A DNA stretch of 35,015 nucleotides from Candidatus Jordarchaeia archaeon. GTDB taxonomy: Archaea; Asgardarchaeota; Jordiarchaeia; Jordiarchaeales; Jordiarchaeaceae. The position numbers and the translations under genes are program-made. Positions 1 through 35,015 of the stretch are shown in pieces (the stretch's first letter is position 1; every line of letters starts with the position of its first letter). The DNA lies in NCBI GenBank assembly GCA_018383815.1, contig JAHAWU010000024.1, forward strand, positions 1 to 35,015. The letters are read 5' to 3'. The notes below the pieces were generated by a model. That model made no database searches. It saw only the letters and a program-made list of their open reading frames with translations, and was not told the origin of the DNA.

Positions 1-117
1 CTGCATTTCTTCGTTGGGGCAGACGATTCTAAACCTGCTGGTTGGGGTTGACGCTTCCCCCAATCTTCTTTCGGGGGGTGCGTAGTCGACCTCGATGAGC
101 ACACAATTGTTTTTCAA
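1..117 (-). CDS. partial unknown protein, N-terminal 39 residues
   Basis: A minus-strand frame opens with TTG at 117 and stays open to the window edge, so only the first 39 residues are seen (they begin MKNNCVLIEVDYAPPERR). An AGGTGG purine run lies only three bases upstream of the TTG, closer than usual, and a TTTAAA element on the minus strand near 145-155 could be its TATA box. I do not recognise the family from this short stretch. Its reality rests on the open frame, the purine run and protein-like composition only. Confidence 0.4.
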   Translation of the reverse strand, partial: MKNNCVLIEVDYAPPERRLGEASTPTSRFRIVCPNEEMQ

Positions 118-305
118 AATCCACCTGGTTTAAGCTAAACAATCTAACCTTTAAAAACCCATCACTCTAAGCCCGAAAATGTCGGTTAAAGTACTAATTC
201 AAATAAAAAATAGAGATGCGAATTCTCATTTAGAGATGTTTCGCAGACAACAAATTAGTGGGCTAAAAAGTTAATCAAATCTCAAAGAAGAAGTTTTCAC
301 TTATT

Positions 306-644
306 TTAGCAAAGCCCCGCTTCTTCCAATCTTTTCAATACCTGTTCGTACTTTTCCTTTCTGTTTATTATGTCGTTAACCATTTCTTCATTCATGTGTG
401 TCCCTGGACGTACCTTAACTTCAGCGTCTATCCCCAAAGCATCCTTCAGTTTCTTCTTAATCAGAACACCTATAATTGATCCCATGGGGCACATTGCTGA
501 TGTGGGCTTGAACGTTACTTTTATCTTTTTATCAGATTCGATGGTTATGTCGTCCTCGTTAACCATATCTAGATCCAGTATTGACATCGGCATCTCGGGA
601 TCCTGCACTTCTTTCAAAACTTCAAGTATTTGTTGCTTGTCCAA
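306..644 (-). CDS. MIP18/PaaD-family (DUF59) iron-sulfur assembly protein
   Basis: A 112-residue protein of the MIP18/PaaD/SufT-like family, whose members help to mature or deliver Fe-S clusters. The family signature is clear: an N-terminal DPEMPMSILDLDMV segment (residues 16-29), a TSAMCPMG motif holding the conserved Cys (about residues 49-56), and a basic second half with KVRPGTHMNEEMV. It also ends in a Cys, as the last residue. The start is TTG at 644, chosen because AAAGGAGA lies about seven bases upstream. It follows larC on the same strand after 147 bases, so it may have its own promoter. Which Fe-S target it serves cannot be read from the sequence; the radical SAM, LarE and GlpAC proteins in this window are all Fe-S clients in principle. 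Confidence 0.88.
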   Translation of the reverse strand: MDKQQILEVLKEVQDPEMPMSILDLDMVNEDDITIESDKKIKVTFKPTSAMCPMGSIIGVLIKKKLKDALGIDAEVKVRPGTHMNEEMVNDIINRKEKYEQVLKRLEEAGLC

Positions 645-791
645 TTATCTATTCTCCTTTATTCTCTTTTCGCGTGTCTATAATGGTTTGTGTCTTATAA
701 AGGTTTTTGGCTTATTTGAGAAATCTTCAATAAAAATTTCTGGAGAACCCACACGTTACTTAACAATTTATGAGAGAATCTTTTTGGGGAT

Positions 792-2042
792 TTATTCCTT
801 ACCAACATTTTTTAAGACTTTGGCAATTATGTGTCTTAAGGGTAAGCTTGTTTCTTTTGCTATTTTTTTAAGGTCTTCAAACTCGGGTTTCATTCTGATA
901 ATTTTTCCACTTGTGTCTCTGGCGATTTTGAGTCTAAACTCGTAGGATTTGCCCTCAATATTGATACGGGCAGTATTAATTTCACGTTTCAAAACCAGTC
1001 TAGGAGTAGGAGTTATGCGAACCCCCAAGCTTCCGGTTTCGTCTATTAGTATTCTTGAAAGTTTGGGGGCGTCCTCTAAACTTGATATTACTTTAATGAT
1101 TTGTCCGGGGCGGCCTTTTTTTGTAACAACAGGTATTACGCTGACATCTTTCGCTCCTTTTTCGAATAGGACATCTACAGTTTGACCGATTATTTCTCCG
1201 GAAACATCATCGATGTTGGTTTCCAAGACCGCAACCATTTCCTCAACTAGGTTATAGGATTTCCCATTTGGAGTCTCCCTGTCACCGATAATGATTCTTA
1301 AAATGTTTGGTAGGTTGGGAAAATTTTTCATTCCTGCACCATACCCTACCCTGATGTTTCGGATGCTGGGAAGAAAATTAGTAAACATGACACCTAGGCT
1401 GGCAATGATTGAGGCTCCGGTGGGTGTAGTTAACTCAAAGTCAAGGGGCCCCCCTCTTATTGGAAAATTGTTGTTTTTAACTATTTCTAATACAGCTGGA
1501 GGTGGAACTGACATAGATCCATGTGTAGATACCACTTGTCCGCCTCCCACAGCAATGGGTGAACAGAACCATTGACAGTCCTTTATTAGACCCAGATCCT
1601 CGCAAGCCATAGCTGAGCCTATCGCGTCTGCTAGGGTGTCAGCGGAACCTATTTCGTGTAAATGAGTGTGATCTGGGTGTTCTCCGTGAATCTTTGATTC
1701 AGCCTCGGTGATAGTTCTCACAATTTTTATTGCAAATTCTTTGGCCTCTTGAGATATGGGTAGCTCTTTTACGCAGGCGATTGCAGCATCCAGAACTTCC
1801 TTCCCAGTTCGGGGTCCCTCCACTTCGTTTGGCACTATTTGAACTTGGGTTGCCTTTAACTCACACCTCGTGGTTTTATTAATCCTTACTTCTATCCCGC
1901 TGCAACCTCTGAGAAATTTGGGAATAAGTTTTATAGCTTTGACCACTCTATCGGGGTTCGCACCCAAATCCAGTAATGCTCCCAGGAACATATCGCCGGA
2001 AATCCCCGCCACCTGGCAGTCGATAAATGCCACTCTGCTCAT
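792..2042 (-). CDS. larC: LarC, nickel insertion protein of nickel-pincer cofactor synthesis
   Basis: A 416-residue LarC. In the family this CTP-dependent cyclometallase inserts Ni into the thiolated pyridinium precursor to give the nickel-pincer nucleotide (NPN) cofactor of lactate racemase and its relatives. The N-terminal FIDCQVAGISGDMFLGALLD motif (residues 6-25) and the His-rich HGEHPDHTHLHEIGSADT stretch (about 119-136) are typical. It is one continuous frame, without the programmed frameshift that splits larC1/larC2 in Lactobacillus. The ATG at 2042 overlaps the larB stop as ATGA, so the two genes are translationally coupled in the order larE-larB-larC. No LarA substrate enzyme lies in the window. 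Confidence 0.93.
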   Translation of the reverse strand: MSRVAFIDCQVAGISGDMFLGALLDLGANPDRVVKAIKLIPKFLRGCSGIEVRINKTTRCELKATQVQIVPNEVEGPRTGKEVLDAAIACVKELPISQEAKEFAIKIVRTITEAESKIHGEHPDHTHLHEIGSADTLADAIGSAMACEDLGLIKDCQWFCSPIAVGGGQVVSTHGSMSVPPPAVLEIVKNNNFPIRGGPLDFELTTPTGASIIASLGVMFTNFLPSIRNIRVGYGAGMKNFPNLPNILRIIIGDRETPNGKSYNLVEEMVAVLETNIDDVSGEIIGQTVDVLFEKGAKDVSVIPVVTKKGRPGQIIKVISSLEDAPKLSRILIDETGSLGVRITPTPRLVLKREINTARINIEGKSYEFRLKIARDTSGKIIRMKPEFEDLKKIAKETSLPLRHIIAKVLKNVGKE

Positions 2043-2851
2043 TTTTTCTTACCTTCCTCAGTTTTTAGTTTTTCCCTATATCTCGCCACCCTATTTGCTA
2101 TCAGAGCCGCCGTAGCTCCTGCACCGAACCCGTTATCGATATTGACTACGCTAAGTCCCGCCACACAGGATTGCAGCATAGTAATAAGCGCGCCCAGTCC
2201 CTTTCCCCCAAATCCGTAGCCGGTGCTGGTGGGCACTCCAATGACTGGAATGTTAACTAGACTAGCTACAATTGAGGGGAGTGTTCCCTCCATACCTGCA
2301 ACTACAATTAGCGAGTCAACTTCTGCTTCCATCATTTTGCTCAAGGGGGGAAATACTCTGTGCAGCCCTGCGATTCCTACATCGTATGAGGTTAGAACTT
2401 CGCATCCCATAGATTCAGCTATGACTTTTGCCTCGTCTGCCACGGGAATGTCTGAAGTGCCGGCGGTAATAATTCCCACCTTTCCGCCTGTTTTTTCGAA
2501 GGACTCTTCTTTACGGCTTACTCTGACAGTTCCAGATTTTTCGAAGAGTTCTAGTTTAAAATTCTCAAGCGTCTCCCTTTTTAGAAGTGTGGTTTGTTCC
2601 TCATTTGCCCGGGAGATTAAAACATATGTTTTTTGTGAGAGTACGCTTTTAACGATTTTTACTAGGTCTTCTGGACGCTTTCCGCTGGCAAAAACCACTT
2701 CGGGAACTCCCTTCCGCAGTTCCCTCCTCAAATCAAATTTCACAAAATCGTCTATCTCTAGGATGCAGCTACTTCTCAGTAAATTCTCTGCCTCCTCAAT
2801 GGAAATTTTTCCAGCAGAAAACTTCTCCAAGATACTTCTTAACTGACTCAT
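2039..2851 (-). CDS. larB: LarB, pyridinium-3,5-biscarboxylate mononucleotide synthase
   Basis: LarB carboxylates and hydrolyses nicotinate adenine dinucleotide, the first step of NPN cofactor synthesis. The C-terminal half is a PurE-like fold with VGIITAGTSDIPVADEA, then YDVGIAGLHR, then GVPTSTGYGFGGKG, and an SCVAGLSVVNIDNG segment whose Cys (residue 229 from this start) matches the family's conserved catalytic cysteine. I place the start at ATG 2851 because AAGGA lies nine bases upstream; an in-frame TTG at 2860 would add three residues but sits directly against that Shine-Dalgarno. Length (270) is normal for the family. It lies between larE (32 bases upstream) and larC (ATGA overlap). Confidence 0.92.
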   Translation of the reverse strand: MSQLRSILEKFSAGKISIEEAENLLRSSCILEIDDFVKFDLRRELRKGVPEVVFASGKRPEDLVKIVKSVLSQKTYVLISRANEEQTTLLKRETLENFKLELFEKSGTVRVSRKEESFEKTGGKVGIITAGTSDIPVADEAKVIAESMGCEVLTSYDVGIAGLHRVFPPLSKMMEAEVDSLIVVAGMEGTLPSIVASLVNIPVIGVPTSTGYGFGGKGLGALITMLQSCVAGLSVVNIDNGFGAGATAALIANRVARYREKLKTEEGKKK

Positions 2852-2883
2852 CCAAATCAATCCTTATCTCGCCATTTTTGTAA

Positions 2884-3720
2884 TCATTTAGAAGTGGGAA
2901 TTGTTGTCTTCCCTTTTAAAACTTCGTCCATAGCCCCGGTTCTATACCCTTCTGCGTCTAAGGTGCAGTACTTGAAACCTAGCTCCTTCAGTTTTTCTAC
3001 TATTTTGTCTAGAATCTCTGTTGAGAATAGTTTTTCCCGCTCCTCTTTTCCAACTTCTATTCTTGCCAAATCTCCATGACTTCTGACCCTTAATACCTTT
3101 ACACCAACCAATTGTTTTATGTATCTTTCAGATTCCGCTATTCGACGTAGCTTTTCGTAGGTGATAACTTCGCCATAGGGGATTCTTGTGGCCAAGCAAG
3201 CCATAGAAGGCTGGTTGGAAACACTTAAACCTCTGTCATGGGCAATAATTCTTATTTCCTCCTTGGTTATGCCAGCTATAATGTAGGGAGACAAAATTCC
3301 TTCCTCGCGTAGGGCCAAAATCCCTGGACGGTGAACGAGCATATCTGAGGCATTACTTCCCTCAACAACTAATTCGTATCCTTTTTCCTCAGCTATTTTC
3401 TTTAGATTCTGGAATAATTTCTTTTTGCAATAATAACATCTATTAGCAGGGTTCGCCACAAATTGGGGATCGCTCAAACTGTCACACCAGATCACAGCAT
3501 GTTCTACTCCTAATTCTCTTGCCACCCTTTCTGCATTTTCTTTCTCTTCAGGGGGAATAAGTGGGGAGTCCACGGTTATTGCCAAAACCTTTCTACATAC
3601 GTCTTTTGCTAGGCTTACCATGACGCTACTGTCAACTCCGCCCGAAAGAGCCACTATCACGGTTTTATCCCTAAGGACGCTGTGCACAGCATCTATTTTT
3701 GACACTATTTGTTCATCCAA
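2884..3720 (-). CDS. larE: LarE, sulfur transferase of nickel-pincer cofactor synthesis (three-cysteine type)
   Basis: LarE is a PP-loop ATP pyrophosphatase that adenylates and thiolates the LarB product. The PP-loop SGGVDSS is at residues 26-32. Three cysteines (95, 98, 175, in RCYYCKK and MACLATR) match the arrangement known in LarE proteins that hold a [4Fe-4S] cluster and use it to carry the transferred sulfur, unlike Lactobacillus LarE, which sacrifices a single Cys. The SNASD segment (about 122-126) is also typical. I choose the TTG at 3720, which has AAAAAGGG nine bases upstream, over the longer frame from TTG 3729. It is the first gene of the larEBC operon, and a TATA-like TTAAATATTA lies near 3786-3795. 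Confidence 0.92.
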   Translation of the reverse strand: MDEQIVSKIDAVHSVLRDKTVIVALSGGVDSSVMVSLAKDVCRKVLAITVDSPLIPPEEKENAERVARELGVEHAVIWCDSLSDPQFVANPANRCYYCKKKLFQNLKKIAEEKGYELVVEGSNASDMLVHRPGILALREEGILSPYIIAGITKEEIRIIAHDRGLSVSNQPSMACLATRIPYGEVITYEKLRRIAESERYIKQLVGVKVLRVRSHGDLARIEVGKEEREKLFSTEILDKIVEKLKELGFKYCTLDAEGYRTGAMDEVLKGKTTIPTSK

Positions 3721-3785
3721 TTTCTGCAACCCTTTTTTACGAAATAATTCTAGAACAACATCTCAGTAAATAGCTACACTTTTTG

Positions 3786-3795
3786 TAATATTTAA
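3786..3795 (-). promoter_or_regulatory. candidate TATA box for larEBC
   Basis: The minus strand reads TTAAATATTA about 66 bases upstream of the chosen larE start. This would place transcription initiation some 40 bases before the start codon. The assignment rests only on composition and position. Confidence 0.3.
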
Positions 3796-3858
3796 TGATT
3801 GTGTGATTGCCGAAAAACTTCGAATTCGAGAAATAAGGGTAAAAGTTCCCAACCTGTA

Positions 3859-4728
3859 CTATTTACCAGCTAGGTATATTGCAACTCCTATTAGTAATCC
3901 GCCGATAACCGTATAGAAGGTGGGAACCTCGTCTAGAAATATGAACGCTAGGGCTACGGCAAAAACTATTTCTAAAAGCATTATCACAGCGGAAACTGAG
4001 GCGGATATGTATTTTAGCCCAGCAAAGTATAGGGTAAACGCTATAGTTGTGCACACCAAGCCAGTGTAGCAAACCGCAATAATCGCTGGGGCAGCCGTTA
4101 ATGCGGATAGGGAAGACGGATCATAGAAACTGTAGATCGCTGCGGGTACGGCTAAAACCAGCATAGTAATAATAATCACAGCAGAGGTAATGTCCATAGG
4201 ATTAACTTCGACATCATTGCTATTTGAGCTATTGAGAAATTTTTTTGAGTAGACTATGTAAAAAGCCCAAATTACTCCTCCCAGGAGCACCACCATATCG
4301 CCTATGAATGCACCACTCCATAGGGTCTGAAGATTACCATTAGTGGTAATAAGAATAACACCCAAAACACTAACAGTGATTGCTATTATTTTCTGGCGGC
4401 CCATTGATTCTCTTAGAATCAAGAAGGAGAGCACAGCCACAACAATCACATTCATATTTATGAGGAGAGACGCCTTACCCGCCGTAGTATACTCCATACC
4501 TATAAACTGGAAAAGATAGCCCAAAGCGTTAAACAAGCCCAATACAAAAAGTCTACGATCTCTCAGAAAATGAAAAGCGTTTCCGGAACCTAAAAACTTT
4601 ATAAAAATAATAGTCATCAAACCCGCGGCAAAAAAGCGGAAGAAAACGAAGATTAAAGGAGGCATAAAGCCCAATCCCCACTTAACTGAGGGAAAGGAGC
4701 TACCCCAAGCGAGCGAGGCTAAAATCAT
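3859..4728 (-). CDS. EamA/DMT-family membrane transporter
   Basis: A 289-residue multi-pass membrane protein of the drug/metabolite transporter (EamA) superfamily. About ten hydrophobic helices are visible, arranged as two EamA repeats. The first repeat starts with LAWGSSFPSVKWGL, the second with VVLLGGVIWAFYIVYSKKFL, and each half ends in a characteristic segment (EYTTAGKASLLINMNVI and LKYISASVSAVIMLLEIVFA). Substrate cannot be predicted. I start it at ATG 4728, which has AAAGGG about ten bases upstream. A longer frame to a TTG at 4815 adds 29 polar residues without a Shine-Dalgarno, and the shorter form has the usual family length. It stands alone between larE and the nucleotidyltransferase gene, all on the minus strand. 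Confidence 0.88.
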   Translation of the reverse strand: MILASLAWGSSFPSVKWGLGFMPPLIFVFFRFFAAGLMTIIFIKFLGSGNAFHFLRDRRLFVLGLFNALGYLFQFIGMEYTTAGKASLLINMNVIVVAVLSFLILRESMGRQKIIAITVSVLGVILITTNGNLQTLWSGAFIGDMVVLLGGVIWAFYIVYSKKFLNSSNSNDVEVNPMDITSAVIIITMLVLAVPAAIYSFYDPSSLSALTAAPAIIAVCYTGLVCTTIAFTLYFAGLKYISASVSAVIMLLEIVFAVALAFIFLDEVPTFYTVIGGLLIGVAIYLAGK

Positions 4729-4984
4729 TAAAAATTGACCCTTTCTCGCATCACTAGAAGTTAACCTATTAAACTGCCATCTAGTTGTTTCCAAAAAGAA
4801 CACCCGAAATTTCAAACACTGTAATTAATGTTGCAACTCTAAAAAGTAGTAAAATATATTCTTTTTGCTTAGAGGGAAGCATATAGACAGAAAAACAGAG
4901 ATACAAAACCAAAAACAAGAATTCCTTCTGAAAAAACTTTCAGAAATGTGGATTATTATAATCGGAAAATAAATCTATGAAGCT

Positions 4985-5875
4985 TCATTTTTTCTCTTTG
5001 ACTTGTTTCCTGAGCGTGTCAATGCCAAAGTCTCCAACTGTTTCGGAGGTTTCAACGGGGCGATACCATGCCTTCTTGGGGCCAATAACTGATCTGGACT
5101 TCCACCCCACGCTCTTTTTCTCAGCATTGATGTATTCCATTATCTTGTCTATTTTTGAGGCTATATCGTTTAGATCAGCATCCTTTACTCCGTACTCTGG
5201 AGCTAGTTCCTTGACTCCCTGCAAATTGGTGGTGACCGTGTACCAAAAACCCCAATCGTTTGATAACAGCTGGGCAATATATTTGGCGTTTATGCACTCC
5301 TCTTCTTTTTCTCCCACTTCGTGTGCTCTTATGAGTACACATGTATCTTTGACATCTTTTTCAGCTATTTTTACAATTTGCATTTTTTCAAGCAACATGT
5401 CGGTGACAGTTATCGTGGGATAATCTAATTCTAAGCGGTTCTTGAAGTCTATGTCATGGTTCATTTTGAGCTTTTCGTAGAAAACATCAATGTGGAACCA
5501 TCCCTTCGGGTGATAGTAAATTTGTCTCTCACTAACTGCTGAGGATATTGTGGTTACTCTTTTAATGTAACCTTGGGAAATGAAAAAGCTCTTGATTTTG
5601 TCCCTTTGGTTTTTGTAGGCCATAAAGTCTAAATCCGTAAATTCCTGGCCACCTTCAACGCCAAGCCGGCCTATTTTTTTGGAAAACTCCTCCACATTTT
5701 TGGTGTGCAGCCTAATGGCAACGCCACCTAGAAGGCGAAGGGTGAGTTTCTGCTTGTTAGCTAGATCTACTAACCTTTTTCCTTCCTCAAAAAAGACTTC
5801 GCTGGGCACAATACCATTCCATTCTTCGGGCATTTCAATGGTTATGTGTTGCCCTCTTTTATCAAGCCATACCAT
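4985..5875 (-). CDS. nucleotidyltransferase-fold protein (AbiEii/MNT-like), stand-alone
   Basis: A 296-residue protein with the signature of the polymerase-beta-type nucleotidyltransferase fold. LLGGVAIRLH (residues 48-57) provides the GG pair, EFTDLDFMAY (78-87) gives the D81-x-D83 metal pair, and the third acid is D130 in GWFHIDVFYE. The run from D130 on (KLKMNHDIDF, then TITVTDMLLEKMQIVKI) resembles the AbiEii/nucleotidyltransferase group, some members of which are antitoxin-system toxins while others modify small molecules or tRNA. No partner gene of antitoxin size is adjacent, so a toxin-antitoxin reading is not supported. The start at ATG 5875 has GGGGTG nearby upstream. Confidence 0.7.
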   Translation of the reverse strand: MVWLDKRGQHITIEMPEEWNGIVPSEVFFEEGKRLVDLANKQKLTLRLLGGVAIRLHTKNVEEFSKKIGRLGVEGGQEFTDLDFMAYKNQRDKIKSFFISQGYIKRVTTISSAVSERQIYYHPKGWFHIDVFYEKLKMNHDIDFKNRLELDYPTITVTDMLLEKMQIVKIAEKDVKDTCVLIRAHEVGEKEEECINAKYIAQLLSNDWGFWYTVTTNLQGVKELAPEYGVKDADLNDIASKIDKIMEYINAEKKSVGWKSRSVIGPKKAWYRPVETSETVGDFGIDTLRKQVKEKK

Positions 5876-6198
5876 AAATCAGACACCCCAGACATTCTAA
5901 CACTCCAGAACTTTTTTATATAATTATTTGCAACCAAAATATAAAATATTCGGGCAACAATGAACTCTAACTGATAATCTTTTGGCGTAGGTAGGATGTG
6001 TATCTGAACTCGTTTTGCAAAGGGATTAATAGTGCTTACCGGTTCTCCAAGGATTTAGCTAACCATGGCTTGATTTTGTGTGTAGGAGTTTTCTGATTTA
6101 TGAGTCCATCATGAGGTTTCTAAAGGTCTAGTTAAAAATATAAATTATAGTCGTAACGTGCTATTCGTAAGCGGCCAACACTTTTGGAGGTGCTTTCA
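5876..6198. promoter_or_regulatory. divergent intergenic region with two candidate promoters
   Basis: This gap separates the minus-strand nucleotidyltransferase gene from the plus-strand CoA-ligase-like gene. Toward the left gene an AATTATATAAAA element (about 5913-5930, minus strand) lies about 45 bases from the start codon. Toward the right gene AAAATATAAA (6135-6144) lies 55 bases before the ATG and would place a start site near 6170. I see no further gene or strong hairpin in it. Confidence 0.4.
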
Positions 6199-7665
6199 AT
6201 GCAGATGGAGAGCCACAGCGAATTATTCAATGAAATCGATGAAATGGTGCACCCTCGTTCTATTGCCGTAGTTGGTGATTCACCAAAAGGCAGACTTTAT
6301 TGGTTGAAAAGTATTGTGGAAAGCGGGTTTGAAGGCCCCATTTATCCTATTAATCCAAGTGTAGAAAGCGCTTTGGGGTTGAAGTTTTATAAGAGTCTCT
6401 TAGAAGTTCCAGAAGAGATAGATTTAGTGATTATTAGGGTTCCGGCTAAGGTGGTTCCCGAAGTTGTGAAGGAAAGCGTTTTGAAAAAGGCTAAGTGTAT
6501 TGTTATTTTTTCTTCAGGGTTTAGTGAGAATAGTGAGGGAGGGGCTGAGCTTGAGAAGAGATTGGTGCAAACCATAATGGGAACGAGAACGAGAATAATT
6601 GGCCCCAACTGTATGGGGATTTACTGCCCAGAGAGCAAAATCTCCTTCCGCCCCGACACTTGCATGGAGCCTGGACCGGTTGGTTTTATCTCGCAATCTG
6701 GAGGACATGCAATCAATTTTTCCATAGTGGGAGAGACTCTCGGACTTAGATACAGTAAAGTTTTTAGTTATGGTAATGCCTGCGACCTAGATAGCCCCGA
6801 CTTTTTAGAGTACCTCGCTGAAGACGAAAAAACCAAGGTTATAGGAATGTACATTGAGGGAATAAAAAATGGGGAAAGACTTATTTCCGCTTTTAAAAAA
6901 GCTGCGAAAATTAAACCAGTAGTGGTCTGGAAGGGCGGAAGAACTGAGGCAGGCGCCAGAGCCGTGGCCTCTCACACAGGCTCCCTCGCTGGTTCCAACA
7001 AGATTTGGGAGGCGGTTTTTAAACAAACGGGTGTAGTGTCCGTTAGGGGATTCGATGAACTTCTAGATACCATCTCGGCATTTGTTTTTTGTCCTCCGAC
7101 AACTAATAGAAAATTGGCTCTGGTATCAATTTCGGGAGGTTCAAGTGTTTCTAACACTGATTTCTGCGTAGAGGAGGGACTTGAAGTTCCAGAACTATCT
7201 AGAGAAACTAAAGAGAAGTTGAAGGGATACATTCAAGAAATGGGAACAAGTGTGAAAAATCCCCTAGATTTGGCTGGAAGTTACAATTACCCCGGAGTAT
7301 TGGAGAATGTTCTAGGAATATTAGGTGAGGATAGAAATATTGGGTCAGTTATTTTCGAAGTACAAATCCATTACACTAGTCTAGTAGAAAAACTAGTTGA
7401 CACACCCATAAGCAACATTATTTACGGCGGTATGGTGGAAGGCTGTAAAAGAGTTCGCGATGAAAGTAATAAGCCTGTTTTGATTGTCCTACCAAGAACC
7501 TCTTACGAAGAAAAGTACAAAGAGGTGAAAGAGATTTTTATAAAGGCAGGTTTTCCAGTTTTTCCAAGCATCGCCAGCGCTGCGAAGGCACTCCACAACA
7601 CTATTAAATATTATGAAGGAAAAGAAAAAAATGCAACCAATAAACCAACGCAAATTATCTCTTAA
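6199..7665 (+). CDS. ADP-forming acyl-CoA synthetase, alpha-type subunit with catalytic histidine
   Basis: A 488-residue protein with the three alpha-subunit domains of ADP-forming acyl-CoA synthetases: a CoA-binding Rossmann domain (SIAVVGDSPKGR near the N-terminus) and two succinyl-CoA-ligase-like flavodoxin domains. The middle domain carries VGFISQSGGHAINF and the phospho-histidine loop ASHTGSLAGS, His 259 from this start. Such enzymes convert acyl-CoA + ADP + Pi to acid + ATP with a beta (ATP-grasp) subunit. No ATP-grasp domain is fused or adjacent, so a partner must be encoded elsewhere. The ATG at 6199 is preceded by a strong GGAGG eight bases away, which argues against the upstream TTG at 6184. 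Substrate is not predictable. Confidence 0.85.
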   Translation: MQMESHSELFNEIDEMVHPRSIAVVGDSPKGRLYWLKSIVESGFEGPIYPINPSVESALGLKFYKSLLEVPEEIDLVIIRVPAKVVPEVVKESVLKKAKCIVIFSSGFSENSEGGAELEKRLVQTIMGTRTRIIGPNCMGIYCPESKISFRPDTCMEPGPVGFISQSGGHAINFSIVGETLGLRYSKVFSYGNACDLDSPDFLEYLAEDEKTKVIGMYIEGIKNGERLISAFKKAAKIKPVVVWKGGRTEAGARAVASHTGSLAGSNKIWEAVFKQTGVVSVRGFDELLDTISAFVFCPPTTNRKLALVSISGGSSVSNTDFCVEEGLEVPELSRETKEKLKGYIQEMGTSVKNPLDLAGSYNYPGVLENVLGILGEDRNIGSVIFEVQIHYTSLVEKLVDTPISNIIYGGMVEGCKRVRDESNKPVLIVLPRTSYEEKYKEVKEIFIKAGFPVFPSIASAAKALHNTIKYYEGKEKNATNKPTQIIS

Positions 7666-7805
7666 ATCCTTGGTGAAGGTGTTTAGCATAGGACTCAAAT
7701 TTGATTAAGAATCGAAAAACTAGAAGGGTTTAAGCGTAATAAATTTTAAATTTACGTCTTTATTTTTAACTTTAAGGTTTGTAAGGTATAATTGAGGAAA
7801 TTCTT

Positions 7806-8759
7806 ATGAAGAGACGAGTCTTGGTAGCAGATACAATGCATTCAGAGGCAATTAGCAGAATGAAGAATGCGGGTCTTGAAGTGATTGTAAATGATAAAAT
7901 TTCTCCCGAGGAGCTTAAGGCACAGATATCTGAATTCGATGCTCTAATTGTTCGAAGTAGAACCAAGGTGACCCGCGAAATTATTGAGGCAGGAAAAAAA
8001 TTGGTTCTTATTGGCCGGAGTGGCGTCGGTTTGGATAACATAGACTTAAAAGCGGCTGAGGAAAAAGGAATTCGGGTGGTTAATTCACCAGAAGCGTCTA
8101 GTGTTTCTGTGGCGGAATTGACGATAGGGGCCATGATTTCTCTAATGAGAAACATTCATACGGCAGATAGGGCAATGAAGGAAGGTAGATGGCTTAAAAA
8201 GGAGCTGGAAGGCCGTGAGCTTAAGGAAAAAACGCTGGGCATAATTGGTTTTGGGAGGATAGGACAAGAAGTTGCACGGCGAGCCATCGCTTTCCAGATG
8301 AGAGTCTTAGCTTACGACATCTTAGAAGAGAGGAGAAAAGACGCCGAGAAAATGGGAGTATACTTCGTTGGAACGTCGAGAGAAGCATTGGAGAAATTGT
8401 TGAGAGAGTCTGATATTATAACACTACACGTGCCCTACCAACCTGAAACGGCGCATATGATTAATGATAAAACCATTTCACTGATGAAGGACGGAGTGTT
8501 TATTCTAAATGTGGCCCGCGGCGGAATAATAGATGAAAAGGCACTCTTTGAAGCTTTGAAAAGTGGAAAAGTAGCTGGAGCAGCACTTGACTGTTATGAG
8601 CAAGAACCCCCCACCAATCTTCCCTTTGCAAAGCTACCAAACGTGCTATGTACACCACACATAGGCTCCTCAACCCAAGAAGCCTTAATAGCAAATAGTA
8701 AAATAATCGCTGATAAAGTCATCGAATTCTTTAAAAGGGATATACAAAAAGTTAATTAG
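7806..8759 (+). CDS. serA: D-3-phosphoglycerate dehydrogenase-like 2-hydroxyacid dehydrogenase
   Basis: A 317-residue NAD-dependent D-2-hydroxyacid dehydrogenase, most like 3-phosphoglycerate dehydrogenase, the first step of serine synthesis. The NAD-binding GFGRIG motif is at residues 148-153. The catalytic triad is visible as R238 (NVARGGIIDE), E267 (CYEQEPP) and H285 (TPHIGSST), and RSGVGLDNID (71-80) is the typical substrate-side loop. It is the short form that ends after the catalytic domain, with no C-terminal ACT or regulatory domain, so serine feedback of the ACT type is not expected. Other 2-hydroxyacids are possible substrates. GAGG lies eight bases before the ATG, and a T-tailed hairpin follows the stop. 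Confidence 0.85.
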   Translation: MKRRVLVADTMHSEAISRMKNAGLEVIVNDKISPEELKAQISEFDALIVRSRTKVTREIIEAGKKLVLIGRSGVGLDNIDLKAAEEKGIRVVNSPEASSVSVAELTIGAMISLMRNIHTADRAMKEGRWLKKELEGRELKEKTLGIIGFGRIGQEVARRAIAFQMRVLAYDILEERRKDAEKMGVYFVGTSREALEKLLRESDIITLHVPYQPETAHMINDKTISLMKDGVFILNVARGGIIDEKALFEALKSGKVAGAALDCYEQEPPTNLPFAKLPNVLCTPHIGSSTQEALIANSKIIADKVIEFFKRDIQKVN

Positions 8760-8781
8760 TAACCACTTGTTCATCATCGCT

Positions 8782-8801
8782 CACACAGGAAGTGTGTTTT
8801 T
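8782..8801 (+). terminator. hairpin with T tract after the serA-like gene
   Basis: CACAC, a five-base loop, GTGTG and then TTTTT, starting 22 bases after the serA-like stop. The stem is only five pairs, but the U-run and location fit a terminator separating this gene from the ribosomal operon. Confidence 0.45.
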
Positions 8802-8864
8802 CAAAGCTTACCCGTTGGAATGTTGCCTTAAAATGGCAGAACCGTAAATAGGGAGGCTACAATT

Positions 8865-9449
8865 ATGGTTAAAAGCATGTACCGCTACATATCTGAAACC
8901 TGGAGAGAAACTGATACTGACGAGATGCGTACCTTGTGGCGAGAAAGACTTGCCCAGTGGCGCAAACAGCCAACAGTGGTACGCATAGAACATCCTACAC
9001 GCTTGGACCGTGCGCGGAGTCTGGGCTACAAAGCTAAGCAGGGCTATGTCCTTGCACGAGTCCACGTGAGACGCGGCGCCCTACGTAGGAGTCGCCCCCG
9101 AAGAGGTAGAAAACCGAGAAAAATGGGATTTAAGAGACTAACCCCAGTGAAGAATCTAAGATGGATCGCGGAGGAGCGGGTTGCAAGAAAGTTTCCCAAC
9201 CTCGAAGTTCTAAACTCTTACTTTGTTGCTTCAGACGGCGTCTCGAAGTGGTACGAAGTTATACTAGTTGACCCAAACCACCCCGCCATTAAGAATGACC
9301 CCAGCATAAACTGGATTTGTAACAAGTCTAATCGGAGACGTGTTTTTCGAGGTTTAACCTCCAGCGGGAAGAAGGCAAGAGGCCTCCATCGCAAGGGAAT
9401 AGGCGCAGAGAAAATTCGACCTAGCGTACAAAAGGGAAGGAAAAGGTAA
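8865..9449 (+). CDS. rpl15e: 50S ribosomal protein L15e
   Basis: A 194-residue ribosomal protein L15e, found in archaea and eukaryotes only. Hallmarks are the N-terminal [10 protein letters not shown] segment, the basic [23 protein letters not shown] stretch in the middle (given here in overlapping parts: [13 protein letters not shown] and [10 protein letters not shown]), [21 protein letters not shown], and a very basic C-terminus with [18 protein letters not shown] lies seven bases before the ATG. It leads an operon with the COG1325 RNA-binding protein and the RNase P proteins Rpp30 and Pop5, the order commonly seen in archaea. Confidence 0.96.
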
Positions 9450-9480
9450 AAGGAATTTCCAGGTTTTGGGTGGCCTACTG

Positions 9481-9933
9481 GTGTCTTCGACCCGAGTAAT
9501 CTGGATTGATTTGGAAACCTTTGCCCATGCTACAGAAGAGCCGGAAAAGGTTTTTAAGGCTCTATCTTTTCTCTTACCAGAGGGGGGAGAAAAGTTAGTT
9601 AGCAGAGAAACTGCGCAGGGCCACTATCGTAACATAATAATTATTTATAAGGCTAAACTTAGCGATAAGAAGACTATCGAATGGTTTTTGCGTATGCTTT
9701 CAGAGAGGATGGACGATGAGGATAAGAAGAGGCTTTATCACCTATTTGATATGAGGTTTGACGATTCAGGGATACTTTATCTTCGCTTCGACAAGCAGGA
9801 AGCATTCTTAGGTAGACTCAAGCTTAGCGAGAGTGAGGATGTAATCCGCGTTAGAATTAGGTTCTCAGCCCATCCTGTTAGCAAAGAACTTATTGAGGAA
9901 ATTTGTTTGGATCTCGGACTGATGATAAAATGA
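9481..9933 (+). CDS. archaeal exosome-cluster RNA-binding protein (COG1325/DUF54)
   Basis: A protein of about 150 residues of the COG1325 (RNA_binding/DUF54) family. These small archaeal proteins with a dsRNA-binding-like fold are encoded beside ribosomal protein L15e and RNase P genes in the exosome superoperon. Visible features are FAHATEEPEKVFKALSFLLP near the N-terminus, the central GHYRNIIIIYKA strand, and DSGILYLRFDKQEAFLG with HPVSKELI near the end. The precise biochemical role of the family is not settled. I prefer GTG 9481, which has GGTGG seven bases upstream; a TTG at 9466 would add five residues. Its stop overlaps the next start as ATGA. Confidence 0.85.
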   Translation: MSSTRVIWIDLETFAHATEEPEKVFKALSFLLPEGGEKLVSRETAQGHYRNIIIIYKAKLSDKKTIEWFLRMLSERMDDEDKKRLYHLFDMRFDDSGILYLRFDKQEAFLGRLKLSESEDVIRVRIRFSAHPVSKELIEEICLDLGLMIK

Positions 9934-10598
9934 CAATTTATTTAGATTTTAATGTGAGTTCAAACTTTGGCGAGGGCCAGTCAACCCCTGAGGATATGGC
10001 CAAAATATCAAAAATTTTGGGTTTCTTTGGGTTAGCATTTGCAGACTTCTTCCAGAAAGACAATTACAAAGAACTTAAAGAAGCTCTATCTAAACTTCCT
10101 CTAACAGCCTATTCTCGCGTAAATCTAAATTTTGATAGCGTGGCTAAAAATAATAAGCTGTTGAACCGGGTTAGGGACTCTGCCGATGTAGTGGCAGTTG
10201 CGTGTTTGAATAGGAGGGTTACAGTTTGGGCGGCAAGGAACACCAATGTAGATTTACTCTATTTTCCGGACGTTAAGATGTATAAACAAGTCGATAAATC
10301 GCTTGTAGGTCTAATTTATAGTAGTGGAAATGCTTTGGAAATATCAGTCAGACCCATATTGTTAAATAGGGGCTTGAGGAGAGCCAACGTTTTGGGCATA
10401 ATTAGAAGTGCATTGGAAATTGCTTTAAAGGAGCAGATTTCACTAGTTTTAACAAGCAATGCCCACAACAAGTTTGAATTAAGGTCTCCCAGAGCTTTGG
10501 CCGCATTAGGTAGCTTGCTGGGAATGCCCTATGAGGTAAGTATGGAAGCTTTATCAAAAAATCCGTTAATGATTTTGGAGCGAAGAAAGGCAAAATAA
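9930..10598 (+). CDS. rnp3: RNase P protein component 3 (Rpp30)
   Basis: A 222-residue archaeal Rpp30, the PHP/TIM-barrel-like protein subunit of RNase P, which processes tRNA 5' ends together with Pop5, Rpp21, Rpp29 and the catalytic RNA. Recognisable segments are MTIYLDFNV at the start, YSRVNLNF near the middle, ADVVAVACLNRRV, LIYSSGNALEISVRPIL, and LVLTSNAHNKFELRSPRAL near the C-terminus. The start is taken as ATG 9930, whose ATGA overlaps the upstream stop; a TTG at 9903 is the only longer alternative. Rpp30 and Pop5 act as a pair in the holoenzyme, and here the two genes are neighbours. Confidence 0.9.
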   Translation: MTIYLDFNVSSNFGEGQSTPEDMAKISKILGFFGLAFADFFQKDNYKELKEALSKLPLTAYSRVNLNFDSVAKNNKLLNRVRDSADVVAVACLNRRVTVWAARNTNVDLLYFPDVKMYKQVDKSLVGLIYSSGNALEISVRPILLNRGLRRANVLGIIRSALEIALKEQISLVLTSNAHNKFELRSPRALAALGSLLGMPYEVSMEALSKNPLMILERRKAK

Positions 10599-10629
10599 CA
10601 GGTACTTGCAGAAAAGGGGAGAAGCGTCT

Positions 10630-10971
10630 TTGAAATTATATAGAAACCGCTACATAGCCTTCAAAATTATTAGCGAAACGACCTTCTCGGCAGATGTTAT
10701 TGTTAATGGCATATGGAGAATGCTCCTCAACCTTTTCGGGGAAGTGGGGGCGAGTAGAACAAATTTCTGGTTAATAGAGTATTCTCCAGAAACCGGAGAG
10801 GGTATTTTACGCTGCACACATACATGTGTTGATATGATGAAGGCGACACTTGCAGCGATAAATGAGTTGAAGGAATCACCGCTAATAATAAACGCCCTAG
10901 GTGTTTCGGGGACAATTAAGGGAGTTCGGAGATTTTTCGAAAAAGGGATAGAGAAGTTTAATAAGAGCTGA
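10630..10971 (+). CDS. rnp2: RNase P protein component 2 (Pop5)
   Basis: A 113-residue Pop5 homologue, the RNase P subunit that pairs with Rpp30 and helps to shape the active site of the RNA. The family start NRYIAFKII, the middle GEVGASRTNFWLIEYSPETGEG (read as GEVGASRTNFWLI then EYSPETGEG), GILRCTHTCVDMMKATLAAI and the final LGVSGTIKGVRRFF are all typical. I choose TTG 10630 because GGGGAG lies eight bases upstream and this gives a normal-length N-terminus; the frame is open back to TTG 10606. It is the last gene of the L15e-COG1325-Rpp30-Pop5 operon. Confidence 0.9.
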   Translation: MKLYRNRYIAFKIISETTFSADVIVNGIWRMLLNLFGEVGASRTNFWLIEYSPETGEGILRCTHTCVDMMKATLAAINELKESPLIINALGVSGTIKGVRRFFEKGIEKFNKS

Positions 10972-10986
10972 AAAGTACTTTTATTT

Positions 10987-11048
10987 TGGGAATGATGTTA
11001 CCGTCCCAGACGGAGCCAATATGAAGAACCCGTGACAAAACTGACCCA
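10987..11048 (+). ncRNA. candidate archaeal C/D box sRNA
   Basis: Box C-like ATGATGT (10992-10998), D'-like CAGA (11007-11010), C'-like ATGAAGA (11021-11027) and box D CTGA (11041-11044) occur in the right order within 53 bases. The ends TGGG (10987-10990) and CCCA (11045-11048) pair. Between stem and box C there is exactly one extra A, so the K-turn loop would be AAU followed by G.A, A.G, U.U and G-C pairs between boxes C and D, the canonical kink-turn that binds L7Ae. Guides would be 8 and 13 bases. D' is imperfect and the D' guide is short, so this stays a candidate. It lies between the Pop5 gene and the coiled-coil gene. Confidence 0.4.
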
Positions 11049-11072
11049 CCACTAATTATTACAATTGGAGAA

Positions 11073-11750
11073 ATGGGATTGAGCATATACCGAAAAAGGG
11101 AAGACATGACAGAATCTCAAAAGGAAGCTTACAGCAAACTTGAGAGAAAAGTTATAGAACAAGGAGAGGTTATTCAGGAGCAGAGTCTTAGAATCAAGGA
11201 ACTTGAAAGCCTCGTCGAACAGCGTGAAAATGAATTAGCACATCTCAAAAGGACATACGAACTGGAGATCCAGAAGCTCGGCGAACTTTTAAACCAGCTT
11301 AAGAGCCAGTCTGAAGACCAAATAAACAAAATAAGAGATCTAGAGAGAAAAATGAAAGACGAGTCGGATAATCACAAGTATCGGGAAGAAGATTTAACTT
11401 TTAAAATACGTAACCTTGAGAAAAGAATTACTGAACTGGAGAACCAAGCCAGAGAAAAAGATCAGATAATAAATGAACTAAATCAGCAATTGGACGTGAG
11501 TGGGGCAAAAATCTCAGACTTGGAGAAAACAATCAAAGATAAAGACTCTAAACTAGCTTCAATAGAATCTTTAATAATGGAAGACGTTAATTACAAGCCC
11601 TACTTCATAGTAAAAAAGTACGGTTCTAGCAACATACAAGATATTAAAAAAACACTGGGATTGCAAGAGGGAACAGTGAGGCGCATAGTACTTGAACTTG
11701 AGAAAAAGGGGTTAGTTAGGGTGGAGGGTGACCATATTCGCCTCGTTTAG
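11073..11750 (+). CDS. coiled-coil protein with C-terminal winged helix
   Basis: A 225-residue protein of two parts. Residues about 14-165 are almost pure heptad coiled coil, rich in E, K, L and Q (for example LERKVIEQGEVIQEQSLRIK). Residues about 171-225 form a compact winged-helix domain: YKPYFIVKKYGSSNIQDIKK, LGLQEGTVRRIVLELEKKGL, ending VRVEGDHIRLV. This is the layout of an oligomeric DNA-binding or scaffold protein, but no catalytic motif is present and I do not assign a named family. ATG 11073 has GGAG only two bases upstream; the TTG at 11079 has the same GGAG at a better eight-base spacing, so the true start may be two codons in. Confidence 0.75.
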   Translation: MGLSIYRKREDMTESQKEAYSKLERKVIEQGEVIQEQSLRIKELESLVEQRENELAHLKRTYELEIQKLGELLNQLKSQSEDQINKIRDLERKMKDESDNHKYREEDLTFKIRNLEKRITELENQAREKDQIINELNQQLDVSGAKISDLEKTIKDKDSKLASIESLIMEDVNYKPYFIVKKYGSSNIQDIKKTLGLQEGTVRRIVLELEKKGLVRVEGDHIRLV

Positions 11751-11795
11751 AATCACAAAAAAGGGTACCTCAAATAACAATCCCAACATCTTTAT

Positions 11796-12263
11796 TTAAA
11801 AAGACAGCTCTTTATTACCTTTATTTTCCACCACTATTTCCACGTGATGTATAGTATTTTCGAACCATTGATATGCGGCCATCTCTATCCTGTCACTTAA
11901 GGTTCCAAATATGACCCAAACTACGGGATTCAACTCCATAAAAGGTTTATCGGCACTTGAAGGTTTAGCTATTGTAGGGTGGGAGTGAAAAATTCCAACC
12001 ATGTCTTTGCCCTCACTCTCAGCCCTCACCAATATCCTATAAAGCTCCTCAACGTCTATCGCAAAGCTAACTGATGATTCCGCCACATTCTTAGTGAAAA
12101 CCACTTCTTGGGCTTTGGCTGTGTCCCCCTCGAAAAGCCCCAAAATAACTCCACATGCTTCTTTGGGATAGGTTTTACGAGTTTCTTCGAGCATCATTTT
12201 AATATGGTCATTATTGAGGATAATTTTTTGGATCTTGGGAATTGGCAGTAAAACTTCCTCCAA
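11796..12263 (-). CDS. JAB1/MPN-family (JAMM) metalloprotease
   Basis: A 155-residue stand-alone JAMM domain. The zinc-site pattern is intact: E35 in YPKEACGVILG, then H93, H95 and D105 in GIFHSHPTIAKPSSAD with serine before the aspartate. In archaea such proteins remove small ubiquitin-like modifiers (SAMP/Urm1-like) from targets or sulfur carriers; some act on peptides. No ubiquitin-like gene lies nearby, so the substrate is open. The TTG at 12263 has no good Shine-Dalgarno; GGAGG inside codons 2-3 sits eight bases before a CTG (codon 6), so a shorter product is possible. The gene converges with the coiled-coil gene. Confidence 0.85.
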   Translation of the reverse strand: MEEVLLPIPKIQKIILNNDHIKMMLEETRKTYPKEACGVILGLFEGDTAKAQEVVFTKNVAESSVSFAIDVEELYRILVRAESEGKDMVGIFHSHPTIAKPSSADKPFMELNPVVWVIFGTLSDRIEMAAYQWFENTIHHVEIVVENKGNKELSF

Positions 12264-12498
12264 AATTTAGCTCTTAGAAAACTTGGTAGGAACATTTATT
12301 AGTACTTTTTGAAGACCTGAAGCCCTTAACGGGCTGATTTAGAGATGCCAAAAGCTGACGATAAATATTAAGTGTATAAAACTTAAAAGAATGAAAAAAC
12401 CAATTATCAAGTGGCGGTGTTCTAGTACTCTGCCGGTGACAGAAGCAAAGTGTGAGCTCTATAAATTTTTTGGATTCCTTTTTATGTTTGTTTCTTGT

Positions 12499-12882
12499 TT
12501 ATTTGGAATCTTTTTGTGCGAGAAGCTCTTCTATGATTTTTTCAAGGTTTTCTTCGCTTTGAACTCCCACTAACTTTGAGGATTCTATAGGCTCTTCCAC
12601 AATTGATTCTTCAGGCTCCAAATCAAAAACTACAGGCTGCCCTTTGTAGAAAAATATTAGTGAAGGTACCGCGTAAATGTTAAAATCTCGCGCTAGATTA
12701 GGGTTTTGGTCAACGTCAATCTTGGCTATGGCAATTTTATTCCCAAATTTAGCTTCAATATTGTCCAGAATTTTTCCCTGAATTCTACAGGGACCACACC
12801 AAGTTGCTGAGAAATCTACTAACACTAGGGGATTCGATGAAACAAACTCTTTAAATTTTTCTTCCTTTAATTCTGTAACCAC
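12499..12882 (-). CDS. thioredoxin
   Basis: A 127-residue thioredoxin with the redox motif WCGPC (C29, C32), the preceding LVDFSATWCGPC strand-helix junction, KIDVDQNPNLARDF, and the cis-proline in YAVPSLIFFYKG (P73). It reduces disulfides in the cytoplasm; no signal peptide is seen. Unusual is an acidic insertion of about 15 residues (about 86-102, including EPEESIVEEPIESS) between the last two strands. The start is placed at GTG 12882 because GGAAGG lies seven bases upstream and the protein then begins as thioredoxins usually do; a TTG at 12915 would add 11 residues. No thioredoxin reductase is adjacent. Confidence 0.9.
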   Translation of the reverse strand: MVTELKEEKFKEFVSSNPLVLVDFSATWCGPCRIQGKILDNIEAKFGNKIAIAKIDVDQNPNLARDFNIYAVPSLIFFYKGQPVVFDLEPEESIVEEPIESSKLVGVQSEENLEKIIEELLAQKDSK

Positions 12883-13195
12883 TTCACTTCCTTCCTTCTG
12901 ACATACTAATCTCAAATAATCATAAACACCCCCCGCTATTTCTATTTTTTGTATAGAGATAAACTATACATACAAAACTAAAAGGAATATTTTTGATTCT
13001 ACCTGAGTTTTTAGACACATAACATAACAATCGAGTTTTTGCACAGAAGACATACGCATATATAATTTGGTTCCTCTCGTTGCATAGTCCTATTATGGGA
13101 AGATTTTGAAGGCATAGGATGTTCTCATTCTTTTCAGGCAGTCATCTCCAAAAAACAGATATTTCTTACTATTTTTTGGGTGGCAAAAGGTATAT
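12883..13195. promoter_or_regulatory. divergent promoter region between thioredoxin and radical SAM genes
   Basis: This gap holds control elements for both flanking genes. Toward the right, CATATATAATTT (about 13050-13062) is a good TATA box and would leave a 5' leader of about 110 bases before the radical SAM start. Toward the left, an inverted repeat at 12950-12970 overlaps the likely thioredoxin promoter. No further gene is seen. Confidence 0.4.
12950..12970. promoter_or_regulatory. inverted repeat upstream of thioredoxin, candidate operator
   Basis: TGTATAG, a seven-base AGATAAA spacer, then CTATACA: perfect seven-base arms, 68 bases upstream of the chosen thioredoxin start. The A/T-rich arms overlap where the TATA element should be, so a bound repressor could block initiation. 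Confidence 0.35.
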
Positions 13196-14338
13196 ATGTT
13201 TAGACATCTTTATTTTGTTGCCGAAAATTTCGTTAACAAAAAGCTGGGAAACCTCTTGAACCTCGTGAATTTAAAGACAGAGCTTCTTTGCAAAGGGGTT
13301 AAGACAGAAGACAGCATCGAGAAGGGGAGGAAGGCGGGAGCCGGCCCAGCTGGCGGAAGATTTATGATTTTATCCAATAGCTCTGTAGTTAATGTTCCCC
13401 TGTGGCCTCACTTTGTAAAAAATTCAGATATTATTTTAAGGAGGCTTAGTTCTGGCTGGTCTCTTTACAAAGATGGAGATAAGATCATCAATATAGAATT
13501 GATTGATTCCCCCAAGTTTTATTCTCGAAAAACGTCCAGCGGACAACCCATGTATAAAATAGCACTCCTCCACGGTAAAGACTGTTTGGCAACAACGGTT
13601 CTTCAGAAATGTGTATATTGGTCTACTGGCCAGAGTTGTAAGTTTTGCGGAATTGAAAATTCACTAAAGGATGACTCAACAGTTCCAAGAAAAAATCCCA
13701 AAGATTTGGTGGAGGTTACAGGAGCAGCAGTTGAAGAAGGTGTCTGCCGTCACATCACATTAACTACTGGTACCCCAGGAACGCCCGACAGAGGGGCAAA
13801 AATTTTGGCAGAAGTAACTAGGGAATTAAAGGAGAACTATGATGTCCCGATTCATGTACAGTTGGAGCCGCCCAGTGCAGGTTATTTGGAGTTATTAGCA
13901 GATGCGGGAGCGGATACTGTGGGTATACACATTGAAAACTTTGATAGGGTAGTTCTAAAAAAAGTGTGCCCGGGTAAGGCTAAGGTTAGTTTTGAGGAGT
14001 ATTTGAAGTCTTGGAAGGAAGCGGTGGAACTATTTGGAGAGGCGCAGGTTAGTACTTATATTATTGCAGGTTTGGGGGAGGATGATGAAAGCATATTGCG
14101 GGGAGTGGAAAAAGTTACTAGGTTAGGAGTTGTTCCTTTTTTGGTTCCCTTAAGACCGATTTTGGGGACTGAGTTTGAGAATCGTAACCCGCCGAGTGCT
14201 GAAAGAATGATAAATCTTTATTATAAGGTTGCCGAGATTTTGTCTGAGTACAATCTTGATCCTTCGAGGAATCTTGCTGGGTGCGTGCGTTGTGGGGCGT
14301 GTTCCAGCATCTTAGAGGCATTTAGGTATAGGGGTTGA
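13196..14338 (+). CDS. radical SAM enzyme, resembles the MSMEG_0568 group
   Basis: A 380-residue radical SAM protein. The cluster ligands are C139, C148 and C151 (KCVYWSTGQSCKFCGIE), a Cx8CxxC spacing rather than the common Cx3CxxC. The TIM-barrel core follows, with HITLTTGTPGTPDRGAK, VQLEPPSAGY and TYIIAGLGEDDESILRGVEK. A GAGPAGGRFMI segment (about 48-58) ahead of the cluster and the general layout recall the MSMEG_0568 radical SAM group found with nitrilases, but that comparison is from memory. A second cysteine triplet C363, C366, C369 (GCVRCGACSS) near the C-terminus could bind an extra cluster. AAAGG precedes the ATG by seven bases. The gene runs into the next CoA-binding gene with only two bases between stop and start. 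Confidence 0.8.
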   Translation: MFRHLYFVAENFVNKKLGNLLNLVNLKTELLCKGVKTEDSIEKGRKAGAGPAGGRFMILSNSSVVNVPLWPHFVKNSDIILRRLSSGWSLYKDGDKIINIELIDSPKFYSRKTSSGQPMYKIALLHGKDCLATTVLQKCVYWSTGQSCKFCGIENSLKDDSTVPRKNPKDLVEVTGAAVEEGVCRHITLTTGTPGTPDRGAKILAEVTRELKENYDVPIHVQLEPPSAGYLELLADAGADTVGIHIENFDRVVLKKVCPGKAKVSFEEYLKSWKEAVELFGEAQVSTYIIAGLGEDDESILRGVEKVTRLGVVPFLVPLRPILGTEFENRNPPSAERMINLYYKVAEILSEYNLDPSRNLAGCVRCGACSSILEAFRYRG

Positions 14339-14340
14339 AG

Positions 14341-15678
14341 ATGAGTCTAGACTCCTTCTTTAATCCTAAAAGCATACTCATTCTGGGAGCCTCAGGCTCT
14401 CCTGGGAAATTTGGGAACCAGATTTTAAAAAATATAATCGAAATCGGCTACACCGGCAAAGTCTTTTTGGTTCATCCTAATAGGGATAGTATTCTGGGCT
14501 ATCCCGCTTTTAGAACTATTAAGGATATTCCAGAAGTTCCAGAGACAGCAATCGTTGCTTTATCTTCGGATCTGGTGGTGGATGCGGTTGAAGAGTTAGC
14601 CAGAAGGGGTGTTAAGAACATTATTTTGCAATCTTCGGGTTTCTCCGAATGCGATGGCTGGGGTAAAAAGAAGGAGGAAACACTTACCCATATAGCTAGG
14701 GAGAACAATTTGAGGCTTATTGGCCCAAATACCATAGGTTTAATAGATTACGCTAATCGTTTCGCCACAACTCTAACTCCTGTTAGAAACTTCGAAGCAG
14801 GAGAGGTGAGTTTTATTGGTCAAAGTGGAGGGCTATCAGGGGGACTGGGATGGTGGCAGCCAAACGATTTAAGATTCAACAAAATAGTCCACTTAGGAAA
14901 CACCTGTGATGTTAGTGAAGGGGAGCTACTCAGATTTTTTGCACAAGATCCTTCTACTAGAGTTATTACAGCTTATTTTAGGAGGATTGCTGATGAGATT
15001 GTGGATGTGATTAGAGAGATTTCCAGTCAGAAGCCCATAATTTTGCATTGCCCCGAGGAAAGAAGAGAGCAACTAGTTAGGGCAGGAGCTATTTGTGCGT
15101 CCCTTTATACTGAAATATTTGAGCTGGCTAAAATTTTCGTTCTCTCACCCAAACCCAAGGGTAATAGAGTTGCAATAGTGGGCCCATCCTCTGGTGCAAT
15201 TGATTTAGCCTTAAGATCATTAGAAAAAAATGGATTAAAAATCGCCGATCTCGGCCCAAACACAGTTAAAATCTTAAAGGCAAAAGTGCTAAATGAGCAG
15301 GCAAAAACGGTAAACCCCGTAGATTACTGGCCTCCAAGCCGCCTTGATGGTGTAGAAGTGGGAAACAAACATAAAGTCGCGGTAGAAGCCCTCCTTGAAG
15401 ATGAGAATGTGGACGCTATAATTCTTGTGCTTGAATTGATGAAGGAGATAGAGTTTGACATGGAAGAAGCCTTTAAGGAAGCAGCCGAAAAAATGTTGAA
15501 GCCAATTGTGGCAGCGTGTATCCAGATTGAAAATGACTGCTATGAGCGGGTGGTTAGCGGTCTACATAAACTTCGGATTCCAGTCTTTAGTGAAGTGGAG
15601 AGAGCGGTTAAAGCAACGGGAGCCCTTGTTCGCTTCTACACGCGATTGCAAAAAGGACTTAAAACTGAAAATGCGTAA
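14341..15678 (+). CDS. CoA-binding acyl-CoA synthetase alpha-type protein lacking the catalytic histidine
   Basis: A 445-residue paralogue of the alpha subunit of ADP-forming acyl-CoA synthetases. The CoA-binding Rossmann domain is well kept (SILILGASGSPGKFGNQI), as are SFIGQSGGLSGGLGWW and the later VAIVGPSSGAIDLALRSL. The phospho-histidine loop, however, reads VRAGAICASLYTE where the active paralogue at 6199 has ASHTGSLAGS, so the His that carries phosphate is gone. Catalysis by the usual phosphoryl relay is therefore unlikely; it may bind CoA or acyl-CoA, or regulate. It starts at ATG 14341, six bases after GGGG, two bases beyond the stop of the radical SAM gene, which implies coupled expression and a joint function. 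Confidence 0.8.
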   Translation: MSLDSFFNPKSILILGASGSPGKFGNQILKNIIEIGYTGKVFLVHPNRDSILGYPAFRTIKDIPEVPETAIVALSSDLVVDAVEELARRGVKNIILQSSGFSECDGWGKKKEETLTHIARENNLRLIGPNTIGLIDYANRFATTLTPVRNFEAGEVSFIGQSGGLSGGLGWWQPNDLRFNKIVHLGNTCDVSEGELLRFFAQDPSTRVITAYFRRIADEIVDVIREISSQKPIILHCPEERREQLVRAGAICASLYTEIFELAKIFVLSPKPKGNRVAIVGPSSGAIDLALRSLEKNGLKIADLGPNTVKILKAKVLNEQAKTVNPVDYWPPSRLDGVEVGNKHKVAVEALLEDENVDAIILVLELMKEIEFDMEEAFKEAAEKMLKPIVAACIQIENDCYERVVSGLHKLRIPVFSEVERAVKATGALVRFYTRLQKGLKTENA

Positions 15679-15696
15679 AGTTGGATGGGAAGTGAA

Positions 15697-16428
15697 TTAA
15701 AGTTTAAGAAGGATATGGTTTACTCTTTCAAGAGCTCTACTTAACACCTGAAATTCGGGATTCAGGTTTACTGCTTCTTCGTATCTTTCTTTAGCCTTGA
15801 TTAATAGTTCTTTAGCTTGTTTCTTCTTACCTTTTTCAAGGTAGTAGATACCCAAGCACTCATAGTAAAGGCCCTCACACTTAGTCTTATCAGCTCTAGC
15901 GAGTTTTTCTTCGTAGGGATTCTTCAGAGCTTCTTCGATTTTTTCTTTATTCTTGAATGCTTCGCAAGCCTCTTGGAAATGATCCGCAGCCTTCTCTAGA
16001 TTTTTATTCTTAATTGCAGTTTGGGCTAGACACTCAAATCTTGCCGCTTCAAGTCCGTGTAGTTCTGCCTCCAGCTCCAAGGGAAGTTTTTGGTCTTTAA
16101 TCCACCCTTCTTTTAGTAAATCCTTTACAATCTTTATAGCAATTTTTTTGTCGGCAACAGCGTTATTGTAGCTATTTGCAGCTGATTCATAATCTTGCAT
16201 CTTAAAGTTTAGATGATCCGCAATAGATTGATGATAATTGGCGCGGGCTTGATAAAAGTTTCCTGCAGAGGTGGTCTGAAGTTGTTCATCTATTTCCTCC
16301 TCCCTTAACTGTTTAAAAAGTTCCGCAGCCTTCTTAAAGTGTTGTGAGGCAACCTTATACTCCTTACTACCGTGAGCCTCCACCCCCGCAACTAGCTCAG
16401 AAACTGCTTCATCAAATTTGTCACTCAT
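15697..16428 (-). CDS. TPR-like helical repeat protein
   Basis: A 243-residue all-helical protein with tetratricopeptide-like repeats. Paired helices such as KVASQHFKKAAELFKQLREE, NYHQSIADHLNFKMQDYESA, NKNLEKAADHFQEACEAFKN and YYLEKGKKKQAKELLIKAKE show the small-residue and aromatic spacing of TPR units. No signal peptide or membrane segment is present, so it is a cytoplasmic scaffold or adaptor; a partner cannot be named. ATG 16428 follows GGATG at seven bases, and a TTG at 16440 would add four residues. It ends 18 bases from the converging CoA-binding gene and lies on the same strand as the HerA-like gene upstream. Confidence 0.75.
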   Translation of the reverse strand: MSDKFDEAVSELVAGVEAHGSKEYKVASQHFKKAAELFKQLREEEIDEQLQTTSAGNFYQARANYHQSIADHLNFKMQDYESAANSYNNAVADKKIAIKIVKDLLKEGWIKDQKLPLELEAELHGLEAARFECLAQTAIKNKNLEKAADHFQEACEAFKNKEKIEEALKNPYEEKLARADKTKCEGLYYECLGIYYLEKGKKKQAKELLIKAKERYEEAVNLNPEFQVLSRALERVNHILLKL

Positions 16429-16773
16429 TGCAGCATCCAACCGCTTATCTTATAGCACACAATGATTAAAATATTTGACGAAAATTTCATCGAAAAAAGA
16501 TGCGCCCCATTCACCCAAAGCATAACGAATTTATACCATACTTTGAGAGCTCTAGTCGCATAATTCTTTAGCATGAAGGATAAAAAATTTCCAAGGATAA
16601 TGAAGCAGATATAGTTACTCCTATATTTGGGCCACATAAAAAGTGTGAAGCGCGTACCTCGTTCCAAAGCCATAAAAGTAACCCTTTTTTGAGAAGCGAA
16701 AAAAGGGTCTATAAGGTGCATTTTTGTTATTTTTGCAAAATTTATGCTTGAATTATGAATCTTTTCTTTTGGG
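16429..16773 (-). other. gene-free gap with a strong hairpin
   Basis: The gap between the HerA-like gene and the TPR gene holds the hairpin at 16681-16708 and, near 16465-16476, an A/T-rich element that could be the TPR promoter. A 98-codon minus-strand frame (16425-16721) runs through the hairpin; its composition and position speak against a gene. Confidence 0.4.
16681..16708 (-). terminator. perfect 10-bp inverted repeat, likely terminator of the HerA-like gene
   Basis: ACCCTTTTTT, an eight-base loop and AAAAAAGGGT form a perfect ten-pair stem, 65 bases beyond the stop of the HerA-like gene. The stem is A/T-heavy. On RNA it would present either an A- or a U-run, so it could serve either strand. 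Confidence 0.45.
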
Positions 16774-19700
16774 TTAAGTTTCGGTTCGAAGCCAAGATAT
16801 TAACTCTTGTAAATCCTTTTCTGAGCTGTAGGGCAGGTTGGATGTTTTTTCTGTAGAGGGATCAACTATTTCTGTGAGAAACGTGTTAAGATTGGTTAGG
16901 CTGCCCATAAGTATGGGTATTTTCCATTGGCTGTTCAGCTTCTCGGCCTTTTTAAGATCTTTTTCGTGGAGGAATAAAACTGCAACTCTGTTAAACTTCA
17001 AAAATAATTTTTGAAATGTGCTTTTAAGCTCACCATCGTTAGGTATTTGAACAAACAGTTTCAAATTGTAGGATTCAATTTTACCATCTGCTCCAGTTTC
17101 GGGGTCTCTTTTTAGCAAGAAATTGACGCCATTTTTGAAGCATACTTCCTCTAAGACATCCTTCAGGTACTTGTCTTGTACATTTTCGTATTTGGGCCCA
17201 AATTTGGAGTAGTACAGGGGAATATTGGTTTTACTTCCAACTACGGGAACGTATATTCTTTGAATCCCCGAATCCGTATTTAGGACTTCAAGCATAATTT
17301 TGTTTACCGCTTTTGGGGGGATTCCTGTTATTTTTGATATAAAAAGATCTGTTAGGTATATTTCACTGTCAAGGATGGCTAAAACCTGATTCACGAGGAC
17401 TGCGACTTGCTCACCACTTAAATTATATGGAGGTTCGAATGAAATTTTCGAGTTACTGACCCCCCTAAGAAATTGATCGGCAGTAACGAAGGTATTCTTT
17501 ATAGGTTGTAGCTGATGTTTCAATTCAAATTCACCGCTGGTTTCTCCCATTTCTAAAGTAGCCGGTGCTTTGAAACTATTATCGATATGTTCAACTTTGG
17601 GCGCAGGACTTGCTTCTTTATTAACTAGGATTTTATCCCAATCGGGTTCAAATTTTATTTTGTTTCCCGTTCCCGGCATTATTATTAAAGCCTTCCCGCC
17701 AAGATTCTCTATTTCTCCCGGATTTATCCCTCCAATTATTTCATCGCACCTTCCGGGTTCTCTTAGACCATCAAAAATAATTGCATAACATGAATCCAAA
17801 CCATAGATGCTTTTAAAGTCTTGGGGATGGGGGACAGATAGAATTAGACCCTCACCGTTTTTTAGCAAAGTGGATTTATCTAAAACTGTCTTAGTTAAAA
17901 AATTAATCAGTTCTGAGCCGTTTTCGGGGCAGTTTATTACCGTTACGTGTTTTAAGCCATTTACTTCCTCAGACGAAACACGAGATAATAGTGCTAGAAT
18001 ATAGGTTGTGAGAAATTTTATGCCAATAATATCTGTTTCAGAGTATGGATGATTTAAATCAATGATTACACGCTTATCAGCTATTTCTGGACCTATGTTA
18101 GAGTGGCTGCTGCTGAAAACACTACTTAGGGCACCTTGCTGAAGATTGTGTAGCAGGAGCGCAAGTTCTCTTATGATGGTCTCCTTTTTAGAATCATTAC
18201 TTTTCAATAGTTCATTAAAGGCGTTGTCAAACTCTCTGAGACCGTGTTCACATCTCAGAGTATTACTGAAGTGGCTTAGAATTCTGTGAAGTGGCTCCTG
18301 CAGGTTTTCCAATTTGTTTTCAAAAAATTTTTTGAAAATACTAATTAGGAATGAGGCGTGTTCCTCTGGCGATTTTTCTTTAGGATCAAAGAGGTTTATT
18401 TTAAGTTGCTCAGACCCAGAATTGAGGCTGAAAAATGAAATTGAATCGTTACACAGACCCTTCAACTTCGAGAAATCGCCCTTAAAATCGAAAACTATCC
18501 AAGGCTTCTTAATTTTTTCAAGGATGCTCATTATAAAACAAGCTTTTTCGTAGGATTCGCCAAAAATGACCACGTAGTGTAACAAATTTTCATAATACAT
18601 CCAAACGGATACTGTGCGTCCACCCAAAGCAGTTTTGCCCAATAGGACTCTATCAATGTTAGAAATATTGCTCTTCGGATTTTCATTGGCGTGCCCAATT
18701 GGAAAGTTTAACTTTTTCTCGTTAGTTGGAGTGGGAGCTTTCAAATAAATACTTAAATTTTTTATGAAAAAAACATCTTTATCGGGAAGGAGTCGCCTAC
18801 AAATTATGTTGTGTAAGAATTTTTTAATTCCGCTACAGTCCAAGAACTCTACATTAATTCTTTCCCTAACTCCAGACCAAGCAGCACTGGCGGCGGCATA
18901 CACTCTCTCCATGTGATTTTTAATGCTTTCTAAAGAGGCGCCCCTCACAACCAGGTAGGGAGAGGCTTCACAATATTTGATTGGAGTTTTACTTTTAACT
19001 CGAACACGTGTTTCTAAGTTCTTATAAGTCCGTTCAGATTCCCTTCTTTTTAAAAATCGGAAGGGAATCACGAGGGTTAAATTTGCATCCAAGCTTTCAA
19101 TGGAGTTCAAGAAAAGATCTAGACAGTGCGGGTCTAGCGATTCACAATTTGGGGCCCCCTTCAAAATAAGCACAGCAATGTAAGTTGGGCTTTCATTCGC
19201 GTCGAGAATTAAAATATTTTTTTCACCCTTAACCTTTCGAATCGCAGTGAAGTAAGCTCCTCCTATCAAACTCAAAAACTCTTCTTCCAATATCTCGAAA
19301 CGCATTCTAGTATAATCGGCGCCTAGGTTAAAGGTTGACAGAACAGATTGAACTTTTTCGTCTAAATCTTCTTCAATGATTGGTTGCTTTGAAAAAATGT
19401 AAAGGCAAGGAGAGATTGTTTCCCCCCTAACATTTATCTCGTACGCGTACTCCAGTTGCTCATCTAATTCTACATCTGGAGCCAAAAAATTTTGGCAAAA
19501 GGGAGAGTTAAATCCATCCTTTTCAGAAGGGGGAAGTAATTGGAAAACACTCTCCTCTGATAAGACATTTTTCCCCCTAAGTAATCTAATTTTATCCTGC
19601 GTTAGGAGATAACGAGAAAAAGGCACCTTTTTTCCGTCAAAAAACACTGCACCAAAAAATATGAGAAAAAACAGGACAAATGATTCTAAGTGAATGAAGT

Positions 19701-19851
19701 GAGAAAGATTCACAAAACTGTTGCTCAAGGTCAGCTGACCAACCTTAAATAAGATAAACTTAATTTCTAATAGAAGGATGAGGCACAGAAAAGGATGCAA
19801 ATTACCACAAGACATCTTTCCCAAACTATTCTGCATATTTTCATCATCCAC
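16774..19851 (-). CDS. membrane-anchored HerA/TraG/VirB4-like protein with eroded ATPase motifs
   Basis: A 1025-residue protein. Two hydrophobic segments (about 18-45 and 56-72) anchor the N-terminus. A P-loop domain of the HerA/TraG/VirB4 type spans about 400-735: VLLGKTALGGRTVSVWM leads into the Walker A position, where FGESYEKACF (430-439) replaces GxTGxGKS; PWIVFDFKGDF follows as the usual 'DpKGE' strand. RVIIDLNHPYSE (594-605) precedes the Walker B position, where VINCPENGS (638-646) lacks the Asp/Glu pair, and GLILSVPHPQDF (668-679) has lost the sensor Gln. The C-terminal part holds a winged-helix-like stretch (about 810-870) and an alpha/beta domain. So the fold is kept but ATP hydrolysis is not expected. 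The start is GTG 19851 or ATG 19836. No close neighbour explains its job. Confidence 0.65.
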   Translation of the reverse strand: MDDENMQNSLGKMSCGNLHPFLCLILLLEIKFILFKVGQLTLSNSFVNLSHFIHLESFVLFFLIFFGAVFFDGKKVPFSRYLLTQDKIRLLRGKNVLSEESVFQLLPPSEKDGFNSPFCQNFLAPDVELDEQLEYAYEINVRGETISPCLYIFSKQPIIEEDLDEKVQSVLSTFNLGADYTRMRFEILEEEFLSLIGGAYFTAIRKVKGEKNILILDANESPTYIAVLILKGAPNCESLDPHCLDLFLNSIESLDANLTLVIPFRFLKRRESERTYKNLETRVRVKSKTPIKYCEASPYLVVRGASLESIKNHMERVYAAASAAWSGVRERINVEFLDCSGIKKFLHNIICRRLLPDKDVFFIKNLSIYLKAPTPTNEKKLNFPIGHANENPKSNISNIDRVLLGKTALGGRTVSVWMYYENLLHYVVIFGESYEKACFIMSILEKIKKPWIVFDFKGDFSKLKGLCNDSISFFSLNSGSEQLKINLFDPKEKSPEEHASFLISIFKKFFENKLENLQEPLHRILSHFSNTLRCEHGLREFDNAFNELLKSNDSKKETIIRELALLLHNLQQGALSSVFSSSHSNIGPEIADKRVIIDLNHPYSETDIIGIKFLTTYILALLSRVSSEEVNGLKHVTVINCPENGSELINFLTKTVLDKSTLLKNGEGLILSVPHPQDFKSIYGLDSCYAIIFDGLREPGRCDEIIGGINPGEIENLGGKALIIMPGTGNKIKFEPDWDKILVNKEASPAPKVEHIDNSFKAPATLEMGETSGEFELKHQLQPIKNTFVTADQFLRGVSNSKISFEPPYNLSGEQVAVLVNQVLAILDSEIYLTDLFISKITGIPPKAVNKIMLEVLNTDSGIQRIYVPVVGSKTNIPLYYSKFGPKYENVQDKYLKDVLEEVCFKNGVNFLLKRDPETGADGKIESYNLKLFVQIPNDGELKSTFQKLFLKFNRVAVLFLHEKDLKKAEKLNSQWKIPILMGSLTNLNTFLTEIVDPSTEKTSNLPYSSEKDLQELISWLRTET

Positions 19852-20283
19852 TTTTTCAGGATACTAAAATTGCCCTAAAGTTTCACCATAATTATTGTAA
19901 AATCATATATAAAAGCCACAAAAACTTACTACAAGAATTTTTAAAAAGAACCAAGCAGGGGTAACCCAACATAAGCCCTCATATGCGAATCAAAGAAGTT
20001 TTGAAAGGTATCGTTTGAAATAGGAAACCCTAGGTTTTAAAGATGGAGATGAGCTTGGTTTAAACCAAAAGAGAGTCGAAGAAGACAAAACCATATTTAC
20101 ACAAAAGATAAACTGGGTTTAGCAGTTGCCAAAAATAAACCCAAAAATATTATAATATACTACTCTTATTGCACACCCAAGACACCAAAAATAGGAGTTA
20201 TAAAACACAGAACAAACAAACACCCAAAAAACCGCATCAATTTATCTAGGAAGATCTGTACTAATCCGAAAGAGGAATAAATA
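19852..20283. promoter_or_regulatory. divergent intergenic region with a 14-bp perfect palindrome
   Basis: This gap separates the HerA-like gene from the ornithine cyclodeaminase gene. It contains the perfect palindrome TTGGTTTAAACCAA at 20055-20068 and, just before it, AAACC-CTA-GGTTT (about 20025-20037). An A/T-rich run near 20145-20160 could be a TATA box for the right gene. No coding frame of note is visible. Confidence 0.35.
20055..20068. promoter_or_regulatory. perfect palindrome, candidate protein-binding site
   Basis: TTGGTTTAAACCAA reads the same on both strands. It lies 216 bases before the ornithine cyclodeaminase start and 204 bases before the HerA-like start, so it could act on either gene. 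Confidence 0.3.
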
Positions 20284-21507
20284 TTGATTGAAGCTGAGAT
20301 CGAGTTAACAGGACATATAATAGATTCAATGATACTTCCCAAGATATTTGGAGCAATCTATGATTTAAACGGAGAATTCGAGGTACTGGAGTTCAGGATT
20401 GGGAAAACTAAAGACGAGTATTCACATGCGTATATACGCATTTTTGGTAAAGATCGACAACATCTCGATATGATCCTTGCGGAACTTCAGAAGCTAGGTG
20501 CAGTGGTAACCGAAAAGGCGGTAGACGCAGAACTAATCCCCGCCCCCGGCGACGGAGTGCTTCCCGATAATTTCTATTCAACGACTAACCATCCCACATT
20601 TATTATGATAAATGGGGAATGGATAAAAACAGAAAATCAAGAAATGGACAAGGTTATAGTGATTAGAGAAGGCAAACCCCAAAGCATACCAATGAGAAAA
20701 GTAAAGAAGGGGGAACTAGTTGTCGTTGGAAATAAGGGCATAAAGGTTATCCCTCCAGAAAGATCCCGAAAAAAAGAGGTTTTCAGCTTTATGAGCAGTG
20801 CCATATCCTCAGAAAAACCCACCTTATCTCTTACACGCATGATAGCTAAAGAAATGTTTGAGCTCAGAAAAAAAGGCGGAAAAATCGTGGTAGTTCCAGG
20901 TCCCGCAGTCATCCATGCTGGAGCATCGGCAGCACTATCAGAACTAATAAGAATGGGCTACGTCCAAGCACTATTAACAGGAAATGCTTTGGCAGTACAT
21001 GATGTAGAGAATTTCCTATATGGAACCAGCCTTGGAATGGATTTAAAAACACTCGAAAACTATGAAGGAGGACACCGCCACCACTTAATGGCCATAAATG
21101 TAATCAGAAAAGCAGGATCAATTCGAGACGCAGTTGAGAAGGGAATCCTAAAAAGTGGGATCATGTACGAATGCATAAGAAACAATGTAGAACTCGTACT
21201 TGCAGGATCCATAAGAGACGATGGTCCAATACCAGACGTCATTACTGACGTGATGGAAGCACAGGACGCAATGAGAAAGGCATTAAAAAACACCGACTTA
21301 GTGCTTATGCTCGCAACCACACTACACTCCATAGCCGTGGGAAACATGCTCCCATCCACGGTAAAAACAATATGTATAGACATAAACCCAGCAGTAGTCA
21401 CAAAACTTACAGACCGAGGAACCTACGCCATAGGAATAATAAGCGATGTGGGAGCATTCCTACCCAGATTAGTACAGGAACTATGGCAACTGGAAGGGAC
21501 AGTATAA
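20284..21507 (+). CDS. TIGR00300-family protein, ornithine cyclodeaminase (archaeal type)
   Basis: A 407-residue protein of the TIGR00300 (LOR/SDH-like) family. In Methanococcus maripaludis the homologue is an ornithine cyclodeaminase that turns ornithine into proline and ammonia; cyanobacterial relatives form part of a larger arginine-degrading enzyme. The N-terminus has the ferredoxin-like EIELTGHIIDSMILPKIFGA segment and HAYIRIFGKDRQHLD. Family blocks further on are LIPAPGDGVLPDNFYSTTNH, VVPGPAVIHAGASAALSELI, NALAVHDVENFLYGTSLGMD and the Rossmann-like LHSIAVGNMLPSTVKTICID. The start is TTG 20284, with GAGG eight bases upstream. NAD use is known for the family but not provable here. Confidence 0.85.
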   Translation: MIEAEIELTGHIIDSMILPKIFGAIYDLNGEFEVLEFRIGKTKDEYSHAYIRIFGKDRQHLDMILAELQKLGAVVTEKAVDAELIPAPGDGVLPDNFYSTTNHPTFIMINGEWIKTENQEMDKVIVIREGKPQSIPMRKVKKGELVVVGNKGIKVIPPERSRKKEVFSFMSSAISSEKPTLSLTRMIAKEMFELRKKGGKIVVVPGPAVIHAGASAALSELIRMGYVQALLTGNALAVHDVENFLYGTSLGMDLKTLENYEGGHRHHLMAINVIRKAGSIRDAVEKGILKSGIMYECIRNNVELVLAGSIRDDGPIPDVITDVMEAQDAMRKALKNTDLVLMLATTLHSIAVGNMLPSTVKTICIDINPAVVTKLTDRGTYAIGIISDVGAFLPRLVQELWQLEGTV

Positions 21508-21588
21508 AATGACAGAAAAATAAAAAAAGGTAATAAGAAAAAGTTGAACCCCCTAAAATATCAAAAGCATAGCGGAGCCCATACGGAA

Positions 21589-21870
21589 ATGAGTGAGAAG
21601 ATTTCTTCCGCCGAACTTGCGGAGAAAAAGAGGCATATAATTCCGGGATTAGCCGAAAAGTTTCGTATATCCCAAGAAAAAGCTGAAAAATTCCTAAAAC
21701 TGGCCATAGAGGATTGCGCAAGGTCAAAATATAGACTCACAGTAACAAAGGATACAATTTATGGACCGCCAGAAAAAATAAGGGAAATGATAAAAGAAAT
21801 AGAGGAATGGACTGCCGACGAATTCGACGAAGAAGACTTTGAAATAATAGGTTACTGTAAGAACATCTAA
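21589..21870 (+). CDS. small helical hypothetical protein
   Basis: A 93-residue, mostly helical, charged protein that I do not recognise. An N-terminal EKKRHIIPGLAEKFRISQEK stretch could be a helix-turn-helix-like bundle, and the end is acidic (EWTADEFDEEDFEI). CGGAG lies about 12 bases before ATG 21589. The frame is open back to TTG 21544, which would add 15 unlikely residues. It follows the ornithine cyclodeaminase after about 80 bases on the same strand, and a hairpin after its stop suggests it ends that unit. Confidence 0.6.
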   Translation: MSEKISSAELAEKKRHIIPGLAEKFRISQEKAEKFLKLAIEDCARSKYRLTVTKDTIYGPPEKIREMIKEIEEWTADEFDEEDFEIIGYCKNI

Positions 21871-21916
21871 CCTATAAACTCAACCAAACCCCCCACCGGA
21901 GATTTCTCTACTCTGC

Positions 21917-21938
21917 CTCACAGAGAAGCCACTGTGAG
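21917..21938. terminator. hairpin between converging genes
   Basis: CTCACAG, an eight-base loop and CTGTGAG make a perfect seven-pair stem. It lies between the stops of the small helical protein (21870) and the converging PVVEE-repeat gene (22005), a natural place for a two-way terminator. A clear T tract is lacking. Confidence 0.45.
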
Positions 21939-22004
21939 AATCCTTCACTCATTCGGAAGGAAGAAAAGAGGGAATCAGACCAATGGGGATAGACCTCATT
22001 GCCG

Positions 22005-23495
22005 TTACGCTCTAGATTCAAGGAGATTATTTATCATTTGCTCTATATTTTCATCTAAAGCTTTTTCCAGCTTGGACGCGGTTCTCTTTTTAACCTTCCT
22101 GATTCCGGGAATATACTTGTTTTTGAAAAGTGAGAGGGATTTGTCTAAATCAACTCTAATCCAATTTTCCTCCACTCGGACTACTCCCTCTTTCTCTAAT
22201 TCCTTAAACGGTTCCACATCGAAAGACCCATCGATGGGAAGGAAGTAGTAGTCATAAATCAGCTTGTATAAAGCCTTCCTATCAAATCCTGGCTTTTCGG
22301 GCACCACTACCATTTCAAGAACCTGAGAAACCATTTCAATAAATAACTTCATCCTCTTGTAAATCTCCTTAACTTCCTTAGAGGTATAAGTCACCTCCTC
22401 AGGCGGTGCTACCTCTACAGTTTTAATCACAGGCGTCTCAACAGCGACCTCCTTAGCAACCGGACTTTCGATATGCTCAGCGACCACCCGCTCCTCAACC
22501 ACAGGTTCAGCGACCACCCGCTCCTCAACCACAGGTTCAGCGACCACCCGCTCCTCAACCACTGGTTTCACAACTACAGGCTCTTTAACTACAGGCTCCT
22601 CAACTACGGGCTCCTCGATAGTGGTTTTTATCACCTCTGGACCCTCAACCTTAAGCTCTTGAACCTGTTTTATGGAGATGGCTTCTTCAACTACAGGTTT
22701 CTCAATACCTTTTATCTCAGGTGGTTTCATGGTTACTTCTGCTGTCGGTGTAACTTTGATTTTTGTTATCTCTGTGGCTGCTTCTGCTTTTGCTAGTTCT
22801 GTTGGAGTCGGTATCACGCTTACTGCTTCTCTTAGGAAGTACTCATCTTGTATTTTGCCGACTAAAATTCCTTGGTCTAACAGGTAGCTTAATCTCTTCT
22901 TGACTTCATTTTCAGGTATGCCTAAAACTGAGGCTATCTGTACAAGGCTGAGTTTGTCATACTCTTTTATGTAGGTGGTGAGAGCTTTATCTACAGGTTC
23001 TAATCCCGCCTTTTCCCCCACTATTACGGGTTCTTGAATTGTTTCTTCCTTTTCGATTTCCTCATATTCTGGTAACTTTGTTTTAGCGGCCTTTGCAACC
23101 TCGGTAGTTTCGCCGGTAAGAGTATTAATTTTGAGATTAATTTGATTAACATTTTTTCTTAATTCATCAGCCCTATCTTTATCGAAATGTTCGATTTCTT
23201 TGAGAAACATGTTTATTAGCATTAATAAGCGGTTCATGTTGAGGCGGTACTCGCCTCGCATGTACAAAATACCAGCGCTGTTCTCCAATTCTTCTAGAAA
23301 TTGCTTGTCTAAGCCACCAACATTTATTTTTTGGCGATCGCGAATATCCCTGAAAAATTCCTGCCTGTTCAAACCGCCATCTTTGTAGCTATTTACCACT
23401 TCAAGAACTAATTTAATGAGTTTATCACAATTTGAAGCTAAAAGTCTGAATCTTTGCCTGCTTCGAGTAAGATGAGGCTCTTCAATAAATGACAC
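22005..23495 (-). CDS. winged-helix protein with PVVEE-type repeats and duplicated end domains
   Basis: A 496-residue modular protein (501 from the longer start). In the longer numbering, residues 16-107 form an alpha-helical domain; 173-227 form a winged helix (DKLSLVQIASVLGIPENEVK, then RLSYLLDQGILVGKI); 260-370 are an extended, Pro/Val/Glu-rich linker built from PVVEEP and PVVEERVVAE units; 384-471 form a C-terminal domain that looks like the N-terminal one. Both ends share the pattern 'helix, R..F/LY..I.D, G..D...ELE..G.., yR/IRvd.d..l'. No enzyme motif is seen; a scaffold or DNA-linked architectural role is an inference. I choose GTG 23495, with GGAG nine bases upstream, over GTG 23510. 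Confidence 0.75.
   Translation of the reverse strand: MSFIEEPHLTRSRQRFRLLASNCDKLIKLVLEVVNSYKDGGLNRQEFFRDIRDRQKINVGGLDKQFLEELENSAGILYMRGEYRLNMNRLLMLINMFLKEIEHFDKDRADELRKNVNQINLKINTLTGETTEVAKAAKTKLPEYEEIEKEETIQEPVIVGEKAGLEPVDKALTTYIKEYDKLSLVQIASVLGIPENEVKKRLSYLLDQGILVGKIQDEYFLREAVSVIPTPTELAKAEAATEITKIKVTPTAEVTMKPPEIKGIEKPVVEEAISIKQVQELKVEGPEVIKTTIEEPVVEEPVVKEPVVVKPVVEERVVAEPVVEERVVAEPVVEERVVAEHIESPVAKEVAVETPVIKTVEVAPPEEVTYTSKEVKEIYKRMKLFIEMVSQVLEMVVVPEKPGFDRKALYKLIYDYYFLPIDGSFDVEPFKELEKEGVVRVEENWIRVDLDKSLSLFKNKYIPGIRKVKKRTASKLEKALDENIEQMINNLLESRA
22477..22566. repeat. three tandem 30-bp coding repeats
   Basis: Three consecutive 30-base units (22477-22506, 22507-22536, 22537-22566) differ by a single base in the third copy. 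Each encodes ten residues of the PVVEERVVAE type in the linker of the winged-helix protein. Near-identity points to recent expansion by slippage or unequal crossing over. Shorter, more diverged PVVEEP-like units continue to about 22620. Confidence 0.9.
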
Positions 23496-23952
23496 AAAGG
23501 TCAGCTCCACTACTCACTTTAATAAATTAATGGCAATCCGTGAATAATAAAACTTTTCTTCAGAAAACAGCGACTTAACTCAGGTTACAAAAATTAGTCC
23601 GCAATTCCAATTTTAATATAAAAAACCATTTGGAAATTTTCTGAATCTTATTCAATAATTCTAACTTGACAGAGTTAAATTTGAGTTTATTGCTCCTAGA
23701 TTCAACACTCTTCTACGTATTCCTTTCTTCTGACGTAATTGGCAACCTTCTAGGGGGTATTTTCCACAGTATAGATTTTAGATGAAGCTCTGGATGTGTA
23801 ACTAAAAACAATCAGAAGGGAAAAAATGCAGAAAATTTGGGGAAGCAGAGTGGGATTGCTTCTCTACTTTTTGGTTTTGAAAGAGGATTTCTGTACTATT
23901 TTAGTAATGCTTGGAAATCGGCCTGATTTAACATTGTTTAGCTAGAGATTTT
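23496..23952. other. gene-free gap with a weak small frame and a hairpin
   Basis: The gap between the PVVEE-repeat gene and the M24 gene is A/T-rich. It holds a hairpin at 23842-23862 and a 39-codon plus-strand frame (23826-23945) preceded by AGAAGGG six bases before its ATG. The hairpin lies inside that frame. I see no other structure. Confidence 0.35.
23842..23862 (-). terminator. hairpin downstream of the M24 gene
   Basis: GAAGCA, a nine-base loop and TGCTTC form a six-pair stem about 90 bases beyond the M24 stop; on the minus strand T-rich sequence follows it. A modest terminator candidate. Confidence 0.3.
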
Positions 23953-25116
23953 TTATATTATGGTGGGTTCTATAGGTGTCTTTGCTAGAGGCTCAGCGCC
24001 GCTTTTAGTTATCAACACAGGGTACTCTAAGCGGTAGCCTGCAACCCCAGGTTTATTTAAAATACATACAGCAATCTCTACCATATTTGGTTCCAAGGTC
24101 TTCTCACTATAAGGGCCGTATTGAATTATGGGAAGATACCACTCATCTCCTATTGCACCAATTCCGTGACCAAACATCTGAACCACATTGCTTCCGTATC
24201 CCGCCTTAGTGACAGTCTCAGATACCTTCTTGGCAACATCCCCGACTTTCACCCCGGGCTCCATAGAGTCGAGGAGAGTGTTTGCGGCTTCGACATAAAC
24301 TTCCGCGAGTTTCTTCTGCTCACTTGTTGGACTACCGATAATGATATTATGTGTGAGGTCTGACAGATACGTTTCGTACATGCTGTGTAGATCTACGACT
24401 ACATTGTCTCCATGTTGTATTATACGCTGGGTTGCGGGAGTAGTGGCACCCATATGGTATGTGGCTCTGTCGCCAGTGCCAACTTCGTGACCCCCAGTTA
24501 AAGCCCAGGCCCATTGGTTCCCCGCGCGTCTCATGGCTTCTTCGATAACACCCACAAGCTCTGTTTCGCTCATGCCGGGATTAATGGTTTCCAGAGCCGT
24601 ATCAATACCAACATCGGCGATTGCTGCAGCTTGCCTCAAAAGTTTGATAGCTCCCTTCTCCTTTATTACAATGACCTCGTCGAGGGCTTGAACCGCGTTT
24701 TTCAGCTCGGCGTCTGGAAGCCCGCTTTTTAACTCTTCATACTCGGAGGCAAATAAGTATCCTTCATTAACTCTAATCGTGTAGCCTAAGTTAACACCCA
24801 CAGTAGATTTTTCTAAATTGTTTTGTTTGAGGTATGCAATTACTTGATCAGTCCAAGTAAGGGTGGGAACAGGGGCGTAAACTGAAACATTTTCTAACCA
24901 TGTTTCATCCTTAATCCTTTCAGCGTCGCTTAGCACTGTGTAGAGTTGAATTTCACCATCCAGGGGTATAACCATTGCACTTCTCCAAGGGATAAACACT
25001 CCAGAAATGTAGGTGAGCTCCTTATTTCTCGTTAAAACTAGAACGTCAAATCCATTTCTTTCCATAGCCGCTCTAATATTTTCTACTCTCTTCCAATAGT
25101 TTATAGCCACATTCAT
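23953..25116 (-). CDS. M24 (Xaa-Pro peptidase/creatinase-like) protein with altered active site
   Basis: A 387-residue 'pita-bread' protein. The N-terminal creatinase-type domain (about 8-145) includes VLVLTRNKELTYISGVFIPW; the catalytic-type domain follows from about 155. Metal ligands D242 and D253 (VVVDLHSMYETYLSDLTHN), H317 (MFGHGIG) and E364 (YRLEYPVLIT) are present. But the position of the usual fourth ligand Glu (in a '..xEPG' strand) holds Val 350, and the substrate-side His of the 'HExP' motif is Asp 324 (GDEWYLP). So it may hydrolyse a non-peptide substrate, or have lost prolidase activity; creatinase is a precedent for a metal-free member. ATG 25116 has GAGGTG five bases upstream. 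It has no close partner gene. Confidence 0.8.
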   Translation of the reverse strand: MNVAINYWKRVENIRAAMERNGFDVLVLTRNKELTYISGVFIPWRSAMVIPLDGEIQLYTVLSDAERIKDETWLENVSVYAPVPTLTWTDQVIAYLKQNNLEKSTVGVNLGYTIRVNEGYLFASEYEELKSGLPDAELKNAVQALDEVIVIKEKGAIKLLRQAAAIADVGIDTALETINPGMSETELVGVIEEAMRRAGNQWAWALTGGHEVGTGDRATYHMGATTPATQRIIQHGDNVVVDLHSMYETYLSDLTHNIIIGSPTSEQKKLAEVYVEAANTLLDSMEPGVKVGDVAKKVSETVTKAGYGSNVVQMFGHGIGAIGDEWYLPIIQYGPYSEKTLEPNMVEIAVCILNKPGVAGYRLEYPVLITKSGAEPLAKTPIEPTII

Positions 25117-25132
25117 AATAACACCTCAAAAA

Positions 25133-25160
25133 ACTGTTTACCCTATCAAAGGACTGTTTA
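25133..25160 (-). promoter_or_regulatory. 20-bp-spaced direct repeats in the M24 gene promoter
   Basis: ACTGTTTA occurs at 25133-25140 and again at 25153-25160, exactly 20 bases (about two helical turns) apart. On the minus strand the distal copy merges with a TTTTTAAA TATA-like element. This could be a regulator-binding site for the M24 gene, which starts at 25116. Confidence 0.3.
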
Positions 25161-25307
25161 AAAAGTTAATCTCAGTTTCGGTAATCACAATTCCCCATAA
25201 AATTAAGCTTCTTTTAAAAAAGGAGTCATCCAGCTAAATAGGGGTAATTTAATATAATAAGAATTTAATATTATAAGTTGTACAAATTATTGCAGAAGGC
25301 TTTTCTC

Positions 25308-25913
25308 TTGGCAAAAATTTACTTAATTAAGGAAGGCGACTATGAGGAAATAATGCAACCTGTTTTTTCAACTGGAGACACCTATGTTGTTGACGCTGGA
25401 GACCGAATATGGATATGGCTGGGTGAAAAAACAACAGTTGATGAAAAATTCGCTGGCGCCTTCATAAGCAACCTCATGGATAAGCAACGCAAAGGTAAAC
25501 CCCGCGTAGAAACGGTCCACCAAGGTAATGAACCACTAGAATTTAGGAAAACAGTAGGTCCAATGCGCATAGTGGATCAAGACCTCGCTAAATCTATGCT
25601 CAAAAAAACAGAGAAAAAAACACACCCCGTTGTTATGTACAGAATATCAGGGGAAGAGTTCGAAACCCTTGATGATGTACAATTCGTTCAAGTGCCACTA
25701 TCCAAAGCATCTCTAGACTCAGAGGATGTTTTCTTGATAGACACCTACGATACAATTTATATCTGGCAAGGTAAAAAAAGTAGCGTTCGAGAAAAAGTTG
25801 TAGGCGGTAGGATAGCCAGAAAATTCGACGCAGAGCGTGTAGGAGTACAAAAAGAAGTCTTTGTTGAAGAGGGCGAGGAGCCAGACAAGCTAAAAAAGAT
25901 CCTAGGTCTCTAG
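25308..25913 (+). CDS. two-domain gelsolin-like protein
   Basis: A 201-residue protein of two gelsolin-like repeats. In each, the hallmark strand-helix is visible: VFSTGDTYVVDAGDRIWIWL with GEKTTVDEKFAGAFIS (repeat 1), and DSEDVFLIDTYDTIYIWQG with KKSSVREKVVGGRIARKF (repeat 2). The aspartates after the 'VD/ID' strands are the kind that bind calcium in the family. In eukaryotes and in Asgard archaea, two-domain gelsolins sever, cap or bundle actin filaments. No actin gene is in the window. The start is taken as TTG 25308, with AGAAGG eight bases upstream; a TTG at 25278 would add ten residues. A TATA-like TTTAATATAAT lies near 25249-25259. Confidence 0.85.
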   Translation: MAKIYLIKEGDYEEIMQPVFSTGDTYVVDAGDRIWIWLGEKTTVDEKFAGAFISNLMDKQRKGKPRVETVHQGNEPLEFRKTVGPMRIVDQDLAKSMLKKTEKKTHPVVMYRISGEEFETLDDVQFVQVPLSKASLDSEDVFLIDTYDTIYIWQGKKSSVREKVVGGRIARKFDAERVGVQKEVFVEEGEEPDKLKKILGL

Positions 25914-26418
25914 TTCCGCCCCAGCTCTAAAAAGAACCCTCATTTATTTTCTTTTTTTGAGGAAGACACACTTAAAATGCAGGTTTTGCGTAAGATAAAT
26001 GTGCTTCTCAACGGAGAATAAGAAGGAGCGTGTAAACTATCTCGGGTTCCAAACCGGGAGGAAAAATTTTTTGCACAATTGTAAAGGGGATTGCTTTTTT
26101 GTGATCCTTCAACTGTTGAGCCCCACATTTCTGAAAAACTGTGAGGCTATCCTCAGACAATGCACATAAGCACCGCCTTCTATGTGTTTAAGAAATTTGT
26201 GCTGGCTAACTCGCAAACGCCCTAGGGACTGGTTAGAAGACAGCACTTTGCAGCCTAAGAGAAGAAATAGGTTATCTATTAGATTCTATCTTTATGTGAA
26301 AGATGAAAAATATTTTTATAACTAAATGGTTCGTATTAGAGAGCTATTCTTATTAGAGATTATCAGTATATTACTGATTGTTTTACTCCCTTTGGAAGTT
26401 TAAAAGAGGTGGATGTAA
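25914..26418. other. 505-base gene-free region before glpK
   Basis: No credible gene is visible here. It begins with a T-rich run (about 25945-25958) that may end the gelsolin transcript. TGAGG-CTAT-CCTCA forms a small hairpin at 26142-26155. A TATA-like ATTTTTATAAC lies near 26312-26322, and the palindrome at 26362-26378 sits just before glpK. I searched for tRNA features and found none; a GGTTCCAAACC-like stretch near 26045 lacks the cloverleaf context. A 62-codon minus frame (25940-26128) looks spurious. Confidence 0.4.
26362..26378. promoter_or_regulatory. 17-bp perfect palindrome, candidate glp operator
   Basis: ATCAGTA, TAT spacer, TACTGAT: perfect seven-base arms, ending 40 bases before the glpK ATG and just downstream of a TATA-like element near 26312-26322. 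Position and symmetry suit the binding site of a dimeric repressor controlling glpKABC. Confidence 0.45.
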
Positions 26419-27954
26419 ATGCAGCTAATAGCGGCTGTGGATGCGGGCACTATTGGTTGCCGCACCATAATTTTTGATGAAAATGGAGTGGAAATTTCCA
26501 GAGACTATGAAGAATATCCGAGTATTTTTCCTCGCCCCGCCTGGGTGGAACAAAACGCGCTGGATTGGTGGAGAGCTGTCTGTAACACCTCCAAGAGGGC
26601 CATAGAAAAGGCTGGCATCGCTCCCGAAGATATTGTAGGTATAAGTGTTACTAATCAGCGTGAGACTACGGTTCCAGTCGATGAAGATGGGAATCCTTTG
26701 AGGAATGCTATTGTTTGGCAAGATCGCAGAACAGTTAAACAATGTGATGAAATAAAGAGGATAGTAGGTGTTGATGAAGTATATCGAATCTCTGGTCTCA
26801 CAGTCGACCCTTACTTTTCAGCTCCCAAAATTCTCTGGATAAAAGAGAATGAGCCGAAAATTTTCAATTCCACTTATAAATTCATGCTGGTTCACGACTT
26901 CATCGAAATGAAATTGTCAAACAGGTTTGTCACCGACTGGTCAAATGCATCTAGAACTTTGCTTTTCGATGTTGAAAAATTCAGATGGTCTGACAAGATT
27001 TGCGACGCCTTGGAAATCCCACCCGAAAAATTAAACGAATCACACGCCTCTGGCGAAAAAATTGGAGAGGTGACTGCAAAGGCGGCTAGAGAAACTGGCT
27101 TTGTAGAAGGAACACCGGTAGTTGCAGGAGGTGGAGATCAGCAGTGTGGAGCGTTAGGAGTAGGAGTAATAAAGCCAGGAAGAATTAAGGCAACTATGGG
27201 TACAGGAACCTTTCTCCTAGCCTACACCGAAAAACCCAAACGTGACCCTAAAAAGCGTGTACTGTTTAGTTGCCACGCCGACCCAGGTAAATGGGTCGTT
27301 GAAGCTAGTATGTTTACTACTGGTAGCGTGTACAGATGGTTTAGAGATCAGCTTGGGCATCCTGAAAAGAATGTGGCAGAAATCTTGGGAAAAGACCCTT
27401 ACGACATCTTATGCAGCGTGGCAGAACAGGCGCCTCCGGGTTCTGGCGGGATAATTTTACTACCGCACTTTGTGGGTGCGGGGGCTCCTTACTGGGATCC
27501 TGATGCAAGAGGTGTTATAGTGGGTTTGGCTCTTGGCCACAGTAGGGCGCACCTCATTAGAGCCATAATGGAGGGTGCTTGTTTCGAGGTTCGTAAAAAC
27601 ATTGAGGTTATGAAGGAATTAGGCCTAGAATTTGAGGAAGTTAGAATCACAGGAGGAGCCACCCGCAGCCCACTATGGAATCAGATTCAGGCAGATATCT
27701 ACAATATTCCAGTAGCTAGAGGAAAGGTTGAGGAAGCCACTTCACTGGGCGCAGCCATTTTAGCAGGTGTGGGTGTAGGAATATACAAAAGTGTTTCGGA
27801 CGCAGCGGAGAGCATGGTGCAGATAGGGGAGCGAAGGAAGCCTGACGAAAAGAATCGAGAGATTTACGATAAGCTATATAAAGTACACAACGATGTTTAC
27901 ATGGCTTTGAAGGATAAGAATATTTACGCGAGACTTTCAGAATTTTCAGTGTAG
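26419..27954 (+). CDS. glpK: glycerol kinase
   Basis: A 511-residue FGGY-family kinase. It phosphorylates glycerol with ATP to sn-glycerol 3-phosphate in the cytoplasm. The first phosphate-binding loop is DAGTIGCRTIIFDENG (residues 8-23), the glycerol-contacting pair Arg-Glu is in VTNQRETTV (about 77-85), and GGGDQQCGALG holds the catalytic-type Asp. The C-terminal signature includes ITGGATRSPLWNQIQADIYN and EEATSLGAAILAGVG. GAGGTGGAT precedes the ATG closely. It is the first gene of glpK-glpA-glpB-glpC (8 bases to glpA), which strongly supports glycerol rather than another FGGY substrate. No glycerol facilitator gene is present in the window. Confidence 0.93.
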   Translation: MQLIAAVDAGTIGCRTIIFDENGVEISRDYEEYPSIFPRPAWVEQNALDWWRAVCNTSKRAIEKAGIAPEDIVGISVTNQRETTVPVDEDGNPLRNAIVWQDRRTVKQCDEIKRIVGVDEVYRISGLTVDPYFSAPKILWIKENEPKIFNSTYKFMLVHDFIEMKLSNRFVTDWSNASRTLLFDVEKFRWSDKICDALEIPPEKLNESHASGEKIGEVTAKAARETGFVEGTPVVAGGGDQQCGALGVGVIKPGRIKATMGTGTFLLAYTEKPKRDPKKRVLFSCHADPGKWVVEASMFTTGSVYRWFRDQLGHPEKNVAEILGKDPYDILCSVAEQAPPGSGGIILLPHFVGAGAPYWDPDARGVIVGLALGHSRAHLIRAIMEGACFEVRKNIEVMKELGLEFEEVRITGGATRSPLWNQIQADIYNIPVARGKVEEATSLGAAILAGVGVGIYKSVSDAAESMVQIGERRKPDEKNREIYDKLYKVHNDVYMALKDKNIYARLSEFSV

Positions 27955-27962
27955 AGATCACC

Positions 27963-29546
27963 ATGTCAAAATTTGATGTAATTGTCATAGGTGGAGGAGT
28001 AGTAGGAAGTGGGGTCCTAAGAGACCTATCACTCAGGGGAGTACGCACCCTCCTTGTTGATAGAGGAGACTTCGCCTCAGAAGCCTCAGGCAAAAATCAT
28101 GGACTTTTGCACAGCGGGGCACGCTACGTAATCAGTGACCCTGAGTCAGCGCAAGAATGCGCCATGGAAAATATTATTCTCAGAAGGGTAGCCAAGCATA
28201 CCATAGAGAATACTGGGGGACTATTTGTAGCAACCAGAAATGAGGACTTAGAATATTTAGATTCCTTTCTTAAGGGTTGTAGCAAAACCAAAGTTGAGCA
28301 TAGAGAAATAACAGTTGAAGAGGCCTTAGAGAAGGAGCCCTTTCTGACCAAAAATATTAAAGCTGCGGTCTGGGTTAACGATGGCTCCATAGATCCCTTT
28401 TTACTTGTCGTCTCTAACGTGTTGTCTGCACTGCAAAATGGGGCCGAAGCTCTAAACTACACTAGCGCCAGACCCATATTAAGTAATGGAGCGGTTACAG
28501 GTGTGGAGGTGTTGAGAAACGGGAAGAGTGAAAAGTATTTTTCTGAAATTGTGGTTAACGCTACCGGAGCCTGGGCAGGTATTGTTGCGGGGCAAGTGGG
28601 AATAAAGCTGAATATTAGGCCCAACAAGGGGACTCTAGTAGTTCTCAATAATCGGGTAATAAACCATGTAATTAATCATCTTCGCTACCCCTCAGATGGA
28701 GACATAATAGTTCCCCACTATTCTACAATGATTTTGGGAACTACCTCAACCTTCGTAGAAAACCCGGATAACATTCTTCCAGAAAATGAGGAAGTTGAAA
28801 AAATTATCAAGGAGGGGGAAGAGATGATTCCCCTTGTTGCAGAATCCCGGGTCATAAGAGCCTTCTCGGGAGTCCGCCCTCTTTTTGGGGAGGGTTCGGG
28901 ACGTACAGTCACACGTGGGATGCTATTAGTTGACCATGAAAAGGAGGGAGTGGAAGGGTTTGTAACCATCACGGGAGGCAAACTCACCACTTATAGGCTT
29001 ATGGCGGAAAAGACAGCGGACCTAGTTTGTGAAAAGCTGGGAGTTAGGGCAAAGTGTAGAACCGCAGAGGAGCCAATCCTTGGAAGCGAGGGATCGCCGC
29101 CGCCACTTGAGGAGATTCAAAGACGTCTTCAGGTTAACTCCCTAACCGCCAAAGAGATTATCAAAAAGTATGGTACAATATCATCGACCATGCCTCAGAA
29201 ACCTGGCTTAATATGTGAGTGTAGTTTAGTTTCCAGAGCGGAGATAGTTCACAGTTTTGAAGCATTGCTCGCCAAGAACTTGAGAGATGTCAAAAGGCGC
29301 ACCAGATTGGGTATGGGAACCTGCCAGGGCCAACTGTGCGTGCATCGCGCCGCAGAAGTCATGGTTGAAGACCTCAAATTTTCGGCGCCACAAGCTTTGA
29401 ATTCGCTAGCCGAGTTCCTAGATGAACAGTGGAAGATCGCCCACATACTCAAGGGAGACCAACTTAGGCAACTCATGTTCGCCAAGGTCATGTTTGAAAT
29501 GGTGGGAAACATAAGACACCGAGGTGGAGAGGTTGCACGAAGTTGA
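27963..29546 (+). CDS. glpA: anaerobic glycerol-3-phosphate dehydrogenase, subunit A
   Basis: A 527-residue FAD-dependent GlpA, which oxidises sn-glycerol 3-phosphate to dihydroxyacetone phosphate. The FAD-binding GGGVVGSGVLRDLSLRG lies at residues 10-26, and the family motif GDFASEASGKNHGLLHSGAR follows. TITGGKLTTYRLMAE marks the end of the FAD domain. The C-terminal extension carries a BFD-like [2Fe-2S] site with C418, C420, C454 and C459 (ICECS and GTCQGQLC), as in GlpA and unlike GlpD. Its end overlaps the start of glpB, showing a tight operon. Electrons should leave through GlpB and GlpC to a membrane carrier or other acceptor that is not encoded here. Confidence 0.93.
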   Translation: MSKFDVIVIGGGVVGSGVLRDLSLRGVRTLLVDRGDFASEASGKNHGLLHSGARYVISDPESAQECAMENIILRRVAKHTIENTGGLFVATRNEDLEYLDSFLKGCSKTKVEHREITVEEALEKEPFLTKNIKAAVWVNDGSIDPFLLVVSNVLSALQNGAEALNYTSARPILSNGAVTGVEVLRNGKSEKYFSEIVVNATGAWAGIVAGQVGIKLNIRPNKGTLVVLNNRVINHVINHLRYPSDGDIIVPHYSTMILGTTSTFVENPDNILPENEEVEKIIKEGEEMIPLVAESRVIRAFSGVRPLFGEGSGRTVTRGMLLVDHEKEGVEGFVTITGGKLTTYRLMAEKTADLVCEKLGVRAKCRTAEEPILGSEGSPPPLEEIQRRLQVNSLTAKEIIKKYGTISSTMPQKPGLICECSLVSRAEIVHSFEALLAKNLRDVKRRTRLGMGTCQGQLCVHRAAEVMVEDLKFSAPQALNSLAEFLDEQWKIAHILKGDQLRQLMFAKVMFEMVGNIRHRGGEVARS

Positions 29547-30693
29547 TGTAGCTGTGATTGGCTGTGGTATGGCAGGTCTGGTGGCTGCCAGAAAAACCAG
29601 CGAGGCGAAGCTCTCCACTATGGTGGTTGCATCCGGTCTAGGCAGCACAGTGCTTTCGTCGGGAACCATAGATTTACTGGGATACTTTAACGGTAGGAAT
29701 GTCAAAAAACCTTTGGAAGTGCTGGGGGATTTTGTTAGTAGGAATCCCAGCCACCCCTACGCTATAGTTGGTAGGGAAAGAGTTTTGGAGGCCTTTCAGG
29801 AGTTTAGAGAGAAGTACGATTCCTTTATTAGGTATGAGGGAAGTCTGGAAATAAATGAAACTCTTTTAACTCCCCTAGGACTTTTTAAACCCACTCTATT
29901 AGCTCAGTCCAGCATAATGAGGGGAACAAGAGAGAACCTTGAAGGCTCCAAGGTTTTGGTAGTTGGTTTCCGCCACCTGGTAAACCATACCCCGGCTTTA
30001 ATCGCTCGTTCACTAAGAGAAATTTGGGGGGTGGACGCAGACTATGTAAAACTGGATAGGAGCGAAGCTCAACCAGTGCCGCTGGCGCTCCTACTGGAAT
30101 CCAACAGTGAGGATACAATCAAAAGTCTGAATGAGCATAACTTGGGAAGCTATGATTACTTGGCGTTTCCCCCAGTCCTAGGTTTGCGCCGGACAGAGGA
30201 GATCATACATGAGTTTGAAGACAGTTTGGGGGCTAAGGTTTTTGAAACTATGTCCTTCCCGCCTTCTGTTCCCGGGCTAAGATTACAGCAATTGCTAGAA
30301 AAGCCATGTATAGAGAATGGAGTTGAAATTAAACTGGGATGGCAGTCGACTGAGATAAGAGATACAGGACAAGGCTGCAAAATCAAAATCATGGAAAATG
30401 ATACTAAACAGGAAATACTGTCCAAGGTGGTCATAATAGCCACAGGACAATTAATGAGAGATACAATAAGTATAAAGGATGAAAATGGTTTTCAAGCATC
30501 CCTAAATCTACAGGCAGGAGAGTATTTTAAAACGGATAAGGAGATGAGACTTGTCTTTAACGGGAAGACCTTTAAGAATATTTTTGCTGCCTGTTCAGCC
30601 ATTTCAGAAAATTACATGACAGGATTGGGAACAGCCCTATGTACAGGATACTCATCAGCAGTTGAAGTAATAAAATATTTGAAGGGATACTAA
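29524..30693 (+). CDS. glpB: anaerobic glycerol-3-phosphate dehydrogenase, subunit B
   Basis: A 389-residue GlpB, the second flavin-binding subunit of the anaerobic dehydrogenase complex. It has an N-terminal dinucleotide-binding motif DVAVIGCGMAGLVAARK, the family block LGSTVLSSGTIDLLGY, FPPVLGLRRTEEI in the middle, and PPSVPGLRLQQLL. The frame opens at GTG 29524 inside glpA. TTG 29533, preceded by GAGGTGGAGAGG, may be the true start and would only remove three residues. The gene overlaps glpA by 23 bases in this reading and ends one base before glpC, so the three subunits are co-translated. Confidence 0.9.
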   Translation: MERLHEVDVAVIGCGMAGLVAARKTSEAKLSTMVVASGLGSTVLSSGTIDLLGYFNGRNVKKPLEVLGDFVSRNPSHPYAIVGRERVLEAFQEFREKYDSFIRYEGSLEINETLLTPLGLFKPTLLAQSSIMRGTRENLEGSKVLVVGFRHLVNHTPALIARSLREIWGVDADYVKLDRSEAQPVPLALLLESNSEDTIKSLNEHNLGSYDYLAFPPVLGLRRTEEIIHEFEDSLGAKVFETMSFPPSVPGLRLQQLLEKPCIENGVEIKLGWQSTEIRDTGQGCKIKIMENDTKQEILSKVVIIATGQLMRDTISIKDENGFQASLNLQAGEYFKTDKEMRLVFNGKTFKNIFAACSAISENYMTGLGTALCTGYSSAVEVIKYLKGY

Positions 30694-30694
30694 A

Positions 30695-31819
30695 TTGGGT
30701 GAAAAAGCCGAACTTCTCAAAAAAACAGACAAATGTATAAGATGTGGTACATGTATCGCCTTTTGCCCTGTGGCCAGAGCAAGTTTACCTGTAAATTCGA
30801 GATATTTTGCTTCCGAGGGCTTCAGAACCCCGGAGAGAGAGAAGTATTCTGCCAAAAACTCCTTTAACTGCACCTTGTGTATGGCTTGTGTGAAGGTCTG
30901 TCCTAGAGGCGTCCCAGTTCCGCTAGTCGTTGAGTATCTTAGAAGCCAGTTGGGGGAGAAAGAGCTTCCCACGAATGTAAAGCTGATAGTAGATAATATT
31001 CAGGATAGTGGAAATGTTCATGGAGCCGACAGGGAGGACTGGTTGATGTGGACTTATGAATCCGAGGAGCCGGTGGAAGACCGTGTGAAGGTTCCAGCTG
31101 ACGTGGGGTATTTTGTTGGCTGCAACTCTGCATATAGCCCCTCCGCTGCGAGGATACCTTTGGCGGCTATAAAAATATTCCGAAAGGCAAACGTAGACTT
31201 CACAATTCTAGGCCCCGACGAGAGCTGCTGTGCGGCTCCCCTACTTATGGCAGGAAGACTGGGGCAGGCAAAAAAGCTTATAGAAGAAAACGTGAAGGCC
31301 TTCAAGGATCTCAAAATAAAGACGCTTGTAACATCGTGTCCCGCATGTTTTAGAATGTGGAGAGATATTTACCCCAAAATCACCGAGGTTCCCTTCAAAG
31401 TAGAGCACATAACCCAGTTCATATCCAGACTCGTGGAGGAGGGAAAACTTAAACCAGAATCTATAGGTGACCTACGTGTAGTTTACCAGGATCCTTGCGA
31501 ACTGGCTCGAGGATGCGGAATAATAGAAGAACCCCGCAGGGCGCTTAAAAGTGTTCCAGGTTTGAAGCTTGAAGAATACAGCCAATGCAAGGACAATGCA
31601 ATATGCTGTGGAGGAGGAGGCTTATTGAGAGCCTATGACCAAGAAACTGCTCGGAATGCGGCGGAACTCAAAATAGATGAGGCGAAAAAGTTGGGAGTTG
31701 ATGCTATAATCACATCCTGCCCCTCCTGCCTACAAAATTTATTGAAGTCCCAGAGCAGAATTAAGATAATGGATATGGCTGAATTATTCGCTGGAAAACA
31801 CTCCCAGAAGGAACACTAG
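30695..31819 (+). CDS. glpC: anaerobic glycerol-3-phosphate dehydrogenase, subunit C
   Basis: A 374-residue GlpC, the iron-sulfur subunit that passes electrons from GlpAB onward. Two [4Fe-4S] ferredoxin-type motifs are present: C14, C17, C20, C24 (KCIRCGTCIAFCPV) and C59, C62, C65, C69 (CTLCMACVKVCPRG). Two cysteine-rich CCG domains follow, with SCCAAPLLMAGR plus TSCPACFRMW, and AICCGGGGLLR plus TSCPSCLQNL. No membrane helix is seen, so contact with a quinone would need another partner; a heterodisulfide-reductase-like acceptor is an alternative, since CCG domains occur there too. TTG 30695 has AAGGG about nine bases upstream. Its stop shares a CTAG with the converging AhpD-like gene. Confidence 0.9.
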   Translation: MGEKAELLKKTDKCIRCGTCIAFCPVARASLPVNSRYFASEGFRTPEREKYSAKNSFNCTLCMACVKVCPRGVPVPLVVEYLRSQLGEKELPTNVKLIVDNIQDSGNVHGADREDWLMWTYESEEPVEDRVKVPADVGYFVGCNSAYSPSAARIPLAAIKIFRKANVDFTILGPDESCCAAPLLMAGRLGQAKKLIEENVKAFKDLKIKTLVTSCPACFRMWRDIYPKITEVPFKVEHITQFISRLVEEGKLKPESIGDLRVVYQDPCELARGCGIIEEPRRALKSVPGLKLEEYSQCKDNAICCGGGGLLRAYDQETARNAAELKIDEAKKLGVDAIITSCPSCLQNLLKSQSRIKIMDMAELFAGKHSQKEH

Positions 31820-32226
31820 TGGGAATCTGAGAGGGAAGACCTCTCCAGCTTTCTTAGGCCCACGGCTAATTTTGATGTCTGAGATATTAGGCCGGCAACC
31901 ATTATGGCGTCAAATATTTCATCCTTGGACACCCCCAGGCGTATAGCGGCCCTTATGTGAAAATCTACACAGTGTTCGCATCCAATGGCGGTAGCGGCTG
32001 CGATGGCTAAAAGCTCCGCTGTTTTTTGGGGAACTGCTTTAGGCCTCTTCAATATAAATAGGGTTTGTAGGGCATTGAAAATAAACGCTTCTGGTCTCTG
32101 ACTACTCATAGATTTTGCTATAAAGGGAATTTCGCCATACTCCTCTTTCATACTCTTGAGTATTTCATCAACAAGCTTCTTAGGATCATCGCCCAGAAAG
32201 TTTCTTATCCTGTCGCCAAGCGACAT
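31816..32226 (-). CDS. AhpD/carboxymuconolactone decarboxylase-like protein
   Basis: A 136-residue all-helical protein of the CMD/AhpD superfamily. The peroxidase-type active-site pattern is complete: E71, C83, C86 and H90 in TAELLAIAAATAIGCEHC followed by VDFH. AhpD proteins use this pair of cysteines to reduce peroxides or partner proteins through a dithiol relay; many archaeal homologues are uncharacterised. GGTGATG stands just before the ATG at 32226. The gene converges with glpC, sharing four bases. Confidence 0.85.
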   Translation of the reverse strand: MSLGDRIRNFLGDDPKKLVDEILKSMKEEYGEIPFIAKSMSSQRPEAFIFNALQTLFILKRPKAVPQKTAELLAIAAATAIGCEHCVDFHIRAAIRLGVSKDEIFDAIMVAGLISQTSKLAVGLRKLERSSLSDSH

Positions 32227-32303
32227 CTACATCACCACCATGAGAAAGGTGTAACAGAACATATCAATTTCTTCTTTACCCTATTTTTGCCCTAACTTTG
32301 AAA

Positions 32304-32813
32304 CTATTCTTTTAGGGTAAATATGAAATCGCAATACGTATCTCCTTTTCCCCTCGTTTTCGGTTTCTCTACCTCGATTTTTGGGTTAATGGCTTCCGCC
32401 CAGCTGTGATAAACAATTTCGCAAACTGGGTCGCATATCTTAGGTATAAATTTTTCCCTATTGGACTTTTTTAACCCTTCAAGCCAAGGACAACTTGTAA
32501 CCCGTAACGCACTCCTCTTTGGACTATACTCTAAAATCTCGAATTCCCATTTTTCCATTGTCCAGCGCAAAGCAAGGGTGTTAGCCACAGTTTCCGCATC
32601 GTCGCCCTCAATACTAAATAGTCTCTTCACCCTCTTCGCCAAGATTTTAGCGAAGCGTTTCCAAACCTCACCATCCAAATGTAGGGCCTTATCAAAATCG
32701 TATTCATCCTCACAAACCAGAAACCAAACCCCATCCACACCAAAATAGGCTCCGCGAAGAAACTCAATCTCCTTCTCTGGAGTCAATTTATTCAAGCTAT
32801 CTCGCAAAACCAT
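32304..32813 (-). CDS. DUF6125-like protein
   Basis: A 169-residue soluble protein that resembles the DUF6125 / L-2-amino-thiazoline-carboxylate hydrolase-like family, a match made from memory of the pattern. Typical elements are the opening LRGAYFGVDGVWFLVCEDEY, the central ALRWTMEKWEFEIL, a cysteine-containing TSCPWLEGLKKS, KICDPVCEIVYHSWAEAINP, and the closing KGDTYCDFIFTL. The cysteines (in SCPW, ICDPVC, TYCDF) recur in such proteins and may bind a metal or cluster. No function is proven. GGAG lies nine bases before ATG 32813. It lies on the same strand as the AhpD-like gene (77 bases away) but the two need not be linked. Confidence 0.65.
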   Translation of the reverse strand: MVLRDSLNKLTPEKEIEFLRGAYFGVDGVWFLVCEDEYDFDKALHLDGEVWKRFAKILAKRVKRLFSIEGDDAETVANTLALRWTMEKWEFEILEYSPKRSALRVTSCPWLEGLKKSNREKFIPKICDPVCEIVYHSWAEAINPKIEVEKPKTRGKGDTYCDFIFTLKE

Positions 32814-33227
32814 AAACGTTCAACTCCAGCAGAACATTAAATCAGCTCTCAGGGTACCCATTTTTCCAAACCATCCAAATCAACTTCGGAACACTACCCA
32901 AAACCTAATTCTAATATCTTTTCACGCAGGCGAAACACAAATTATACCGCTTACTCAGTCATCCCCCATAATTTAAATGTTTTATTAAAAGTTTGTACAT
33001 ATCCCTAGTAAAAATATCGCGTTTAAAATCCTGTTAAAAACATACGTCCAAGAAACGCCAGCCAAAAAAGAGCCGTTTGCTAGTGTTAGACTTGCTACTA
33101 TTTCCTGATTTCCCCTCCATATATGAAAAGTGGTGTGGAAGCCACTCCCAGTACCGTAGGATACAAGAAATCCTCCAAGGATATTGTCAAGAAGGAAGCT
33201 AAAAAAGTTTAACTAGAGGATTAATCC
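32814..33227. other. 414-base gene-free gap
   Basis: An A/T-rich region with no convincing gene. A minus-strand A/T element near 32965-32985 may be the promoter of the DUF6125-like gene. A 29-codon plus-strand frame from ATG 33123 (MKSGVEATPSTVGYKK and on, Lys-rich) has no ribosome-binding site. AGGATTAATCCT (33217-33228) is a perfect 12-base palindrome touching the stop of the acyl-CoA dehydrogenase gene. Confidence 0.35.
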
Positions 33228-34448
33228 TTAGGAGTTCTCTCTGCCAGAAGTGCTTGAAACTTCAACAGGTATAGCTTGCTTCTCCTTTCCCACTTTTTGC
33301 TCAAATTCCCTATAGACTTCCCTCTGAATCAGAAACCTCATTATTTCCGATGTACCGCCGCCAATCATACCAATCCTAACATCTCTCAAATAGCGCTCAA
33401 CAGGGTATTCGGTTGTGTATCCGATGCCGCCCAGTACTTGTAGTGCCTGATTACAAATTTCAAAGGCGTGGTCTACTGCAAACACCTTAGCCATAGCTGA
33501 TTCCTTGCTGGCACTTTCACCACGATTTACCATTCGTGCTGCACGCAGAGTTAAAAGCTCCGCCGCATCTAGCAGGGTAGCCATATCAGCAATCTTAAAG
33601 CTTATCCCCTCAAACCAATTAATTGGCCTATTGAACTGCACACGCTCAGTGGAATATTTCACAGCTATCTCAAATGCTGCCCGGGCAATTCCAATCATCT
33701 CTGCTGCAATAGAAATCCTCTCAGTGTCCAACTCGTCCATAAGGATATTGAAACCCATACCTTCCTTACCAAGAAGATTTTCTGCGGGGATACGGCAATT
33801 CTCAAACTTCAAATGTGCAATGCGCATACCGTGCATACCCAGAAGGTTGTAAACCTTCTCAACCTTAAATCCTTCTGTGTCTGTTGGAAAAATAAAAGCA
33901 CTAGCGCCCCGCTTCGCTGGCACTTCTGGATTCGAAATAGCAAATAGAGTAATGATGTTCGCATCCGCCCCATTCGTTATAAATCTCTTCTCACCATTGA
34001 TGACATACTCATCTCCTTCTCTTATTGCGCGAGTTTTCATGCCAGCAGTATCAGACCCCACATCTGGCTCTGTAATGCCTATGGCCCCAATCATTTCTCC
34101 CCTTATTATAGGTGTCAGGTACTTTCTTTTTTGTTCATCGGTACCGAATCGAGATATGGGAATCGCACATAGTGTAGATGAAGCAGTACGCGACATATCG
34201 GTAGGAGCACTAACTGCGGCAATCTCCTCGGCGACAATCATCTCGTACACCAAGCCCTTGTTGGTTCCACCGTACTCAATTGGATGTAGCTGTCTCATGT
34301 ATCCCGCTTCAGCAATTTTCTTCAAAAGCGGACCGGGATACATTCCTTTTTCAACATCGTCGGCGTAGGGAGCTATCTCTCTTCTCGCGAATTCCCGGAC
34401 TTCCTCTCTGAAACGTAATTCCTCTTTGGTGAAGAAAATTTTTGTCAT
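33228..34448 (-). CDS. acyl-CoA dehydrogenase
   Basis: A 406-residue FAD-dependent acyl-CoA dehydrogenase, which introduces a 2,3 double bond into an acyl-CoA. The family signatures are IGAIGITEPDVGSDTAGMKT, YVINGEKRFITNGADANII, and GGIGYTTEYPVERYLRD with the catalytic-base Glu (E347) at the position used by medium- and short-chain enzymes. Chain length and substrate cannot be read. No electron-transfer flavoprotein genes are adjacent. ATG 34448 follows a GAGGGTTGAG run. A TATATATAG element near 34500-34509 on the minus strand is a likely TATA box. Confidence 0.92.
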   Translation of the reverse strand: MTKIFFTKEELRFREEVREFARREIAPYADDVEKGMYPGPLLKKIAEAGYMRQLHPIEYGGTNKGLVYEMIVAEEIAAVSAPTDMSRTASSTLCAIPISRFGTDEQKRKYLTPIIRGEMIGAIGITEPDVGSDTAGMKTRAIREGDEYVINGEKRFITNGADANIITLFAISNPEVPAKRGASAFIFPTDTEGFKVEKVYNLLGMHGMRIAHLKFENCRIPAENLLGKEGMGFNILMDELDTERISIAAEMIGIARAAFEIAVKYSTERVQFNRPINWFEGISFKIADMATLLDAAELLTLRAARMVNRGESASKESAMAKVFAVDHAFEICNQALQVLGGIGYTTEYPVERYLRDVRIGMIGGGTSEIMRFLIQREVYREFEQKVGKEKQAIPVEVSSTSGRENS

Positions 34449-34637
34449 ACCAACTCAACCCTCAACCTAGCCTTATTTCAGAGGGGTTTAACACTACTTC
34501 TATATATATGTGCAAATTAAATTAACCATATCTATTTTCCATATTTAAGCATTTATCATACTTTAAAAAGGAAGAAACTAGGGAGAGGGGAATTAAAACA
34601 CAAATAGGGGGAAGAGGATACCCAGCAGAATGGGCTT

Positions 34638-34877
34638 TTAGAGGGGAAGATTTGCGTCTAATCCATGTTGCAGCGCCTGTTGTATTATTTCAACCGATTT
34701 ATTCATATCCATTGGAATCATGCTAAGAATATCAATTTTCATCATAGCACACAGATACGAAGTAATTTTAGCAATATCGTTACATTCGGGTATAGTATAG
34801 ATTTTGCGGTCAGGGCGTAAAAAGTTTTTAGTGCAGGTTTGAACCGAAAGATTGGAGTAGTCCTTCGCTACAAGTAA
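34638..34877 (-). pseudogene. start-less remnant of a small protein gene
   Basis: A minus-strand frame of 79 codons has protein-like composition, including RPDRKIYTIPECNDIAKITS, YLCAMMKIDILSMIPMDMNK and SVEIIQQALQHGLDANLPL. It is bounded upstream by TAG (34878-34880) and has no ATG, GTG or TTG before an internal ATG pair at about 34742-34745. It therefore looks like the 3' part of a gene of about 100 codons that lost its start. An internal start at the ATG pair would give only 35 residues. The family is not identified with certainty; it recalls the DUF3303-like group of small helical-strand proteins. Confidence 0.4.
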
Positions 34878-34880
34878 CTA

Positions 34881-35015
34881 ATGGGAAAAAAAATGAATGA
34901 AGAACTACTCCAGTTGTTTATTCTCGCTCTACCCATTTATGCTTTACTAACCGCCCTCATAATAACCCGACCTCTGGGAACAAGCCTAAACCTACCCCAT
35001 ACCCGCTGGGGAAAA
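34881..35015 (+). CDS. partial membrane protein, N-terminal 45 residues
   Basis: A plus-strand frame begins at ATG 34881 (or ATG 34893, MNEELLQLFILALPIYALLT) and runs off the window edge. The visible part contains one hydrophobic segment (LQLFILALPIYALLTALII), followed by a polar loop with TRPLGTSLNLPHTRWG, so this should be the first transmembrane helix of a membrane protein. No close Shine-Dalgarno is seen, and the family cannot be named. Confidence 0.5.
   Translation, partial: MGKKMNEELLQLFILALPIYALLTALIITRPLGTSLNLPHTRWGK

Follow-up and report, generated by a model that had tools for sequence, protein, structure and literature searches.

VirB4-family ATPases are the best structural match of the protein considered here. 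The outer VirB4 of plasmid R388 seems to be structural, and, according to a review, the reason for the six extra, seemingly structural copies in VirB4 machines is unclear (PMC12857230). A duplicate of VirB4 whose NTP-binding cleft is altered by seven substitutions (VirB4b, or RvhB4-II) has been described in Rickettsia, where it is kept beside the active copy and away from the other vir genes (PMC2653234); thus, an ATPase-impaired VirB4 duplicate is already known as a kind. The archaeal CedB and TedB are also VirB4 family ATPases (PMC9905601). HerA, the archaeal DNA translocase that partners with NurA, belongs to the same superfamily.

The window, that is, the whole stretch of 35,015 nucleotides analysed here, comes from a Jordarchaeales (Asgard) MAG. 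Its minus strand contains an ORF of 1025 aa (16774..19851), hereafter the pseudo-ATPase, whose frame has no internal stop, as the initial annotation had it. The translation probably starts at the ATG at 19815 (M13, 1013 aa) rather than at the GTG at 19851, since M13 is invariant in the pseudo-ATPase sequences (n = 5). Two N-terminal hydrophobic segments were found by the Kyte–Doolittle method, at residues 20–38 (19738..19794) and 52–70 (19642..19698), both encoded on the minus strand, as are the domains below. The window protein thus has two segments where the initial annotation placed membrane segments, but orthologues from the order's other, sister family (f2, the window protein's own family being f1) have a single such segment each. 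The protein would be located in the cytoplasmic membrane. Residues 133–395 (18667..19455) form an N-terminal domain that is homologous to that of an active paralogue and lies inside the stretch matched by VirB4; residues 396–736 (17644..18666) form an ATPase-like domain of the FtsK/HerA/VirB4 RecA type, assigned from a weak DUF87 match, the hhalign comparison, and the structural model.

The active paralogue, L002 (990 aa), is encoded by the same genome, has intact motifs, and is matched by the pseudo-ATPase with an E-value of 1.7e-14; the two proteins are alike in the N-terminal membrane segment, the N-terminal domain, and the RecA-like domain. A profile–profile comparison of the pseudo-ATPase with the active Jordarchaeales family gave an E-value of 5.7e-25 over 580 columns (residues 133–732), so their likeness is not due to chance. 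The Pfam DUF87 profile matches the window protein with an E-value of 0.0013 and 19.3 bits, under the gathering cut-off of 23.2, and the orthologue from genome G002 narrowly clears it (24.1 bits). Sequence searches of the PDB returned only weak HTH and designed-Rossmann matches for the pseudo-ATPase and no match for the active paralogue.

The full-length AlphaFold model of the pseudo-ATPase is of low confidence (pLDDT 60, pTM 0.39). In a Foldseek search, its top match was TrwK/VirB4 of plasmid R388 (E-value 4.8e-16, 755 columns), with a TM-score of 0.31 and low pLDDT in much of the modelled N-terminal domain; HerA (1.5e-10) and then DndH, VirB4, and TrwB ranked lower. The alignment behind the model contained active paralogues and can lend their fold, so this evidence is not independent of them. 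With overall model confidence low, the results point to a RecA-like core common to the pseudo-ATPase and the FtsK/HerA/VirB4 superfamily; this agrees with the P-loop fold proposed in the initial annotation, and no other fold was predicted. Its assignment as HerA/TraG-like holds at the level of the superfamily, while the nearest structural match is VirB4, neither HerA nor TraG. The match to VirB4 extends over the N-terminal and RecA-like domains, and the predicted membrane association is also VirB4-like. Its likeness to HerA lies in the RecA-like core and the weak DUF87 match; unlike HerA, it is predicted to be membrane-anchored and catalytically dead, and it is structurally closer to VirB4.

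The motifs of the active paralogue are complete (GTVGSGKT Walker A, VVVDD Walker B, ERGKG, and the sensor Gln). In the pseudo-ATPase of the window, the GxxxxGK[ST] pattern is absent throughout, and Walker A (GxxGxGK[ST]) is missing in all seven complete orthologues. At the P-loop, VVIFGE-SYEKACF is aligned with LAVLGTVGSGKTYF of the paralogue, and the core GTVGSGKT is changed to GE-SYEKA (residues 431–438, GESYEKAC; 18538..18561). The glycines are gone and the loop is one residue short, as expected from the earlier reading of GESYEKACF as an eroded P-loop; that reading needs a correction in that the Lys (K436) is retained in the five f1 sequences. At the Walker B position, the pseudo-ATPase has TVINCPEN, whereas the paralogue has VVVDDAR, and about eight residues are inserted after it (residues 637–653, TVINCPENGSELINFLT; 17893..17943); the replacement of the acids, noted earlier in VINCPENGS, is evident from this alignment. 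In the adjacent Arg-finger/sensor region (residues 654–679; 17815..17892), about 13 residues are deleted. The deleted segment, TT..EDMIT.ERGKGQG, is probably the Arg-finger region, and ERGKG is lost with it. The sensor reads GLILSVPHPQDF versus GLILICQDPA in the paralogue, and the Gln is gone from its place, again as annotated. Because of the deletion and the insertion, the order of landmarks is not fully intact, contrary to the first description. Six other full-length DUF87 proteins of the same genome retain the P-loop. By description, the pseudo-ATPase resembles the Rickettsia VirB4b, an altered duplicate retained with an active copy; however, the latter is bacterial, belongs to an identified T4SS, and differs by substitutions, whereas the pseudo-ATPase also has a deletion and an insertion.

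Orthologues with the catalytic loss were found in f1 (L003/L030, L004, L005, and L031) and in f2 (L049 and L050). L003/L030 (87% identity) is one locus from two collections. In genome G007, the gene is split across two contigs and groups with the f2 copies. Altogether, the pseudo-ATPase is present in 7 of the 8 genomes of the order and the active relative in all 8; the only genome without the former, G005, is 83% complete. Every orthologue found shares the loss and none has intact motifs, so the clade-wide loss that the initial annotation envisaged is borne out. In other Asgard families, no pseudo-ATPase was found except L031 (JAUQYY010000424.1), a contig filed under a Sigynarchaeota MAG that carries a Jordarchaeales locus in complete order. 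A Sigynarchaeota origin is improbable: this contig is probably mis-binned, because its gene order is Jordarchaeales-like, identity reaches 90%, and the matching bin is about 9% contaminated.

On the phylogenetic tree, the pseudo-ATPases and the active proteins each form a single clade with 100/100 support. Since each clade holds both families, the tree indicates that the duplication predates the split of f1 and f2. The catalytic losses are most simply explained by one event that also preceded this split; a second, independent loss would be a less simple, though possible, explanation. The tree has long branches and gives no clear deeper sister group for the pseudo-ATPase clade.

Residues 811–885 (17197..17421) were modelled as a winged helix with pLDDT of 74–88. 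Foldseek revealed similarity of this domain to winged helices of the MarR, TFE, and AbfR2 types (best E-value 0.004), and the region has a weak sequence match to the Lrp-type HTH (E-value 0.016). The C-terminal region of the active paralogue aligns weakly to this winged helix. In the C-terminal alpha/beta domain (residues 886–1000; 16852..17196), D916, D922, G923, I925, and K931 are invariant across f1 and f2. The order of its elements resembles the PD-(D/E)XK core; the putative D...[D/E]xK motif is incomplete, as D922 and K931 are invariant but no sequence has an acidic residue two positions ahead of the Lys. Foldseek found no confident structure for this domain, with a weak match to SfsA (E-value 0.074), and a search of 228 genomes of the phylum revealed nothing convincing outside the pseudo-ATPase family. 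Both C-terminal domains claimed initially are present in the model, and Foldseek supports the winged helix. The pseudo-ATPase differs from VirB4 in this tail and in the absence of catalytic motifs.

The divergent neighbour of the pseudo-ATPase gene encodes NPN-dependent ornithine cyclodeaminase (TIGR00300; 20284..21507, plus strand) and is a syntenic marker in both families; homologues of glpK, glpA, glpB, and glpC are located beyond it in f1 and f2. In every f1 locus, the gene that follows on the same strand encodes a TPR protein (15697..16440, minus strand), for which no match was found in the f2 genomes. In f2, topA (DNA topoisomerase I) is directly downstream of the pseudo-ATPase gene and codirectional with it in all three loci (L049:6720-11263, L050:1826-6352, and L053:15-2594). 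The 98-aa ORF between the pseudo-ATPase and TPR genes of the window (16425-16721, minus strand) is unmatched in the loci of relatives and in Pfam and is probably not a gene. The annotated neighbours are metabolic or housekeeping genes, and the active paralogue is encoded at a separate, unlinked locus beside PGK (in both families) and other housekeeping genes.

Among the annotated neighbours of the pseudo-ATPase gene, there is none for a VirB6/CedA-like channel, pilin, or coupling protein. A search for the type IV coupling-protein family PF02534 found nothing above the cut-off in the eight genomes, so no secretion system that the pseudo-ATPase could serve was identified. In this it also differs from VirB4, as no T4SS, Ced, or Ted genes were recognised near it. 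The possibility that it belongs with a DNA importer of the Ced/Ted kind was considered and set aside, as nothing in the neighbourhood supports it; membership in a defence system was rejected too, the window protein having no PADLOC match. Three other genes of the window can be mentioned. The product of 22005-23510 (minus strand) contains a PCI/winged-helix-like segment, is rich in proline in its middle part, is syntenic in f1, and has a dN/dS of 0.165. A JAB/MPN-domain protein (11796-12263, minus strand; Prok-JAB, E-value 3.7e-15) is ubiquitin-protease-like and of interest in Asgard archaea. A gelsolin protein with two repeats (25278-25913, plus strand) is kept in relatives and represents a eukaryote-like signature gene.

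For the closest pair of pseudo-ATPases, dN/dS is 0.27 overall, with 0.23 in the N-terminal domain, 0.29 in the ATPase-like domain, and 0.21 in the tail; in comparison, it is 0.05–0.17 for the neighbour genes and 0.16 for the active paralogue. The pseudo-ATPase is constrained, but more loosely than the neighbour genes. This value and the uninterrupted frames agree with the initial view of a maintained pseudo-ATPase rather than a decaying gene. The segment replacing Walker B ranks among the most conserved of the ATPase-like domain, while the five loop positions around K436 have a mean pairwise identity of 0.16, below any five-residue window of the domain, a comparison that is descriptive as the positions were chosen by eye. 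Such a combination is more in keeping with a new surface than with decay.

We propose that a membrane-anchored ATPase of the VirB4/HerA type was duplicated long ago and that the duplicate lost its catalytic site and was then kept. Its dead RecA-like domain would be a structural subunit that self-assembles or associates with the active VirB4-like paralogue, after the model of the outer VirB4 ring of R388, and the winged helix and alpha/beta tail would serve the active motor, or related machinery, by holding DNA at the membrane. This reading of the pseudo-ATPase as a structural, membrane-anchored, DNA-binding subunit is the one we lean towards, tentatively; the conserved Walker B replacement, as a new surface, argues for it. 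The active paralogue may be the partner. Against the proposal stand the unlinked position of that paralogue's gene, the failure of the coupling-protein search to point to a secretion system, the weakness of the full-length model, and the alpha/beta domain with no confident match.

The main rival explanation, which we consider possible but somewhat doubtful, is that the pseudo-ATPase is a stand-alone membrane-tethered DNA-binding protein, either a regulator or a chromosome anchor. The winged helix would then bind DNA, perhaps at the divergent ornithine cyclodeaminase and glycerol genes, and the dead ATPase-like domain would be a mere scaffold or sensor. Within f1, the tail is the best conserved region (0.69 versus 0.57 in the ATPase-like domain), and between the families conservation is highest in the alpha/beta domain. 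The f2 copies have lost more of the ATPase-like domain yet retain the tail. The winged-helix matches point in the same direction, as does the divergent neighbourhood kept across two families, although the latter may reflect only slow change of gene order. However, the ATPase-like domain, with its dN/dS of 0.29 and highly conserved stretches, exceeds what a mere linker needs.

It is improbable that the pseudo-ATPase still binds nucleotide, or performs an unusual hydrolysis, through Lys436 and other residues. All five f1 sequences have this Lys; however, it is missing in f2, the loop around it is short and highly variable, and the residue that follows is A, T, T, T, or I, so that the Thr/Ser is not kept. 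The Walker B acids and the Arg-finger region are gone as well. That the gene is a pseudogene in decay, or an artefact of assembly, is hardly credible: dN/dS is higher than in the neighbours and the active paralogue but far under 1 in each domain, and the frame is open in five f1 and two complete f2 loci with the same catalytic losses across independent assemblies. A frameshift, an assembly error, and recent decay were rejected on these grounds.

Returning to the proposed structural subunit, what appears to be new is an archaeal, order-wide, chromosomal version of an impaired VirB4 duplicate, unlinked to secretion genes and provided with a DNA-binding-like tail. A further-reaching claim, which we regard as rather unlikely, is that the VirB4-type motor has been split in Jordarchaeales into an active gene and a permanently dead structural gene with a DNA-binding tail. 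If this were true, the motor role and the structural role, both of which fall to identical subunits in the bacterial T4SS, would be separately encoded in Jordarchaeales, and a dead copy with its own gene would let the two roles of VirB4 be tested apart. An ancient, order-specific pseudo-ATPase is also added to the membrane DNA machinery of Asgard archaea, about which little is known.
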